A DNA stretch of 64,000 nt, taken from contig JAJYIF010000015.1 in the NCBI GenBank assembly GCA_021790195.1, positions 1 through 64,000 of the forward strand, written 5' to 3'. Both the position numbers and the translations under genes were made by a program. Below the pieces are notes generated by a model. That model saw only the letters and a list, made by a program, of their open reading frames with translations, was not told the DNA's origin and made no database searches. Of this stretch, positions 1 through 64,000 are shown piece by piece. Positions within the stretch are counted from its first letter, which is position 1, and each line of letters opens with the position of its first letter. The DNA comes from Nitrospirota bacterium (GTDB lineage: Bacteria; Nitrospirota; Thermodesulfovibrionia; Thermodesulfovibrionales; UBA9159).

Positions 1-167
1 CCCTTATCCGAAGTGCTTCCAAAACATCATGCTTGAGCTTTCTTCCGTCTGTTTCTCTCATGCCTCATAGTATACCATAATGAGGCCTTACTTATGAACT
101 GATTAGTATATGCTTTGAGATATACGTGAAACGGTTATCAATTGCCTGGACTAGGGGGTATAAACGC

Positions 168-3100
168 ATGAGAAGTAGAAAGCTCACGTTTTCTCGAAGC
201 AAGATGATACTTTCATTGTCTTTCTTAGTATCACTGTTTCTTGTCTTTTTCGGGACCGAGGCAGTTTCCTACGGAATCAGTTCCAGCCTGACCCAGTGCG
301 CAAACGATCCGGACAACAGCGGGCTCATCGAGATGTGTCAATGGATAACAGGGGCGCTTGTCACAAACAATTCGCTCTATGCCGAAAGCGACGGTGTTCC
401 CCAGCGCTGGCTCTTCGAGTATAACTCCGGGGCAACGGCTCAAGAGCACACCGCGACTTTCCAGTATACCTTCACAAAAGGGAGCGTATACGCTTATGAT
501 TTTTTGAATAGTGTGGACCACTCCATGCCCTTGTCGCTCATAAATCCGTGCGGCGATCTTCCCCCTTTTGCGAACCCCGATGATTGCGTAAACGCCTTTA
601 TGTCCGGCGTGGCCGCGAACGGTAGTCTTATTCCGCTTCCATCCGATCCTTTTGACGCGGTCTCCTTGAGGGAACATCCCCCTGTAAGATACCTTCACTT
701 CGGCTGCATAAAGGAGGGAACGAGCAGCGCCGGCTGCGATGTAAGTAATGTCACGATCGATACGCCTGTTCATATCCCGAATACCAATTGTTTCCAGAAC
801 TGCGGCGACAGCGATGCTCAGGTAACTGTGCATTTCTGGACTAACGGCAACAGCGCAAACAATCTTATAGGCATGTGGTTTTCGGCCCAGCTTGCGGATT
901 CGCAAGACCCCGATGGAGCGGGTCCCGCAATCGGGTGGGGGACCGGTTATGGCGCTGCCTCGGCGGCAGGCTCTTCATTTCATGTCAAACTGATATCAAT
1001 CGATGGGAATGCCGTAGGCGGCGAGGATGATCAGATCAATAGCGATGTCATCAGCGCCGGTCATCAGACGGACCTTGCTGTTACCAAGTCCTGCCCCGGC
1101 AGCATTCACGCAGGGAACAATGTGAGCTATACCATCACAGTCAAGAATAACGGCCCTGAAACTGCAACCGGCGTCTATATCGACGATACCCTTCCGCTCC
1201 AGACGGGCGTGACCTTTGTCTCGGCCACGCCCAGCCAGGGCACATGCAATGCGCTGGTCGGCAACATACTTCACTGCGATATCGGTTTTATGCAGCCGCA
1301 GAATACCGTGACCGTGACCGTTGTTGTAAATGTCGCGAGCACTTTCAGCGGAACGAACATAACGGACTCCGTTACGGTAGGCGGTCCGGCTACGGATTCT
1401 GTCCCTGGCAACAATACGGCTTCGTGTACCACCGATATAAGCCCTCCTGTCGGGACGGAAATAGACCTGTCCGTTAATAAGACATGCCCTTCAGGGTACG
1501 TCGCTGGTACGGCCCCGACTGATCTGGAGTATGACATAACGGTGACAAATAATGATTCAACATTTACGGCGACAGGCGTGACTCTTACCGACGCCCTCCC
1601 GGCGGGAGTGACCTTTGTCTCGGCCAGTCCGAGCCAGGGTACCTGCAGTCAATCAGGCGGGGTCGTTACATGTGATCTCAATAACATCTCAGCCGGCGGA
1701 AATGCAACTGTGACCATTCATGTAAATGCTCCTGCAAACCCTTCTTTCAGGGGAGATCTTACCGATGTGGCCACTGTTTCCGCCGATCAATCGGATCCTG
1801 TCACGAGCAATAATTCGAAGTCCTGTACCACAACCGTGACGGGACAGACCGATATCTCGATTATCAAGAGCTGTCCCGCTAATGCCACAGAGGGCGACCT
1901 TATCACTTATGACATTGCTGTCCACAATGCCGGCCCGTCGACTTCACTGGATACGCATATACAGGATATCTTACCGAACAGTTCGGGTACGCTCCTGGTT
2001 TCTTTTGTGTCCGCCACTCCGGATCAGGGAAGTTGTACCTTTGTGAACCCGGATATCGTCCACTGCACACTCGGCGATATCGCTCCAGGGGGCACTGTTC
2101 ATGTGGCGATTATTGTCCAGGCAACGACCGCGGGTATCCTCTTAAACACTGCAGAAAGTCACATCCACCCTCCTGACGAGGATACGAACCATTCCAACGA
2201 CACGCCATCCGACGGCTGTGGCATCGGCGCTTGTGAATGTGACACCACCGTATCGGGCTCGCCCCCGGCGCTGCCGGACCTTCAGGTCACCAAACATGAC
2301 TCACCGGACCCTGCCGCGGCCGGGGGAAACCTTACCTATACGATAAATGTCACGAATTCCGGTGGTGCGAATGAAACTGGTGTAACTCTCACGGACACAC
2401 TTCCTCCTGGCGTTACTTTTGTTTCGGCGAGTGCTGTTTATTCGCAGACTAACACCTCTTTGGGCAACGTGTGCAATTATAACGGCGTCACAAGACAAGT
2501 CACCTGCAGTCTTGGAACTCTTGCTTCCGGTGCTCCGAATGCGACGAACCCGATCATAGTGACCATTGTGGTTACGGTCAATTCCTCTACGCCGGGAGGA
2601 ACCGTCCTGACCAATAAGGCAGTCGTGGCAGGAAATGAGACAGAATCGGATGCCGGCCCCCCTGATACCAATAATACGGCAACGATTACGACCAATGTAA
2701 ACGCAGAGGTGGGCCTTTACATCTTGAAATCGGGTTCGCCGGACCCGGTTATTACCGGAAACAATCTTACCTATAAGATCGTGGCCGGCAACGTAGGGCC
2801 GTCCGATGCGACAAACGTAACGGTTGTCGATACCCTTCCTTCCGGAGTCGGTGGCACATACTTCAGCGCCTCCTCGACTCAGGGAAGCTGCTCGGGACCT
2901 CCGCCGACAGTGACTTGCAACCTGGGTACGATAAGCGCGGGCGGCTCCGCGACGATAATGATTACTGTTTCAGTAAATATCTCCCTCTCGGTAGGCACGA
3001 GCGCTACAATAACGAATTATGCGAAAATAACGAGCACCGAGGACCCGGGAGGGGTGGATACTCAGACCGGCACGACAGTCGATAATCCCGCGTCCGTACC

Positions 3101-3188
3101 GACCCTTTCGGAATGGGGCATTATGATCTTGATGCTGCTTACGGGTCTGACGGCGGTTTTTTATCTGAGGCGACGGAGAAAGGTTTAA
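168..3188 (+). CDS. Exported DUF11-repeat surface protein with IPTL-CTERM sorting signal
   Basis: A 1006-residue secreted protein. The N-terminus has a basic stretch and a hydrophobic signal segment (residues about 14-32). From about residue 300 there are five DUF11-type beta-sandwich repeats, each with the pattern D-L-x-V-x-K-x-C/S, then Y-T/D-I-x-V-x-N-x-G, then LTDxLPxGVTFVSAS. The extreme C-terminus has the IPTL-CTERM layout: VPTLSEWG, a hydrophobic helix, and an RRRRK tail. Known family behaviour is recognition by an exosortase-like sorting enzyme and anchoring at the outer surface; no such enzyme is in this window. I place the start at ATG 168 because AGGGGG lies 9 nt upstream, rather than at the in-frame GTG 126. 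A terminator follows closely, so it is probably monocistronic. Ligand and role are unknown. Confidence 0.85.
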   Translation: MRSRKLTFSRSKMILSLSFLVSLFLVFFGTEAVSYGISSSLTQCANDPDNSGLIEMCQWITGALVTNNSLYAESDGVPQRWLFEYNSGATAQEHTATFQYTFTKGSVYAYDFLNSVDHSMPLSLINPCGDLPPFANPDDCVNAFMSGVAANGSLIPLPSDPFDAVSLREHPPVRYLHFGCIKEGTSSAGCDVSNVTIDTPVHIPNTNCFQNCGDSDAQVTVHFWTNGNSANNLIGMWFSAQLADSQDPDGAGPAIGWGTGYGAASAAGSSFHVKLISIDGNAVGGEDDQINSDVISAGHQTDLAVTKSCPGSIHAGNNVSYTITVKNNGPETATGVYIDDTLPLQTGVTFVSATPSQGTCNALVGNILHCDIGFMQPQNTVTVTVVVNVASTFSGTNITDSVTVGGPATDSVPGNNTASCTTDISPPVGTEIDLSVNKTCPSGYVAGTAPTDLEYDITVTNNDSTFTATGVTLTDALPAGVTFVSASPSQGTCSQSGGVVTCDLNNISAGGNATVTIHVNAPANPSFRGDLTDVATVSADQSDPVTSNNSKSCTTTVTGQTDISIIKSCPANATEGDLITYDIAVHNAGPSTSLDTHIQDILPNSSGTLLVSFVSATPDQGSCTFVNPDIVHCTLGDIAPGGTVHVAIIVQATTAGILLNTAESHIHPPDEDTNHSNDTPSDGCGIGACECDTTVSGSPPALPDLQVTKHDSPDPAAAGGNLTYTINVTNSGGANETGVTLTDTLPPGVTFVSASAVYSQTNTSLGNVCNYNGVTRQVTCSLGTLASGAPNATNPIIVTIVVTVNSSTPGGTVLTNKAVVAGNETESDAGPPDTNNTATITTNVNAEVGLYILKSGSPDPVITGNNLTYKIVAGNVGPSDATNVTVVDTLPSGVGGTYFSASSTQGSCSGPPPTVTCNLGTISAGGSATIMITVSVNISLSVGTSATITNYAKITSTEDPGGVDTQTGTTVDNPASVPTLSEWGIMILMLLTGLTAVFYLRRRRKV

Positions 3189-3210
3189 CTCGGCACCGCG
3201 CATTACCAAA

Positions 3211-3243
3211 AGAGGGCAGGGCGCTGAACCCTGCCCTCTTTCT
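3211..3243 (+). terminator. Rho-independent terminator after the DUF11 protein
   Basis: Perfect 11-bp stem AGAGGGCAGGG / CCCTGCCCTCT with a 7-nt loop, followed by TTCT. It lies 23 nt after the stop codon of the surface protein and before proA. Confidence 0.85.
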
Positions 3244-3362
3244 GCTCTTCCCGTTCATTTAATAGAATTATTGGCAGATGTTGATTATTCCCAAAAAGTT
3301 CGGTTATTGTAAGCTTTGATACACTATACGCTATATCAGGTGTATCGTTGGGAGGCGTTCTT

Positions 3363-4619
3363 ATGGATATAGGAAAGTATGTCTATGATCTGGCCGTCGA
3401 AGCCAAGGCCGGCGCACGGGCTCTTGCAAAAGCTCCGTCTTCTCGGAAGAACCTCGCTCTTGTCAAAATGGCTGAGGCGCTGAAGGACAGGGCATCGGAG
3501 CTTGTAAGTGAGAATAAGAAGGATATCGAATACGCCGCAAAAAAGGGGCTCTCAAAGGCGCTGATCGACAGGCTCACCCTGAACGAAAAGAGGATAGATG
3601 AGATGTCACAGGGTCTTGTCGAGGTCGCGCAGCTTCCCGACCCCGTGGGAGAGATAACAAAGATGTGGCAGAGACCCAATGGAATGAGCGTAGGCAGAAT
3701 GCGGGTACCGATAGGGGTAATAGGGATTATTTACGAATCGAGACCCAACGTGACAGCTGACGCCACGAGCCTCTGCCTTAAGGCCGGCAATGCGGTCATT
3801 CTTCGCGGCGGCTCCGAGGCGATCAATTCCAATAAGGCCATTGTGAGCATTCTGAGGGACGTGGCGCGCGGTCAGGGACTTCATCCTGGCGCGGTTACGT
3901 TTATCGGGATTCCCGACAGAGAGGCGATAATGGAGATGCTGAAGCTGGAAGGCATCGTCGATCTCATAATCCCCAGGGGAGGAGAGGGACTCATACGGAC
4001 GGTGACGGAGAATTCCCGTATCCCGGTTCTTAAGCATTACAAAGGCGTCTGCCATGTATTCGTGGACAGGGACGCCGATCCGGCAATGGCGGAAGAGATT
4101 TGCTTCAACGCCAAGGTGCAGAGGCCCGGAACGTGCAATGCGATGGAGACGATGCTCGTGGACGAACCGATCTCGAAGAGTTTCTTGCCCAAGATGCTGA
4201 AGAGATATGAAGGCGCAGGGGTCGCGGTCAGGGGGTGTCCGAAGGCCGTTGCTATATATGCGAATGCCGCAGAGGTGAAAGAGGAGGACTATTACAGGGA
4301 ATATCTTGACCTGGTGCTCAATGTGAGAATCGTTGCGGATATGGACGAGGCGATCGAACACATAGCAAAATACAGCTCCGCGCATACCGACTCCATTGTC
4401 ACAATGAACTACGAAAGGGCGATGAGGTTTCTGAAGGAAGTCGACTCCTCTGCCGTGCTTGTAAACGCATCCACACGACTGAACGACGGTTATCAGTTCG
4501 GACTCGGCGCGGAGATCGGGATCTCGACCGATAAGATTCATGCCAGGGGACCGATGGGACTCGAAGAACTCACATGCACCAAGTTCATCGTTTTCGGAAG
4601 CGGACAACTGAGGGAGTGA
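3363..4619 (+). CDS. proA: Gamma-glutamyl phosphate reductase (glutamate-5-semialdehyde dehydrogenase)
   Basis: 418 residues, the usual ProA length. It catalyses NADPH-dependent reduction of glutamyl-5-phosphate to glutamate-5-semialdehyde in cytosolic proline synthesis. The aldehyde dehydrogenase-fold active-site cysteine is Cys258 in QRPGTCNAMET, and the conserved substrate segment ESRPNVTAD is at about 125-133. The ATG at 3363 is preceded by GGGAGG at 3350-3355, so the longer TTG start at 3348 is not used. proB is not adjacent in this window. mqnB begins 34 nt downstream and may be co-transcribed. Confidence 0.97.
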   Translation: MDIGKYVYDLAVEAKAGARALAKAPSSRKNLALVKMAEALKDRASELVSENKKDIEYAAKKGLSKALIDRLTLNEKRIDEMSQGLVEVAQLPDPVGEITKMWQRPNGMSVGRMRVPIGVIGIIYESRPNVTADATSLCLKAGNAVILRGGSEAINSNKAIVSILRDVARGQGLHPGAVTFIGIPDREAIMEMLKLEGIVDLIIPRGGEGLIRTVTENSRIPVLKHYKGVCHVFVDRDADPAMAEEICFNAKVQRPGTCNAMETMLVDEPISKSFLPKMLKRYEGAGVAVRGCPKAVAIYANAAEVKEEDYYREYLDLVLNVRIVADMDEAIEHIAKYSSAHTDSIVTMNYERAMRFLKEVDSSAVLVNASTRLNDGYQFGLGAEIGISTDKIHARGPMGLEELTCTKFIVFGSGQLRE

Positions 4620-4653
4620 TTCTTTCGGAAAGACGCGGAGAATCGGTGACGCC

Positions 4654-5457
4654 GTGAAACAGAGGGGGAAAAGATATCTGATTGGCGTTATCTCATCCGT
4701 CGCGGAAGAAGGAGCACTTCTCATTGGAGAGTTAAAGAAATCCAGGAACAGCAAGAATCTCCGTGTCCCCGTGTCCCCGCGTCTTCGTGTCTATTATGGA
4801 ACTATAGACGGGTACGATATTGTATACATGATCTCGGGCATGGGCAAGACAAACGCCGCCCATGCCGCGACGGTCCTCATCGAGAAATATTCGCCTGATT
4901 TGGTCGTTCTCTTCGGAGTGGGAGGCGCTTATCCGTCCACGGGACTCAAGGTCGGAGATATTGCCGTCGCGGAGGAGGAGATATACGGCGACGAGGGGGT
5001 TTTGGACAGAGAAGGGTTTCACGGGGCGGAGTTTATCGGCATCCCCCTGCTGAAAAGAGGCAGAAAGAGGTATTTCAACAAGTTTCCTCTGGACAGGACT
5101 CTTGCATCGCGGGCAGCAGAAGTCTCTGAACTCATTTCTCGTCATTCGTCACCTGTGACTGCCGCCAGATCAGGAGTCTTCGTTACTGTTTCCACATGCA
5201 CTGGCACAAGGAAACGGGCACTGGAACTCAGGAAGAAGTTCGATGCGATATGCGAGAACATGGAAGGCGCCTCGGTGGCCCATATATGCGCTATCTATGA
5301 AAGGCCTATGATCGAGCTCAGAGGGATAAGCAATGTCGTTGAGGACAGAGACCCTTCGAAATGGAACATCAAGCTTGCGGCGGAGAATTGCCAAAGGTCG
5401 TTAATGCAATTGCTTAAGAAAATAAGCGAGGGCGAAGGTAACAAGAATCAAGCCTGA
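4654..5457 (+). CDS. mqnB: Futalosine hydrolase (nucleoside phosphorylase fold)
   Basis: 267 residues, GTG start. Purine-nucleoside phosphorylase/MTA-nucleosidase family with the MqnB signature: FGVGGAYPSTGLKVGDIAVAEEE, then FVTVSTCTGT, then CENMEGASVAHICA with the Glu that binds the ribose, and ELRGISNVVEDRD. MqnB cleaves futalosine to hypoxanthine and dehypoxanthinylfutalosine in the futalosine route to menaquinone. mqnD in the same window supports this over a plain MTA/SAH nucleosidase. About 20 residues (28-48, Arg/Pro/Val-rich) are encoded by 4741-4796, which looks like the CCGTGTCCCCGTGTCC dispersed repeat and interrupts the usual N-terminal strand connection. No clear Shine-Dalgarno is close to the GTG. 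It converges with the transglutaminase gene 27 nt away. Confidence 0.85.
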   Translation: MKQRGKRYLIGVISSVAEEGALLIGELKKSRNSKNLRVPVSPRLRVYYGTIDGYDIVYMISGMGKTNAAHAATVLIEKYSPDLVVLFGVGGAYPSTGLKVGDIAVAEEEIYGDEGVLDREGFHGAEFIGIPLLKRGRKRYFNKFPLDRTLASRAAEVSELISRHSSPVTAARSGVFVTVSTCTGTRKRALELRKKFDAICENMEGASVAHICAIYERPMIELRGISNVVEDRDPSKWNIKLAAENCQRSLMQLLKKISEGEGNKNQA

Positions 5458-5483
5458 AAGCGGATCTTCTCCCGTTTCCGGTC

Positions 5484-7403
5484 TTATACCCGTCTTATCA
5501 ACTCCTTCATCCTTCGCATGTCCTCCCTTGTAATACTCCTGTCTGCATAGTAGTATCTTTCGAACTCCTTTATGAAGGCGAGCGCCCCTTCGCGCAAAGG
5601 TCCTTCAGCGATATTGGCCGCGAATTCCTCAAGACCTTCCGGGGGTCTTTTTTTATAGCCGCGCTTTACCATTTTTTTCAAAAAGGCCCGCACTATTTCT
5701 TCTTCGGCGGGTCTCTTTCGAAGGACAGAGAGAAAGACCCACGCAGCGATGAAAGCGACGGCCAGTGCAACGGGCAGATAGGCCTCTAGCGCTTCTTTCC
5801 CTATGGAAAGGCTTATCTTCGGGGGTTTCAACGTCCTTAGTTTGTGAAACAGCATCAGCTGTTTCGAAAAATCGTAGTTGATTACGGACGCGTTCCAGTA
5901 GTAGTTCATCGTGTCCAGGAAGAGTCGCAGCTTGAAGAAGAAGTCTTTTTTGCGAAGAGAGACAAAACTCTCCATTCCCAAAGGCGTGGGGTCCAGCCGT
6001 ACCCAACCGTCTTTCAGATAGGCCTCGACCCAGACATGAGCATTCTTTTGTGGGACGAGGTAGTATTCGCCGGTGGCGTTGTAATATCCTCCCTTGTATC
6101 CTCCTACAATCCTCGAGGGAATTCCCGCGACCCTCAGCATCACCGCCATGGCGGACGCAAAGTATTCGCAGTTACCGTATTTATATTTAAAGAGGAAGTC
6201 TCCGAGGGGGTCGGCAGACACAGGCATGTTCTTCATTGTGTAGCGAAACCCGCCGCTTTTGAAGAAGCGCAGCATATCCCATGCAATGTCTTCTTTGTTC
6301 CGCCCTGAAGAGAGGGACTTCACAAGCTCCCTGATCTTGCCGAGCTTTCCCTCCGGCAACTGGAGATAGACGGACGCATTGATCGCATTGTCGTACAGAA
6401 CGCCGGAGGGAACAGACAAAGACTCATACCGGATCCTTTTGGAAACGTTCGATGGGAGCGCATAGGTGAGGTCGTCATATCTTGTGACGTGTCTGGCGGA
6501 AATGGAGGAAGGCTTGTCGAGTGCGAAGAGATACCTGTTCCCATAGGGCTCAAGGTAGATGGTCTGGGCGACCTGCCCGCCTCGGACAAACTCTGACCTT
6601 TTTCCTGCCGGCCTTTCCCGATGAAGCCTGCGCCAGGAGCTGCCGTCGAAATAGTCTAAAACTATCCCCCTCCAATACAGGGCGTTTTCGTCGACTCGCG
6701 CCATATGGGCCCTCAGGATCACGGTTGTGTCTTCCTGGATGTCCGAGACCTTTCCGAGACTCACCGTGTCTGTGAAGCCGGTGTTTGCAAGCGTGCCCCT
6801 GTTCAGGAAGGTGAGCATGGGATAGCTCGTGCGGGGAAGGATAATGAACATAAAGATGGTCGTCGGAATGGCCAGCAGGGTTATAAGAGAGGATTTCGAC
6901 ACGATCTTTATCAATACGGGCACCCTTAACTCGAGCGCGCTGTCCTGGGAGAGGTAAGTCAAAAACACAAGGGCAATGGTCACAAGGAATACGAGAGAAA
7001 TAAAATAGACCAGGAACTCGATGTCCAGGGACAGCAAGGCCGAACCTGTCAAAAGAAAAAAGGATATTACATAGATCTGCATGTAGTCCCGGAACCTCTT
7101 GTCTGCAAGGAGCTTTATCGCAAGAAGTATCAGGAGCGCCTCGACAGACGCCACAACCGGATCGTCAGATGCCATGCGGAAAAATGTAGAAACTATCACC
7201 GCAGCAGCGGTTACGGTCAGGAGCCAGCGGGGCAGCAGGAATTTCCTGTAATACTCAAAATAAAGAGAAAATACAAAAAGCGCGCCGAAGACGACCGAAT
7301 AAGAGACACTCACATATCGCACTATCGAGAGAAAACTTACAGCGCTGATAACACAGGTCAGTATCCTCACCGCGTCTTCTATTTTTATCGTCTTGCGGGT
7401 CAT
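5484..7403 (-). CDS. TgpA-like membrane transglutaminase (DUF3488-TGc-DUF4129)
   Basis: 639 residues. The N-terminal 200 residues hold six or so membrane segments (DUF3488/TgpA N region). A periplasmic transglutaminase-like domain follows, with the catalytic triad Cys412 (KYGNCEYF), His456 (NAHVWVEAY) and Asp471 (RLDPTP). Another membrane helix lies at about 548-565, then a cytosolic DUF4129-like tail. It is the last gene of a moxR / DUF58 / transglutaminase operon (4-nt overlap with the DUF58 gene), a widely conserved trio. The function of the trio is only partly known; TgpA is essential in Pseudomonas aeruginosa. The substrate is unknown. Confidence 0.9.
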   Translation of the reverse strand: MTRKTIKIEDAVRILTCVISAVSFLSIVRYVSVSYSVVFGALFVFSLYFEYYRKFLLPRWLLTVTAAAVIVSTFFRMASDDPVVASVEALLILLAIKLLADKRFRDYMQIYVISFFLLTGSALLSLDIEFLVYFISLVFLVTIALVFLTYLSQDSALELRVPVLIKIVSKSSLITLLAIPTTIFMFIILPRTSYPMLTFLNRGTLANTGFTDTVSLGKVSDIQEDTTVILRAHMARVDENALYWRGIVLDYFDGSSWRRLHRERPAGKRSEFVRGGQVAQTIYLEPYGNRYLFALDKPSSISARHVTRYDDLTYALPSNVSKRIRYESLSVPSGVLYDNAINASVYLQLPEGKLGKIRELVKSLSSGRNKEDIAWDMLRFFKSGGFRYTMKNMPVSADPLGDFLFKYKYGNCEYFASAMAVMLRVAGIPSRIVGGYKGGYYNATGEYYLVPQKNAHVWVEAYLKDGWVRLDPTPLGMESFVSLRKKDFFFKLRLFLDTMNYYWNASVINYDFSKQLMLFHKLRTLKPPKISLSIGKEALEAYLPVALAVAFIAAWVFLSVLRKRPAEEEIVRAFLKKMVKRGYKKRPPEGLEEFAANIAEGPLREGALAFIKEFERYYYADRSITREDMRRMKELIRRV

Positions 7404-8350
7404 GCAGCTCCCAGGTCGTCCTTGCCGTAAAGGGCCAGCCTCCTCAGCATGGCTTTCCTGCCGGCTCTTGTACTTTCGCCGTGTGCCTTGCCTGGGGAAG
7501 CAAAGAGGGCGCCGCCTATCCTCAGTCCAACGGGCACGTTCTGCTTAAAGAGCTTCACCACGAGGTAGGTGACACAGGAGATCTTTTCTTCGAGGCTCTT
7601 TATCGGAACGGAATCGAAATCTATGATCACCGGCTGATGATAAAGGGACGAAAGCTCCTTCGTCTTCAGTTGTCCGGTCCTTGCGCTCGCCTTCCAGTGG
7701 ATGTACTTCAGAGGGTCGCCCTTGATATAGTCTCTCGTTGACATGATCTCGGCGTCATACCCGGTCCTGTCCGCGGTCTGCTCCCCCTTTGACCTTTTTT
7801 CGCTCACGACAACATCCGTCAGCCCGCATTTTTTCATCTGGGGGAAGACGACGGTCTCAAAAAGTCTCTCTATCCTCCTGCACCGCACAAAGAAGTGAAA
7901 AGGGAACACCGAGCAGAGCCGCAGGTCGCCGATGTTTGAGATGCCTCTTTCATCGAGAGCGAAAGAGACATATCTGGAATCTCTCCCCTTTGCGTCCACG
8001 AAAGGGAACAGGATCTCAAGGTCGTGCAGGCGGACCTTAATCAGAAATGCCGGAAGGAACCTTCTGTTGTTGACAAGGGTTATCTTTAAAGGAAAACTTG
8101 TCCGCGCAAATATTTCCTCGGGCAATTCCACGTCTATCTCTATTTTTGCCAGGTTTCTCTTCCCGAAAAAACCCGAGATCCCCATGAAACTGAGGAAGGC
8201 GGCTACTATAAGGTAAACGAGGTTATTCCCGGTGTTTACGGCGGAAAAACCGAGGAAGAGCGTTACAGCGATGTAAAGCCATCCCGCCTTGGTTATCCTG
8301 ATTACGCCGGGGCCGGCGTCTGGTCTAATATCGCCTGTATGATCTCCCAT
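7400..8350 (-). CDS. DUF58 (vWA-like) protein, MoxR partner
   Basis: 316 residues. Two N-terminal hydrophobic helices (about 20-60) precede a beta-rich region and the DUF58 core, with the family motif DYIKGDPLKYIHWKASART at about 208-226 and a TKELSSLYHQPVIIDFD strand. DUF58 proteins resemble the vWA fold and pair with MoxR ATPases, probably as the chaperone client or adaptor. The start overlaps the 3' end of moxR by 49 nt. No in-frame alternative start exists before the first helix, so the long overlap is probably genuine. It lies between moxR and the transglutaminase gene. Confidence 0.88.
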   Translation of the reverse strand: MGDHTGDIRPDAGPGVIRITKAGWLYIAVTLFLGFSAVNTGNNLVYLIVAAFLSFMGISGFFGKRNLAKIEIDVELPEEIFARTSFPLKITLVNNRRFLPAFLIKVRLHDLEILFPFVDAKGRDSRYVSFALDERGISNIGDLRLCSVFPFHFFVRCRRIERLFETVVFPQMKKCGLTDVVVSEKRSKGEQTADRTGYDAEIMSTRDYIKGDPLKYIHWKASARTGQLKTKELSSLYHQPVIIDFDSVPIKSLEEKISCVTYLVVKLFKQNVPVGLRIGGALFASPGKAHGESTRAGRKAMLRRLALYGKDDLGAA

Positions 8351-9279
8351 CTGTCGAGCTGCTCATGTTCTTCCTTCAATATAACCCTGTGCGGCAGGGT
8401 GTGCCCGGCTATCTCTTTGATGTCCTCAGGTATCACGAAATCCCTGCCGTGGAAATACGCCGTAGTCTTTGCCGCGGCCGTCAGGGCGAGGACGCCGCGC
8501 GTCGAAATCCCCGCCGAGAGATATTTGCTTGTCCGGGTCGCACCGACTATATCCAAGGTATATTCGAGGACCTTGTCGGAGATGAAGACTTTCTCTCTGA
8601 TCTCTTCCTGGATCCGCACTACCTCCTCTTTGGTCATCATGGGCTTTATCGAGAAGAGCTCCTCCCGGCTGCTTCCGGATTTCAGGATCCTCTTTTCGGC
8701 CGATCTCTCAGGGTAGCCTATGCCTATCTTCATCATGAACCTGTCCAGTTGCGAGTCCGGCAGGGGGAAGGTCCCGAACTGCTCGACCGGGTTCTGGGTG
8801 GCCATCACGAAAAAGGGATTGGGGAGTTTGTAAGTCTTCCCTTCGAGCGTGGCCTGTTTTTCTCCCATCGCCTCAAGGAGGGCGCTCTGCGTCTTAGGTG
8901 TGGCCCTGTTGATCTCATCCACGAGGATGATGTTATTGAATATCGGCCCCGGATGGAATTCAAACTCCCCGGTGTTCTTGTTGTAGATCGAAAGGCCGGT
9001 GATATCCGTCGGCAGGAGGTCGCTTGTGCACTGGATCCTCCCGAAGCTGAGGCCGAGTATTCTTGCAATCGCAATTGCGAGGGTCGTCTTGCCCAGCCCC
9101 GGCAGGTCCTCGATGAGCAGATGCCCCATCGAAAAAAAGGTAAGCAGGGAAAGCCGAAGCGGAATGTCCTTCCCCTGAAGATATTCGGAGGAAAAATCGA
9201 TGATCTCGGCGATCTTCCGGCTCGCTTCGGTCCCGGTAGCGGGCGAAGGGGGCTGTTCTTCAGATGTCTTCACTCTCAT
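8302..9279 (-). CDS. MoxR-family AAA+ ATPase
   Basis: 325 residues. Walker A LPGLGKTT at 59-66, Walker B IILVDEINRA at 117-126, the MoxR motif ATQNPVEQFGTFPLPDSQLDRFMM, sensor-2 STRGVLAL, and a C-terminal lid. MoxR proteins are cytosolic chaperone-like ATPases acting with vWA proteins encoded next door, here the DUF58 protein. It is first in the operon. The ATG at 9279 is 53 nt from the divergent mqnD start, so the promoters for both must sit in 9280-9332. Confidence 0.94.
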   Translation of the reverse strand: MRVKTSEEQPPSPATGTEASRKIAEIIDFSSEYLQGKDIPLRLSLLTFFSMGHLLIEDLPGLGKTTLAIAIARILGLSFGRIQCTSDLLPTDITGLSIYNKNTGEFEFHPGPIFNNIILVDEINRATPKTQSALLEAMGEKQATLEGKTYKLPNPFFVMATQNPVEQFGTFPLPDSQLDRFMMKIGIGYPERSAEKRILKSGSSREELFSIKPMMTKEEVVRIQEEIREKVFISDKVLEYTLDIVGATRTSKYLSAGISTRGVLALTAAAKTTAYFHGRDFVIPEDIKEIAGHTLPHRVILKEEHEQLDRWEIIQAILDQTPAPA

Positions 9280-9332
9280 ATTGATATTATACTATCTTTA
9301 TAGCCATTCGATTTTTTCAGTATACTATACAT

Positions 9333-10175
9333 ATGTCTTCAAAAACCCTTTCCCTTGGCTATTCCCCCTGTCCCAACGACACGTTTATCTTCTATGCCCT
9401 TGTGCACGGTAAGGTAGATACCGGGGGCTTGAGGTTCGATGAGGCCCTCCTCGATGTCGAGACCCTGAATCAGAAGGCCCGGAATGCGGAGCTGGATATA
9501 ACGAAGGTCTCTTACCACGCCTACGGCTATTTGAGAGACGATTATTCCCTTATTCGCTCCGGAGGCGCAATGGGAAGAGGATGCGGACCGCTCGTTGTGT
9601 CGCGGCAGAAGACCGGCCTGGACGAACTCAGAGGCAAGAAGATCGCGATACCCGGCAGGCTGACTACGGCGTATCTCCTGCTTCAGCTTTACGATCCTGC
9701 TTTCGCGGAAAATGTTGTTGTTATGCCTTTTGATCTGATCATGGCCGCGGTGAAAGACGGGACGGTTGATGCGGGTCTCATCATCCACGAATCGAGGTTC
9801 ACCTATCCTGACTACGGTCTTTTCGAAGTGAGGGACCTCGGAGAGTGGTGGGAAGAGGAGACTAAACTTCCGATACCTCTTGGATGTATAATCGCAAGAA
9901 GGGGGCTCGGACATGATATGATAAGAGCGATAGATGGCTCTGTCAGAAAGAGCGTGGAATATGCCCTCACCCACAGGGGAGAGACAAAGGACTACATAAA
10001 GTCGCATTCCCAGGAAATGGCGGACGAAGTCATCGGGCGGCATATCGACCTTTATGTGAACGAATACACGATCGATCCGGGCGAAGAAGGCCTGCGGGCA
10101 GTGGAGGAACTCCTGGGGCGGGCCGGAGAAAAGGGAATAATGCCTAAGGGGGGAAATAATGCCGCTGTTCGGTGA
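9333..10175 (+). CDS. mqnD: 1,4-dihydroxy-6-naphthoate synthase
   Basis: 280 residues. Periplasmic-binding-protein-like fold without a signal peptide. MqnD converts cyclic dehypoxanthinylfutalosine to 1,4-dihydroxy-6-naphthoate in the futalosine pathway. Visible family hallmarks are LGYSPCPNDTFIFYAL at the N-terminus, DITKVSYHAY, the G-rich GAMGRGCGPLVV loop, and the catalytic-His region DAGLIIHESRFTY. It shares the pathway with mqnB at 4.7-5.5 kb. Its 3' end overlaps the MgtE/CBS gene by 17 nt. Confidence 0.95.
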   Translation: MSSKTLSLGYSPCPNDTFIFYALVHGKVDTGGLRFDEALLDVETLNQKARNAELDITKVSYHAYGYLRDDYSLIRSGGAMGRGCGPLVVSRQKTGLDELRGKKIAIPGRLTTAYLLLQLYDPAFAENVVVMPFDLIMAAVKDGTVDAGLIIHESRFTYPDYGLFEVRDLGEWWEEETKLPIPLGCIIARRGLGHDMIRAIDGSVRKSVEYALTHRGETKDYIKSHSQEMADEVIGRHIDLYVNEYTIDPGEEGLRAVEELLGRAGEKGIMPKGGNNAAVR

Positions 10176-11406
10176 GTTGTTTCTGAGTGAGATATTGAAG
10201 ATGCCGATCCTCGATCCCAAGGGGGAGGAGCTGGGCAAACTCATGGACATAGCCGTCGTGAAGGCCGAGCCGCTTCCGAAGGTGGACGCCCTTATAGCCG
10301 AACGCAAGAACGACCTGTTCCGCATCCCCTGGTCGACCCTCAACCTCTTCAATAAGAGGATAATCGCGGCCAAGCTTTATAATGCAGACCTTTTTCCTTA
10401 TGACAGCTCCGACGATCTCCTCGCCATGAGGGACATCCTCGACAAGCAGATTGTAGACGTGAACGGCGTCAAGGTCGTGAGGGTGAACGACATAAAGCTC
10501 GAAGGCTATGACTCGGAGGCCATATTGACTGCGGTGGATGTCGGAGTCAGGGGGATACTGCGCAGACTCGGTTTCGAGAGGAAGGGCGAGGATTTCCTGA
10601 AAGTCTTCAAGACCTCTCTGCCTTACCATCTGATCAGCTGGAATTATATCCAGCCGTTGCATCCTAAGCTTACCTCTATCGCGCTCACGGTCCCGAGACA
10701 GATGCTCTCGGAGATCCACCCGGCTGATATAGCCGACATGATAGGGCAGGTCTCCCATCACGAAGGCGCTGCGTTCCTCAAGAACCTCGATGTGGACGTG
10801 GCGGCGGAAACCCTATCCGAAATGAGCAGCGAGGCGCAGGTGGAGATCATAAAGGGAATGGAGACCGAAAAGGCCTCGGACATCATAGAGATGATGCCCC
10901 CTGACGAGGCCGCCGACGTACTGGGCGACCTCCCGGCGGAAAAGGCAAAGGAGATACTGGAGCATATAGAAAAAGAGGAAGCGGAAGACATACAGGAACT
11001 CCTCGGCCATGAAGAAGACACCGCAGGCGGTCTGATGACGAACGTGTTCGTCGCCTATCCCTCGGATATGACCGTGAAAGAGGCGATAGCCCGTTTCAGG
11101 GAGGACGCAAAAGAGATCGAGACGGTCTACTACATCTATCTGACGGACGAATCCGAAAAGCTTGTCGGCGTCATCTCTCTCAGGGAATTGCTCATGTCCG
11201 AGCCCGGGACGAGACTTTCGGAGATCATGGAGACCAAAGTGAAGACCGTTACTCCCGAGGAGGACGAAAAAGTGGTGGCCAAAATAGTCGCAAAGTATAA
11301 TCTCGTGGCTCTGCCCGTCGTGGATATCAATGGGGTGTTGCTGGGGATCGTGACTGTGGACGATATACTCGGCAGGATGCTCCCCCACGGGGCAAAGAGA
11401 AAGTAG
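10159..11406 (+). CDS. Soluble MgtE_N-CBS protein with PRC-barrel-like N-terminus
   Basis: 415 residues, no membrane segment. Residues 1-75 look like a PRC-barrel (GEELGKLMDIAVV). About 140-290 is an MgtE N-domain superhelix (LSEIHPADIADMI, then repeats of AADVLGDLPAEKA). About 295-410 is a CBS pair, opening with ETAGGLMTNVFVA-type sequence (here EDTAGGLMTN). This is the cytosolic Mg2+-sensing half of an MgtE channel without the pore. Such pore-less forms are known from databases as MgtE-like proteins of unknown function. AAGGGGGG sits directly before the ATG. The overlap with mqnD suggests co-translation. Regulation or Mg2+ sensing is inference. Confidence 0.85.
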   Translation: MPLFGELFLSEILKMPILDPKGEELGKLMDIAVVKAEPLPKVDALIAERKNDLFRIPWSTLNLFNKRIIAAKLYNADLFPYDSSDDLLAMRDILDKQIVDVNGVKVVRVNDIKLEGYDSEAILTAVDVGVRGILRRLGFERKGEDFLKVFKTSLPYHLISWNYIQPLHPKLTSIALTVPRQMLSEIHPADIADMIGQVSHHEGAAFLKNLDVDVAAETLSEMSSEAQVEIIKGMETEKASDIIEMMPPDEAADVLGDLPAEKAKEILEHIEKEEAEDIQELLGHEEDTAGGLMTNVFVAYPSDMTVKEAIARFREDAKEIETVYYIYLTDESEKLVGVISLRELLMSEPGTRLSEIMETKVKTVTPEEDEKVVAKIVAKYNLVALPVVDINGVLLGIVTVDDILGRMLPHGAKRK

Positions 11407-11482
11407 TCGGCGTTATACCAAACCCTCAAGGCATCGCCATAAGATATTACTCACCGTATCCGCCCTCCCCAAGAATTTTGCG

Positions 11483-11505
11483 CCGCACCTGCCCATATTT
11501 TATGA
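11483..11505 (+). repeat. Dispersed intergenic CCGCACCTGCCCATATTTTATGA repeat, copy 1
   Basis: First of four copies of a roughly 20-nt sequence with core CGCACCTGCCCATAT, followed by an ATGA-type stretch. The others are at 43910, 48483 and 49469. All lie just outside genes. This one is in the 187-nt gap between the MgtE/CBS gene and the cupin. Confidence 0.7.
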
Positions 11506-11593
11506 ATGCTGTTGGTTAGAGTGACCTATGATTTGTATCATTGCACAGCGGTTCTCCCCGATGTATGCTTAGGTTGAGAACAAAGGAGGCATC

Positions 11594-11908
11594 ATGGAAC
11601 TGATCGACCTGAAGAAGCTTGTGAAGTTTTCTCCAGACAAAATATCTAGAGAGATGCTGTCCGACAGACCGGAGATGAGGATAGCCCTAATGTGTCTGAA
11701 CGAAGGCCAGAAACTCGAGCCCCACAAGGCGCCGCTCCGTCTTCTTATGTATTGCGTTCAGGGCAAAGGCACATTTATAATAGGGGAAGAGCGGGTCGTA
11801 GCCGACGAAAAGACCTGCTTACTCTGTGACCCGATGGTCTCTCACGGCTTTGAGGCGGACAAGGGTGAGAAGCTTGTGGTCATGGCCGTAGTGACTCCTG
11901 CGGAATAA
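11594..11908 (+). CDS. Small cupin-domain protein
   Basis: 104 residues, a single double-stranded beta-helix. The first cupin motif is degenerate (EGQKLEPHKAPLRLLMYCVQGKGTF, one His and no HxH pair) and the second is near CDPMVSHGFEAD. The reduced metal-ligand set means enzymatic activity cannot be assumed. A strong AAAGGAGG precedes the ATG. The ferredoxin starts 22 nt downstream, so the pair is likely one transcript, which hints at a redox or metal-linked role. The function is not recognised. Confidence 0.8.
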   Translation: MELIDLKKLVKFSPDKISREMLSDRPEMRIALMCLNEGQKLEPHKAPLRLLMYCVQGKGTFIIGEERVVADEKTCLLCDPMVSHGFEADKGEKLVVMAVVTPAE

Positions 11909-11930
11909 TACCTAATTAAGGAGGGAAGAG

Positions 11931-12113
11931 ATGGCAGCTCCTGTTGTTGATCAAGAACTTTGCATTGGTTGCGGATCGTGCGTTGAGTTGTGCCCCGAAG
12001 TTTTTGAGTTAAGGGACGACAAGGCGTGGGTCATAGGCCCCGAGAAATGCAGTACCTGCGACTGTCAGTCCGCGGCGGACACTTGTCCCGTGGAAGCGAT
12101 CAAATTCGAGTAG
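11931..12113 (+). CDS. Ferredoxin, [4Fe-4S], Desulfovibrio-type
   Basis: 60 residues. The N-terminal cluster motif is [13 protein letters not shown] (Cys11, 14, 17, 21) and the remote ligand is in DTCPVEAI (Cys52). A degenerate second site, CSTCDC, replaces a full second CxxCxxC. This is the pattern of single-cluster ferredoxins of sulfate reducers, small cytosolic electron carriers. AAGGAGGGAAG precedes the ATG. It is probably co-transcribed with the cupin. Confidence 0.93.
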
Positions 12114-12384
12114 ATCGATTCTGTCGGCAGACGGGCAAGGGGTTTATTTTCTGCCCGTCTGCCTCGACGGGCCGACTCGCCGCTGCGCACATATCCTCCG
12201 CTTTTCGCCCGGCTTCTATTCCCACCCCTCTAATACGATCTGCGCGGTCCTTCATACCTGACCGGATAAGGCCCCTGGACCGGCGGATAAGCTCAAGAGA
12301 CGCATCCGATTACGCTGAGACGCTAATACTGGAGATATGGGCTTGTGATATAATGGTCTTGTTTCGCAATTAGAGAGGTTCTGA
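12114..12384. other. Intergenic region before lapA
   Basis: 271 nt without a supported gene. Only a promoter-like extended -10 near its right end was noticed. Confidence 0.5.
12346..12354 (+). promoter_or_regulatory. Extended -10 promoter for lapA
   Basis: TGATATAAT (extended TGn plus perfect TATAAT) about 30 nt before the lapA ATG. No good -35 is seen, which is acceptable for an extended -10 promoter. Confidence 0.5.
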
Positions 12385-12684
12385 ATGCAGATATTGTTGG
12401 TCCTTTCCGTATTGATAGGCATTGCGCTCGTACTGTTCGCGGTTCAGAATTCTGCCGTCGTAACCGTCAGTTTTCTTTCGTTCCACTATAACGGGTCCCT
12501 TGCCCTGATTCTGGTCGTCGTATTCGCCCTTGGGCTCCTTGCCGGGATATTCATTTCTGTCCCGTTGCTTTTGAAAAAAAACTCTGCCTTGCGGGAACAG
12601 AAAAGAAGAGTGAAACAGCTCGAGGAAGATATGACAGAGATGAGATCGCATCCTGCGGAAAAAGAGAAACCCGGAAGAGATTGA
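12385..12684 (+). CDS. LapA-domain (DUF1049) inner-membrane protein
   Basis: 99 residues. Two membrane helices (about 2-20 and 38-62) with the family NSAVVTVSFL turn between them, then a basic/acidic coiled tail (about 65-99). DUF1049/LapA proteins sit in the inner membrane and in enterobacteria help regulate LPS assembly with LapB. No lapB-like TPR gene is adjacent. Its 3' end overlaps a hairpin that probably terminates the convergent gene. Confidence 0.85.
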   Translation: MQILLVLSVLIGIALVLFAVQNSAVVTVSFLSFHYNGSLALILVVVFALGLLAGIFISVPLLLKKNSALREQKRRVKQLEEDMTEMRSHPAEKEKPGRD

Positions 12685-12699
12685 TATCTGCCGGGTTTC
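12658..12699 (-). terminator. Terminator for the FecR/DUF6600 gene
   Basis: Read on the minus strand: GAAACCCGG stem, spacer, CCGGGTTTC, then TCTTTTT. The T-run is on the minus-strand side, so it most likely ends the leftward FecR/DUF6600 transcript. It overlaps the last codons of lapA. Confidence 0.6.
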
Positions 12700-12744
12700 A
12701 GTATCTATCTAGTGATGTAACGATTTCGACCGTCTAACTCATCT

Positions 12745-14709
12745 TTATCTTACATTGGTGCCCTGCTCCTTGTCCTGTTCCTTTTGAGCGGGCTTGCCCT
12801 TCTTCTGCTCGACCTTCCCTTTTTCCCGGACGACCGGGGCGGGCTTCTGAATCTGTCTCTGCTGCACAAAAGGCCTTTGTTCTTCCTTGATCACATTGTT
12901 CGGCCTCGGGACCTCCCTGCGGAAGGTTTCAGGCCTCTTCTCTTCCTTTATCACGCCGCCTGGTCTTGGGACCTCGCGCTGAATGACCTGCGGCTTCTTT
13001 TCTTCCTTGAACGTAGCGCCGGGCCTCGGGACCTCCCTGCGGAAGGTTTCAGGCCTCTTCTCTTCCTTTATCACGCCGCCTGGTCTTGGGACCTCGCGCT
13101 GAATGACCTGCGGTTTCTTTTCTTCCTTGAACGTAGCGCCGGGCCTCGGGACCTCCCTGCGGAAGGTTTCAGGCCTCTTCTCTTCCTTGAACGCGCCGGG
13201 TCTCGGGATCCCTCGCTGAATCACCTGAGGCTGCTGAGTTTCTTTACCGGGCGCCTGTGGTTTCACAACCCTGGGCTGCAGAGCGGCCCCTGGTTTTCTC
13301 GGCTCCTTCACAGCCGTCACAGGAAGCTTCCTTGGGGCCGTCCCCGGCTTGAAAACGGACAAGGCCCGGTTCTTGACCATCGGACGGCTTTCCCTCAACT
13401 GCCTCACCTGTATCTGCCTGACATGAGGTGGAGGCATCTTTGACGAAGGGATCGATTTTACAACGGGCATATAGCTCGCCTTTGTCGGAGCGATGGCCGG
13501 TCTTCCGATCTGGACTTTCCGCGCTATGAAATCATTCTCCCTGATCCTGCTCACCACTCTCGGATCAACCGTCTCATGTCTGCCCGTGATAAAGGTATTC
13601 CTGTTCACCACCGTGATGCTGTTGTTGACGTACACATTCTTGTACACATTGGTCACATGCACGGTGTTGATATTAATGTTCGTTATATTCACGCTGTGGG
13701 GCCCGTAATAACCGTGACCGTAATACAGGTCTCCCGGCGCAAGGGGGACCCATGAGACATAATCGCCTGTGGAGACCCACCCCACGAAGCCCGGCCCCCA
13801 ATAAACGGCCCTTGCTGCGGGAGGCACCCAGCACCAACCCACCGAGCCGATAAACGCCCACCTTCCGTAATGGTAAGGCGCCCATCCCCAGCGGTCATAA
13901 GACACCCATACATAATCGCCGCCTATCCATGTCCACCTGCCGAACCTGTAAGGCGCCCAGCCGACAGATATGACCGTCGGGGTCCAGCAATAGCCGTAAT
14001 CGCTCGTATAAACCCATTTCCCGTTTTCATCGAAGTCGTAAGAGTAGGGAGAAAGCTCGGACGGCAGATAGCGTGAGCTATAGCTGCTTTCCCGTCTTGA
14101 ATCCATGTCCCTGTTCCAGCGCTCCCAATCGTCGGGCGGGGCAAGAGAAGCGATTTCTGCATAGGAGTCGCCGATGGAGAGCATCTGTCCGGACACAACT
14201 GTCGTCTTGCCGCTTGAGCCTTCGACATGGACATCGCCCTGGAAGACGGACACGTCCGTGTCGCCGCTTTGGGAGACGTCCATCCTGAACTTGGACCTCT
14301 TATAGACCCTGGTCGAGGAAACAGGGGTATCCATCTGGAGAAAGGCGCCCCTCCCGGCGAAAAAGTTCATATAGGCCTGCCCCGAGGCCAGATAAAACTG
14401 GTAAGAGCCGCTCCCGACAGCGAGGACCTCCAGGGAGGTGTTTTCGTTGAGTCTGACAAAAGATCCGTCCCTGAGCTCAAGCCCGAACCTGCCTCCGTCC
14501 GGGACCCAGACTGCATCGCCCTCGATAAGGGGCATATTGATCGAGGCCGGGACCCATTCCGACGTTCCGGCGGCCTTTATCTGCACATCTCCTTCAAGAT
14601 AACTAACGCGGATGTCACCCTCGTAAGACGAAGCCGAGGCGGTCTGTGAAAAAAACAGAGACGAAAGAATTAATAGGCCGGACAAGAAAAAAACTCTCAA
14701 GATCTTCAT
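12745..14709 (-). CDS. Exported FecR / DUF6600 protein with Pro/Lys/Glu repeat tail
   Basis: 654 residues. Signal peptide (1-27, ending TASASS), then a FecR-like domain (about 30-190: VSYLEGDVQIKAAG, GDAVWVPDGGRFGLEL, STRVYKRSKFRM). A tryptophan-rich DUF6600 segment (about 225-330) repeats GWAPYRFGRWTWIGG-type units. A low-complexity tail (about 480-654) holds tandem EVPRPG / KEEKKPQVIQR units encoded by 120-bp DNA repeats. FecR domains in exported proteins without an adjacent sigma/anti-sigma pair are common in deltaproteobacteria and Nitrospirota and are thought to bind wall or polysaccharide; that is inference. No sigma factor gene is adjacent. Confidence 0.85.
   Translation of the reverse strand: MKILRVFFLSGLLILSSLFFSQTASASSYEGDIRVSYLEGDVQIKAAGTSEWVPASINMPLIEGDAVWVPDGGRFGLELRDGSFVRLNENTSLEVLAVGSGSYQFYLASGQAYMNFFAGRGAFLQMDTPVSSTRVYKRSKFRMDVSQSGDTDVSVFQGDVHVEGSSGKTTVVSGQMLSIGDSYAEIASLAPPDDWERWNRDMDSRRESSYSSRYLPSELSPYSYDFDENGKWVYTSDYGYCWTPTVISVGWAPYRFGRWTWIGGDYVWVSYDRWGWAPYHYGRWAFIGSVGWCWVPPAARAVYWGPGFVGWVSTGDYVSWVPLAPGDLYYGHGYYGPHSVNITNININTVHVTNVYKNVYVNNSITVVNRNTFITGRHETVDPRVVSRIRENDFIARKVQIGRPAIAPTKASYMPVVKSIPSSKMPPPHVRQIQVRQLRESRPMVKNRALSVFKPGTAPRKLPVTAVKEPRKPGAALQPRVVKPQAPGKETQQPQVIQRGIPRPGAFKEEKRPETFRREVPRPGATFKEEKKPQVIQREVPRPGGVIKEEKRPETFRREVPRPGATFKEEKKPQVIQREVPRPGGVIKEEKRPETFRREVPRPNNVIKEEQRPFVQQRQIQKPAPVVREKGKVEQKKGKPAQKEQDKEQGTNVR
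12898..13197 (-). repeat. 120-bp in-frame tandem repeats in the FecR protein gene
   Basis: Two and a half near-identical 120-bp units (period visible at 12901, 13021 and 13141), each 40 codons. A half-unit relation of about 60 bp is also visible. The near-zero divergence implies recent expansion or ongoing length variation. Confidence 0.9.
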
Positions 14710-14850
14710 TGTGTTGATCTCCTTTCTCGACGAATATAACTCATTTTAGCAATCCGTGCAGCGTTTATAATTAAGACTCCTTTATTCAATTCTATAAAAA
14801 CATAACCGTATGAAGGGACTATGAAGCTTTCTCCCCCTCGGGCAGAGCCG

Positions 14851-16635
14851 CTATTTCGTCATCACCGCTTCTGAGCCGTTCCACTCCTCGGGCAGTCCCT
14901 GCTCTATATATCTCCTGCATCTTTCGATGTACATCTGAACGAGTGTATCTTCGGGATGTTCCTGCTGCACCGAGACAAAGACCTCGAGGGCTTCCGTCAG
15001 TCTGCGCTCAAAATACAGCCGGATGCCGCCCTCCAACCTCGCCCTGGTCTGATCCTTCTTCTCGACCACCTCCGGAGGGTCCATGTCGTAGATTTCATAT
15101 ATGGATGCGGCAACCTTTTTGCCCTTTACCTGCACGTTGTCGAGAAAGCGTATGTGATATTTGTCGCGGCCCCTCAGTTTGTCGAGGGTCTCCCTGCTCG
15201 TGATGATAGAGACCTTGTAGATCTTTGTGAGGCCTTCGAGCCTTGAGCATAGGTTCACTGCGTCAGAGATAACGCTCCCGTCCATCCTTTCGTCTTCCCC
15301 GATCGTCCCGAGCATCAGGAGACCGCAATGTATTCCGACTCCTATGCGGATCGGCTGGTAGCCCGCGGACCTCCTGTGTTTGTTGTATTCCTCCACCGCC
15401 TTAAGCATGTCGATAGACGCCATGACCGCGTCGTCCGGCTCGCCCGGAAAGAGGGCCATTATTCCGTCTCCTATATATTTGTCGATAAAACCGCTGTGGT
15501 GTCTGATTGTCGGCCCTACCCGTCTGAGATAATTGTTGATAAAGTTGAAGTTCTCTCGCGGGGTCATGCTTTCGGAAAGCTCCGTAAAAGACCTTATGTC
15601 CGCAAAGAGTATAGTCATCTCCCTCTGTATCTGGTCGCCCAGCTGAACGTCCACAATGCTCTCTTTCTTGAGGAACTGGAGGAACTTCTTAGGGACGAAC
15701 CTGCTGTAAGCCGACAAGAGGCTTTCCAGTCTGCCGGCATAGTCCTGGATAGTCTGGGCCATAGTGTTCAGGCTGAAGGCGAGCCTCCCTATCTCATCTC
15801 CCGACTTGATATTGCAGCGGGCCGAGAAATCTCTTTCGGCATATCGCTTAACCACGTTGTCGAGGGCCCGGATGCCTTTCGAGAATATGTTGCCCAGTAT
15901 GACCGAGATGATAAGGGAAAAAAACAGGGAGACGCCGATGATAATCATAGAGGAATTCCGGCTTTCCGTTAAGGCCTCCCGGACATTCCTGTCCACTATG
16001 TCGAGACACAGGACCGCCAGGACCGTGTTCGTCGTCTCGTCGAGGATCGGCAGATATGCCGAGACGGAGCGCACCTTGAAGACGTCGTCATAATAGAAGT
16101 GCCTCTCGACCTCGACCCTTTTCTCTCCCACCGCCCGGCTGAACACCGGATAACGGGAAGTGTCGACAACGGAATTAAACCTCGAGATTTCCCGGATCCC
16201 GGCCTGTCCGCCGGAGGCCTTTTTAAGGTCTGAAAGCGTATCGGCGTCTGCAACATATCCCGCCCGGCCGTTTCCGAGCGGCCGCAATATATAGGCATAC
16301 CGGATCAGTCCGCCCTGGGAATCCCGGATCTTATTTAACTGCCCGGAGATGAGCTTGAAATCGGCAGACTGCTCCGCCTCGCCCACCTGTTTTCCTGTCA
16401 GACCCGGAGACATCATCCGGACGAGTCGCTCCAGCGCGGGTCTGTCGAGGAGGTACGAGCCTAGTTCTGCCACGGCCTTCGCCCTTCCGCGGATCTCCTC
16501 GAACATGTTCGAATAAAGCACGCGGTATGCGGTTACGGACAAGGCGATGCTCACTGCGAAATTGAAAAGGAAGAAGGCGAGTACGGCCCTGGCCTTGAAA
16601 CCGAAGGTGAGTCTGCCCAAGAGTTTTCCTTTCAC
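14851..16635 (-). CDS. Membrane-bound class III adenylate/guanylate cyclase
   Basis: 594 residues. N-terminal helix (about 17-35), extracytoplasmic sensor domain (about 36-225, Cache-like), second helix (about 228-250), HAMP (about 250-305), and a class III cyclase catalytic domain (about 335-510). The domain carries FADIRSFTELSE and KYIGDGIMALF, giving the two metal-binding Asp residues, and later GIHCGLLMLGTIG. A short TPR-like tail follows. The product, cAMP or cGMP, cannot be settled by eye. It lies 6 nt downstream of nadB, and the pair is probably co-transcribed. Confidence 0.9.
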   Translation of the reverse strand: MKGKLLGRLTFGFKARAVLAFFLFNFAVSIALSVTAYRVLYSNMFEEIRGRAKAVAELGSYLLDRPALERLVRMMSPGLTGKQVGEAEQSADFKLISGQLNKIRDSQGGLIRYAYILRPLGNGRAGYVADADTLSDLKKASGGQAGIREISRFNSVVDTSRYPVFSRAVGEKRVEVERHFYYDDVFKVRSVSAYLPILDETTNTVLAVLCLDIVDRNVREALTESRNSSMIIIGVSLFFSLIISVILGNIFSKGIRALDNVVKRYAERDFSARCNIKSGDEIGRLAFSLNTMAQTIQDYAGRLESLLSAYSRFVPKKFLQFLKKESIVDVQLGDQIQREMTILFADIRSFTELSESMTPRENFNFINNYLRRVGPTIRHHSGFIDKYIGDGIMALFPGEPDDAVMASIDMLKAVEEYNKHRRSAGYQPIRIGVGIHCGLLMLGTIGEDERMDGSVISDAVNLCSRLEGLTKIYKVSIITSRETLDKLRGRDKYHIRFLDNVQVKGKKVAASIYEIYDMDPPEVVEKKDQTRARLEGGIRLYFERRLTEALEVFVSVQQEHPEDTLVQMYIERCRRYIEQGLPEEWNGSEAVMTK

Positions 16636-16641
16636 ACCCCT

Positions 16642-18225
16642 TCAGAGGGAGGATTTAATAATCGACTCCCTGTCTCTCTTCAGTGTGCGGTGCGTCTGCC
16701 AGCCGGGGTCTTTCGCCGGATAATCAGACCGGAAATGGGCCCCGACACTCCCCTTCCTTTCGATGGCGGCCTCCGTAATCAGCCCGGCCACGGTCAACAT
16801 GTTCTTCAGTTCCTGTTCATCCCTGCTGGAAGAGCCGCCTTCGACGAGCGGGGACCACTCCAGAAGGCGCTCCTTTGCGATAGAGAGCGACTCAACGCAG
16901 CGAATGATGCCGACTCTTTCCCACATCAGTCTTTGCAAGGTCCTTCTTATTGCCCGTATGTCTGTTTCTTCATGTCCGGCGTCCGATGACCGATATAGGA
17001 TTTCCGGTTCGTAAGACCCGCCCGCTTCATCTTGTGCCGCCATCCCCGCGCTCGCCGCCGCACCTCCGGCCCTTGCCCCGAACACGAGCCCCTCGAGAAG
17101 ACTGTTGCTTGCAAGCCTGTTGGCGCCGTGCACGCCGGTGCAGGCCACCTCGCCTGCGGCGTAGAGCCCCTTTAGTGAAGTCGCGCCGTTCAGGTCCGTG
17201 CTCACCCCTCCCATTATATAGTGGGCTGCAGGCGAAACAGGGATTCGGTCTTCGGTGATGTCAATGCCGTATATCCTGCACGTCTGGCCTATGCGAGGGA
17301 ACCTCTTCTTGATCAGCTCCTTATCGAGGTGCGTGAGGTCGAGATAAACATGAGTGCTCTTCGTCCTCACCATCTCGGAGATGATGGCCCTCGACACGAT
17401 GTCCCTCGGGGCAAGCTCCGTGGCAGGATGATAATTCTTCATAAAAAGCTCTCCGTTTATGTTCCTCAGGACCGCCCCTTCTCCCCGCATCGCCTCGCTG
17501 AGGAGGAAATTCGGGGCCCCGGGCACAAACAGGCTCGTCGGGTGGAATTGGATGAACTCCATATCTTCCAGGACCGCCCCCGCCCTGAAGGCGATAGCCA
17601 TCCCGTCCCCTGTGGCGACCGCGGGGTTTGTGGTCCTCTCAAACAACTGTCCGGCCCCGCCCGTTGCGAGAACAGTGGCGTGGGCAAACAGATTCACTAC
17701 CCTGCCTTCCCTAAGCATGTGCGCGCCGAGACACCGTCCTTCATGCACTATGAGATCTATGGTAAAGGCAAAAGGATATTTTCTTACCGAATTCAGGGTG
17801 CGGACCTTTGAAAGGAGCACCCTCTCCAATTCCTTCCCGGTGGAGTCGCCATGGGCGTGGAGTATGCGCTTCTTGGAATGCGCGGCCTCTTTCGTAAACG
17901 AGAGTTTCGTCCCTTCTTTGTCGAATTCAGCCCCCCAGGAGATCAGTTCCGCTATCCTTGCCGGACCCTCTTCCACCAGGACCCTTACCGCTTCCTCTTT
18001 GCATAGTCCATCTCCGGCCTTCAGGGTGTCCTCGAGGTGGATGCCGACCTCGTCCTCGTCGCTTATCGCCACGGCGATGCCGCCCTGGGCATACTCGGTA
18101 CTGCTTTCGGTGGGAACATCCTTCGTAACTACAAGCACACTGCCATATGGAGCAAGCTCTATGGCCGCCCTGAGGCCGGCGACCCCGCTTCCGATAACGA
18201 GAAAGTCAGTGCGCTCTCTCTCCAT
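16642..18225 (-). CDS. nadB: L-aspartate oxidase
   Basis: About 527 residues from ATG 18225. FAD-dependent enzyme oxidising L-aspartate to iminoaspartate for quinolinate and NAD synthesis, cytosolic. Visible: FAD dinucleotide site VIGSGVAGLRAAIE, the EYAQGGIAVA loop, HAHGDSTGKELER, GVSTDLNGATSLKGLYAAGEVACTGVHGANRLASNSLLEG, and the C-terminal succinate dehydrogenase/fumarate reductase flavoprotein helical domain. The frame is open upstream to TTG 18270, but MERERTDFLVIGSG is the usual distance from the FAD motif; no strong Shine-Dalgarno marks either start. nadA and nadC are not in the window. Confidence 0.95.
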   Translation of the reverse strand: MERERTDFLVIGSGVAGLRAAIELAPYGSVLVVTKDVPTESSTEYAQGGIAVAISDEDEVGIHLEDTLKAGDGLCKEEAVRVLVEEGPARIAELISWGAEFDKEGTKLSFTKEAAHSKKRILHAHGDSTGKELERVLLSKVRTLNSVRKYPFAFTIDLIVHEGRCLGAHMLREGRVVNLFAHATVLATGGAGQLFERTTNPAVATGDGMAIAFRAGAVLEDMEFIQFHPTSLFVPGAPNFLLSEAMRGEGAVLRNINGELFMKNYHPATELAPRDIVSRAIISEMVRTKSTHVYLDLTHLDKELIKKRFPRIGQTCRIYGIDITEDRIPVSPAAHYIMGGVSTDLNGATSLKGLYAAGEVACTGVHGANRLASNSLLEGLVFGARAGGAAASAGMAAQDEAGGSYEPEILYRSSDAGHEETDIRAIRRTLQRLMWERVGIIRCVESLSIAKERLLEWSPLVEGGSSSRDEQELKNMLTVAGLITEAAIERKGSVGAHFRSDYPAKDPGWQTHRTLKRDRESIIKSSL

Positions 18226-18273
18226 ACATGAAGGATAAAGCAAGAGGTCCCATAAATCAAGCATAATCAAGGG

Positions 18274-18303
18274 TTGAGAATGGTAAAGTCTTTGTGCTAT
18301 CTT
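18274..18303 (+). promoter_or_regulatory. Promoter of tRNA-Leu
   Basis: TTGAGA, 18-nt spacer, TATCTT; the expected start falls a few nt before the tRNA. Confidence 0.5.
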
Positions 18304-18312
18304 GATTAGTGC

Positions 18313-18399
18313 GCCGGTGTGGTGGAACTGGCAGACGCGCCGGACTCAAAATCCGGTGAGGGCGACCTCGTGTGGGTTCGATTCCCACCACCGGCACCA
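18313..18399 (+). tRNA. tRNA-Leu (CAA)
   Basis: 87 nt including encoded CCA. Acceptor GCCGGTG pairs with CACCGGC; the anticodon loop CTCAAAA gives anticodon CAA. There is a long variable arm (class II) and a T-stem GTGGG/CCCAC around TTCGATT. It lies 41 nt from the mobile element end. The element's neighbourhood does not carry a second copy of the tRNA 3' end, so this is proximity rather than tRNA-targeted integration. Confidence 0.97.
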
Positions 18400-18440
18400 T
18401 ATATTTCAATGGCTTACGTTCTGTCCGATGCATTTGTAAA

Positions 18441-18596
18441 TGTAACTTGCCAGCCAATTTGAGAAAAGCTATCCAACCGGTTTCCGGGCAGAAAACTATT
18501 TATTTATAGGATGATGCACTCCGATGTATGCGCTTTTGGCAAGTTGCGAAAAAGGGGACGATTCCCGGCTATTTGTGACAGGCAAGTTGCGAAAAA
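18441..18596 (+). repeat. Mor-side end of the Mu-like element: three MuA-like boxes
   Basis: Boxes end at 18467 (CCAATTTGAGAAAA), 18553 (GGCAAGTTGCGAAAAA) and 18596 (GACAGGCAAGTTGCGAAAAA). The terminal box is separate and the two inner boxes sit about 43 nt apart. GCGAAAAA matches the end of known phage Mu transposase sites. AAGCTATCCAACC also occurs twice, at 18466 and 18641. Confidence 0.75.
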
Positions 18597-18675
18597 CACC
18601 CCAAAACTGCCGATAAAAAAAACAGCTCCCCAAAAAGCTGAAAGCTATCCAACCTACACAACCGAGCTACACAAC

Positions 18676-18975
18676 CTATACAACTTCAGTCAGTTTCTTG
18701 CGGGCTCTTCTCTCCTCTCTCAGTATCGCGTATATTCTTGTTGATGTTACGTTATATTTCCTGCCGAGCTGCATAATATTGCTTCCATTAAACTCCGCAC
18801 AGATCCGCTTATTCCGGAGTTTAAGAAGCGGCGACATGTTACTGTCCAGCTTGGGAAGGTAAAGCGCTTCGCCGCCGATCTCGCGCCCCAGTTTAAGCGC
18901 ATTTTCTATACCTATGATCCTGGCGATCATCTGGTATGTGGGATGAAGATCCTCAATCTTAATTTCGTCTTGCAT
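18676..18975 (-). CDS. Mor/C-family transcriptional activator
   Basis: 99 residues. It matches the Mu Mor/C pattern: a helical dimerisation segment (about 14-38), then GGEALYLPK corresponding to GGGQVYIPR of Mor, a loop, and the C-terminal HTH FNGSNIMQLGRKYNVTSTRIYAILRE corresponding to the FNGRNVSELTTRYGVT region. Mor activates Mu middle transcription. Here it is the last gene before the element end, after a sigma factor, rather than in mid-genome. A basic tail RRARKKLTEVV ends the protein. It may drive genes lost from, or located outside, the element. Confidence 0.85.
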   Translation of the reverse strand: MQDEIKIEDLHPTYQMIARIIGIENALKLGREIGGEALYLPKLDSNMSPLLKLRNKRICAEFNGSNIMQLGRKYNVTSTRIYAILREERRARKKLTEVV

Positions 18976-18990
18976 TGAGTTTTCTTCCTC

Positions 18991-19692
18991 CTAAGCAACC
19001 AGGAAGACGTCCCGGCGATCATCCGCGTACCAATCTTCCTTGTTTGATGTCTTATAAATAGCCCATCTCAATTTTCTAAGCGCTCGAGCTTCGATTTGTC
19101 CGACGTGCTGCTTACATACTCCAATGATAGCGCCTATTTCATCCAGGGTCTTATCGCGCCAGAACCGCAACTCAATAACTTTTCTCTCTCGAGTGGTGAG
19201 GGCGTTCAAGAGTCCTTTAACTTGTGCGTCGAAATAATGATCATCAGCACTTGTTTCCTTAGATACAAGAAGGTCCTTATGCGTTGTCTCGTCATCCTCG
19301 AATACCAAGTCATCAAGCGAGCTGTGATTATGCTTGCAGTGCGCTCCTATTGCATTTATGACGGCATGCTCTATAGCCGGAACTGCATAGCTCGATATCC
19401 TAAATCCCATTTCAGGGTTAAACGCCCTTATAGCCTTGATGAGCCCAAGACAACCCTCGGAGACGAGATCCATGAGCGGAAAGCCGGGGCGCCACATCTT
19501 GTAAGCCACTTTCAATACCAAGCGCAGGTTTGCCTCTGTAAGGCGATTAGCGGACTCCGTGCATCCCCCCCTTGCCTTTTCGATAAGGACGCTTTCCTCT
19601 TCCGGAGTGAGGAGAGGAATCTTATCAATATCGCTTGAAAACATCTTCTTCAGCTTTCTTTCGTCCAACCCTCTTTCGATATCTTCCATCAT
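18991..19692 (-). CDS. Phage-borne sigma-70 family RNA polymerase sigma factor
   Basis: About 233 residues. Sigma region 1.2/2 begins IPLLTPEEESVLIEKARGG. Region 2 is NLRLVLKVAYKMWRPGFPLMDLVSEGCLGLIKAIRAFNP (core binding and -10 recognition helix). Region 4 is LTTRERKVIELRFWRDKTLDEIGAIIGVCKQHVGQIEARALRKLR. It lies directly upstream of the Mor gene in a shared operon. The longer ORF starts at 19734 with no ribosome site; AAAGAGG lies just before ATG 19692/19689. Mu itself has no sigma factor, so this may replace or supplement the Mor/C cascade. Confidence 0.88.
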   Translation of the reverse strand: MMEDIERGLDERKLKKMFSSDIDKIPLLTPEEESVLIEKARGGCTESANRLTEANLRLVLKVAYKMWRPGFPLMDLVSEGCLGLIKAIRAFNPEMGFRISSYAVPAIEHAVINAIGAHCKHNHSSLDDLVFEDDETTHKDLLVSKETSADDHYFDAQVKGLLNALTTRERKVIELRFWRDKTLDEIGAIIGVCKQHVGQIEARALRKLRWAIYKTSNKEDWYADDRRDVFLVA

Positions 19693-19784
19693 GCCTCTTT
19701 TTTGTGGTAGAGTATTTCCATCGCAAGGGTGCATTTACGGTAACAAGGCCACATCTCTTCGCTGGGGACTGTGGCTTTGTCTTC

Positions 19785-20054
19785 TTATTTGCGTGCCCCG
19801 TCCGAGTCTGCGTCGACAGCGTACCGGATCTCTATAATCCCTTTGGGCGTTATCTTCTTCATCAGCGTAAGGGTCTGTGTAAAAAGCTCCATGACCTCGC
19901 TGGTAATCTCCTCTTCAGACGACAGCGATCCTTTTTGTGAATGGAATAGCCTCGCCGTGTAGATTGCATTCACAACCTCAATAGCTACGAGCGGCTCCAG
20001 AACGCCGTCGATGATCGCCTTAACTGTCTTGGTTCTACCGCTCTCCTCGTTCAT
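19785..20054 (-). CDS. Hypothetical element protein, 89 aa
   Basis: Acidic N-terminus, then a helical VLEPLVAIEVVNAIYTARLFHS and SEVMELFTQTLTLMKKI. No recognised domain. GAAGGAGGAATT precedes the ATG. It is in line with, and 20 nt downstream of, the tape-measure gene. Confidence 0.65.
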   Translation of the reverse strand: MNEESGRTKTVKAIIDGVLEPLVAIEVVNAIYTARLFHSQKGSLSSEEEITSEVMELFTQTLTLMKKITPKGIIEIRYAVDADSDGARK

Positions 20055-20074
20055 ATAATTCCTCCTTCTGATGC

Positions 20075-22462
20075 TCAGGTTTGCAAGATAACTTTATCGC
20101 CGATGGCCTCGTTGAGTGCCGGAATCAGCTTCCGGGCAAGTTCATCATAACTATTTAAGACGTCCCCATTTATGTGAATATTTACTGTAAGGGTCCGTTG
20201 CTGTTGCGACTGATCCTGTGAAGATCCCGATGAAGATGTTGCTGTTGTCGCGCTGCCGCCCGAAGTCGATGCGCTTGGCGCAGAACTCCCTCCTGTTGCA
20301 AGCTGTCCTATTGCTGTTGCAGCTATGAGTCCGGCTTGAATATAGCCGTATGTGAGCATGCTTGCAGCAAGCGGAGCCCCAAAGATCGGCCCGAGACCTA
20401 GCGGCGGCGGAGCTAGTGCAGCCATCGAGGCAGCATGCGCATTTACAATAGTGATCGCGATCGCCGCAGCTTTCTGAAGAAGGAAGAGCGCCGTATTGTT
20501 CTTGCCTATGACAGACCCGATTGCGCTGACCGTTCCCATTATCAGGTTAGAAGTATTCTGGTATGTCTGAAGCTTCAGCTGCTGAGTCATAAGCGTTGAT
20601 TGCAGATCCCACGTGTTCATCTCGTCCTGGAGGGCCTGCTCACTCGTTCCGGCGTTCGCCATTGCCGTCAAACGTCTCTGATAATAATCGTTTAGTTGCT
20701 GAAGCTTAAGGTCATAAACTGCTGAGTCCTTTTGCATTGCTAAGGCGGAATCTAAGGGATTTGCAAAATCGCCCGCATATTGAGAGCCCTGCGATAAGAG
20801 GCTAAACGTGCTCTCCATGTTCTGCAGTTGACCGGCATAAAAAGCATTAGTTAGCTCTTCCTTTCGATTAAGAGAGTTTCTAATCTCTTCCAGGTCTCTC
20901 TCGTGTCCGTCTTTCTGCGCCGCGATCATTGCCTCCTGATATGCCCGCAGCCCGGCCGCTTCCTTGTTATGCTCGGCCTGCAGGATCGCCGCGCGCTTGT
21001 CGCTCCACATCTGAATGAGGGCGTTCTGCTGCTCCTCGTTCGCGCCGATCTTGATGACCTGGTCGTAGAGCCATTTGTCCACGTTGGCGAGGTCCTTGTC
21101 GAAGCCGGTCTTCCTCTCGATGATAAAGTCCATGCTCACATTTTCAAACGCCTTTTGGCTCGCCTCATTCGTATATGCCAGCGCCGCGTCAATTCCCTCC
21201 TGGAGAAATTCCGGAGACGCGCCTTTTTGCCCGAGCTTGTAGGCGGTTTCATAGACATCCGTCATCTTTTTGTCGAGTTCGCCGAGGGAGGGGTTCATCT
21301 GATCGACCTTCGCCCTGAAGTCCTCCATTGATGATGCAAGTTCTTTAGCCTTCGATGCGTTCCCGGCGGCGGCGAGTTGCGCCTTGATTGCGTCTTCCTG
21401 CGCCTTCCTCTCGGCCTCGGCATCCTCCGGGCTCTTGTATGCCTGCTTCGTTGTCGTCGCATGAGAGAAATATTTCCGGAGGATATCCTGCCTCTGTTTG
21501 CCGAGAGCGTCGAGTTGCTGATTTAAGGCCGCAAGTCTCTCGTTAGAAAATGGATTATCCGGGTTTTGCGCCAGCAGTCCCACACCGGGAACGTTACTGA
21601 TCGCCGTCCTCATTTTTATTGTTTTCTCAACTTGGGCGATTTCGTTGTCGATCCCTTTAAGCATCGCGTCCGGGCCCACGGTGCTCTTGCCGTTCAGGAT
21701 GTCGAAGAGCGCATTTAATGCCGGGATCAGCGTCTGCGCAATGTTATTGGCGAGTTTCCCTACATTCTCATGAAATTCTTTTGTCCGCGCGCTGAGCTGC
21801 TGGAACTTTTCATAATCACTGACCGCTGCCGGTCCCATCCTCGCCATCTGCACCTGAAGATTTGCGTGGGCAAGGGTGAGGAGATCGACATTGTCTACGC
21901 CCGAGGTTATCGCCCTATTGACGAGGTTCATCTCGTCTTTCGTCAGCATCCCCATCTGGCGCAGCGAGCGCGGTATCTCGTTCGCTATCGCGTCCGAAAG
22001 TCGCTCAAACGCTTCGTTCACGGAGATCAGGGCGTTCTTCGCGGCCACCGGCGCCATCTCGGCGATCTGCTTCATGTCGCTGGAAGAGAGTCCCTGAGCA
22101 AGTCCCTTGATCGATTTCTGCATCAGGTCGGAGGCGTCGACGGTATTTTTCGTCAGCCGCTCCATGTCCGTGATCATGCCCTCGCCGTTGAAGTGCATCG
22201 TCGCGGCCATAGACGAGAATGTGTCTTCGGTCTGCCGGACTTTTGCGCCGAGTTCGACGAGTTCCATGGCTGCCACCATTTTCGTATATGCCTCTTTAGC
22301 GAGATAATATTGAGCAGTGACTTTGACCCAGCCGTCTTTTATCGTCGAGGTGACGGAGGCGCTGTCCGAGGCCAGGCGTTTTTGCGAAGCGCCGACGGCG
22401 TCGGTCTCGCTGATCGCCTGATTGCCGTCTGCCGTGTAGACTATCTCTACTTTGTTTGCCAT
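20075..22462 (-). CDS. Tail tape-measure-like protein
   Basis: 795 residues, with an alanine-rich helical N-terminus, long coiled-coil stretches (about 280-640) and hydrophobic segments near the C-terminus (about 655-735, with NTALFLLQKAAAIAITIVNAHAASMAAL). That is the pattern of phage tape-measure proteins that span the tail and later the membrane. The last 60 residues are Ser/Gly/Gln-rich and then ordered (LTVNIHINGDVL). It is the only recognisable virion structural gene in the element; no tail tube, sheath, baseplate, portal or head gene accompanies it. It may be a relic, or reused for another purpose. Confidence 0.75.
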   Translation of the reverse strand: MANKVEIVYTADGNQAISETDAVGASQKRLASDSASVTSTIKDGWVKVTAQYYLAKEAYTKMVAAMELVELGAKVRQTEDTFSSMAATMHFNGEGMITDMERLTKNTVDASDLMQKSIKGLAQGLSSSDMKQIAEMAPVAAKNALISVNEAFERLSDAIANEIPRSLRQMGMLTKDEMNLVNRAITSGVDNVDLLTLAHANLQVQMARMGPAAVSDYEKFQQLSARTKEFHENVGKLANNIAQTLIPALNALFDILNGKSTVGPDAMLKGIDNEIAQVEKTIKMRTAISNVPGVGLLAQNPDNPFSNERLAALNQQLDALGKQRQDILRKYFSHATTTKQAYKSPEDAEAERKAQEDAIKAQLAAAGNASKAKELASSMEDFRAKVDQMNPSLGELDKKMTDVYETAYKLGQKGASPEFLQEGIDAALAYTNEASQKAFENVSMDFIIERKTGFDKDLANVDKWLYDQVIKIGANEEQQNALIQMWSDKRAAILQAEHNKEAAGLRAYQEAMIAAQKDGHERDLEEIRNSLNRKEELTNAFYAGQLQNMESTFSLLSQGSQYAGDFANPLDSALAMQKDSAVYDLKLQQLNDYYQRRLTAMANAGTSEQALQDEMNTWDLQSTLMTQQLKLQTYQNTSNLIMGTVSAIGSVIGKNNTALFLLQKAAAIAITIVNAHAASMAALAPPPLGLGPIFGAPLAASMLTYGYIQAGLIAATAIGQLATGGSSAPSASTSGGSATTATSSSGSSQDQSQQQRTLTVNIHINGDVLNSYDELARKLIPALNEAIGDKVILQT

Positions 22463-22486
22463 CTCAGCGCCCTCTTTTCATTCATC

Positions 22487-22813
22487 TTATCTTCGAAGTT
22501 CTTCGGCATACTCCAACGCGATGCCGGGATATTCAGTCTGCACTTCCGAAAATGCCTCCGAAAACGACATGTCCGGAAACTCGCCTCTCCTTAGGTGTAT
22601 CAAATAATTAAGCGCGTCCCCGGGCTTCATCGCCAGAAACTCGCGCAGTTTTTGATAAGAAGTGCCTTTATCTGAGCTTTCGGAGAAGTCCAGATTTTCG
22701 TTAATAACCTTCCTAAAAGCATTTGCAAGGGTGAGCGATTTGTCTTTCGACATCTCGTTCGAGGCCAGCGTTGCTATCGCCACAATGACCGTGTCCTCGG
22801 CGTCTTGCATCAT
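22487..22813 (-). CDS. Hypothetical element protein upstream of the tape measure, 108 aa
   Basis: Helical, acidic C-terminus (FSEVQTEYPGIALEYAEELRR). Its start codon overlaps the stop of the upstream coiled-coil gene (ATGA), so the two are translationally coupled. The position just before the tape-measure gene is where tail assembly chaperones sit, but no recognisable similarity supports that role. Confidence 0.6.
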   Translation of the reverse strand: MMQDAEDTVIVAIATLASNEMSKDKSLTLANAFRKVINENLDFSESSDKGTSYQKLREFLAMKPGDALNYLIHLRRGEFPDMSFSEAFSEVQTEYPGIALEYAEELRR

Positions 22814-23427
22814 CGCACCTCTGCTTTACCCACATATTGCTGAATCAACTCGCCCTTCAGCTTATCAACCTTCGGGTTATTCACCGGGTTCTTAAGGTCA
22901 CTGAATACTACTTCTTCCAGATATTCGCCGAGACCGAGGATGGTGGGCCGGGACAATCTGTAAGCCAGGAATGATTTGTACAATACCGGCGACAGAGACT
23001 CGGCTTGCAGCCTCAACTCTCTTTCCACGCAACCCCAGAAGTTTTGTTCGAGTTCCCGCGCTTTTAAGGCGAGCTCTTTTCTCTGATTGCCGACCTCTCC
23101 CACCTCTTCATCCAGAACCTTCAACATCTGTAAGATATCGTCAATAGACTGCCCGGCTCTGTCGTGATTGTTCCTTAGAGTTTCAAATTCCCCTTCGGTT
23201 ATCTCGTCGAGCGCAAGGGCAGAGAGGGCGATTCGTTTCTCTTCGGCGGCATCGGAAAAGACTCCTTTGGCTTCATCGAGCTGAAGGCGTCTTTTCTGCT
23301 TCTTTTCCTCTATAGTGTCAAGCTTATGGTCCAAGTTCTGTACTTCCTTCTGAACATTGAGCCATGCCCGTTTCGCTTCTTCGACTTCACTTATTCCTTC
23401 TTTCTTTGTGGCCACATTCGCTGTCAT
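22810..23427 (-). CDS. Hypothetical coiled-coil protein of the Mu-like element, 205 aa
   Basis: Residues about 12-130 are strongly heptad-like and charged (LNVQKEVQNLDHKLDTIEEK and onward), followed by a shorter globular part with LYKSFLAYRLSRPTILGLGEYLEEVV. AAAAGGAGAG lies before the ATG. It could be a scaffold-like or replication accessory protein; no family is recognised. Confidence 0.6.
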   Translation of the reverse strand: MTANVATKKEGISEVEEAKRAWLNVQKEVQNLDHKLDTIEEKKQKRRLQLDEAKGVFSDAAEEKRIALSALALDEITEGEFETLRNNHDRAGQSIDDILQMLKVLDEEVGEVGNQRKELALKARELEQNFWGCVERELRLQAESLSPVLYKSFLAYRLSRPTILGLGEYLEEVVFSDLKNPVNNPKVDKLKGELIQQYVGKAEVR

Positions 23428-23447
23428 TTCCTCTCTCCTTTTCAGGT

Positions 23448-23804
23448 TTAATTTAATTCGGTCTTAGAAGCCTCTTGAATTCCCCTTCTTGTCGTCTGGC
23501 CTTCTACCTTCCGCAAAAGGGAAAAATGAAGCCCGTCGATCCTGTCTAATTTGTCGTCAGTTTCAGCAACAATGCCTCGCATGATTTTGAATAAGGAGAA
23601 CCAGTCAAGCGGGTCCTCGCCGTCGGTGTCCTTTTTTTGATGCTGTACATATTCCGAACTGATACATAACTCCAAAAGCGCCTGCAATTTGAAAACCTCG
23701 ATGTGTGCATTGTTCCTCTCCATGTCGAGGTCCTCCAACAACGCAACGAAAGACCTGTTCTCCTTTTCCCCTTCCTGCCCCTGTTTCTCTTTCCCTTGTG
23801 ACAT
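23448..23804 (-). CDS. Hypothetical element protein, 118 aa
   Basis: Start chosen at ATG 23804 because AAAGGAGATAGA precedes it; the frame is open further to 23846. Charged N-terminus (KEKQGQEGEKENRS) and a helical core with FKLQALLELCISSEYVQHQKK. No recognised domain. Confidence 0.6.
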   Translation of the reverse strand: MSQGKEKQGQEGEKENRSFVALLEDLDMERNNAHIEVFKLQALLELCISSEYVQHQKKDTDGEDPLDWFSLFKIMRGIVAETDDKLDRIDGLHFSLLRKVEGQTTRRGIQEASKTELN

Positions 23805-23890
23805 TCTATCTCCTTTTTTGCTGAACTCTGTTAATAATCCCTTCATAGACCGCGTTAATCCTTGTTAATTTCGCCTCTCGCGGCTTGCCC

Positions 23891-24412
23891 CTACCAACGA
23901 TTGCTCCTATCATGAAAAAACGGCTTAGAATGGCTCTCCTGCGTTTCCGGCATCTTTCTTTCCTTCATGACCAACAAGGCATGAATTACCTTCTTAACGG
24001 TTTCCGTGTCGAGGAACCGAATGTCGGATACTTTGAAGGTTCTCAGAAGCCATACTCTCAGAGCCTTCTTCCTGTCCTTTTCGCCTCTCGCCCTTGATAC
24101 TTCCTTCCATAGTGCCTCTATGAGTCTCAGTTGCGCTGGGCTGGCCATCCGGGCCCGGCCCCCGAGCTTCTCATGGGTCAGCTTGCCCTCATGTTCTATC
24201 CATACGCCAAGAGCCTTGGCCATCTCTTCGAGGGTATTAACGAACGCCTCTGCTTGCTCCCTCGTAAGGGCCTTAGAGGATGTGGCCGGATAGTAATGCT
24301 CGAATAATAGTTTCCTGTATGTTTCATCCGGCATTTTCATGGCGTTCTTGAGGGCGTGAATCTTCTTGATCTGCGCTTTTTCTATCGGTTTTCTCACTAC
24401 TGCCGCTTCCAC
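23891..24412 (-). CDS. GemA-like regulatory protein (gp16 / DUF1018)
   Basis: 173 residues. The N-terminal part matches Mu gp16/GemA: KAQIKKIHALKNAMKMPDETYRKLLFEHY, then SSKALTREQAEAFVNTLEEMAKALG, then ASPAQLRLIEALWKEVSRA. In Mu, GemA modulates host gene expression and DNA gyrase-linked topology during the early phase. It sits in the early operon as in Mu (A, B, then GemA). Good support for the Mu-like origin. Confidence 0.8.
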   Translation of the reverse strand: MEAAVVRKPIEKAQIKKIHALKNAMKMPDETYRKLLFEHYYPATSSKALTREQAEAFVNTLEEMAKALGVWIEHEGKLTHEKLGGRARMASPAQLRLIEALWKEVSRARGEKDRKKALRVWLLRTFKVSDIRFLDTETVKKVIHALLVMKERKMPETQESHSKPFFHDRSNRW

Positions 24413-24415
24413 ATT

Positions 24416-24730
24416 TCACCTCCTAAGTGCACACTTCAGACAGGTTTTGTAAAGTTTCACGGTCTCGGGATTACCTGCGCGAATACCTATCTTCCCGGCC
24501 TTAAGCCAGATCTCGGCGCACTTATTGGGCGAGATCGCGCCGAGCACGGGACAAACGACTTCTCCATTTTGGCCATATATTGCGGCAATCTTTGACTCAA
24601 CCCTTTTCGTGTCTGCCGGATATTTCCCCTGGCATACGAGGTCTACTGTCGTCCGCGATACCCCGAGTTCTTTGGCGACTTGCTTGGCCCCTTTGGCCTC
24701 AACTTCCTTCCGAAGAATCTCAATCCACAT
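24416..24730 (-). CDS. Small HTH protein with four-cysteine tail
   Basis: 104 residues. HTH KGAKQVAKELGVSRTTVDLVCQGKYP (about 13-38), then a tail with Cys pairs (CPVLGAISPNKC and KTCLKC) that could bind zinc or form an Fe-S site. Similar small HTH-Cys proteins accompany Mu-like prophages, but I do not recognise a named family. It overlaps the next upstream gene by 11 nt. Confidence 0.65.
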   Translation of the reverse strand: MWIEILRKEVEAKGAKQVAKELGVSRTTVDLVCQGKYPADTKRVESKIAAIYGQNGEVVCPVLGAISPNKCAEIWLKAGKIGIRAGNPETVKLYKTCLKCALRR

Positions 24731-25247
24731 GAGATCCCTCCATTTTTCCCGTCCTACCGGATCGCCTTCCGGCCTTCGGCCTTTTCGCTCCGGAGTCCTT
24801 CGCTATCGACCAGGTGACCTTAGGCCCTCCCATTCCATGGCACCTGATGTAACCGAGATCCCGGTACGTCTTTGTGAATTCCCGGACATTATGCTCTGTC
24901 TGTCCGCAGATCGTCATCAGATCAAGCCTTGTGAATCGCCTGAGCGCCCTAACGGTCCTCCACATTTTATCCCAACCGTTTTCTTTCTTCGCCGGTCGGG
25001 CAGCTGCGCGCTTATCGAGAAGCCTGGTATTGCGATAGCACATTTCATTCGCGGGCTTGCCTTTTTCATAAGTGGGAGACATCTCCCAGCACTTTACGCG
25101 GGTGATTAGACCTGCGCCTTCGAGCTTCCATAATCTGTGCCTTGCCTCGCTGCGGTTCTGCCCTGTTAATTCGACGATCTGCGAGAGCGTAAAAAACTGT
25201 GTGCTAAAGGAAAGGCAGGCGTTCATAACGTCTCTCAAGGTGCTCAT
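24720..25247 (-). CDS. Double winged-helix DNA-binding protein
   Basis: 175 residues. Two winged-helix-like units: FFTLSQIVELTGQNRSEARHRLWKLEGAGLITRV (about 18-52) and FTRLDLMTICGQTEHNVREFTKTYRDLGYIRC (about 104-136). The tail is basic (KRPKAGRRSGRTGK). Its ATG overlaps the MuB stop by 4 nt. Probably an early regulatory protein of the element. Confidence 0.7.
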   Translation of the reverse strand: MSTLRDVMNACLSFSTQFFTLSQIVELTGQNRSEARHRLWKLEGAGLITRVKCWEMSPTYEKGKPANEMCYRNTRLLDKRAAARPAKKENGWDKMWRTVRALRRFTRLDLMTICGQTEHNVREFTKTYRDLGYIRCHGMGGPKVTWSIAKDSGAKRPKAGRRSGRTGKMEGSHVD

Positions 25248-25927
25248 CTCTTAACACCGTTCAGATGTGCCGCGGTCACCTCTTTGAGGTTATTTGCCCT
25301 CGCAATCGCCTCGGCCTTATAGAGCATGATAATGATTCTCCGGAACCTGTTCGACTGCGAATGTATGTGTTCGACTGCATCACCGCTTAGTCTCACCTCA
25401 CACATTTGATCCCCTATCGCTTTCACGTCTGCCAATGTCAGATCATGGAATTTAACTATCTCAGAGAAGCGGTCATAGAGATGTTTAAACCTCATGAGTC
25501 TCTTGTCAGCCATACCCATGCCGATAAAGATTATGGGCGTGCCGGTCGTGTCGTGAATATCACGCAAGGTCTCAATGACCTTTGCATCTCCCGAAAGATA
25601 ATCAACCTCGTCAAAGAAGAGAGCTCTCGGCCTGTCGTAGAGCATATCCACGCATTGTCTGAAAAGTTCCGATACCCTCTTCGCGGGCTCTTCGCCGAGC
25701 TCGGCCACGATCTCTTCCAACAACCATTTGCCCGACATTAATTTCTTGACCCTGACAAGGACCCCGTCATTCTGCGCACACCACCATAAAGTCGTCTTTG
25801 TCTTGCCGAGTCCCGGTTCTCCATAGACAAGCGCCATGCCGGGGACACCGTCCTGGCGCTGCTGCAATCTGCTCATAGCGCCGGCAAACTCATTGACGTT
25901 TGATGTCTTTGCGAAAATCTTCTTCAT
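25244..25927 (-). CDS. MuB-like AAA+ target-selection ATPase
   Basis: 227 residues. Walker A GEPGLGKT at 36-43, Walker B RALFFDEVDY at 101-110, sensor-1 GTPIIFIGMG. A C-terminal helical domain ends EVTAAHLNGVKR. MuB-type ATPases bind target DNA, stimulate MuA and confer target immunity. It is immediately downstream of the transposase, as in Mu. It is shorter than phage Mu MuB (312 aa) because the N-terminal HTH appendage is absent; an XRE-AAA fusion elsewhere in the element may compensate. Confidence 0.88.
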   Translation of the reverse strand: MKKIFAKTSNVNEFAGAMSRLQQRQDGVPGMALVYGEPGLGKTKTTLWWCAQNDGVLVRVKKLMSGKWLLEEIVAELGEEPAKRVSELFRQCVDMLYDRPRALFFDEVDYLSGDAKVIETLRDIHDTTGTPIIFIGMGMADKRLMRFKHLYDRFSEIVKFHDLTLADVKAIGDQMCEVRLSGDAVEHIHSQSNRFRRIIIMLYKAEAIARANNLKEVTAAHLNGVKR

Positions 25928-25998
25928 GTGCTATACTCCTCTTAGCGTTTGAATTTTGGCTGTCCCAGGACAGCCTTTTTTTTGACATGAAGCCTTCC

Positions 25999-28230
25999 CT
26001 AATCGAAAACAGCTACCTTGCGGCCGCTTCCCATTTCCTCCTTTTGTTGATCTTCGAAATAAGTGAAGAGCATCTTATAGAGATTTGATTTCTTGAATTC
26101 ATCCCTAAAAAGCAGGTCTTCAGGTCCGTTAAATCCGTTTTCTAAATGCCACTGGAATCTTTCGACTTCGCTCTTAAAGAAGGGTCTACCACAGGTGTCG
26201 CCTGCCGTATCAGGCACTTCCGTCTCGGGTTCGTTCGGCGTCTTGTCTGACGCCGCGCATCTCAGCGCTTCGTCCGGAATTTTCTTTGTATCCCCTATTA
26301 ACTTAATGTCGTTCTTTTCGAGCTTGTCCACTATTTTGGGGGACATGTTAATGACGCGCTGCCAGTCGAATTCAACAGACTTGCCGAGGTTGTAGAATTC
26401 CTTAGCGTCCTGAACAGTCCGCTTCTCAAGTCTTTTTTGCTTTGCGATTTCACGCTTCAATGTTTCCACGTCGTTGGCGTTTCCGAGGTGCTGCGCCATC
26501 GGATGCACGGAAGCGACACGGGTCGCAGCGCAAAGGTATTCACCATTCATGCTGTATACCTTGATGCTTGAAAGATCGAAGAGGCTGTATTTTATGACAG
26601 CGCTCACACGCAAACCGTAGAGAGCATCGTCGTAATATTCCTGCCCCAGGAAGGTAATACCGTTCCGGTTTATTGTCTTCACTTCCATGGCCATCATAAG
26701 GTCATCCAGCTCGGCGACGTTAACGCCCGGACCCTTGCCCTCGTCGAAGACCTGGCCGATTGTCTTCCCTTCTACATGAGGACATGGCTGCTGCCGGTGC
26801 CACTCGTGCCAGGCGTCTATGATCCGGCAAGCTTCTTCTATTGTGGGGACGTAACCGCTCTTAATCGCGTTATGGAACTTTTCGTTGCGAAGAAACCAGG
26901 CGGGTTTATCGTCAATGCTTGTGCCGACAAAGCTGGGAACGAGGCGTTCGCATGTATCTGAAAATTCCCTAAACCAACGCTCTATGATTTTTGAACGGGC
27001 ATTATACGGCCTGGCGAAAACAGGCATAATGCCGAGTCTTCCGTAGAGACCGTAAAACCCCAATTCCTCAAAGCTCTCGGTTGAAGTGAAATAGCGTGCC
27101 CGCAGAGCTCGGCCGTTGTCCAGGTATGCAATCTCGGGCTTCTTGCCGAGACAAATAATAGAATTCCTGAGAGCCGAGCTTACAGCCTGAATATTCTCTT
27201 CCGGCATGATCTCATATCCGGCCAAGTCGAAGCTTGCCCAATCCACATAACCGACAAGAACGGCCCTGCAAGGTTTGCCGGTAAAAGGATTAAGGACCGC
27301 AAAATTAAGCCTATGACCGTCTGCGACGAGCACTTGTCCGACCTGAAGAACCGAGGGGTCACGGACTATGAAGGGCTCAACCTTATCCCGAAGCGCCTTT
27401 TGCCCTTCCCGCAGAAACGTCCAAAGATCGTATCTCTTTGACTTGAAGTCCTCTGCAAACCTTCGAAAGGTCCGGTCTGCTTTAGATAAGGGTTTTCCAT
27501 GACTTTTCAAATAGGTTTTGGTGAGGCGAGTCGCTGTCCCTATTCGGAGCTTTGCAGGATGAAGGAGAAGACGAAGGAAGACGCGTTGCTCCTCCGCATT
27601 CAGTTGAGTTCCTCCCTTATCCTTCAAGAAATAGCCTGGAACCAACTTGGTCCAGTCCAACGAATTGTCAAGAACCTCGGCCCATCGGTATAAGGTCCCG
27701 ATGGAAAGAATATTACCGAGGATGTCGAATAGATTCTTGTAAGGAAGCCCGTTGTTGTAGGCGGACAAGAATTCGTCATCGGCGTCTGTCTTCCGGCTTG
27801 AGTTCTTGCGGTAGTCTTGCCACAGCCTGAGAAGATCCATCCTTGCCATGCCTATTTTCCTACCTTCTTCATGGATGCCGGTTGAAGGGCAGGCGGGGAC
27901 AGCCGTCGCATGCTGCCCCGCCTCTGGGAAAGACTGAACGTTGGATTCCCCGGGGAAGGAAATATCCGGAGATTTATGCTCGTCCAACGCGGGCTTGCTG
28001 ACACTGTGTGAAACGTGCGTAAAAAGAGATTGTATATCTGAGGGTAGATCGTTTAAGTGAAAAATCTCCGCTCTTTTGAATTTTGAGTTCACGGTCCCCG
28101 ATGATCTCCAATTCTCCTTTTGCCTGCGCTTTCTGATGGCTTCATAAGAGACGCCTTTAAGCCCCGCGATTTTTGAAAGGGTGAGTGTTACTTGTTGTTT
28201 TTTCGTAGTAGTACGCTGTTCATTTTCCAT
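25999..28230 (-). CDS. MuA-type DDE transposase
   Basis: 743 residues from ATG 28230. N-terminal HTH-like domain (LTLSKIAGLKGVSYEAIRKRRQ), then DNA-binding domains, then an RNase H-fold core with the DDE triad Asp304 (VADGHRLN), Asp371 (AYLDNGRA) and Glu417 (KIIERWFREF). Mu-type beta-barrel and C-terminal domains follow. MuA binds the element ends and carries out strand transfer. The start overlaps the upstream gene in an ATGGAAAATGA arrangement, so translation is coupled; the ORF is open to 28341 but those codons lie inside the upstream gene. All catalytic residues are intact. Confidence 0.93.
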   Translation of the reverse strand: MENEQRTTTKKQQVTLTLSKIAGLKGVSYEAIRKRRQKENWRSSGTVNSKFKRAEIFHLNDLPSDIQSLFTHVSHSVSKPALDEHKSPDISFPGESNVQSFPEAGQHATAVPACPSTGIHEEGRKIGMARMDLLRLWQDYRKNSSRKTDADDEFLSAYNNGLPYKNLFDILGNILSIGTLYRWAEVLDNSLDWTKLVPGYFLKDKGGTQLNAEEQRVFLRLLLHPAKLRIGTATRLTKTYLKSHGKPLSKADRTFRRFAEDFKSKRYDLWTFLREGQKALRDKVEPFIVRDPSVLQVGQVLVADGHRLNFAVLNPFTGKPCRAVLVGYVDWASFDLAGYEIMPEENIQAVSSALRNSIICLGKKPEIAYLDNGRALRARYFTSTESFEELGFYGLYGRLGIMPVFARPYNARSKIIERWFREFSDTCERLVPSFVGTSIDDKPAWFLRNEKFHNAIKSGYVPTIEEACRIIDAWHEWHRQQPCPHVEGKTIGQVFDEGKGPGVNVAELDDLMMAMEVKTINRNGITFLGQEYYDDALYGLRVSAVIKYSLFDLSSIKVYSMNGEYLCAATRVASVHPMAQHLGNANDVETLKREIAKQKRLEKRTVQDAKEFYNLGKSVEFDWQRVINMSPKIVDKLEKNDIKLIGDTKKIPDEALRCAASDKTPNEPETEVPDTAGDTCGRPFFKSEVERFQWHLENGFNGPEDLLFRDEFKKSNLYKMLFTYFEDQQKEEMGSGRKVAVFD

Positions 28231-28459
28231 AGGTAGCATCCTTATAGAAGTTCCAAAAGCGTCCCACAGAGGACTGGCTCGTTCTGAATTCGGGAATTGT
28301 ATTGTTGAGCCTCGCAGCGACATCTTCATATGTGTGGCCATCCGCTAACATTTCTATGGCAATTTTGAAGGCTCTTCTATTGCGTAAGATAGGGCAAGAA
28401 CTTCTTCGGTTAAGGCTCTTCTCTCTGAGAAAAAACATCTTCTCGGCATATTTAGACAT
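28220..28459 (-). CDS. Small HTH protein upstream of the transposase, 79 aa
   Basis: The core RRAFKIAIEMLADGHTYEDVAARLNNTIPEFRTSQSSVGRFWNFYK reads as an HTH, resembling the start of DUF3486/gp27-type phage proteins, but too short to assign. Both neighbours overlap it (8 and 11 nt), so it belongs to the early operon. Confidence 0.6.
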   Translation of the reverse strand: MSKYAEKMFFLREKSLNRRSSCPILRNRRAFKIAIEMLADGHTYEDVAARLNNTIPEFRTSQSSVGRFWNFYKDATYGK

Positions 28460-29096
28460 GCGCAGCCTCCTTGCTTTCGCCTTTGCCCTTCTTGCCCTTC
28501 GCGGCCGGATCCTTTATTCCGAACCAGAATGAACGCTGTGTTCCCGGAGAAATCATTGTTTCCAGGAGCCTTTTGAGCATTAAGCGAGTTTTTTCCATCT
28601 GCAAGATACTTCTCATGAACACTTCTTCGACCGCTGTCATTGCCTCAAGAGAGGCCGCTGCCTGATAAGTGTTTGAGAGAGTCTCGATGAATCGCGTCGC
28701 CTGCTTTAAACAACGGACGATTTCTTCAAATACGTCTTCTTCCGCACACTCTCCGATAGCATCAATGGCTGCCCGTGGGGTCATCAGCATTCCCGCCTGG
28801 TAGCCGATCCATTGGATTATTTCGTGGTTGTCAATGTGGTTACAGATTTGAAGGGCTTTCTCTATAGAGATTGGCGTTTCGCCGCTGCAATAGCGGTATA
28901 TGCCTTTCCCGGCGCTCTTTTCATCATCGCCGTTGCCGAGTCCGACAGCGCGTCCGAGTTCGGTTTTCAAATCGCTTTTCTTCGGTGGCGGCAACCCCTT
29001 TTCTATTCGGCGCCGGCGTTCCCTCTCACACCACTCATCGATGACCTCATCAAGAATTTCGTGCGCATTTCTGTACTCCTTGAATCGGCTATTCAT
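28452..29096 (-). CDS. CII-like phage regulatory protein (weak call)
   Basis: 214 residues from ATG 29096 (CAGGTGCG upstream); the frame is open to 29144. The central segment LKTELGRAVGLGNGD...GIYRYCSGETPISIEKALQICNHIDNHEIIQWIGYQAG resembles the phage CII/CP76 layout, with a HTH followed by a helix about storing an idle state. The C-terminus is Lys/Gly-rich. It lies in the regulatory block between the Ner-like gene and the transposase. The assignment is by pattern only. Confidence 0.5.
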   Translation of the reverse strand: MNSRFKEYRNAHEILDEVIDEWCERERRRRIEKGLPPPKKSDLKTELGRAVGLGNGDDEKSAGKGIYRYCSGETPISIEKALQICNHIDNHEIIQWIGYQAGMLMTPRAAIDAIGECAEEDVFEEIVRCLKQATRFIETLSNTYQAAASLEAMTAVEEVFMRSILQMEKTRLMLKRLLETMISPGTQRSFWFGIKDPAAKGKKGKGESKEAAHV

Positions 29097-29186
29097 AAGC
29101 GCACCTGAAAAACCCGGAATTATTGACGTTGACCAGGTAGGCAAAAAATTTTATACTGTCAGCATGACAGCGAGATTTCTCTATTA

Positions 29187-29366
29187 TCATGCTTTTCCTC
29201 CGTGTTCCCGCAGGATGTCCTCTATTGCCTTCTCAACGCGCCTTGACCTTGCAGTTCCTGAGACGATCTTGCAGACGGTTGATGCCGAAACGCCGAGAGA
29301 GCGTGCAATAGCAACTTGCTTAATTCCTTTTTCCACTAAAAGAGCTTTAACTTTTCTATCTTTCAT
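29187..29366 (-). CDS. Ner-like small HTH regulator, 59 aa
   Basis: Short ORF below the usual size cut-off: MKDRKVKALLVEKG, then an HTH KQVAIARSLGVSASTVCKIVSG (about 16-37), then SRRVEKAIEDILREHGGKA. It is the first gene on the leftward early transcript, 38 nt from a near-perfect promoter and directly opposite the XRE-AAA repressor gene, exactly where Mu places ner. Ner in Mu represses both divergent promoters. Start: ATG 29366; AAGAGACC upstream is a modest ribosome site. Confidence 0.75.
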   Translation of the reverse strand: MKDRKVKALLVEKGIKQVAIARSLGVSASTVCKIVSGTARSRRVEKAIEDILREHGGKA

Positions 29367-29399
29367 TGGTCTCTTTTTTTATTCTGTTAATGCAATTTC

Positions 29400-29449
29400 T
29401 TACATAATAGAGAGTTTTCGCTATAATGTCAAGAGAAATATCGCTATAA
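29400..29449 (+). promoter_or_regulatory. Overlapping repressor promoter and direct-repeat operator
   Basis: Rightward TATAAT at 29422-29427 with TTACAT at 29400-29405 (16-nt spacer), overlapping the leftward promoter. TCGCTATAA occurs at 29418-29426 and 29441-29449, 23 nt apart, and is the natural candidate operator for the XRE domain or the Ner-like protein. Binding here would decide between the two divergent transcripts. Confidence 0.7.
29404..29432 (-). promoter_or_regulatory. Early promoter of the Mu-like element (leftward)
   Basis: On the minus strand: TTGACA at 29432-29427, exactly 17 nt, TATTAT at 29409-29404. Expected start near 29397, just before the Ner-like gene. Confidence 0.85.
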
Positions 29450-29456
29450 GGCTTGT

Positions 29457-30656
29457 ATGGGTACTCCCGGTAAGAGACTAAGACAGCTTAGAGACGTTCT
29501 CGGTTGGACCCAAGCGGACTTAGGGGAGAAACTGGGTTTGTCTTGGTATCAGATTAAAGATATGGAAACAGGCAAGGTAAGGATTACGCCACCCATTGCA
29601 AAGTTGCTTTCTTATGAGACAAACGCTAATGCTAAGTGGCTTCTAACCGGTGAAGGCAATATGTTTGAGGAGAAGACCATGTCTGACCTTACGCGCGACG
29701 TCCAAATAGCCGAGATTCTTCGCTTGCTTAGAGACGATCCTAACGCAAAACAACTTATATTTCAACTATTGCAGGGCCGGGAAGGAGAAAGGCGCGCATT
29801 GGCTTCTTTGCAATCGCACATCGGTTCAGATAAGGAATTTAGATGGGATGAAATAAGAAGATTGTTGGGTGTTCAGCCCGATGTCTTTAAGTTTACTTAC
29901 GAAACCGAAGAGCTTAAGCTTGCACATAAGAGAATGAAAATGGCGATTAGGACGCATTCCAACTTTGCACTTGTTGGAGCATCGGGCAGTGGGAAGACAG
30001 TTATAATAGATTCGTTCGAACATAAGACCGGGGGATCCAACATTCTATCTATTAAGACTTATGGAGATCACAACTTTTACGCTGGCTTGATAGTCGGAGT
30101 GGACGGAGAACATGTGAGGCTCTCTCGTAAAATGAGTGATCGAAGACTGCAGGCGATAAAGCTTCTCAGTAGGGTGAAGCCGAAGAAAGTCGCTCTTATA
30201 ATTGAAGAAGCACATTATGCATCGGAAGATGCATTACTTGATATGATTTCTTTCCAGCAGGGACCTGATGCAGAGAACCTCTCCTTATTTTTTGTCGGTC
30301 AATTAACATCGAAGCTAACCGATTTACCGAATTGCGAAATATTTAAATTGAACAGATTAAGCGCCAATGATATTAAGAAATATGTAAGAGAAGTGTCCAA
30401 GAGATCAGGGAATAAACTTCCCCCATCTGTACCTGTTGCGGTATTCGAAGGAGCAAGGGACTTCATCGATGTACAGGATCGCTATTTGGAGTATGCATGG
30501 AAGACTGTTTCACTATCTAATAAGAAAATAATCTCTGAAACTTCATCCGCAGTAAAACCCTATAAGGATCATGATGAATATATGAATTCGTTGCCGCCCG
30601 ATCAGGTTGAAATAAATCCAATAACTGGAGAGAAGCGAGTTAAGCGGGATATATAG
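29457..30656 (+). CDS. XRE HTH-AAA ATPase fusion at the repressor position
   Basis: 399 residues. Residues about 5-65 form an XRE/Cro HTH (LRQLRDVLGWTQADLGEKLGLSWYQIKDMETGK). A linker of about 75 residues leads to a AAA/TniB-type ATPase with Walker A GASGSGKT (174-181), Walker B VALIIEEAH (245-253), a sensor-like LSLFFVGQL and a C-terminal helical part. By position it is the c repressor of the element. The fused ATPase resembles the MuB/TniB/ExeA class, so repression and transposition targeting may be linked. Codon use is more AT-rich than the chromosome. It is followed 24 nt later by a lipoprotein gene. Confidence 0.8.
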   Translation: MGTPGKRLRQLRDVLGWTQADLGEKLGLSWYQIKDMETGKVRITPPIAKLLSYETNANAKWLLTGEGNMFEEKTMSDLTRDVQIAEILRLLRDDPNAKQLIFQLLQGREGERRALASLQSHIGSDKEFRWDEIRRLLGVQPDVFKFTYETEELKLAHKRMKMAIRTHSNFALVGASGSGKTVIIDSFEHKTGGSNILSIKTYGDHNFYAGLIVGVDGEHVRLSRKMSDRRLQAIKLLSRVKPKKVALIIEEAHYASEDALLDMISFQQGPDAENLSLFFVGQLTSKLTDLPNCEIFKLNRLSANDIKKYVREVSKRSGNKLPPSVPVAVFEGARDFIDVQDRYLEYAWKTVSLSNKKIISETSSAVKPYKDHDEYMNSLPPDQVEINPITGEKRVKRDI

Positions 30657-30679
30657 ACGAATATGATGAGGAGGGGAAG

Positions 30680-31366
30680 ATGAAGAAAGTTTTATTGTCC
30701 GTGCCATTAATATTATTCTTTGGCTGTGTCGGAGCCCCACTGCGAGCGGTAGCGCCGGACTTTGAAAAGGTGGATACATATAATGTGGGACAAATTCAGG
30801 AGAAGTCTGTAGGTGAGGCTATGGTTTATGATCTCGCTGCACGCTTCCTGCCGGGTTTTGTCTCCGTGAAGGACTATCAAGTACCTGGCATCCTCGGTAT
30901 AACCTATCCTCTCATTAAGGTAGGATACGAGTGCGCTACAGTGGGATCACTTGAGAATGGCGATTATGTTTGTTCCTTGCAAGATAAACCCACCGTGTTT
31001 AATGGGGAGCGGGTCAACTGGGCTTACTGTCTGGTAATAGATAAGAATGGCAGTCCCTACGGTGATACTGCATGCAATCCTGTCCATGTTCGTGAATGGG
31101 GCGAGCGGCCGCAAATCTTTCGGACTTCAAAGATATATCAGGAAGGCTCGTTTAAGAGAGAATTGATCTATAATGGACGGTCGAAAGATGTGCTCAAGTT
31201 ACAATATCGAGAGTTCAATAATAGTTTTGCGCGACCTGCTTTTTACCAAGATCTCATTTACGATCTTTCCGAGTCAAAGGTTATAGGGTTCAAAGGTATG
31301 CAGATTGAGATACTGGAAGCCACCAACTCGACCATTAAATTCATAGTGAAATCAAAAATGAATTGA
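30680..31366 (+). CDS. Predicted lipoprotein, cargo of the Mu-like element
   Basis: 228 residues. Signal peptide with lipobox-like LFFGC (Cys16), so probably membrane-anchored. The rest is beta-rich with a few aromatic clusters and no recognised domain. GAGGAGGGGAAG precedes the ATG. It lies between the repressor and the element end, the usual place for lysogenic-conversion genes; expression from the repressor promoter in the resident state is likely. Function unknown. Confidence 0.7.
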   Translation: MKKVLLSVPLILFFGCVGAPLRAVAPDFEKVDTYNVGQIQEKSVGEAMVYDLAARFLPGFVSVKDYQVPGILGITYPLIKVGYECATVGSLENGDYVCSLQDKPTVFNGERVNWAYCLVIDKNGSPYGDTACNPVHVREWGERPQIFRTSKIYQEGSFKRELIYNGRSKDVLKLQYREFNNSFARPAFYQDLIYDLSESKVIGFKGMQIEILEATNSTIKFIVKSKMN

Positions 31367-31631
31367 TCGCGGCCGCGTAAAAATATTATCCGTGGGTGCC
31401 GGACCGGCAGGTTCTTCGAATAGACGAGAGACCAATATGAGATGGAGGGGAAAGCCGGGAAGGGGATCGGCGTGGTTGCCCTTTGGTCTACCGGAAGTTG
31501 CTACTTGAAGCGTTTGCTTCGGGGTCTTCGACTCCTCGCTGACAAGACCAAAGACCGGACAGAAACAGAATCAAAAGAGGATTGAAATCCCTAGAACTGA
31601 CGGGTATTCCCCGGTATTCCCGCTTATCGTA
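31367..31631. other. Non-coding repressor-side end region of the element
   Basis: 265 nt with no supported gene. It holds small repeats (GGTATTCCCCGGTATTCC; GAAGCGTTTGCTTC) and leads into the terminal boxes. A third transposase site or an enhancer could lie here but I do not see one clearly. Confidence 0.4.
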
Positions 31632-31685
31632 CCCCTTTTTCTCAAATTGCCTGTCACTTTTTCTTAAAGTTACTGTCAATAAACA
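31632..31685 (-). repeat. Repressor-side end of the Mu-like element: two abutting MuA-like boxes
   Basis: On the minus strand, TGTTTATTGACAGTAAC leads to a first box ending AAGAAAAA, directly followed by GACAGGCAATTTGAGAAAAA. Box period is 22 nt. The inner box continues GGGGTACGAT, closely matching GGGGACGAT after the second box at the other end. Confidence 0.75.
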
Positions 31686-31690
31686 TTGGA

Positions 31691-34600
31691 CTAAGCGATT
31701 ATTTCTTTTTCCACTTGCTCATAGATTTCATCAATCGCTTTCTGTATCTCTATGGTCTTCTGAATCGCCGTAACGATCCGGCAATAGGTCTGCATTTCTT
31801 CAAGGGATAAGACGCGCTCTTTCCTGTCCTTCAGCCATTTGTCACAAACCTGATAACCACCGATCTGATAGCCCCACATGCCCGGCGTCACTTCTTCAAA
31901 GTATTGCTCTTTGTTGATATAGACACGTCTTGTCTTTTCATCATATGTCGGTTTCTCAACCCGGTTGTCTCCTTTGCCCTGAAACCGAGCTATAGGCTTA
32001 TCAAGGCCAGGCGCTTTCAAGAGATGAAGGCCAACAAGTTTATCTCCATGTCCTGAAATCTTTTTGAATAGGTTATAGTCCTTCGTGAACGGCACACGCG
32101 GAAAATCTATTTTCAAGAACTCTGCATATTTTGTCCTATATGTCTCTGAATAAAGGACAGCGTAAATGTAATAGAAGATTTTTTCAGGTGATATGTTTTT
32201 CTTATATGCCGTTCTTAATCTTTCCACGATCTCAGCGGATAAGTTCGCCTGTCTTGTTCCATATCCTGCCTCAGGTTCAAACAGCATCATAGCAGAGCTG
32301 AAAGACTTCTCCTTGGGCTTATCTTTTTCTCGATAAAGATAAAGAGGGAATACGGAACAGATACCACGGTTGCTCATGAAGAATCTATTGTCGATAATGT
32401 TCTGCACACAAAAAGCATAATTATAACTTTTTACCGAATCGTAAACGTATTGTCTCATCGTAACCAGACCAAGATTATCGTCGTCAAAGTTCTTCATTAC
32501 ATCCGCTCTATCCCTATCAATAAGGGGCGGCAAATAACATATGGTTCGATTATCGAATGGCCGGTAGGCATAAGATTTCAAATGTTCCTTCCAATCAATC
32601 TTACTGACAGTCTTTCTGGCAGTCCCGATTTTGAAAGCGTCAGTCTCTTCCAGCTTCAAAGCCTGCGCCGCCAATTCGTCCGACAGACTGCTTGTAAAGG
32701 TTCTCATCCTCTGTTTAATTTCCTCTTTGGTGAAGCCCACAACGAAATGGTCACGGTGAGTCTTTACACCACTGGAAGACTGGACAAAGATATCTTGAAC
32801 AGAAACGAAACTCTCATATTTGGCCTGCAATGAAAAATCCTTCTCCACGAAGAAATAATATGGCTTGGTTGGTCTGAGCGTTTGCCATTTTGTAGTCTTT
32901 ATGTAGTTCTTATTCAAGTATTCATACTTCTTTTCCCGCGATCCATATATATCCTGATAGAAAACCTTGCAGTCTTTCCCGCCCTTTTCCTTTCTGGCAA
33001 ATAATGCGATAGCAACGCCCTGCTGAATATCGAATACATTTTCATCCTTGGTTCCATCAGGCGCCTTCTCGCCTATACGGCTGCTGCCGTGAAGATTCAG
33101 AATGTAAATATCGTCGAAACTTTCAAGAAGTTTCTTCCTTATTCCTCTGTGAATAAGTCCTGATAGATAGGAATTATTTGTTATCATCCCGATTATCCCT
33201 TTACCGTCATTTGTAATCTTCCAATGTGCAAAACGGATAAATTTTATATAGTCATCGGATAACGGCTGAATGTTTCTTTCCGTTCTAACATCTTCTTTGT
33301 ATAAATCCATTTCCTGTTCTATGAAAGCAGATTTATTAGCTGAACTCACTGAATAGGGCGGGTTTCCTAAAATAACCAATATCGGCTGTTCTTTCTTAAC
33401 CCTCCCTGCAAGGTGCGATTCCTCAGACAGCGAAGACATTCCGGGCAACTGTGTTTCCGGCAACTCTTCCATCTCAAGGGTATTGGTAAGATAGAGCTTT
33501 ACCCTCTCGTCTTTCTGCAACCTGTACCCTAATTCTTCAAGAAGGAAAGACATCTTTAAATGTCCGATAGCATAGGGGGCCATCATGAGTTCAAAGGCAT
33601 AGAAGTTTTTCAGAACATGCTCTTTGATGAAGTTTTCCCGACCTCCCTCTCCGTACTTTGAAACAAACTCTTCAACTGCAAGTTTTGAGGTCTCTGCTAA
33701 AAAAGTTAGCGTTCCTGCTGCGGGGTCCAGGACAGTGACGTTCTTGTCCGCGAATCCGTCCGGCTTATTGAACTGCTCTTGGAGGATGCCATGCAGGGAA
33801 CGGACAATATACGAAACCACCGGCTCCGGTGTGTAGTAGACTCCCCTCATTTCTCTTGTTTTGGGATCATACTCAGCAAGGAATGTTTCATAGAAATGAA
33901 CAATGGGGTCTTTCCCTTTGCCTTCATGGAAGTACTGATGGAGTATCTTGCTTATGTCTGTTACCGACAGGATTTCCGAAATGTCATCAATGATCCATTC
34001 CATCTGTTGAGGGAGGGAGCCCAAAGAAACGAACTGAAAGACATCTCTTAGGATTCCGATAGTCTGAGGGATATTGTCATATGCAAGCTTTCTGTTAAAG
34101 CCGTTCTCTGAGCGCGAACGGGCAGCAAAAAGGCCATAGGTGATTGTTTGTGCGTACAGGTCTGAAAATTCGTTCTCTGTAAGGCTGCTAATGAGATAAT
34201 CCTTGAATGCCTTATAGAAACCTCTGATATATCCCTTGCCGGTCTTTTCTTCTTCCCTCAACTCCTGTGCTATTACCTCATCCTTTAAGAACCGTGTTCT
34301 TTTGGCAAGCTCTACTGCAAGGGTCTTTGCGTTATAGACTTTCGGAATGGAGAATGAAAAAAACTTCTCAAGGAGTTGCAACAGGTCTTTTTCTTTTTCG
34401 ACCGGCGGCGCTGTCTTCAGTTTGTTGAGGATAACGGGCCTGCCGATCAAGACTTTATCCGTCATTTCCCCATTACGATAAAGCCTGAATTCAAGGAAAT
34501 TGGTTAGTATCAGATTCGGAAATGTGTGAAGATATCTCTTTAGCTGTTCAGTGTCCTCTACACGGTCAAGGTTCTCAATGGATGGGTCTTTTGCTTCTAT

Positions 34601-34813
34601 GTATCCTGTTATATGCTGCTTTCCATCCCAAACTCTGAAATCGGGGTTTCCTGCTTCGGTCTTCTTCGGAAGTGTAGTTACCTGAATTTTCTTCTTGCCT
34701 GTCGAGGTGCAATAATCATTTATCAGCGATTCGAGGACGGTGTAATAGCTTTCTTCCCTTGCATCCCCTCTGTTGCCGGTGTCTGCTATCCCCTTCAGAT
34801 ATGCCTTCAGCAT
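31691..34813 (-). CDS. Single-chain restriction endonuclease-N6-adenine methyltransferase (Type IIG/ISP-like)
   Basis: 1040 residues. N-terminal PD-(D/E)xK-type nuclease: GNPDFRVWDG (Pro57-Asp58) and GYIEAKDP (Glu73, Lys75). A helical spacer leads to the methyltransferase with GVYYTPEPVVSYIV, motif I VLDPAAGTLTF (361-371) and catalytic motif IV LGNPPYSV (482-489). A C-terminal target-recognition region follows. There are no helicase motifs between nuclease and methylase, so it is closer to Type IIG than to a full Type ISP enzyme. It would methylate adenine in one asymmetric site and cut nearby unmodified DNA. The stop codon is 6 nt beyond the element end. AT-rich relative to the chromosome, so probably acquired. 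Confidence 0.88.
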   Translation of the reverse strand: MLKAYLKGIADTGNRGDAREESYYTVLESLINDYCTSTGKKKIQVTTLPKKTEAGNPDFRVWDGKQHITGYIEAKDPSIENLDRVEDTEQLKRYLHTFPNLILTNFLEFRLYRNGEMTDKVLIGRPVILNKLKTAPPVEKEKDLLQLLEKFFSFSIPKVYNAKTLAVELAKRTRFLKDEVIAQELREEEKTGKGYIRGFYKAFKDYLISSLTENEFSDLYAQTITYGLFAARSRSENGFNRKLAYDNIPQTIGILRDVFQFVSLGSLPQQMEWIIDDISEILSVTDISKILHQYFHEGKGKDPIVHFYETFLAEYDPKTREMRGVYYTPEPVVSYIVRSLHGILQEQFNKPDGFADKNVTVLDPAAGTLTFLAETSKLAVEEFVSKYGEGGRENFIKEHVLKNFYAFELMMAPYAIGHLKMSFLLEELGYRLQKDERVKLYLTNTLEMEELPETQLPGMSSLSEESHLAGRVKKEQPILVILGNPPYSVSSANKSAFIEQEMDLYKEDVRTERNIQPLSDDYIKFIRFAHWKITNDGKGIIGMITNNSYLSGLIHRGIRKKLLESFDDIYILNLHGSSRIGEKAPDGTKDENVFDIQQGVAIALFARKEKGGKDCKVFYQDIYGSREKKYEYLNKNYIKTTKWQTLRPTKPYYFFVEKDFSLQAKYESFVSVQDIFVQSSSGVKTHRDHFVVGFTKEEIKQRMRTFTSSLSDELAAQALKLEETDAFKIGTARKTVSKIDWKEHLKSYAYRPFDNRTICYLPPLIDRDRADVMKNFDDDNLGLVTMRQYVYDSVKSYNYAFCVQNIIDNRFFMSNRGICSVFPLYLYREKDKPKEKSFSSAMMLFEPEAGYGTRQANLSAEIVERLRTAYKKNISPEKIFYYIYAVLYSETYRTKYAEFLKIDFPRVPFTKDYNLFKKISGHGDKLVGLHLLKAPGLDKPIARFQGKGDNRVEKPTYDEKTRRVYINKEQYFEEVTPGMWGYQIGGYQVCDKWLKDRKERVLSLEEMQTYCRIVTAIQKTIEIQKAIDEIYEQVEKEIIA

Positions 34814-34867
34814 TTCAGTCTATAGGATATACAATCAGAGGGAAGAAATAAAGTGAGTGAATTTTAC

Positions 34868-34893
34868 TTGACACTGCTTTTTTGTGTTATAAT
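34868..34893 (+). promoter_or_regulatory. Promoter before the small-protein/GNAT pair
   Basis: TTGACA and an extended TGTTATAAT; the -35 to -10 spacing is only 14 nt, so the extended -10 probably dominates. Confidence 0.5.
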
Positions 34894-34901
34894 GGTTCCA
34901 T

Positions 34902-34943
34902 GAAAGCACCTAAAAGAGCGTAAAGCCCGAGGGTGCTTTTTTT
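34902..34943 (+). terminator. Leader hairpin with T-run (attenuator or terminator)
   Basis: GAAAGCACC, a 20-odd nt loop region, GGTGCTTTTTTTC. It lies just after the expected transcription start and 40 nt before the small-protein gene, so it cannot end the methylase transcript, which runs the other way. Confidence 0.6.
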
Positions 34944-34982
34944 CTTCACGAGGGATAGCGCACAAAGGGAAGAGGAGGAAAG

Positions 34983-35150
34983 ATGGCAAGACCAATTAAG
35001 GAAACCCCTGTTTTGCGTGGGAAAGATGCAAAGGAATTTCTGCGCAAAGCGGCGGAAAGTGAAAAAGGTCAGCATAGAGTATCCTCAAAGAAGTACGAAC
35101 AGGCACGTAAGATGTTCCATGAAATAATGGGGAAGGCGGCTCTTAAATAA
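34983..35150 (+). CDS. Small antitoxin-like protein (MARPIKETPVL family), 55 aa
   Basis: Too short for default ORF cut-offs but preceded by an excellent GAGGAGGAAAG. Reads MARPIKETPVLRGKDAKEF and then a charged helix ending MGKAALK. Small proteins opening MARPIKETPVL are common immediately upstream of GNAT genes in diverse bacteria (recalled, not searched). The GNAT gene starts 6 nt later. An antitoxin or adaptor role is inferred from the operon layout. Confidence 0.7.
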   Translation: MARPIKETPVLRGKDAKEFLRKAAESEKGQHRVSSKKYEQARKMFHEIMGKAALK

Positions 35151-35156
35151 CCTCTG

Positions 35157-35711
35157 TTGTTAGCTGACTCTGATTTCATTAGACTTACACCTGACCACCC
35201 TTTAAAGCCTTTCGATTGCGGCAAGGGTGACATCTGTGAAGACCTTAACGACTTCTTCCACAACGACGCAAAAGCCTATCTTAAACAACTTCTCACTGTT
35301 ACATATCTTTTTGAAAATTCCGCTCATACGATTGCTTTTTTCAGCGTGCTGAACGACAAGATAACCATTGAAGATTCCGGTGAACAGAATTTCTTTAATC
35401 GCCTTAGCAGAAAGAGCCATATACCGAATGAGAAGAGATGGCCTTCATACCCGGCTGTGAAAGTGGCGCGTTTAGGCGTTGATTTGAGCTATCAGAGAAA
35501 GAAGGTCGGAACGGAAGTTTTGGATTTTATAAAGATGATGTTTACCGAAAGAAATAAAACAGGCTGCCGCTATATTACAGTGGATGCTTATAACGAAACC
35601 GAAGTGACTGATTTCTATTTGCGAAACGATTTTACTTTCCTGACAGATTCAGACAAAAAAGATAAGACCAGACTCATGTACTACGATCTAATGAGATGGG
35701 TGCCAGCTTAG
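35157..35711 (+). CDS. GNAT acetyltransferase, putative toxin-type
   Basis: 184 residues, TTG start 6 nt after the small protein's stop. The N-terminal FDCGKGDICEDLNDFFHNDAKAYLKQ is the signature of TacT-like and related GNATs (CG...LNxFL). The acetyl-CoA core reads VKVARLGVDLSYQRKKVGTEVLDFIKMM, followed by RYITVDAYNETEVTDFYLRNDF. Relatives of this layout acetylate aminoacyl-tRNA and halt translation. The usual RHH (DUF1778) antitoxin is absent; the partner is the 55-aa protein. Could alternatively be a self-sufficient acetyltransferase. Confidence 0.75.
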   Translation: MLADSDFIRLTPDHPLKPFDCGKGDICEDLNDFFHNDAKAYLKQLLTVTYLFENSAHTIAFFSVLNDKITIEDSGEQNFFNRLSRKSHIPNEKRWPSYPAVKVARLGVDLSYQRKKVGTEVLDFIKMMFTERNKTGCRYITVDAYNETEVTDFYLRNDFTFLTDSDKKDKTRLMYYDLMRWVPA

Positions 35712-35948
35712 CTTTTCTTTGGATGTAATGTGCCCATTTTGTGCCCGTCTGCCCATTATTCGGCCTGATTCCGACTGGCTCCATCTGACGGAGAAAAGAA
35801 AAAAGCCCCTGACATCAAAGGATCAAGCTGTTACGAGAGCCCAAAAGAATTCAGGGTGACATCGAAAGACCTCTTTCGGTATCCTGTTGTAACAGGGCGG
35901 CAATAACCACCCTAACCTTGATTAACTGCCGTTTCACTCTGTAAAATA

Positions 35949-36479
35949 ATGCAAATGTTTTCTTTACGGGGCAAGATAAAATATGTCCTGATTTTTTTGG
36001 CCTTTCTTTTTCTCAGTGCCGGGACCCTCTCTCCCTGGGACATAGACGAGATAGTCGGCAAGAAGGCGCCCGACTTCACACTCAAGGATGTTGACGGCAG
36101 GGATGTTGCTTTTTCCTCTTATAAAGGCAAGGCGGTCCTGATAAACTTCTGGGCAACGTGGTGTCCGTCCTGCCGTTCGGAGATGCCGGCGCTGAACAGG
36201 CTCGGGAAGGAATTAAGGTCCAGGGGCCTTGCGGTCGTCGGGGTCTCGGTCGACAGAAGCGCCGACAGTGTGAAAGATTACCTTCTGAAAAACCCGCTCG
36301 ACTTCCCCATTCTCGTAGATACGGACAGCAAGGTCTCGCGGCAGTTCAAGGTCTTTTCTCTCCCCACGAGCTTCCTTCTTGACAGAAACGGGTTGATCCT
36401 CTACAGGTTCCTGGGCGAAGAGGAATGGAACTCAGGCGAGATGCTCAACAAGATCAACAGGGCGCTGGGTTCTCAGTAA
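35949..36479 (+). CDS. TlpA/ResA-family thiol-disulfide oxidoreductase
   Basis: 176 residues with an N-terminal signal/anchor (about 8-26). Thioredoxin fold with redox motif WATWCPSCRSEMP (Cys72, Cys75) and AhpC/TSA-type start GKKAPDFTLKDVDGRDV. Faces the periplasm; typical roles are haem-apocytochrome reduction or general thiol reduction. Its 3' end overlaps the convergent OppF-like gene by 7 nt. Confidence 0.93.
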   Translation: MQMFSLRGKIKYVLIFLAFLFLSAGTLSPWDIDEIVGKKAPDFTLKDVDGRDVAFSSYKGKAVLINFWATWCPSCRSEMPALNRLGKELRSRGLAVVGVSVDRSADSVKDYLLKNPLDFPILVDTDSKVSRQFKVFSLPTSFLLDRNGLILYRFLGEEEWNSGEMLNKINRALGSQ

Positions 36480-37447
36480 GGGTTCCAGAGGTGGCAGGAG
36501 ACCAGCCTTCCTGAATACCCTTTGCCTGCCGGCTCTTCCAGTGGCGGCACGATCTTATCGCACGGGTCGAACCTCCTGGGGCATCTCGGATGGAACGGGC
36601 AGCCGGGCGGGACGTCGATAGGGCTTGGCACATCCCCCTTGAGGGATGCGCGCTTGGGACCTTCCGGCCTCAGCTTCGGGGCCGAGGATAAAAGGACAAC
36701 AGTGTATGGGTGAAGAGGCGTGCTGAACAGGTCTTCCGCCTTTGCGTATTCCACGATCTTGCCGAGATACATAACGGCCACTTCGTCGCTGAAGTATCGG
36801 ACTACCCTCAAGTCGTGGCTTATGAAGAGGAAGGCGATCTTCTCCTGCCTCTTTAGTTCCTGGAGGATGTTGAGTATCTGCGCCTGGATCGATACGTCGA
36901 GCGCGGACAGTGGCTCATCGGCCACGATCAAATCCGGTGAAACGGAAAGGGCCCGCGCAATGCACAACCTCTGTCTCTGGCCTCCGCTGAATTCGTGAGG
37001 ATAGCGCTCGAGCACATCAGACTGAAGCCCCACGCTTTTCAGGAGACCGGACACCTGGTCCCTCAATTGCGACCTATTCACGATCTTATGTATCTTGAAA
37101 GGCTCAGAGAGGGTATCAAAGACGGTCATCCTCGGGTTAAGGGACGCGAAGGGGTCCTGGAATACTATCTGCACGGATTTTCTGAAGGTCTTTAAGGAAT
37201 CCCCCTTTAATCCCTCGATGTCTTCGCCCCTGAAGGAGATCCTTCCCGAGGTGGGAGGTATAAGTCTTAGGACGAGCCTCGCCAGGGTGGACTTGCCGCA
37301 GCCGCTTTCTCCCACAAGAGAAAAGACCTTCCCTTCGCTTACGGAGAAGGTCACTCCATCCACTGCCTTCAGCCATTTATGCTTGGCGAACATTCCCGTC
37401 CCTACGGGGAAGTATTTCCTCAGGTCGACTATATCGACGATTCCCAT
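36473..37447 (-). CDS. Peptide ABC transporter ATPase, OppF/DppF type
   Basis: 324 residues from ATG 37447 (GGAAGAG upstream); the frame is open to 37546 but those codons lie in the preceding gene. Walker [12 protein letters not shown]-loop QDPFASLNP, signature FSGGQRQR, Walker B LIVADEPLSALD, H-loop ISHDL. The C-terminal oligopeptide-transporter motif has the Cys-containing CPFHPRCPRRFDPC. It couples ATP hydrolysis to di/oligopeptide or nickel-type solute import. Pairs with the OppD-like ATPase (19-nt overlap). Permease and binding-protein genes are not in the window. Confidence 0.93.
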   Translation of the reverse strand: MGIVDIVDLRKYFPVGTGMFAKHKWLKAVDGVTFSVSEGKVFSLVGESGCGKSTLARLVLRLIPPTSGRISFRGEDIEGLKGDSLKTFRKSVQIVFQDPFASLNPRMTVFDTLSEPFKIHKIVNRSQLRDQVSGLLKSVGLQSDVLERYPHEFSGGQRQRLCIARALSVSPDLIVADEPLSALDVSIQAQILNILQELKRQEKIAFLFISHDLRVVRYFSDEVAVMYLGKIVEYAKAEDLFSTPLHPYTVVLLSSAPKLRPEGPKRASLKGDVPSPIDVPPGCPFHPRCPRRFDPCDKIVPPLEEPAGKGYSGRLVSCHLWNPY

Positions 37448-38403
37448 TTTATCTCTTCCGAGCGGATACACCTTGCGAACTGTCCGGCAGTGATTTCCCT
37501 CAACTGCGGCTCTTCTTTCGCACATTCCGGAATCATATAGGGACACCTGTCGGAGAACTTGCAGCCCAGAGGGAGCTCGCCCGGTCTGGGCACGGAGCCC
37601 CGGATGGGCTTCAGGGGTATGCCTTTTTGCTTCGGCAGCGATTCGAGGAGTCCCATGGTATAGGGGTGCTTCGGGGTTTCGAGCACCGCCGAGACCCTCG
37701 AAAATTCCACTATCCTGCCCGCATACATGATCGCCGCAACCTCGGCGTTTTCCGCTATGACCCCTATGTCGTGGGTGATGAGTAAGACCGCCATGTTCCT
37801 CTCGTCCCTGATATTCCTGAGGAGCTCGAGTATCTGAGCCTCAATCGTAACATCGAGCGCCGTGGTCGGTTCGTCCGCAATGAGGAGAGAGGGGTTGCAG
37901 GCGATGGCCATTGCTATCATCACCCTCTGGCGCATTCCCCCGGACATCTGATGGGGATATTCTTTTGCCCTCGTCTCCGGAGAGGGGATCTTGACGGCGC
38001 GCAGCAGCTCAACGGACCTCTCCAGCGCCGCCTTTTTCGAGAGCCCGGTGTGGGTTTCAAGGGCCTCTGCTATCTGATATCCCACGGTCAGCACTGGGTT
38101 GAGAGAGGTCATCGGCTCCTGAAATATCATCGAGACCTCCTTCCCGCGAAGCTTTCTCAGGGCCTCCTTCTCCATCGCGAGGAGGTTGCGGCCCTCGAAG
38201 ACCACGGAGCCTTCTACGTACGCGTTCTCCGGCAGCAAGCCCATGACCGCGAGGGCAGTAAGGCTTTTTCCGCAGCCGCTCTCGCCTGCGAGACCGAATA
38301 TCTGGGCCTTTTCAATGGAAAGACTGAGCTTATTGACGACGTTCAGGGGGACAGATGATGTTTTGAAGAAGAGGCTGAGATCCCTTACCTCGAGCAGGGA
38401 CAC
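37429..38403 (-). CDS. Peptide ABC transporter ATPase, OppD/DppD type
   Basis: 324 residues, GTG start. Walker [11 protein letters not shown]-loop [10 protein letters not shown], signature MSGGMRQR, Walker [14 protein letters not shown]-loop ITHDI. The C-terminal region carries the family [14 protein letters not shown] cluster. Works as a heterodimer with the OppF-like subunit next door. The TPR gene ends 4 nt upstream, so all three share an operon. Confidence 0.93.
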
Positions 38404-38407
38404 GCAG

Positions 38408-39115
38408 TTACTGTTCCTCTTTTCTGAGGAGCCTGAGGTAGTTCTGGGCCTCTTTGAGTTTCGGGTTGAATTTCAGAGCATTTTCCCATTCCTCGAGGGC
38501 AAGCCCGATCATGCCCTTCATGTAATATGTGAGGCCGAGCTGCACCCATGCCTGGCCGTAGTCGGGGTTTATCTCCTTCGCCTTAGCAAAATGCACCAGC
38601 GCTTTTTCGTAGTCCCCCCTGCCCCTTAGGGCCACGCCGAGTTTCGTATGGAAGTCCGCGGCCTTCGGATGCAGCTTGAGGGCCTTGTCATATTCCTCTA
38701 TCGCCTCGTCGTACATGCCGAAATCGAGATAGATGTTTCCGATCTTGTAATGCTCGTTTGCGAGTTTCCCCGAGACAAAGGGATCGAGTGCGGTCGGCGT
38801 AGGGTGGGCGATCTGGGCCGCCATAGAAAATACGTCCTGGGCCTTCTTGAACTCGCCCATCTCATTGTAAGTAATCGAAAGGTTTAGAGAAGCCTCCGTA
38901 TAGAGGGGGTTTATCTCGAGGGCCCGCTCAAAATGCTCCGCAGCCTCCCTGAGCCTTCCCTTCAGGTGCGAGATAATTCCGAGCTTGTTGAGGACGTCCG
39001 CATAGCCGGGGTTCTGTCGGATGACATCGCGCAGGATGGGCTCCGCTTCAGCATATTTCCCTTCTTCGAAGAGTACACAACCCAGCTGGTAGAGTTCGTA
39101 TAAATCGCTCTGCAT
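38408..39115 (-). CDS. TPR-repeat protein
   Basis: 235 residues made almost wholly of tetratricopeptide repeats (about six: for example GKYAEAEPILRDVIRQNPGYADVLNKLG and GMYDEAIEEYDKALKLHPKAADFH). No signal peptide, so cytosolic scaffold is likely. First gene of the transcript leading into the OppD/OppF-type ATPases; a functional link is not evident. Confidence 0.88.
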   Translation of the reverse strand: MQSDLYELYQLGCVLFEEGKYAEAEPILRDVIRQNPGYADVLNKLGIISHLKGRLREAAEHFERALEINPLYTEASLNLSITYNEMGEFKKAQDVFSMAAQIAHPTPTALDPFVSGKLANEHYKIGNIYLDFGMYDEAIEEYDKALKLHPKAADFHTKLGVALRGRGDYEKALVHFAKAKEINPDYGQAWVQLGLTYYMKGMIGLALEEWENALKFNPKLKEAQNYLRLLRKEEQ

Positions 39116-39185
39116 CCTTTGAAAGTATAGGGTCTGTCCCGTTTCTTTGTCAAGGGAAACAGGCCGACAAAGCGGGTTTGCAGGG

Positions 39186-39491
39186 CTAATAAATCGAGCG
39201 CATTCTTCCGGTCTTTCTGTCGAAGATTATCTTGTCGAACAGCCTGTCCTTTTTGTATATGTCGGCCTCGACGAATCTCCCCTTGTGGCGCATGTGGGCG
39301 GCTATCAGTCCCCTGCTCGCAAAATACCGCTCGATCACTATCTCGGCCTGGTTCGGATCGAGCTTTTCCTTGCAGACCCCGTAGGCACAGCACCACTCCG
39401 AATAAACCCCATATGGTGTGACCCCTCCGGAAGCCGTATACACCACAGCCAGGAAAGCCAGAAGAATTATTGCAAATACAGCATAACGCAT
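39186..39491 (-). CDS. Small exported protein, 101 aa
   Basis: N-terminal signal segment (MRYAVFAIILLAFLAVVYTAS), then a short domain with Cys pair (EWCCAYGVC) and YFASRGLIAAHMRHKGRFVEADIYKKDRLFDKIIFD. Resembles uncharacterised periplasmic proteins that handle a charged ligand; no family recognised. Confidence 0.65.
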   Translation of the reverse strand: MRYAVFAIILLAFLAVVYTASGGVTPYGVYSEWCCAYGVCKEKLDPNQAEIVIERYFASRGLIAAHMRHKGRFVEADIYKKDRLFDKIIFDRKTGRMRSIY

Positions 39492-39552
39492 TTAATGTCC
39501 TATTTTATATAAGCCATTATAACGAGAAAATGTTGAAGAAAATATGAATCTC

Positions 39553-39816
39553 CTAAATATTTTCGACCCCCACGATCTCCACGACCTTATTCCTGGAAGA
39601 ACGGCCCCTTACCACGCGGAACGCGCTCTTCCTGATGCCGAGGGTCTCAGAGAGGATCTCCACCATCTGTTCGTTCGCCGCTCCGTCGACGGGAGGGGAA
39701 GTAAGTTTGATCTTTACTCCGTCCTCGATCGCCTCGATTCCGGTGCGTGACGCGCGCGGCAGGACCCTTACGTTTATCATAACTCCGTCCTTTGTCTTTC
39801 TGAAAGGTATCTTCAT
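39553..39816 (-). CDS. DUF167 (YggU) family protein
   Basis: 87 residues with the family pattern VRVLPRASRTGI, IKLTSPPVDGAANEQMVEILSETLGIRKS, and VVRGRSSRNKVVEIVG. Cytosolic, conserved, function unknown; E. coli YggU is the reference. It ends the operon after the histidine kinase (6-nt gap). Confidence 0.92.
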   Translation of the reverse strand: MKIPFRKTKDGVMINVRVLPRASRTGIEAIEDGVKIKLTSPPVDGAANEQMVEILSETLGIRKSAFRVVRGRSSRNKVVEIVGVENI

Positions 39817-39822
39817 CGCCGC

Positions 39823-41199
39823 CTAACCCGCGACCTTGCTCTTTTCGGTCCTTGTCGGCAGCGATATCCTGAAGGTCGTGCCCTTGCCCACCGAGCTTCG
39901 CACATCGACCCTCCCTTTCATAATATCGACCAGCTCCTTTACAAGGGCAAGCCCTATTCCGATACCCTTGTCCGGAGCGCCGGCGCCCCTGTAGAATCTC
40001 ATGAATATCTTCGACAGCTCCTCTTCAGGTATGCCCCTTCCGGTGTCTCTTATCTCCACAAGGAAATGACCGTTTTCGCTTCCGTAGTCGATCTTCACCC
40101 CTCCTTTTTCAGTGAATTTCAGCGAGTTCGAAAGGATGTTCCTCATGATCATGTCGAGTTTCTCCACGTCGGTTCTCACCTTTATGTCGCCCCTCTCTGC
40201 GAGCGAGAAATCGAGTCCTTTTTCGCGGAATACCGGACCCATGGCGAACTCGATCCCCCTGAGGAATTCCCTCAGGCTCACAAGATTGTATTCACCCTCC
40301 GAAAAGAAGCTCGCCTCGGCCTTTGCCAGGTCCTCTATGCCTTCGACGAGCCTTGTCAGTCTTTCCACTTCGCCCCTGATGTTTTCAAGTCCCTCGGAGG
40401 TGTTTTCTATTACTCCGTCCACCATGCCCTCGACCTGGGCCCTCATTATCGCAAGCGGGGTCCTCAGCTCGTGCGCAACGTTGGAGGTGAGCCTCTTTCT
40501 AAGGAGGTCCTCCTTTTGCAGGGCCTCCGCCATATAATTGAAGCTTTCGGAAAGCTCACCGATCTCGTCCCTTGAAACCGGTTTTACCCTTGTGCCGAAA
40601 TCACCTCTGGCTATCCTCTCGGCAGCGAGTCTGAGCCTGCGCACGGGTTTAGAAAAATAAAGGCTGAAAAAGACGGCCACCGCCACTGCGCTCAGTCCGG
40701 CGAAGAGAAAGGATATTATGAGGAAGCTCCTTCCCCTTCTCTTGAAGACGTTTTCCTTCAGCTTGGTGAGACCTTCCTTGCTGAGGGGCCTCACCATAAG
40801 AGTACCGGTCTCGGTCCCGCCGAAATAGAGCGGATATCTCTCGTATTCCCCTTCTGGATAACGGCCGTGTATGAGCGACTCCATTCTGTGCTTCATCGCA
40901 TCCGGCAGTGATTCCATAACGGTGGTGGAGTTGGTGATCTCCTTGCCGTTTGGGTCTTCCACAATTATGTCGAAACCGAGCATCATGCCCCAATGGAGCG
41001 CCTCCGACAAGAGATTCATGTTCCACTTGCCGTCCTGATAGCTCCCCTCCACAGAGGCGAGGATCCAGTAGAGATGGTCCTCCTTTGTGCCCTTGAGGTA
41101 CTCATCGAAGTCGTTCATTATGAGACGCTCGAAGATGAAGTCCGATATGAGGGCCGTTACGATGACCAGGAAGAATGCCAGGAAGAGCTTAGTCCGCAT
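39823..41199 (-). CDS. Membrane sensor histidine kinase (BaeS/CpxA-like)
   Basis: 458 residues. Two membrane helices (about 4-22 and 157-178) flank a periplasmic sensor of about 130 residues. HAMP at about 180-232 (SKPVRRLRLAAERIARGDF), HisKA phospho-acceptor in NVAHELRTPLAIM, ATPase with N-box NILSNSLKFTEKGG, and G boxes DTGRGIP, GIGLALVK. Overlaps the response-regulator gene by 11 nt. The signal is unknown; envelope stress is the common theme for this class, by inference. Confidence 0.93.
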   Translation of the reverse strand: MRTKLFLAFFLVIVTALISDFIFERLIMNDFDEYLKGTKEDHLYWILASVEGSYQDGKWNMNLLSEALHWGMMLGFDIIVEDPNGKEITNSTTVMESLPDAMKHRMESLIHGRYPEGEYERYPLYFGGTETGTLMVRPLSKEGLTKLKENVFKRRGRSFLIISFLFAGLSAVAVAVFFSLYFSKPVRRLRLAAERIARGDFGTRVKPVSRDEIGELSESFNYMAEALQKEDLLRKRLTSNVAHELRTPLAIMRAQVEGMVDGVIENTSEGLENIRGEVERLTRLVEGIEDLAKAEASFFSEGEYNLVSLREFLRGIEFAMGPVFREKGLDFSLAERGDIKVRTDVEKLDMIMRNILSNSLKFTEKGGVKIDYGSENGHFLVEIRDTGRGIPEEELSKIFMRFYRGAGAPDKGIGIGLALVKELVDIMKGRVDVRSSVGKGTTFRISLPTRTEKSKVAG

Positions 41200-41893
41200 C
41201 GGGAGTTCCGGTGAATTTGTAACCTACGCCGTAAACCGTTCTTACGAAGATCGGGTTCCTCGGGTCTTCCTCTATCTTGTGTCTCAGGTTCTTGACGTGG
41301 GCGTCGATTGTCCTGTCGTAGCCTTCAAAGTCATATCCCTGGACCATATTGATGAGCTGGAGTCTCGACAGTACCCTTCCCGGCTTCTCTGCAAGGGCCG
41401 CAAGTATCCTGAATTCGGTAGTGGTTAGGACGACCGGCACCCCCTTTCTCTTTACTTCGTAGTTCTCCGTGTCCATTGTGAGCAGACCGCCGTTGAAGCT
41501 CTGGACCCTCTTGGCCATTTTCTTTGTCCTTCTTATCTGGGCCTTGACCCTTGCCGCCAGCTCCCTGGGGCTGAAGGGCTTCACAACGTAGTCGTCCGCG
41601 CCTATACCGAGGCCCTTTATCCTGTCCTCTTCGCCGCTCTTGGCCGTGAGCATGATGATAGGGACGTCCGACCTCTCCCTTATTATCTTGCAGAGCTCTT
41701 CGCCGGGCATGTCCGGCAGCATCAGATCGAGGACGATGAGATCAAAGGGCTCCTGCAGTAGATTCAGGGCTTTTTCCCCTGTCTCGGCGACCTCAGTCCT
41801 GAAGCCCTCTCTGTCGAGATACATGGCGACTACGTCCGAGATCTTTTTTTCGTCCTCAATAATCAAAACCGTTTCTGACTTCTCGTTGCTCAT
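41189..41893 (-). CDS. OmpR/PhoB-type response regulator
   Basis: 234 residues. Receiver domain with acidic pair (IEDEKK), phospho-Asp in LIVLDLMLPDMPG, and Lys in DDYVVKPFSP. C-terminal winged helix LTTTEFRILAALAEKPGRVLSRLQL...DRTIDAHVKNLRHKIEEDP...VRTVYGVGYKF. GGAGAG precedes the ATG. Partner kinase directly downstream. Overlaps the upstream PAP2 gene by 38 nt. Confidence 0.95.
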   Translation of the reverse strand: MSNEKSETVLIIEDEKKISDVVAMYLDREGFRTEVAETGEKALNLLQEPFDLIVLDLMLPDMPGEELCKIIRERSDVPIIMLTAKSGEEDRIKGLGIGADDYVVKPFSPRELAARVKAQIRRTKKMAKRVQSFNGGLLTMDTENYEVKRKGVPVVLTTTEFRILAALAEKPGRVLSRLQLINMVQGYDFEGYDRTIDAHVKNLRHKIEEDPRNPIFVRTVYGVGYKFTGTPDAD

Positions 41894-42743
41894 AGTATTT
41901 CTCTCCGATCAAGAATGTTATCATTGCAAGGAGCGCACCTCCGAGCACATCCACGGCATAGTGATATCTGCAATAAACAGTGGAGAATATAAGCAGAATG
42001 ATTACGGGGAGGGTGATATAGAAGAATGCCTTGTGAAAGCGGTAAGCGAGTCCCGAGATCACGAGCACGACGGCTGTATGCCCGCTCGGGAAGGCGTCCC
42101 TCTTGATGCCTTCGAGTTTATTGAGCAGCCTCTGGATGGGTCCGGCCACTAGTAAGCCCTTCAGGTCCGAGGACTGCAGGTGGCTCATCGTATATCTCGG
42201 TCCGAGGGCCGGGAAGAGGATATACCCCACGTAAGACAGATAGAAACAGAGAAGGATGAAAAAAACCACCTTTTCAAATTCCCTTTCCTTTCCCTTGAGC
42301 TTCAGGAGAAGGCCGAGAGAGACGGGAAGGAAGTAGTAGCTGCAATAGGCCAGTTGAAGGATGTCTGTCAGGAGCGGTCTCTGGATAGCCTCGAGCATGA
42401 CGGTGGGATAGCCTCCGAAGATAAGATAATCAAGGCGAATAAGATAAGGGTCTATGTCTCTTGGGTGGATGTCGTGAACAAGCCAGCCGAGGCTGTCGAA
42501 GATCACGAGGACGCATATGACGGGGAAGGCTATGCCTCTCAGCAGGTCGGCCGTCTTGTTCCTGCTAAATTGCCCGTCGAACTTTATCAAGAGCATCTGC
42601 ACGACGAAGAGGAGCGAATAGGTGGAAAGAAGACCTGACAGATGGACAATCTTACCGGAAAAGATAAAAGAGACAGCCATAAGGCAGGCAAGGAAGAAGA
42701 GGGTCAGGGCATCGGCAGGCCTCAGCCTGTATAAGAACTTCAT
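41856..42743 (-). CDS. PAP2-family membrane phosphatase/phosphotransferase
   Basis: 295 residues from ATG 42743. About six membrane helices. PAP2 active-site motifs: RYTMSHLQ-like motif 1 region, PSGHTAV (DAFPSGHTAVV), and RYHYAVDVLGG (CRYHYAVDVLGGALLA). The overall shape resembles PAP2_3/Ipt1-Aur1 type proteins acting on lipid phosphates. Its ATG overlaps the YacP-like stop by one nucleotide (TGATG), so it is translationally coupled. A two-component pair follows on the same strand. Confidence 0.88.
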   Translation of the reverse strand: MKFLYRLRPADALTLFFLACLMAVSFIFSGKIVHLSGLLSTYSLLFVVQMLLIKFDGQFSRNKTADLLRGIAFPVICVLVIFDSLGWLVHDIHPRDIDPYLIRLDYLIFGGYPTVMLEAIQRPLLTDILQLAYCSYYFLPVSLGLLLKLKGKEREFEKVVFFILLCFYLSYVGYILFPALGPRYTMSHLQSSDLKGLLVAGPIQRLLNKLEGIKRDAFPSGHTAVVLVISGLAYRFHKAFFYITLPVIILLIFSTVYCRYHYAVDVLGGALLAMITFLIGEKYYEQREVRNGFDY

Positions 42744-43255
42744 CAAAGCTTGCCCAACGCCCTCTTCAAGGCCTTTTCTTTCCTGGACGGCGTATGAGGA
42801 TTCCCTTTCCTGCATTCGCAACTTGTTCCTTCGTCCTCATTCCCTTCGGAGGACTGGACATCCCCGCCGGAATGAAGACCTCCCGCATCCAAAGCCTCGA
42901 GGAGAGGAAGGAATTCTTCGGACGGCACGGGGACTGAACCGTTTGACCAGGCATGGGAGGCGACTTCCCTGTCGGAACTCACCACGATCCATTGCCGCTT
43001 GTCTGTCGAGACGATCCTCTTGATTACGGAATCCGCCTTTTCCCCGAGCCTTGAATAGATAATCCTGACCCCGCCTCTTGTCGAGACGCTTTCAGAGCCG
43101 GCTCCGCCCTTCCAGCCGTCAAAAACCACCGTGACCGCATGTCCTTTTTCTTTTCCGTATTTTATCAGAAGACCGATGAGTCTTTCCCTCTCAGCGTCGA
43201 GTCTGGAGTGATAGATGCCTATAAGATTGTAGCCGTCTATTATTATGGAAGAAAT
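42743..43255 (-). CDS. YacP/Rae1-like NYN-domain endoribonuclease, probable ATT start
   Basis: 170 residues if read from ATT at 43255-43253. The NYN/PIN-like acidic residues all lie in this frame: Asp7 in IIIDGYNLIG, Asp46 in VVFDGW, and VVSSDREVASHA. In frame between the pyrE stop and the first ATG/GTG/TTG (GTG 43129, residue 43) there is no standard start, and starting there would delete the essential DGYN strand. AAGGAG at 43268-43263 lies exactly 7 nt before the ATT. B. subtilis Rae1 (YacP) cuts mRNA in the ribosomal A site; a similar role is inferred. The C-terminal third is Ser/Gly/Lys-rich. Standard gene callers would truncate it. Confidence 0.8.
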   Translation of the reverse strand: MSSIIIDGYNLIGIYHSRLDAERERLIGLLIKYGKEKGHAVTVVFDGWKGGAGSESVSTRGGVRIIYSRLGEKADSVIKRIVSTDKRQWIVVSSDREVASHAWSNGSVPVPSEEFLPLLEALDAGGLHSGGDVQSSEGNEDEGTSCECRKGNPHTPSRKEKALKRALGKL

Positions 43256-43267
43256 GCGTCTGCTCCT

Positions 43268-43822
43268 TCACTCAAAATCTTTGATGGTGAGGATGGAATG
43301 AACAGGGTAGCCGAGTTTCTCTATATTCTGTCTGCCGTCGAACTCGCATCTGTCAAGCAGTATAATGACCGCTATTATCTTCAAGTGCGCCCTTATCGAT
43401 GCATCTATCGCTTTTATGGTCGATCCGCCTGTAGTGACCACATCGTCGATAACGATGACCTCATCCCCGGCCATGACCTTTCCCTCTATCTGGCCCATGG
43501 TGCCGTGCCCCTTCGGCTCCTTTCTTATGACCATCGCCTCTATCGGCTCGCCCCTTATATATGAAGTATATGCAGCCGCTGTCGCGATCGGATCGGCCCC
43601 CATGGTGAGTCCGCCTATCGCCTTAGGTCTCAGCCCAAGCTCCTTTATCTTATCGAAGACGAGATTGCCGACGAGGTATTGACCTTCCGGAGAATAAGTG
43701 GTCTTTTTCAGGTTGAAGTAGAAACTGCTCAGGTTGCCTGAGGAAAGCTTGAAAACAGGTTTGTCGCTTTTCTGAAAGGAGTGCTTCCTTATATATTCAA
43801 TGAGTCTCCGGCGGTTGTCCAT
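43268..43822 (-). CDS. pyrE: Orotate phosphoribosyltransferase
   Basis: 184 residues from ATG 43822 (frame open to 43861 but no signal there). Type I PRTase with PRPP loop VIVIDDVVTTGGSTI, KEPKGHG mobile loop and FKLSSGNLSSFYFN. Converts orotate and PRPP to OMP in pyrimidine synthesis. The stop TGA is immediately part of the ribosome-binding AAGGAG of the YacP-like gene, so the two are coupled. Confidence 0.95.
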   Translation of the reverse strand: MDNRRRLIEYIRKHSFQKSDKPVFKLSSGNLSSFYFNLKKTTYSPEGQYLVGNLVFDKIKELGLRPKAIGGLTMGADPIATAAAYTSYIRGEPIEAMVIRKEPKGHGTMGQIEGKVMAGDEVIVIDDVVTTGGSTIKAIDASIRAHLKIIAVIILLDRCEFDGRQNIEKLGYPVHSILTIKDFE

Positions 43823-43909
43823 TACTTTTTCAATATAGCAAAAAAACCGGAGGAATGGCAAAGTGCTTATTGAAAATTTACATCAAGGTGCCGAACAAAA
43901 AATTTTTAT

Positions 43910-43932
43910 CCGCACCTGCCCATATATTTATG
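43910..43932 (+). repeat. Dispersed CGCACCTGCCCATAT repeat, copy 2
   Basis: CCGCACCTGCCCATATATTTATGA; same core as the copies at 11483, 48483 and 49469. Confidence 0.7.
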
Positions 43933-44041
43933 ATATGATATGCGCGCCGGGACGAAGCGCGACAGAGATAAATCAGCGCCGGTAACGTCTTACATTTGAA
44001 GGTATTTTCTGTCTTCTCAAAAATTCACATTTTCTTCAAAA

Positions 44042-44065
44042 TTTAGATTTATAATCGAATCTAAA
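44042..44065 (+). promoter_or_regulatory. Palindromic operator around the efflux gene -10
   Basis: TTTAGATT and AATCTAAA are perfect 8-bp arms separated by 8 nt; TATAAT at 44050-44055 sits in the middle. This is the size and symmetry of TetR/MarR-family operators. The regulator is not in the neighbourhood. It would control the first efflux gene and perhaps the second. Confidence 0.65.
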
Positions 44066-44130
44066 GAAGAAACTATAGAAATTATAGCACTTTATGTGGA
44101 CGGCATAATCCGTCCGGGGGTTACAAAGAT

Positions 44131-46053
44131 ATGATAACAGACAAATTGAGGATGTCTCAAGCGGACGTCTCTGTTCGTCCGAGCTCTAAGTGGTTTATTC
44201 TGACGACGGTCCTGTTGGGCGCGACCATGTCGGCATTGGATGTAAGCATAGTGAATGTCGCCATGCCTACGCTTAAGAGCACGTTCAATGTCTCAATGGC
44301 GGTAATCGAATGGATCACCATGGCGTATATGCTCGCGCTTATTATCTTCCTGCCGCTTTTCGGAAGGCTGGCGGATATATACGGCAGGTCGAAACTCTAC
44401 AATATAGGGTTTGTGATCTTTTCGTTCGGCTCATTGCTCTGCGGCATGTCGTCTTCCGCAAGCTTCATGATCGCATCGAGGATAATCCAGGCGGTCGGGG
44501 CCGGGCTTTTACAGGCCAACTCCGTGGCCATAATCACTCACGCCTTCCCTGCGAATGAGCGGGGCAAGGCCATCGGTATACAAGGCGCCGTGCAGGCGGT
44601 GTCGATGGCCGTGGGGCCCTTTGTGGGAGGCGTTCTGATAGCGACCGTCGGATGGAGGGCTATATTCTACATAAATATCCCTATCGGAATATTGGGCACA
44701 ATGGCTGCGCTTTTCATCCTTCCGCCTAACCAGAAGGCGAAAGAGAAACAGAAGGTCGATTATCTGGGAGCGTTCTTCTTTGCGACCGGATTGGCTTTCC
44801 TGGTGCTGGCCCTGAACGAAGGCGTGAAGCTCGGCTGGGAGTCCCGCGCTATAGTGACCTACTTTCTTTCCAGCGTCGCATTTCTCTCGCTCTTTGTCGT
44901 AACGGAAATGAAGGTGAAAGAGCCCCTGATCGATCTCGCTCTCTTCAGGAACTCGAATTTCCTCATAGGGAACGTGACCGGGATGTTGTCCTACTATGTC
45001 CTGTTCGCGGTCATGTTTCTTATGCCGTTCTACCTCGAAAAGGTGCTCGGGTACAGCGTAGCTCTCACGGGCTCGCTGCTGACGCCCCTTCTGCTGGCGA
45101 TGGCTGCCGTCGCTCCTATCTCCGGACATATTTCCGACAGATACGGCTCGAGGATCATGACCACCTCGGGTATGCTCATCTCGGCCCTTGCCTGTTTTTC
45201 CCTGCTTTTCATGGGAGAGTCCGCCCGGCTGCCTATGCTTGTGGTCACGATGATCTTCCTGGGTCTCGGCATGGGTCTGTTTACCCCTTCGAATAACAGC
45301 GCGATAATAGGGGCGGCCTCAGGAGATAAGATCGGAGTGGCCGGAGGCGTCCTCAACATGATGCGGTCTCTCGGCCTCATCTTCGGCGTAGATATATCAG
45401 GCGTCATATTCTCCAGCCTGGAGCACAGGTATCTTGCCGAGAAGGGATATCCCGGTGTCCGGCATGTATTCAGCAACAGCAGCATACCTATGCCTGTCAA
45501 GGCGGACGCCTTTATGCACGGGTTTATGGTGGTGATAATCGTGCTTTTGGCGGTGAACGTGCTTTCCGCGTTTCTTTCGGCGGTCAGGAGAGGCAAGACC
45601 TCGGCGATTATAGACCACGGGGTGGCCGGTACTGCCGTTATCTCTTCCGGCTTCTTTAACGGCTTTAGCCAGGAGGCGGCAGGCATGGCGCTGTTCGTCG
45701 CCCTCCTTCTCTTCACAGGTGTGTTGGGCACTTTTGCAGCTTCGAGATTTATGGGCAGTGGCGCGTCTCAGCCGGGGAGCGTACAGAGCGCATCCATGAC
45801 TTCGGCCGCTTGCGCGTCGGCCCAGGCGCAGGGCCTCCTGTATGCGAGGAGCCTCGCCCTGAACTACTATGAAAAGAAATACAATGACAAGGACGTATCC
45901 GTGTATGTGACGCCCTCCGACGATCATTTCGAGGCCGAGATAAGAAAGAACGGCGCCCTTATGAAGAAGCTCTCCATCAAGGGAAACGTGGTCACCGAAG
46001 AAAAAACCGGCATGCGCGATTGGGTCTTTGATCTTTTGAACCTTGTGAGTTAG
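44131..46053 (+). CDS. DHA2 (EmrB/QacA) family MFS efflux transporter with C-terminal extension
   Basis: 640 residues. Fourteen-helix MFS exporter: motif D1-like ALDVSIVNVAMPTLKSTF, motif A FGRLADIYGRSKL, motif C-like VQAVSMAVGPFVGGVLIA. Uses proton motive force to export drugs or hydrophobic cations. Beyond the fourteenth helix there is an extra part: another hydrophobic stretch (about 516-540) and a 95-residue soluble tail (YEKKYNDKDVSVYVTPSDDHFEAEIRK) which the adjacent paralogue lacks. An outer-membrane channel and a membrane fusion protein are not adjacent. Confidence 0.9.
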   Translation: MITDKLRMSQADVSVRPSSKWFILTTVLLGATMSALDVSIVNVAMPTLKSTFNVSMAVIEWITMAYMLALIIFLPLFGRLADIYGRSKLYNIGFVIFSFGSLLCGMSSSASFMIASRIIQAVGAGLLQANSVAIITHAFPANERGKAIGIQGAVQAVSMAVGPFVGGVLIATVGWRAIFYINIPIGILGTMAALFILPPNQKAKEKQKVDYLGAFFFATGLAFLVLALNEGVKLGWESRAIVTYFLSSVAFLSLFVVTEMKVKEPLIDLALFRNSNFLIGNVTGMLSYYVLFAVMFLMPFYLEKVLGYSVALTGSLLTPLLLAMAAVAPISGHISDRYGSRIMTTSGMLISALACFSLLFMGESARLPMLVVTMIFLGLGMGLFTPSNNSAIIGAASGDKIGVAGGVLNMMRSLGLIFGVDISGVIFSSLEHRYLAEKGYPGVRHVFSNSSIPMPVKADAFMHGFMVVIIVLLAVNVLSAFLSAVRRGKTSAIIDHGVAGTAVISSGFFNGFSQEAAGMALFVALLLFTGVLGTFAASRFMGSGASQPGSVQSASMTSAACASAQAQGLLYARSLALNYYEKKYNDKDVSVYVTPSDDHFEAEIRKNGALMKKLSIKGNVVTEEKTGMRDWVFDLLNLVS

Positions 46054-46112
46054 AAACGGGATTCTTTAGGACCCCGGGGTGTAAAATTTTTGCGAAAGGA
46101 AGTTATTTTGAA

Positions 46113-47630
46113 ATGAGCAGAGCAAAGCAGTTTCCCCATCCTTACTTTTCCTCGCGACCGAGCTGGAAGTGGTTCATTCTGACCACGGTCCTGCTGGGCG
46201 CAACCATGTCGGCGTTGGACGTAAGCATAGTAAACGTCGCCATGCCTACGCTGAAGGGCACTTTCGGTGTCTCTATGGCGGTGATCGAATGGGTGGCTAT
46301 GGCGTATATGCTTACGCTTACGATCTTCCTGCCCTTTTTCGGAAGGGTGGCGGACATATACGGCAGGTCTAAACTTTATAATATAGGGTTTGTGATTTTT
46401 TCCGTGGGCTCTTTGCTTTGCGGCATGGCCTCCTCGGCCGTCTTTATGATCACAGCGAGGGTCATCCAGGCGGTGGGTGCAGGGCTTTTGCAGGCCAACT
46501 CCGTGGCCATAATCACGCATGCCTTCCCCGGGAGTGAGCGTGGCAAGGCCATCGGCATACAGGGCGCCGTGCAGGCGGTATCGATGGCGATAGGGCCTTT
46601 TGTCGGGGGCGTTCTGATAGCCACCGTGGGCTGGAGGGCCATCTTCTATATAAATATCCCGATCGGCATACTCGGTACAGCGGCTGCGCTTTTCATCCTC
46701 CCGCCGAACGAGAAGTCGAACGTGAAGCAGAAAGTGGATTTTGTCGGCACGGTCCTCTTTGCCTCCGGGCTTGCCTTCCTGGTATTGGCCTTCAACGAGG
46801 GCGTAAAACTGGGCTGGGAATCGCCGACCATAATGTTATATTTCGGCCTTGCGGTTGTGTTGCTGCCCCTCTTCGTCCTGACGGAGACGAAGGTAGAGCA
46901 TCCGCTCATAGACCTCAAGCTCTTCAAGAACCCCACATTCCTGCTGGGGAACGTCACCGGCATGTTTTCGTATTATGTCCTTTTCGCTATCATGTTCCTC
47001 ATGCCCTTCTATTTCGAAAATGTGCTAGGTTACAGCAGCGCCGTTACAGGCTCCCTGCTGACCCCCATACCTCTTGCCATGGCGCTTGTAGCCCCACTGT
47101 CGGGCCATATTTCAGATAAACACGGACCGAGGATCATGACCACCACGGGCATGCTGCTCTCTGCCCTTGCCTGCTTTTCCCTTCTCTTCATCGGGGAGTC
47201 CGCCCGGATCCCCGTGCTTGTGTCGGTCCTTGTCCTTCTCGGCATCGGGATGGGATTGTTTACTCCTCCCAACAACAGCGCAATAATGGGTGCGGCCCCG
47301 AGAGACAAACTGGGTGTGGCGGGAGGCGTCCTGAACATGATGCGTTCCCTCGGGCTTATCTTCGGGGTGGACATATCGGGAGTTATATTCACTACCCTCG
47401 AGCATAAATACCTTGCTCAAAGGGGATATCCGGGTGTCGAGCATGTGTTCAAAAACAGCAACATTCCGGTTAGTATCAAAGACAGCGCATTTATGCGGGG
47501 CTTCTTTGTTGTGATGGGAGTTCTGATCCTCCTCAACCTTCTCGCGGCCCTCTTCTCAGTGGCCAGGAAAGACGAGGTCGTGGACCGGGAGGCAGCCGAG
47601 GCTGCAAAAGAGTTTGTGGACGGCGCTTAG
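46113..47630 (+). CDS. DHA2 family MFS efflux transporter, tandem paralogue
   Basis: 505 residues, the usual DHA2 length. Very similar to the upstream protein through most of its helices (same ALDVSIVNVAMPTLKGTF, FGRVADIYGRSKLYNIGFVIFS and NNSAIMGAAPRDKLGVAGGVLNMMRSLGLIFGVDISGVIF segments), also at DNA level, so a tandem duplication. GGAAG precedes the ATG. Ends with a charged tail (VVDREAAEAAKEFVDGA). Likely follows the first gene in one transcript, ended by terminators at 47.7 kb. Confidence 0.92.
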   Translation: MSRAKQFPHPYFSSRPSWKWFILTTVLLGATMSALDVSIVNVAMPTLKGTFGVSMAVIEWVAMAYMLTLTIFLPFFGRVADIYGRSKLYNIGFVIFSVGSLLCGMASSAVFMITARVIQAVGAGLLQANSVAIITHAFPGSERGKAIGIQGAVQAVSMAIGPFVGGVLIATVGWRAIFYINIPIGILGTAAALFILPPNEKSNVKQKVDFVGTVLFASGLAFLVLAFNEGVKLGWESPTIMLYFGLAVVLLPLFVLTETKVEHPLIDLKLFKNPTFLLGNVTGMFSYYVLFAIMFLMPFYFENVLGYSSAVTGSLLTPIPLAMALVAPLSGHISDKHGPRIMTTTGMLLSALACFSLLFIGESARIPVLVSVLVLLGIGMGLFTPPNNSAIMGAAPRDKLGVAGGVLNMMRSLGLIFGVDISGVIFTTLEHKYLAQRGYPGVEHVFKNSNIPVSIKDSAFMRGFFVVMGVLILLNLLAALFSVARKDEVVDREAAEAAKEFVDGA

Positions 47631-47665
47631 GGGAGCAAGCCTCGGGGACCTGTTACGGTCTTGTG

Positions 47666-47696
47666 TGTCACCCTGAATTTCTTTCAGGGTGACACA
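47666..47696. terminator. Strong hairpin after the efflux pair
   Basis: GTGTCACCCTGAA and TTCAGGGTGACAC are perfect 13-bp arms around ATTTC-like loop. The same CAGGGTGACA half occurs at 35850. No long T-run; a second terminator follows. Confidence 0.6.
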
Positions 47697-47727
47697 ATGC
47701 CCGCTCCCGGATCTTAGTATAAATAAG

Positions 47728-47752
47728 AACCCTGCCGAAAGCAGGGTTCTTT
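47728..47752 (+). terminator. Rho-independent terminator
   Basis: AACCCTGC CGAAA GCAGGGTT followed by CTTTAT. It could act in either direction between the convergent efflux and membrane-protein genes. Confidence 0.7.
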
Positions 47753-47803
47753 ATCGTAAGGAAGCTGTTCTTACCATATTCGCCCGCTGACCGGTTCAGG
47801 AGC

Positions 47804-48382
47804 TCACGAAAGTGCCTGCATCTTTTCGAGTATAGAGCATTCTATCTCATATCCAAAAGAGAGTCTTGCCCTTCGTACTAGCTGCTGGATCTCCCGGACA
47901 TCCGCAGCTTTTTCAAAAAAGATCTTCCGTTCCCCTTCTTCCGTATCGACCACAAAATGGTATCGCGCGCGAAAGACCCTCATCAACAGCCAGAAACCGA
48001 GGCCTATCATCACCCACAGCACCATCGGGACCAATGGCAGGACCAGACGCCCTGATTCCCGCTGAAGGAACCTTCCCTCTCCTGCCGCGGCGATAATAAA
48101 AGTGGTCAGGCCGATTATCCCTAGCGTCGTCAGGGTGAAGCCCATAAAGAAATGAAGAAAGGGGGTCTTTACGTTTGTATCGTAAGAGAGTTTGATATGC
48201 CGGATATGTTTTCTCTGGACTCTTGAGACGGCCCGTTTGCCGTTGAACTCGGTAATTTCATCAGCCGAAATCTCCACGTTCGAGCACCTGAGCGACTTGC
48301 AATCAGTTTCAACGTCCAATGCTCTCTCTTCCTCCGCACGGTCTCCGGAAGTGCCGGGGCCGGGCCTCAGTTCCCCTCGCAT
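47804..48382 (-). CDS. Membrane protein with two helices, unknown family
   Basis: 192 residues. N-terminal PH-like strand region (CSNVEISADEITEFNGKRAVSRVQRKHIRHIKLSYD), then two membrane helices (about 78-102 and 111-136) and a cytosolic beta segment with YHFVVDTEEGERKIFFEKAADVREIQQLVRRAR. It looks like a membrane PH-domain-type protein but the family is not recognised. The first 30 residues may be upstream of the true start. Confidence 0.6.
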   Translation of the reverse strand: MRGELRPGPGTSGDRAEEERALDVETDCKSLRCSNVEISADEITEFNGKRAVSRVQRKHIRHIKLSYDTNVKTPFLHFFMGFTLTTLGIIGLTTFIIAAAGEGRFLQRESGRLVLPLVPMVLWVMIGLGFWLLMRVFRARYHFVVDTEEGERKIFFEKAADVREIQQLVRRARLSFGYEIECSILEKMQALS

Positions 48383-48482
48383 GGATTTCGTCGCTAACTA
48401 TGGGCCTCAGAAAAAAAGCCCTACTATATCTATAGTACAACATCGGTCAATCAAAAAGACATGGCGAACCTCAAGTTCTGAG

Positions 48483-48505
48483 CCGCACCTGCCCACATTT
48501 CATGG
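48483..48505 (+). repeat. Dispersed CGCACCTGCCCATAT repeat, copy 3
   Basis: CCGCACCTGCCCACATTTCATGG, followed by a stretch like that after copy 1 (ATGATAGT / ATGCTGTT) and GGTTGG / GGTTAG. Confidence 0.65.
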
Positions 48506-48655
48506 ATGATAGTATGGGTTGGGCCCTGAACCTTAAAACGGCGGCCGCAAAGCCGCGGCGGAGAGCGAAAGGGCAGATTTTTGAGTTCCGAGACGATTAA
48601 CTGGTAAGATATTAACAGTCTCAAAATAATATTTACAGACTTTTGGCTTTCGACC

Positions 48656-48730
48656 GTCATGCCCGAGGTCCTTAGTCGAGCATCCATGCTTCTCAACCTG
48701 GATTCCCGCCTTCGCGGGAATGACGACTAT
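48656..48730. repeat. REP-like palindrome (ATTCCCGCnTTCGCGGGAAT)
   Basis: GGATTCCCGCCTTCGCGGGAATGACG forms a near-perfect stem; with the preceding CCGTCATGCCCGAGG stretch it matches the widespread genomic repeat read as GTCATTCCCGCGAAGGCGGGAATCC on the other strand (known from many genomes, recalled). It lies just upstream of the HAD gene and is included in the ORF but not in my chosen CDS. Confidence 0.75.
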
Positions 48731-48772
48731 GAAGTACAGACTATTATGAGACAGTTAATAATTGAGAAAGAA

Positions 48773-49441
48773 ATGAAGCTTATTCTTTTTGACATAGACG
48801 GCACGCTGATGGATTCAGGCGGCGCGGGGACAAGGTCGATGGACCTTGCCTTCGCAGAGGTCTTTTCTGTCCCGCGGGCATTTCAGGGGATCAGTATGGC
48901 GGGAAAGACGGACATCCAGATCATGAAGGAGGGCCTGATCAGGCACGGGATTGATTCGGAGAACGGGAATGTCGGTCTTCTCCGCGACGCCTATATCCGG
49001 AGTCTCAGGACAGAGATAGAAAACCCGTTAAAGCGCTTGAAGCCCGGCATAAGGGAATCGCTCGATATCCTGAAGGAAAAGGACGAGGTCTTCCTCGGTC
49101 TTCTCACTGGCAATATAGAGCAGGGCGCAAGGATAAAGCTCGGCTCTTTCGGCCTTAACCCCTATTTCCCTCTGGGCGCTTTCGGCAATGACAATGAGGA
49201 CAGGAACAAGCTCCTTCCTGTTGCCGCCGAAAGGTTCAGCCGCCTTTACAATAATGAAATCGAATACAGGGACTGTATCGTCATCGGAGACACTCCCCGC
49301 GATGTCGAGTGCGCGAAGATCCACGGCGCATACGCAGTCGCAATAGCCACGGGACCGTATCCGTACGAAGCACTTCTTAAGTGCGGGGCGGACATGGTTT
49401 TAAGAAACATCGGCGAAATGGATTATTCTCTTCTTTCGTAA
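48773..49441 (+). CDS. HAD-superfamily phosphatase
   Basis: 222 residues from ATG 48773 (AGAAAG upstream). HAD motif I FDIDGTLMDSGG, helical cap, motif II LLTGN, motif III Lys region (RNKLLPVAAERF), motif IV VIGDTPRDVECAK. Resembles phosphoglycolate/pyrophosphate-type phosphatases; substrate undetermined. The upstream part of the open frame is the REP-like palindrome and was excluded. Confidence 0.88.
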   Translation: MKLILFDIDGTLMDSGGAGTRSMDLAFAEVFSVPRAFQGISMAGKTDIQIMKEGLIRHGIDSENGNVGLLRDAYIRSLRTEIENPLKRLKPGIRESLDILKEKDEVFLGLLTGNIEQGARIKLGSFGLNPYFPLGAFGNDNEDRNKLLPVAAERFSRLYNNEIEYRDCIVIGDTPRDVECAKIHGAYAVAIATGPYPYEALLKCGADMVLRNIGEMDYSLLS

Positions 49442-49468
49442 TCCAAAACACGTTCAAGAAAGTCTGTC

Positions 49469-49485
49469 CCGCGCCTGCCCATATC
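49469..49485 (+). repeat. Dispersed CGCACCTGCCCATAT repeat, copy 4 (partial)
   Basis: CCGCGCCTGCCCATAT, one mismatch to the core, between the HAD gene and tgt, 28 nt past the HAD stop. Confidence 0.55.
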
Positions 49486-49505
49486 GTTAGCGGTCCTCCG
49501 GTTAT

Positions 49506-50705
<1,200 letters not shown>

Positions 50706-50882
50706 TCATGATAGCATAGAGGGGAAGAAGCTTGTGCGGCAGCTCATAAAGCCTGTCAGCCCGATTGAAATTAGGCGGATAAGCGTGCTAATATATTTCG
50801 TTTTTTTCTCGTTAACTCAGTTCTCGCGCAGATTTCTTTAGGCAATCCGCAAGGGTTGCACCTTTTTGCGAAAAGGAGCAAA

Positions 50883-52124
50883 ATGGCCGGGGTCATCCCC
50901 TTCAGGGGAATCTTATACAATACCGCGAAGGTGTCGGGAGACGACGTTGCCGCCCCTCCGTACGACATCATCACGCCCGAGATGAGGGAGGCGCTTTATG
51001 CAAAGAGCCCCTACAATATCGTCCGGATAGATTCCGGGAAGGAGCTTGCGGGCGATAACGAGAAGGAGAACAAATATCTCAGGGCGGCCGCTTATCTCAG
51101 GACCTGGCTTTCCGAAAGTATATTGACGAAATCCTCAAAGCCCTGCTTCTACGCCTATGAAGTCGCTTATAAGATCGGCGGAGAACCCAGAAGGCTCAGG
51201 GGGTTCTTCGGCCTCGTGAGACTCGTGGAGCTCGGCGAGGGTGTATATCCCCATGAAGAAACCCACTCGAAGCCCAAGGCGGACAGGCTTAGGCTGATGA
51301 CCTCCTGCGAGGCGAATACAAGCCCGATTTTTTCGCTTTATAACAGCCACGAGAGGACCGCCTCAAAGGTGGTTGAAAGGGCCGCGGGCTCCGGCCCTTC
51401 CATGGAGGCGGAGGACCCCGACGGTTCAATCCACAGACTCTGGCAGATCGACAACGACAGCGACATAGCCGCGATCGCGGCTGACCTCTCGGACAAGGCG
51501 ATCTACATCGCCGACGGCCACCACAGATACGAGACCGCGCTTGAATACCAGAGGACGCTGAAGGCGAAGGCCGGCTCTTCCACCGGTCAGGAGCCTTTCA
51601 ACTATGTACTGATGTTCCTGGCCAATATTTCCGACGGCGGCCTGACAATACTCCCCGCGCACAGAGCGATAAGGCACACGCAGGAAGACATACTCGACCT
51701 TCTTTCGGAACACTTCGACATGAAGACAATGCCGGACGATGGTGATATAATTGAGGCTATAAAAGGCAGGCCGCAAACCTTCGGTCTTTATCTCGGCAGG
51801 GGAGGAAGGCAGTTCCTCCTGGCATATAGGGGCGTCGGCCTGAAAGATATACATCCGGTGATGAAGAACCTGGATGTGACCATACTGCACGAACTGATAC
51901 TAAAGAATATCCTGAAGGTCTCCGACATCTGTTATGAGATGGACCCGGTCAGGGCAAAGGGGCTGGTCAGCGGCGGCGGGTTCGACGCCGCCTTCTTCCT
52001 GAACCCCACGAAGGTCGAGGACGTCGAGAAGGTGGCCCTCTCCTCTCTGAGGATGCCGCCGAAGTCGACCTATTTTTATCCCAAGATCATGACCGGGTTC
52101 GTAATAAACAGTTTCAGGGGCTGA
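50883..52124 (+). CDS. DUF1015 family protein
   Basis: 413 residues from ATG 50883 (AAAAGGAGC upstream; frame open to 50856). Opens with IPFRGILYNTAKVSGDDVAAPPYDIITPEMREAL, the DUF1015 N-terminus, and carries YIADGHHRYETALEY and the family ending. Conserved cytosolic protein of unknown function; in the literature it is seen near serine/SAM-linked genes. Followed 62 nt later by gap; a shared promoter is possible. Confidence 0.9.
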   Translation: MAGVIPFRGILYNTAKVSGDDVAAPPYDIITPEMREALYAKSPYNIVRIDSGKELAGDNEKENKYLRAAAYLRTWLSESILTKSSKPCFYAYEVAYKIGGEPRRLRGFFGLVRLVELGEGVYPHEETHSKPKADRLRLMTSCEANTSPIFSLYNSHERTASKVVERAAGSGPSMEAEDPDGSIHRLWQIDNDSDIAAIAADLSDKAIYIADGHHRYETALEYQRTLKAKAGSSTGQEPFNYVLMFLANISDGGLTILPAHRAIRHTQEDILDLLSEHFDMKTMPDDGDIIEAIKGRPQTFGLYLGRGGRQFLLAYRGVGLKDIHPVMKNLDVTILHELILKNILKVSDICYEMDPVRAKGLVSGGGFDAAFFLNPTKVEDVEKVALSSLRMPPKSTYFYPKIMTGFVINSFRG

Positions 52125-52149
52125 AAGGGCGAAGCAATACGCGGCTTGA

Positions 52150-53184
<1,035 letters not shown>

Positions 53185-53196
53185 GGTGACCAGGCC

Positions 53197-54429
53197 ATGA
53201 TCAGGAAGAATGGGAACCCCGCTCCCGTGAGCGACATACTGAACAAGCTTACCATAGAGGACCTCGACATAAAGGGCAAGAGGGTCTTCATCAGGGTCGA
53301 TTTCAACGTGCCCCTCGACGAGAACCTCAAGATCACGGATGACCGCAGGATACGCTCTGCGCTTCCGACGATCAACTACGCCATCGACGAAGGCGCGAAG
53401 GTCGTCCTCGCCTCGCACCTCGGCAGGCCTAAGGGAAAGGTGAGTCCGAGGGCGAGCCTTGCCCCAGTGGCCAAGAGGCTGCAGAGGCTGCTCGATAAAG
53501 ACGTGATCTTTACCGAGGACTGCGTGGGGCAGCAGGTCGAAAACGTCGTGTCGAAAATGAAGAACGGAGACGTGCTCCTTCTCGAAAACCTCAGGTTCCA
53601 TCCGGGCGAGGAGAAGAACGACGAGGAATTTGCAAAGTCGCTTTCTAAGCTTGCGGACTATTATGTGAACGACGCCTTCGGGGCGGCGCACCGTGCGCAT
53701 GCCTCCATCGTAGGCATCCCGAAGCTTATCCCCTCCGCCGCCGGCTTCCTCCTGAAGAAGGAGATAGAATACCTCAAGGGCGTTGTGATGAACCCGGTGA
53801 GGCCGTTCGTGGCGATACTCGGGGGGGCAAAGGTCTCCGGCAAGATAGGCGTTCTCGAAAACCTTGTGGACAAGGTGGACAAGGTCGTCGTAGGAGGCGG
53901 GATGGCCTTCACCTTCATAAAGGCGATGGGATACGAGATCGGCAACTCCCTGGTGGAGGCCGAGATGCTGGACTTCGCCAACAGCCTGAGGGAGAAGCTC
54001 ATAAAGAACAATGTGAAGTTTTATCTTCCGGTGGACTGCGTGATCGCCCAGAGCATGGAGCCGGGCGTCGAGACCAAGATAGTGACGACCCAGGAGATAC
54101 CGAGGGGATGGCTTGCGCTGGACATAGGGCCTGCCTCGGTGAAGCTCTTCTCCGAGGCGATCCAGGACGCCAAGACCGTCATATGGAACGGGCCGATGGG
54201 GGTCTTTGAGCTCGATGCGTTTTCGCGCGGCACCTTTGCTATCGCGCACTCGGTGGCGGACGCCTATGCCCTGACGATCGCAGGAGGCGGAGACACCGAC
54301 CTTGCGGTGCACAAGGCTGGGGTCTCGGACTCCATTTCTTTCATATCTACCGGAGGCGGCGCGTCGCTCCAGCTGCTCGAGGGCAAGGAGCTCCCCGGCA
54401 TAGCCGCGCTCTCCGACAAAAAAGAGTAA
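53197..54429 (+). CDS. pgk: Phosphoglycerate kinase
   Basis: 410 residues. Starts with an extra 20-residue lead ([19 protein letters not shown]) before the family core [18 protein letters not shown]; includes [21 protein letters not shown], and the C-terminal nucleotide loop [17 protein letters not shown]. Transfers phosphate from 1,3-bisphosphoglycerate to ADP. If the second in-frame region were the start, it would be shorter, but GAGGTGACC lies before ATG 53197. Converges with speD 7 nt away. Confidence 0.97.
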
Positions 54430-54435
54430 TAGCCT

Positions 54436-54843
54436 CTAAACGACCGGTTCCAGCACAGAGGGGGAGACCTTGTGCGGAAGCTTCACGTTTTCGTGCGAGA
54501 GGATCCCTCTCTTCATTTCCACCATCGACGGACTCTTGCTTTCGAAGCGCTCAATGATCGATGCAGCGGCCACCTCGGGCTTGATAACATCGCCACAGGT
54601 GAAGATGTCGACAGCGGCGTAATTGTATTCGGGCCATGTGTGGATCGAAAGATGAGACTCTGCGATCACTACCATGCCGCTGATGCCGAAGGGATTAAAT
54701 TCATGGAAGGATATATCGATGATTGTGGCCTTTGCTTCCTTAGCTGCGGATACCAATGCGTCTCTGACGTTCTCAAGACTCCTCAGGATTGCGGGGTTGC
54801 AGTCCCTTAATTCCACCAAAAGATGGGTCCCTAAAGCATACAA
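54436..54843 (-). CDS. speD: S-adenosylmethionine decarboxylase proenzyme (class 1B)
   Basis: 135 residues from TTG 54843. Self-cleaves between Glu62 and Ser63 (AESHLSIH) to form the pyruvoyl enzyme; His68 and Cys83 (FTCGD) complete the catalytic set, giving the same numbering as the Thermotoga maritima enzyme, which supports this start. AAGGAGG lies 8-9 nt before the TTG; the longer frame start at 54861 would place the ribosome site inside the coding region. Makes aminopropyl donor for spermidine. The speE partner is not in the window. Confidence 0.93.
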   Translation of the reverse strand: MYALGTHLLVELRDCNPAILRSLENVRDALVSAAKEAKATIIDISFHEFNPFGISGMVVIAESHLSIHTWPEYNYAAVDIFTCGDVIKPEVAAASIIERFESKSPSMVEMKRGILSHENVKLPHKVSPSVLEPVV

Positions 54844-54950
54844 TTCCCTACCCTCCTTCAATGAAACGTTAGGAGCGAATCACTCCTTGTTGAATAGGAA
54901 TAATATAGCAAATTGACCGGGTTTGTCAAGAAAATTTTTGCAAGTTCTGT

Positions 54951-54956
54951 TATAAT
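54951..54956 (+). promoter_or_regulatory. -10 element of the tRNA(CAU) gene
   Basis: TGTTATAAT: extended -10 with perfect TATAAT, 16 nt before the tRNA. -35 not evident. Confidence 0.5.
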
Positions 54957-54971
54957 TTCATGTCCGGCAGA

Positions 54972-55048
54972 GGCGGTGTAGCTCAGTCGGTTAGAGCATG
55001 CGGCTCATATCCGCAGTGTCCGGGGTTCGATTCCCTGCACCGCCACCA
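54972..55048 (+). tRNA. tRNA with CAU anticodon (Met elongator or lysidine-modified Ile)
   Basis: 77 nt with encoded CCA. Acceptor GGCGGTG/CACCGCC, anticodon stem TGCGG/CCGCA, loop CTCATAT (anticodon CAU), T-loop TTCGATT. G1-C72 pairing excludes the initiator. Met-elongator versus Ile2(CAU) is not separable by eye. Confidence 0.95.
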
Positions 55049-55347
55049 ATTCTGTGTGCGGCAGCGTTTACGTATAGCACCGATTTATCTACACTGATGC
55101 AAATTTGAGACAGTTACACTTTCTGGTACTAACATGCCGTCCTTGGTCGGAAGGCATGACGAGATGTACATCCAGTACATCTCCGAAGTGAGTGATAGAG
55201 AAAATTGCGGCTTTGTCTCGGTATTTCTCGCCTGATAGCCCTTTCCATCTTGCGGACTATAAACGGAATTCCACTCTGTCTATCAATCTTCATCGTCACA
55301 GAACAACTTGGCCGTTGAAGATCGTCCCATTTAGCTTGTCACCCAAA
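55049..55347. other. Intergenic region downstream of tRNA(CAU)
   Basis: About 300 nt with no supported gene. It contains a stem-loop GAGATGTAC / GTACATCTC at 55160-55182 and a weak ATGCC/GGCAT stem before it, and a CAAATTTGAGAC stretch. It looks like a decayed mobile-element remnant, but nothing is recognisable. Confidence 0.4.
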
Positions 55348-55394
55348 AATACCCATATCTGGGTATTGACTGTGAAGCGACACGTGGGTATTAT
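55348..55394 (+). promoter_or_regulatory. Promoter with three TGGGTATT boxes before the REC-AraC gene
   Basis: AATACCCA TATC TGGGTATT forms a perfect palindrome at 55348-55367. It overlaps the -35 TTGACT (55366-55371), 17 nt from the -10 TATTAT (55389-55394). A third TGGGTATT at 55385-55392 covers the -10. Binding at these boxes would block the promoter; autoregulation by the downstream gene is a natural guess. Confidence 0.75.
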
Positions 55395-55444
55395 GAAAAC
55401 CGATTATTGCCGATAGGCATTATCGTATCGTACGGGGAGGAGCG

Positions 55445-56179
55445 ATGGAGAAGAAATCAGTTCTTCTTGTGGAAGATGATGCGCCGGTGAGGGAGATGAT
55501 AAAAGACGCCCTCGAGACGAAATACTTTGTATTGCCGGCAGAAGGATTTTCCGAGGCAATCAAACAGAGCAGCAACCGCATTGATCTTGCCCTTATCGAC
55601 TATAACTTGCCTGACGGGGACGGACTCGAATTATCCAAGACAATCAAGAAAGACAGGCCGGTGCTGCCGATAATAATAATGACGGGCTATGGCAGCGAGG
55701 ACCTTGCGATAAACGCAATCTGGACGGGAGTAACGGGCTACATCAAAAAGCCTTTCAGGCTCTCTCACCTTATGCTGTGTTTGTCGGAGATATTTGGAGA
55801 GCAAAAACGGCAGATAAAGACGGAGTTCGCAAGCCCGGAGAACAGAAAGGACTTCCTGATGGATGGCGTGGCAGAGCATATCAACAACAGGTATTCGGAG
55901 AGACTGACACTCGATAACCTCGCACGCATGGCGCACATGAACAAATCTCACTTCTGCCGCGAATATAAGAAGAGACATGGAATGACCTGCATGTCGTATA
56001 TCGGCAAAGTCAGAGCGGAGAAAGGGGCCGCATTGCTCAGGACTTCCGACCTAAAGGTGTCGGACATAGTCCGTTGTGTGGGATTCGGATGCATTCGTTA
56101 TTTCAACCTTGTCTTCAGAAAAGTCTACAAAATGACACCTGCCGAATACCGGAAATCCTGCCTCAAAAGTAAGAAGTGA
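55445..56179 (+). CDS. Response regulator with AraC-type DNA-binding domain
   Basis: 244 residues. Receiver domain with acidic pair (VEDDAP), phospho-Asp in LALIDYNLPDGDG, Thr in IMTGYG and Lys in GYIKKPF. About 140-240 is an AraC/XylS double HTH (LTLDNLARMAHMNKSHFCREYKKRHGMT ... VSDIVRCVGFGCIRYFNLVFRKVYKMTPAEYR). GGGGAGGAGC precedes the ATG. No histidine kinase is adjacent, so the partner is elsewhere. Lies upstream of the exported-protein run; control of that run is inference. Confidence 0.92.
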   Translation: MEKKSVLLVEDDAPVREMIKDALETKYFVLPAEGFSEAIKQSSNRIDLALIDYNLPDGDGLELSKTIKKDRPVLPIIIMTGYGSEDLAINAIWTGVTGYIKKPFRLSHLMLCLSEIFGEQKRQIKTEFASPENRKDFLMDGVAEHINNRYSERLTLDNLARMAHMNKSHFCREYKKRHGMTCMSYIGKVRAEKGAALLRTSDLKVSDIVRCVGFGCIRYFNLVFRKVYKMTPAEYRKSCLKSKK

Positions 56180-56280
56180 CCTGAGGAATGAGCTGACTTT
56201 CTTGCCGGGGAATAGAGCAGATAAAACGGGAAAATAAGATACACTGATAGGTTTATTTAAAGAAACAATCGCTTTTTGTG

Positions 56281-56312
56281 CAATATAGGTCTACATAAAA
56301 GCAATATAGGTC
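56281..56312 (+). promoter_or_regulatory. Tandem CAATATAGGTC repeats, 21 nt apart
   Basis: CAATATAGGTC at 56281-56291 and 56302-56312, two helical turns apart, in the leader of dacB, typical of AraC-type activator sites. A third weaker ATAGAGGTATAG follows. Confidence 0.55.
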
Positions 56313-56431
56313 CATAGAGGTATAGACAATAATTTTGGGTTTGATTAACATTTCTTAATCGCAGGGGAAAGTAACATCAACCGTTTTTAAAAAAGACGAA
56401 ACTTTAGACCTTCAGGAGGGGCGTCAGTAAA

Positions 56432-57820
56432 ATGCGTGGAAGGTTGCCCTCAGGTATTTATATCTTATTAGCCTTGTTCTTACTGCGACCCTTTGTCGCC
56501 CAAGCAGGATCAGTCGATACGACGCTTTCAGTAAACAGAATCCTTTTTGAAGATTTCCTGAAATCACCGCTTCCGTCCAATGCAAAATGGTCCTTTTCAG
56601 CTGTCGACATCAACACGAGAAAGCAGATTATGAATGCAGGCAACTCGGTTGATGTCCCCCTGATACCCGGCTCCCTCGAAAAACTCCTTATCATAGCCGC
56701 CGCAATGGACCTTAACAGCGAAGAAAAGATATCAATGGACACGATAATCGCCCATGACGGGACAATTTCCAACGGCAAGCTCAGGGGCAATCTTTATATT
56801 AAAGGTTCAGGCAACGCCTTCCTTTCCGAAAAGGACTTGGAGATGGCTGTAGAAGAAATCCGTTCCAAAGGGATAAAAGAGATCGCCGGGGACATGGTTG
56901 ACGATGACTCGCTCTTTGAAACAACAGGATGGAAGCATGATTATCAAGGCCCAGCATATTCTTTGCCGGGAGCCCTTGGACTTGACCTTCATACCGTTTC
57001 AGTAACGGTGCTTGGCAGACCGCCGAACAACGTCCGGATAGAGCCTTCCAACGAAGCGGTCAAAGTCATTTTCACTAATGACGGAGTGCCCTCCATACGC
57101 CAGATCGACGACCTCACCTATGAGGTGAGAGGGAGGCTGTCCGATTCGACCGTCATAAGAAAACGGTTCCCCCTCAAAGACCCTTCCGCATATGCCGCCT
57201 TGACGCTTAAGACCCTCCTAAAGAAAAAAGGCATCAGCTTCGAAGGAAAAATATTAAGAGGGAAGACCCCCGCCGAAGCGGAAGATATCCTCACCATAAA
57301 ATCAGAAGCCCTTCCAGAAATCGCCAGGGACACAAACAGAAACAGCCTCAACGTAGTTGCCGACAATCTCCTTCTCTTAATCGGAGCGAAAAGATTCGGC
57401 GCCCCCGGCACAACAGAAAAGGGCCTCATGGCCGTCAGAGAGTTCTTAAGGAACATAGGACTCTCCTCAAAAGATATAGTCCTCGAAGACGGCAGCGGGC
57501 TCTCTCATGAAGACCGCATTACATCCGGGTGGATGGCCGTCTTCCTGGAAGCTATCTCAAAGAAACCCTGGTTCAATGCTTTTTATGAGAGCCTTCCCAG
57601 AGCCGGCATAGACGGGACCCTCAAAGACATCAGCTACAAGAACGAACATATCAGGGCAAAAACCGGACAGTTGAGAGACGCCTCGTGCATCGCCGGATAC
57701 CTGGAAAGAGAAGACAAGAGCAAGATAGCCTTCTCTTATATGGTAAACGTGCCCGGAGCCGATCTCCTTCATAAAGACATAGGCCCCCTCCTGGAAAGAT
57801 TATACGGTGAGAGATTATGA
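56432..57820 (+). CDS. dacB: D-alanyl-D-alanine carboxypeptidase/endopeptidase (PBP4, S13 family)
   Basis: 462 residues. Signal peptide (8-26). S13 serine peptidase motifs: SxxK Ser81-Leu-Glu-Lys84 (LIPGSLEKL), SxN Ser304-Leu-Asn306, and KTG at 409-411 (RAKTGQLRD). Cleaves terminal D-Ala or D-Ala cross-links of peptidoglycan in the periplasm. CAGGAGGGGC precedes the ATG. Its stop overlaps the start of the propeller gene (ATGA), so it heads a translationally coupled run of exported proteins; the tandem CAATATAGGTC boxes upstream may activate them. Confidence 0.9.
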   Translation: MRGRLPSGIYILLALFLLRPFVAQAGSVDTTLSVNRILFEDFLKSPLPSNAKWSFSAVDINTRKQIMNAGNSVDVPLIPGSLEKLLIIAAAMDLNSEEKISMDTIIAHDGTISNGKLRGNLYIKGSGNAFLSEKDLEMAVEEIRSKGIKEIAGDMVDDDSLFETTGWKHDYQGPAYSLPGALGLDLHTVSVTVLGRPPNNVRIEPSNEAVKVIFTNDGVPSIRQIDDLTYEVRGRLSDSTVIRKRFPLKDPSAYAALTLKTLLKKKGISFEGKILRGKTPAEAEDILTIKSEALPEIARDTNRNSLNVVADNLLLLIGAKRFGAPGTTEKGLMAVREFLRNIGLSSKDIVLEDGSGLSHEDRITSGWMAVFLEAISKKPWFNAFYESLPRAGIDGTLKDISYKNEHIRAKTGQLRDASCIAGYLEREDKSKIAFSYMVNVPGADLLHKDIGPLLERLYGERL

Positions 57821-60800
57821 AGCTTAAGGTTTGGAGCTCTCTATTTATTCTCATGCTCCTGCTTGCGCCTTCCATTTCATGGGCGGTCTGCTCCACAGTA
57901 AGCATCCAGATACCTCAACAGCTCACCCTCGAAAGAATAGCCTTTGACGCCAAGATGGTCATTACAAACAACGTCCCGGACAAGGACCTCACAAACATAC
58001 GTGTGGATTTAAACATAAAGGACACTGACGGCAACGACAAGAGCGGCCTCTTTTATACGAGAGTTGTCTCGGCAACCAATGTTGGCGCGGTGGACGGCAC
58101 AGGCACGGTGGCGGCGGCAACCACGGGAGAGATACACTGGCTCATCATACCCTCACCGGGCGCAGGCGGCAGCGATCCGGCCGGAGTCCTTTACTGGGTG
58201 GGCGCAACACTGACCTACACAGTCGGCGGGAATAACGAGACAGTCTCCGTTAATCCCGACAAGATAACCGTGGAGCCGCAGGCCCAGCTGATACTGGATT
58301 ATTTCATGCCTTATGAGGTCATCGGCGATAACCCGTTCACCTCCCAGGTGGAGCCTCCCCAGCCTTTTCCCCTTGCCGTCAGGGTGGCGAATGTTGGATA
58401 CGGGACCGCGAACAAACTGAAGATAGACTCGGCCCAGCCGAAGATAGTGGATAACAAGCAGGGCCTCCTGGTGGATTTCAGGCTCCTCGGCGCCTCTGTG
58501 AACGACAGCGCGGTGTCCCCCTCCCTCACTGTCGATATCGGGACTCTTGCGAGCAGCCAGATCGCAACCGCTTACTGGGAGATGATATCTACCTTAAGCG
58601 GGCACTTCATCGGCTTCGACGTGACATTTTCTCACGCCTCGGACCTGGGAGGAGAGCTCACTTCAATCATAAAACAGACAAACGCCTATTATCTCGTGCA
58701 CAGGGTCAGAGTGAATCTTCCGGGCAGGGACAACCGCCTCGATTTCCTTGCAGACACTGTTAATAGTCCCGATCACCTTCCGAACAAGATATTCGAATCA
58801 GAAATCCCAAACGGCTCGACCAACATAGACGACTCCGTATCTCCGGTTACGGTTGTGGCGGTGACGTCGGCCCCGAGCCCTCCGACTCCGCAGCAGCCGA
58901 ATGTGACCATGCAGGTTGCCACGGGGGACAGCGGCTGGGTGTATGCGAGGCTCCCTGATCCGGCCATGGGGTTGCTGAAGCTGCAGGATGTCGTAAGGTC
59001 CGACGGAGTGCATCTCGATCCTAACAACTTCTGGATAGCTGAGGGCTTCGATAGCAATTACCAGCAGACGTTTACGCTTAACCTCCTCGATTACAGGATG
59101 GACGGAAGCGCTCCCGGGACTTATACGCTCGTATATGCGCAGCCGGTGCAGGACACCATCCCCCCGGTCACGACCCTTGTTTATAACGGACCGTATGAGG
59201 GGACGAACCCCGTTTACATCACCCCGGACACGAAGATAATCTTCACCGCCACCGACAACCCCGGCGGAAGCGGGGTGGCGAGTGTGCTGAAGAAGCTCGT
59301 AGGAGCGGACACTGACTTTGTACCAGCATTTCCGATGAGCATCACCAATCCCGGCAATGCAGAGCTCGATTATTACAGCATCGACAGGGCCGGCAACAAG
59401 GAAGTTGTCAGGACAACCTATTTTTATGTGGTCAGCGCAGCCCCTAATATCGTATCGTTTCAGGCCGTGCCCGCCACATTCACTCCCCGCGCCCCTGCCG
59501 GCGTGGCCGCAACCAGAAGCATGAACTTTACGATGACCGCGACGAGCGATATCAGCAATCTTCAGTCGACTATAGACATTGCGACCGGCGCCACTTTCGC
59601 CGAGGCCAACATCGTGAAGACTATACAGACGGCCGTTGTTTCGGGAGTTCAGGCGAGTGTCTCCTGGGACGGCAAAGATAAGAATGGAGTGCTTGTTCCC
59701 GCGGGTGTGTATACCGCAAGGCTGAGGGTGACGGACGGCCTGGACGGGGGCGCCACAAGCCATACGTCTTCCTCTGATGTGACTGTCACCGTATCGGACT
59801 GGTTTAAGGGAAACGCCCTCGACCCCAATTTATCCGCGGCGCAGATGTATCCGAAGGTCTCCGGAACCAAAGTAGTCTGGCAGGACCAGAGGAACGGCAA
59901 CTGGAACATCTATCTTAAAGACGTAACGGGCGGCAGCTCGACCGCGATAACCAACACCGCGTCAGACCATATGCGGCCTTCCATAAGCGGCAATATCATT
60001 GTCTGGCAGGACAACCGAAACGGCGACTGGGACATCTACGGCTACGATCTATCGAAAGGACAGGAGTTCGTTATCTGTAATGATCCGGGCAACCAAGAAA
60101 TGCCGGTCATATCCGGAGACTGGGTCGCATGGCAGGACGACAGAGCCGGGAACTGGGACATCTATGCCTACAATCTCTCTACCCAAGAAAAGATACAGGT
60201 CACAAACCATGAAAGGGACCAGATGCATCCCGCCATATCCGGAAACACCCTCGTATGGGAGGATTACAGGAACGGTCTGGGCGATGTATACGAATATGAT
60301 CTGATTTCAAGGATAGAGACGCGGTATACCTTCGGCATCTATAACAAGACATTCCCGGCGATCTCGGGCAACACCATAGCATGGACGGACCAGAGGAACA
60401 ACCAAAGAGATATTTATTTCTCGACCCCGTCCACAAGCGAGATGAGGGTTACCTACGGCACGGGAGACCATTCGCAGTCCGCCGTTTCAAATAACATAAT
60501 CGTGTATACGGACTACGAGACCGGCGCTAATGCTCCGAACCTCGCCTTTTACGATATAACCACAGGAGCGGGTGAAAAGCTTACAACGGATACATCAGGA
60601 CACGAAGCTCCCGCATTAGATGCGGGGGTATTAGCGTGGCAGGACAACAGGGACGGCGTCTTCCAGATATACTGGGCGAACTTCAACATAGAGGAGCTCC
60701 CCATTCAGGCTGTGATCAAGCCGGGCTTCAACCTCGTGGCGGTCGGAGACAGGCTTGCGATTCGGTATTCGAGCGCCTCGGACCTTATAGCGGCCAACCC

Positions 60801-61224
60801 CAATGGAATAGGCATACAGAAAGTCGTCACCTACGACAGTCTGAACGGAGTGTTCATAGAATCTCCGCCAAACGACGTGGCGCTTTCTAAGGGCATGGGG
60901 ATCGGCCTCTACGCTTCAGGCGGCGGCGTCTTGGATATCGGCGACAGCGGCGAGACTTCGTCCTATACACTGATGCCGGGCCTTAATTACATCGGCATGC
61001 TTACGCCTCCCAGCGGATACACGGCTTATGCTCTGCTTCAGTCAGTAGGCCTTGACAATATCCAGAGCGTGCGGAGGTTCAACAACCAGACAGGATTGTG
61101 GGAAACTGCGGCCGTCAGAGTAACTTCGTCGGGCAAGGAGGCGGTCGGCGTCAATTTCGTCATACGTCAGGGAGACGGTCTGATCATCACGATGGTAAAC
61201 AGGGTGGACCAGTGGAAGCCTTAA
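57817..61224 (+). CDS. Large exported protein with TolB-like beta-propeller
   Basis: 1135 residues with signal peptide (1-23, ending SWAVCS). The N-terminal half has Ig/CARDB-type beta domains. From about 670 to 960 there are six to seven propeller blades of the pattern PxISGNxIVWQDxRNGxWDIYxYDL, as in TolB/WD40-like cell-surface proteins. The last 170 residues form a further beta domain (GFNLVAVGDRLAIRYSS, repeated GLNYIGMLTPPSG). No anchor motif is seen. Probably secreted or outer-surface adhesion or structural; function is not known. Coupled to dacB by a 4-nt overlap. Confidence 0.88.
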   Translation: MKLKVWSSLFILMLLLAPSISWAVCSTVSIQIPQQLTLERIAFDAKMVITNNVPDKDLTNIRVDLNIKDTDGNDKSGLFYTRVVSATNVGAVDGTGTVAAATTGEIHWLIIPSPGAGGSDPAGVLYWVGATLTYTVGGNNETVSVNPDKITVEPQAQLILDYFMPYEVIGDNPFTSQVEPPQPFPLAVRVANVGYGTANKLKIDSAQPKIVDNKQGLLVDFRLLGASVNDSAVSPSLTVDIGTLASSQIATAYWEMISTLSGHFIGFDVTFSHASDLGGELTSIIKQTNAYYLVHRVRVNLPGRDNRLDFLADTVNSPDHLPNKIFESEIPNGSTNIDDSVSPVTVVAVTSAPSPPTPQQPNVTMQVATGDSGWVYARLPDPAMGLLKLQDVVRSDGVHLDPNNFWIAEGFDSNYQQTFTLNLLDYRMDGSAPGTYTLVYAQPVQDTIPPVTTLVYNGPYEGTNPVYITPDTKIIFTATDNPGGSGVASVLKKLVGADTDFVPAFPMSITNPGNAELDYYSIDRAGNKEVVRTTYFYVVSAAPNIVSFQAVPATFTPRAPAGVAATRSMNFTMTATSDISNLQSTIDIATGATFAEANIVKTIQTAVVSGVQASVSWDGKDKNGVLVPAGVYTARLRVTDGLDGGATSHTSSSDVTVTVSDWFKGNALDPNLSAAQMYPKVSGTKVVWQDQRNGNWNIYLKDVTGGSSTAITNTASDHMRPSISGNIIVWQDNRNGDWDIYGYDLSKGQEFVICNDPGNQEMPVISGDWVAWQDDRAGNWDIYAYNLSTQEKIQVTNHERDQMHPAISGNTLVWEDYRNGLGDVYEYDLISRIETRYTFGIYNKTFPAISGNTIAWTDQRNNQRDIYFSTPSTSEMRVTYGTGDHSQSAVSNNIIVYTDYETGANAPNLAFYDITTGAGEKLTTDTSGHEAPALDAGVLAWQDNRDGVFQIYWANFNIEELPIQAVIKPGFNLVAVGDRLAIRYSSASDLIAANPNGIGIQKVVTYDSLNGVFIESPPNDVALSKGMGIGLYASGGGVLDIGDSGETSSYTLMPGLNYIGMLTPPSGYTAYALLQSVGLDNIQSVRRFNNQTGLWETAAVRVTSSGKEAVGVNFVIRQGDGLIITMVNRVDQWKP

Positions 61225-62060
61225 GGGACTCCAAAATAAAGTCTTCGCCGAAAAGGCCTGCTTCCGGGGCCCTAAGATGTTTTGCGTTCATTGCCGCATT
61301 TGTTCTTCTTATCCCGGTTGCGGCTCTTTCTTCAGACGGAATCGGCTGGAAGTGGATAGAGGGAGGATCGGTGCGGAATATGCTCAAGGAAGGCAGCGCC
61401 CTGTGGCTGATAGACCTCAGAGGCTCAAGCGCATACGATTCGGAGCATATCGAGGGTTCGGTCAATATCCCGGCCTCTTTCCTGCAGCACAGGGGATTAC
61501 CGAGGAACAAGACGATTGTGCTTGTGGACGATTATCTCGGGCAAAGAATTTCGCGGGAGGCAGCGGATGAGCTTGTCAAAGAGGGATATGAGAAGGTGTA
61601 TGTCCTCAATGGGGGCATAGTCCTCTGGAGGCTTGAGGGATTCCCCGTGGTTGAGAAAAAGCCCGTGGTCAGGGGAGTTACCCGGGATGAGCTCAAGTGG
61701 GCGATCGAAAACAACATAGCATTAAGGATACTCGACCTCAGAGACGTTCCCGAGAGGGAAAAAGAAAAGATGCCAAACAGCGAGGGTGTCCCGGGAAAGG
61801 ACATAGCCGAGAGGGCGGGCAAACTGAAAGCAATGATAAAGAAATCGGAGGGCGGCAGCCTTTCTGAAAGATTAAAGAAGCATGAGACGATCATCCTTTT
61901 GACTTCGGCCTCCGTTGACGCAGCTTCTGTTGCCGTAAAAATAGCCCGCGAAGTCAAGGAAGACGTCAGATACCTTATCGGAGGATACGCCGTGTTTGCC
62001 GGCAACGACAAGAAGCCGGCTGGGCTGAAAGGGAGCTGCCCGACATGTCCGGGGAAATAA
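61212..62060 (+). CDS. Exported protein with two degenerate rhodanese domains
   Basis: 282 residues from GTG 61212, which lies 11 nt inside the previous stop region with AGGGTGG upstream; the longer open frame (to 61098) overlaps the propeller gene out of register. Signal-anchor segment at about 20-38, then two rhodanese-like units: LWLIDLRGSSAYDSEHIEGSVNIP and LRILDLRDVPEREKEK. The catalytic Cys is missing in both (VDDYLGQR and LLTSASVDAAS where YCxxGxR is expected), so sulfurtransfer is unlikely. It ends CPTCPGK. Perhaps a structural or binding role. Confidence 0.8.
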   Translation: MEALRDSKIKSSPKRPASGALRCFAFIAAFVLLIPVAALSSDGIGWKWIEGGSVRNMLKEGSALWLIDLRGSSAYDSEHIEGSVNIPASFLQHRGLPRNKTIVLVDDYLGQRISREAADELVKEGYEKVYVLNGGIVLWRLEGFPVVEKKPVVRGVTRDELKWAIENNIALRILDLRDVPEREKEKMPNSEGVPGKDIAERAGKLKAMIKKSEGGSLSERLKKHETIILLTSASVDAASVAVKIAREVKEDVRYLIGGYAVFAGNDKKPAGLKGSCPTCPGK

Positions 62061-62068
62061 GGAAAGAA

Positions 62069-63103
62069 ATGAACATTAAACCACAGAGACACAGGGTCAC
62101 AGAGAAAAGCAAAGGGACTTATTATAATCGTTTGAAAGAAACAGCGTTTACCCTCTGTGTCTCAGTGCCTCTGTGGTTATTCTTGCTTCTGGGATTTTCT
62201 GCAGAGACTTTTGCAGTCCCTGACACAAACAGCGTCCGGATAACCGACGTTACTCCATGCTCTTTCTCGGTGGTCTGGATGACCGATATCGCCGCTCAGC
62301 CTTCAGTGGAGGTTTATTCCGACAGCGCAATGACGAATCAGATCACGGATACGGTTTCTATTACGCCCATGCCTGCAGCGAGTCAGGGTACAGTCCAGGC
62401 GGCGACTAACAAAGGGATAATGAAGGTAATGGTCTCGGGACTGAGCGCATCAACCAATTACTATGTAAGGACCGTGACCACGGATCCTTCGAATCCTTCG
62501 AACATAGCCTACTCGCCCCTGTATCAGGTTGTGACGGCATCGGCAGTCGTTCCTTATAACTATTCAAGCGGCCCGGCGGCCGGGTTCTCCAATGACCTTG
62601 TCCCCTTTTCGGTCTACATACGGCCTTCTGATACGGATGCAACACCGGGGCTCGGCGATCTTATAGTCCTGCAGACCGACGGCTCTCCCTATCCGGTCAG
62701 TGCCTTTGTCGGCGAGGGTATTGCAGCGCCCGAAGGCATTGCGGACCTGAACAACCTCTTTGGAAGTGACGGCCTGAGCCGTAATCTCATAGGAGGAGAG
62801 AGAATAATTCTCATGGTCTACAGGGGAGCCGGACTGCTCGCGCTCACTCATTACAGAAGGGTCCCCCAGAACGGAAATATGGTCTATGTAGCCGAGCCTG
62901 CCAAAGGCTTTTTCGCCGATATAAATCTTGACGGCAATGTGGACGATCAGGATTTTGCCCTGTTCAAGAGCCAATACGGGACATCCGCCGATGACGCCAA
63001 TTATAATCCCGACTTCAATTTTGTGGACGATCCCGGAGGCAAGGTTGACGCCAGGTCTTTCTCAAAATTCTCAAGCGAATACGGAAAGACAAATGTCCAG
63101 TAA
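62069..63103 (+). CDS. Exported FN3-dockerin protein with repeat-derived N-terminus
   Basis: 344 residues from ATG 62069 (AAGGAAAG upstream; the open frame to 62045 lies in the previous gene). Residues 1-50 are encoded by the palindrome at 62079-62178; its right arm gives LCVSVPLWLF, the hydrophobic core of what looks like a signal peptide ending SAETFA. Then a fibronectin-III-like domain (about 60-150), a middle domain, and at the C-terminus a dockerin-like pair: DINLDGNVDDQDFALFKSQYG and DFNFVDDPGGKVDARSFSKF, with Ca-binding Asp/Asn positions in the first. Likely binds the cohesin-like domain encoded next. Non-cellulosomal, since no glycoside hydrolase is present. Confidence 0.82.
   Translation: MNIKPQRHRVTEKSKGTYYNRLKETAFTLCVSVPLWLFLLLGFSAETFAVPDTNSVRITDVTPCSFSVVWMTDIAAQPSVEVYSDSAMTNQITDTVSITPMPAASQGTVQAATNKGIMKVMVSGLSASTNYYVRTVTTDPSNPSNIAYSPLYQVVTASAVVPYNYSSGPAAGFSNDLVPFSVYIRPSDTDATPGLGDLIVLQTDGSPYPVSAFVGEGIAAPEGIADLNNLFGSDGLSRNLIGGERIILMVYRGAGLLALTHYRRVPQNGNMVYVAEPAKGFFADINLDGNVDDQDFALFKSQYGTSADDANYNPDFNFVDDPGGKVDARSFSKFSSEYGKTNVQ
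62079..62178. repeat. CCACAGAG-type palindrome inside the dockerin gene start
   Basis: Left arm AACCACAGAGACACAG.. (62079-62104) and right arm ..GCCTCTGTGGTT (62153-62178); 22 of 26 positions pair, around a 48-nt spacer. Confidence 0.85.
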
Positions 63104-63118
63104 GAAACGGGAAAAGGC

Positions 63119-64000
63119 ATGAAGATTAAACCACAGAGGCACAGAGACGCTGAGCAAAAAAGAGTGAAATCTTTGATGAAGAACGTATTGGTTTATTCTT
63201 TTGCTTTTCTCTGTGTCTCCGTGTCTCTGTGGTTCCTGACCGAGAGCTTGTCCCATGCTGCGGACATAAAGGTGGTCCCCTCTTCAGCGCAGGTGACCCC
63301 GGGAGGGACCTTCTATATAGATGTAGTTGTGGACAATATCCCTTCCGGAGGCCTCGGGGCAATACAATTCAGGTTGAACGTAAACGCGCAGGGATCTTCT
63401 GTCGTCTCTGTTTCCGACACCGGTCAGGCGACCTCGGACGCCGTATCAGTGGCAAGCCCCTTATTGATAGGGCCTCCGACCTCAAGCCGCTCCGGGATAG
63501 GCGATTTCTTCTGGAACGCGGCAGGCCCAAATGGTATTCTCGCCATCGACAACGAGCAGTTCAATAACGGCTCCGCCCTGTTCACCTTTGGTCATACGAG
63601 CGGCGCTATCCTTCCCCAGGGCGGCGGCACAGTGGCGAGGTTCCTCTGCGCCGTCGGCGCCGGCGTTGTGGCCGACAAGATAGACATCGCTCTTTCGGAC
63701 GTCATGCTTCTTAACGCTGGGACCGAATATCCCCTTGACAGCAATACGGGCGCCTCGGTGGAGCTCAGATGCATGGCAGCGGTCCCAAGCCTGCTTGGCC
63801 TTTCTCAGGTGGACGCGCAGGCCGCCCTCCAGGGGGCAAACCTGCTTTTGGGAAACGTATCGGAGATAGACAACCACAACGGAGCGTATGCGCTTAATAA
63901 AGTCCTTTCGCAATCAGTTGCGCCGGGGACATCCGTGCTCTGCGGGACTGCCGTCGATCTTGTCATAAACACGCCGCCGCTCGATGTGACAAACGCCTCG
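63119..64000 (+). CDS. Exported cohesin-PASTA protein, N-terminal part (open at window edge)
   Basis: Reads 294 codons without a stop to the last base, so it continues past the window. The N-terminus again comes from the palindrome (63129-63234): MKIKPQRHRDAEQK, then LCVSVSLWFL as the signal core, ending SHAAD. Cohesin-like domain from about 43 (DIKVVPSSAQVTPGGTFYIDVVVDNIPSGGLGAIQFRL). At about 222-288 a PASTA domain (VPSLLGLSQVDAQAALQGANLL ... SQSVAPGTSVLCGTAVDLVINTP). Ends TNAS at the edge. The cohesin call fits the dockerin gene 16 nt upstream. PASTA in an exported Gram-negative protein is likely a structural module. Confidence 0.78.
   Translation, partial: MKIKPQRHRDAEQKRVKSLMKNVLVYSFAFLCVSVSLWFLTESLSHAADIKVVPSSAQVTPGGTFYIDVVVDNIPSGGLGAIQFRLNVNAQGSSVVSVSDTGQATSDAVSVASPLLIGPPTSSRSGIGDFFWNAAGPNGILAIDNEQFNNGSALFTFGHTSGAILPQGGGTVARFLCAVGAGVVADKIDIALSDVMLLNAGTEYPLDSNTGASVELRCMAAVPSLLGLSQVDAQAALQGANLLLGNVSEIDNHNGAYALNKVLSQSVAPGTSVLCGTAVDLVINTPPLDVTNAS
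63129..63234. repeat. CCACAGAG-type palindrome inside the cohesin gene start
   Basis: Left arm AACCACAGAGGCACAGAG.. (63129-63154), right arm ..TGTCTCTGTGGTT (63209-63234), 22 of 26 pair. Same arrangement relative to the start codon as the dockerin gene. Confidence 0.85.

Follow-up and report, generated by a model that had tools for sequence, protein, structure and literature searches.

The window, by which we mean the whole 64,000-nucleotide stretch of Nitrospirota DNA that was analysed, closes on a run of exported-type genes (positions 57817-64000) with PD40 beta-propeller, rhodanese-like, dockerin-like (by eye) and cohesin/PASTA members, a composition that suggests a cell-surface assembly. 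Two adjacent genes of this run, referred to here as gene 1 and gene 2, each open with a palindrome. The features are as follows (an arrow marks a predicted cleavage site).

62058-62060, forward strand: stop codon of the upstream rhodanese-like gene, with ATG 62069 just after it
62060..62063, forward strand: Shine-Dalgarno-like AGGA, 5 nt before ATG 62069
62069..63103, forward strand: gene 1, 344 aa, exported-type, with the rhodanese-like gene upstream
62069..62215, forward strand: predicted signal peptide of gene 1, cleavage at about TFA↓VPD, from hydropathy and the ortholog-aligned cleavage region
62079-62178: palindrome 1, opening gene 1
62079..62104, forward strand: purine-rich 5' arm of palindrome 1, coding PQRHRVTE, part of the n-region
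62153..62178, forward strand: pyrimidine-rich 3' arm of palindrome 1, coding LCVSVPLW, first half of the h-region
63119..64000, forward strand: gene 2, about 1,950 aa in all, continuing past the window
63129-63234: palindrome 2, opening gene 2
63129..63154, forward strand: 5' arm of palindrome 2, coding PQRHRDAE when translated from ATG 63119, part of the 5' UTR with a start at ATG 63176
63209..63234, forward strand: 3' arm of palindrome 2, coding LCVSVSLW in the h-region with either start
63176..63259, forward strand: minimal predicted signal peptide of gene 2, MKNVLVYSFAFLCVSVSLWFLTESLSHA↓AD, from hydropathy and ortholog-aligned cleavage

Gene 1 has a weak purple-acid-phosphatase N-terminal/Fn3-like match and a C-terminus that is dockerin-like by eye; gene 2 has PASTA domains and a cohesin-like match below the cut-off. 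From ATG 62069, gene 1 reads MNIKPQRHRVTEK...TLCVSVPLWLFLLLGFSAETFA, with the N-terminus MNIKPQRHR...TLCVSVPLWLFLLLGFSAETFA↓VPD. From ATG 63119, gene 2 reads MKIKPQRHRDAEQ...FLCVSVSLWFLTESLSHAAD, with the N-terminus MKIKPQRHR...FAFLCVSVSLWFLTESLSHA↓AD. The second candidate start of gene 2, ATG 63176, lies inside the hairpin loop, and the 3' arm is translated from either start. The coordinates and translations that a first-pass annotation had given for both gene starts and their arms are correct.

Signal peptides were called on the basis of hydropathy and charge, together with the cleavage motif and a comparison to orthologs. Both genes present the sequence hallmarks of a Sec signal peptide: a basic n-region (net charge +5/+6 from ATG 62069 and ATG 63119, +1 from ATG 63176), a hydrophobic h-region (KD 2.45 for gene 1 and 2.27 for gene 2) and a small-X-small cleavage motif (TFA and SHA, respectively). 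When the palindrome is taken out of gene 2, the best 12-residue KD is 0.55, compared to 2.27 with it, and no h-region is left. In gene 1, the segment LFLLLGF beside the arm is natively hydrophobic. The same annotation had proposed that the palindrome supplies the export signal of both genes; this holds as far as coding goes, in that the palindrome encodes the n-region and/or the core of both predicted signal peptides, with export itself a prediction.

The arms of the two palindromes are 83-85% complementary over 26-30 nt and enclose loops of 46-54 nt. Matches to the arm pattern number 7 in the window, against 0.47 expected (7 was reached in 0 of 100 shuffles), and 35 in the genome, against 6 with a reversed-pattern control; a longer, stricter pattern gave 12 genomic matches and none for the control. 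The remaining copies in this genome are mainly intergenic. Many inverted-arm copies occupy unrelated sites in one genome, as in a dispersed palindromic (MITE-like) repeat. The palindrome ends are TTAA-like and belong to the symmetric consensus, so that element and target are indistinguishable there. Both palindromes fold as RNA hairpins (z -2.2 and -5.0), and those over or beside the start codon have energies of -36 to -75 kcal/mol. Such strong hairpins could hinder translation of the mRNA, unless translation of the upstream gene unfolds them.

Palindrome-free orthologs and the paired copies

The gene order of rhodanese-like gene, gene 1 and gene 2 is kept in two genomes from other families of the same order, G039 and G065, whose gene 1 orthologs are 61% and 57% identical, respectively. 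The arm pattern had no match in either genome. The cleavage regions of gene 1 are TFA↓VPD in the window, ALA↓VPE in G039 and LHA↓LPE in G065; those of gene 2 are SHA↓ADIKV, TYA↓ADIKV and SHA↓AAVKV. This cleavage-site region is all that the signal peptides of the window share with those of G039 and G065, the n- and h-regions being different. The comparison indicates that both genes already coded for predicted exported proteins when the palindrome displaced their n- and h-regions. Replacement of the ancestral signal-peptide sequence is argued because the palindrome-free orthologs differ before the shared cleavage region and gene 2 is otherwise without a hydrophobic segment.

In G039, the gene 2 ortholog has its start region enclosed by another inverted repeat, of 15 nt (AAAGGCAGGGTATGG and CCATACCCTGCCTTT; G039:C30:19965-20099, L037), at the same spot that palindrome 2 occupies in the window; this spot has therefore been disturbed more than once. 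We considered the G039 repeat as a mobile family of its own and rejected it, since just those two exact copies occur in that genome.

Whether the window records two insertions or one bears on the first-pass annotation, which had the repeat co-opted twice in a row. Two copies are indeed present, yet they may not have inserted separately. Over the 30 nt that precede the arm, they share 63% identity, a value above that of all 179 other own-genome pairs (mean 29%, maximum 50%). A single insertion followed by local duplication or gene conversion would account for this match and would make the doublet uninformative on recurrence. We regard this origin of the second copy as possible, with the balance somewhat against it: the loops of the two palindromes differ from each other, the left arms are no closer than average (77% against a mean of 77%), and both flanks consist of an RBS and ATGAA, the shared 30 nt including RBS and ATG, so that part of the match is due to these signals. 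In any case, recurrence is established from other genomes.

Reuse at other gene starts

One case outside the window is ccmH (PF03918, E 1e-51) in two Rhodocyclaceae. In Ca. Desulfobacillus denitrificans, where the gene lies in the ccm operon, the CcmH N-terminus reads MKKPLTTETQRHRGFLCFALLCVLCVSAVNPVSA↓KEAAP, and the palindrome makes up nearly the whole of the predicted signal peptide. In Rhodocyclaceae MAG-168, whose CcmH is 85% identical at the amino-acid level, the palindrome is kept in frame. Both proteins follow the pattern MKKPLTTETQRHRG...LCVLCVS.V..V.A, with one 3-nt indel between them, whereas two palindrome-free ccmH orthologs have the ordinary signal peptides MTARLLFVFCLLSSALGPLNA and MKLRTLVLCCTLLFAGAAMA. 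The nucleotide differences within the signal peptide of the pair fall in synonymous codons (4) and non-synonymous codons (6); the frame is kept, and this count does not establish strong purifying selection. In this Ca. Desulfobacillus denitrificans operon, a second palindrome immediately precedes ccmF (L255:27-104).

Four gene families of one planctomycete order reuse the repeat as well, partly with a second arm type. A PPC gene family has it at L372 (CACAGAG arms) and at four further loci in different genomes (CGCAGAGAA arms). One of these, L374/L414, has the N-terminus MNRSLLGFLLCVLCVLCGENSSASA↓NPP with CGCAGAGAA-type arms, and members without arms (L375, L385) have ordinary signal peptides. 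In members L388, L408 and L412 the coding 3' arm persists, whereas a 5' arm is unrecognisable within the 110 nt ahead of the start codon, a state seen at four planctomycete loci in all. A PQQ-propeller gene has an arm at its start at three loci in different genomes (L390, L405, L416), and single cases are another PPC protein (L397) and a PF00144 protein (L404). The layout with the 5' arm upstream and the ATG in the loop, which is also possible for gene 2, occurs at L390, L397, L404, L405 and L414. Between the orthologous genes at L372 and L374, two arm types occupy the same position, which suggests a repeated target or an exchange of arms.

As judged from these sequences, reuse of the hairpin as a predicted signal peptide recurs in unrelated bacteria, and the co-option proposed for the window is borne out independently in ccmH and the planctomycete genes. 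Of the 19 listed betaproteobacterial copies whose arm is immediately preceded by ATGA, one (ccmH) opens a long ORF and the others are short chance frames; co-option is therefore rare per copy. The arm was also found, among the matches listed, in named genomes of planctomycetes, alpha- and betaproteobacteria, spirochaetes, acidobacteria, chloroflexi, cyanobacteria, armatimonadetes, an archaeon and others. A plasmid DNA search with palindrome 2 returned four weak matches with no gene listed under them.

The census covered 203 distinct palindromes, 110 of them intergenic; copies from genome G095, which lie inside a larger, recently multiplied element, were left out. Where an arm reads into an ORF downstream, the frame is A in 30 cases, B in 22 and C in 27. 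The preference for one frame at gene starts that the first-pass annotation had anticipated is thus absent. An apparent lead of frame A among 90 palindromes of the window's phylum (21/5/6) vanished at 203 with the named genomes included; the depletion of frame B in the smaller set arises because GGTTAA places a stop there. By the annotation's own refuting condition on frame bias the proposal would fall; frame bias is, however, an invalid test of co-option, since the 3' arm reads as hydrophobic whichever frame is used. Over 406 arm ends, the 5' arm has a KD of -2.2 to -2.7 and a net charge of +1.3 to +1.7 in every frame, and the 3' arm a KD of +1.5 to +1.8 in every frame, compared to -0.43 (sd 1.21) for random windows of the same loci. 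The two arms differ in this way because they are complementary, so that codons with a middle A face codons with a middle T; the order of basic first and hydrophobic second consequently appears in both orientations. The palindrome, as translated, is a template for a predicted signal peptide in any frame or orientation.

These same data can be read as tolerance alone, with hairpins inserting anywhere between genes or at gene starts and the arm-coded residues adding nothing needed. The intergenic majority and the absence of a frame bias accord with this, as do the native LFLLLGF of gene 1 and an M16 peptidase of genome G318 (L207), in which the palindrome merely lengthens the n-region and the native h-region is kept. 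We consider it unlikely, however, since the arm provides the principal run of hydrophobic residues ahead of the cleavage site in gene 2, in ccmH and in the planctomycete genes, and the four planctomycete loci retained a coding 3' arm after the 5' arm had ceased to be recognisable. Mis-called starts, with proteins that begin downstream of a palindrome serving in the 5' UTR as a regulatory hairpin or RBS region, are a very improbable explanation that the orthologs have largely refuted already: many copies do sit in the 5' UTR of cytosolic genes such as purD, eno, murI, dnaX and uvrC (N-termini judged by eye) and the hairpin at the start is stable, but a downstream start would strip gene 2 and ccmH, where the next M is inside the mature domain, of a signal peptide that their orthologs have, and ATG 62069 of gene 1 has its Shine-Dalgarno sequence and the position of the G039 start, where the ATG directly follows or overlaps the upstream stop. 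No start downstream of the palindrome leaves gene 2 a signal peptide, the sole option being a TTG that gives MSHAADIK; starts beyond the repeat, which the annotation had named as the outcome that would count against it, are thus disfavoured.

Relation to GxxExxY genes and the proposed route

GxxExxY genes (PF13366/TIGR04256, PDDEXK_3) lie between matching inverted arms in 25 of 31 cases, compared to 0 of 118 shifted control positions. The arm motifs have a period of 8-9 nt (CACAGAG, CACGAAG, CGCAGAT, GCAAAGG, CGCAGAGAA and others), and the exact arm type of the window stands on both sides in 10 of 33. GxxExxY genes are present in 25 of the 39 genomes with the palindrome, compared to 57 of all 396 genomes (Fisher p 2e-14; p 2e-9 without the richest family), with relatedness just partly controlled. 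The palindrome is thus probably a gene-less, MITE-like relative or derivative of an arm-GxxExxY-arm element. The window palindromes are probable derivatives and not the element itself, because their loops carry no GxxExxY gene. GxxExxY would be the mobiliser of the hairpins, although it could instead be cargo or a guest.

The two GxxExxY genes of the window's own genome have degenerate arms or arms of another type than those of the window, one with CCACAGAGGACACAGAG-type arms and the other beside CGCAAAG-type arms (G000:C24:28738-29085, L095; G000:C12:86401-86751, L091). Loci L090-L146 of the same phylum have GxxExxY genes inside periodic inverted arms whose motifs vary by copy, and look like an undescribed element family. 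In G095 (L071, L072, L074, L077), the palindrome is within a larger, nearly identical and recently multiplied element with the outer ends CCCTCTTTCG and CGAAAGA, also seen at contig ends. Literature searches returned nothing describing the arms, or the GxxExxY family, as a mobile element.

We propose that hairpin copies would land at the 5' edge of genes already coding for exported proteins, where an inserted copy would replace or extend the signal peptide native to the gene. The pyrimidine-rich 3' arm would be translated as the hydrophobic core (LCVSVPLW or LCVSVSLW), and the purine-rich 5' arm with the loop would become the basic n-region or, with a start codon in the loop, 5' UTR. The native c-region and cleavage site would be retained. 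Every insertion, in either orientation and in three frames, would present a hydrophilic-basic segment first and a hydrophobic one second. The reading as a whole, that a dispersed hairpin, likely a GxxExxY relative, has repeatedly been co-opted as a predicted signal peptide at the starts of exported genes, has in our estimate a probability of roughly 0.78. It rests on sequence, translation, the contrast with orthologs, recurrence, hydropathy by frame and the arm-gene-arm layout; from these we infer that the genes are translated from these starts, that the proteins are exported and that GxxExxY mobilises the hairpins. We lean only slightly towards the wider view that selfish GxxExxY-type hairpins are a recurrent source of signal peptides, any copy at a gene start being a working or near-working export signal and such signals having become fixed in several lineages, that of ccmH among them.

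To our knowledge, the origin of new signal peptides is poorly documented. A mobile repeat would be a mechanism that does not depend on luck with frame or orientation, and ccmH, the window pair and the planctomycete genes offer natural before-and-after comparisons. Through the link to the uncharacterised GxxExxY family, a palindrome that is among the commonest uncharacterised ones in environmental genomes also gains a suggested identity.

Comparison with known systems

Our literature searches for repeat-derived signal peptides returned precedents of one type only, the Rickettsia palindromic elements (RPEs). These are dispersed palindromes of roughly 100-150 bp that lie in frame within protein-coding genes, and a review describes them as in-frame translational fusions in unrelated metabolic genes, with signal peptides unmentioned there (PMC10969869). 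The likeness is one of behaviour only (palindromic, dispersed, coding in frame); the copies described here differ in standing at gene starts, as predicted signal peptides, and in belonging to a family found in many phyla. MITEs and REP-type extragenic palindromes are likewise short, dispersed and mostly intergenic inverted repeats. Unlike them, the present palindromes have arms that are 8- or 9-nt periodic runs (CACAGAGN, CGCAGAGAA) and variable loops, and the gene tied to them is GxxExxY and not a DDE or RAYT transposase. The GxxExxY loci (TIGR04256/PF13366 PDDEXK_3) have inverted arms of the same kind around a gene that the window palindromes lack. With Sec signal peptides of the SPase I type, the predicted N-termini share a basic n-region, a hydrophobic core and an A-X-A-like cleavage site; in contrast to ordinary ones, the core has many Cys, Ser and Trp residues, and the n- and h-regions would derive from repeat DNA and not from the ancestor of the gene.
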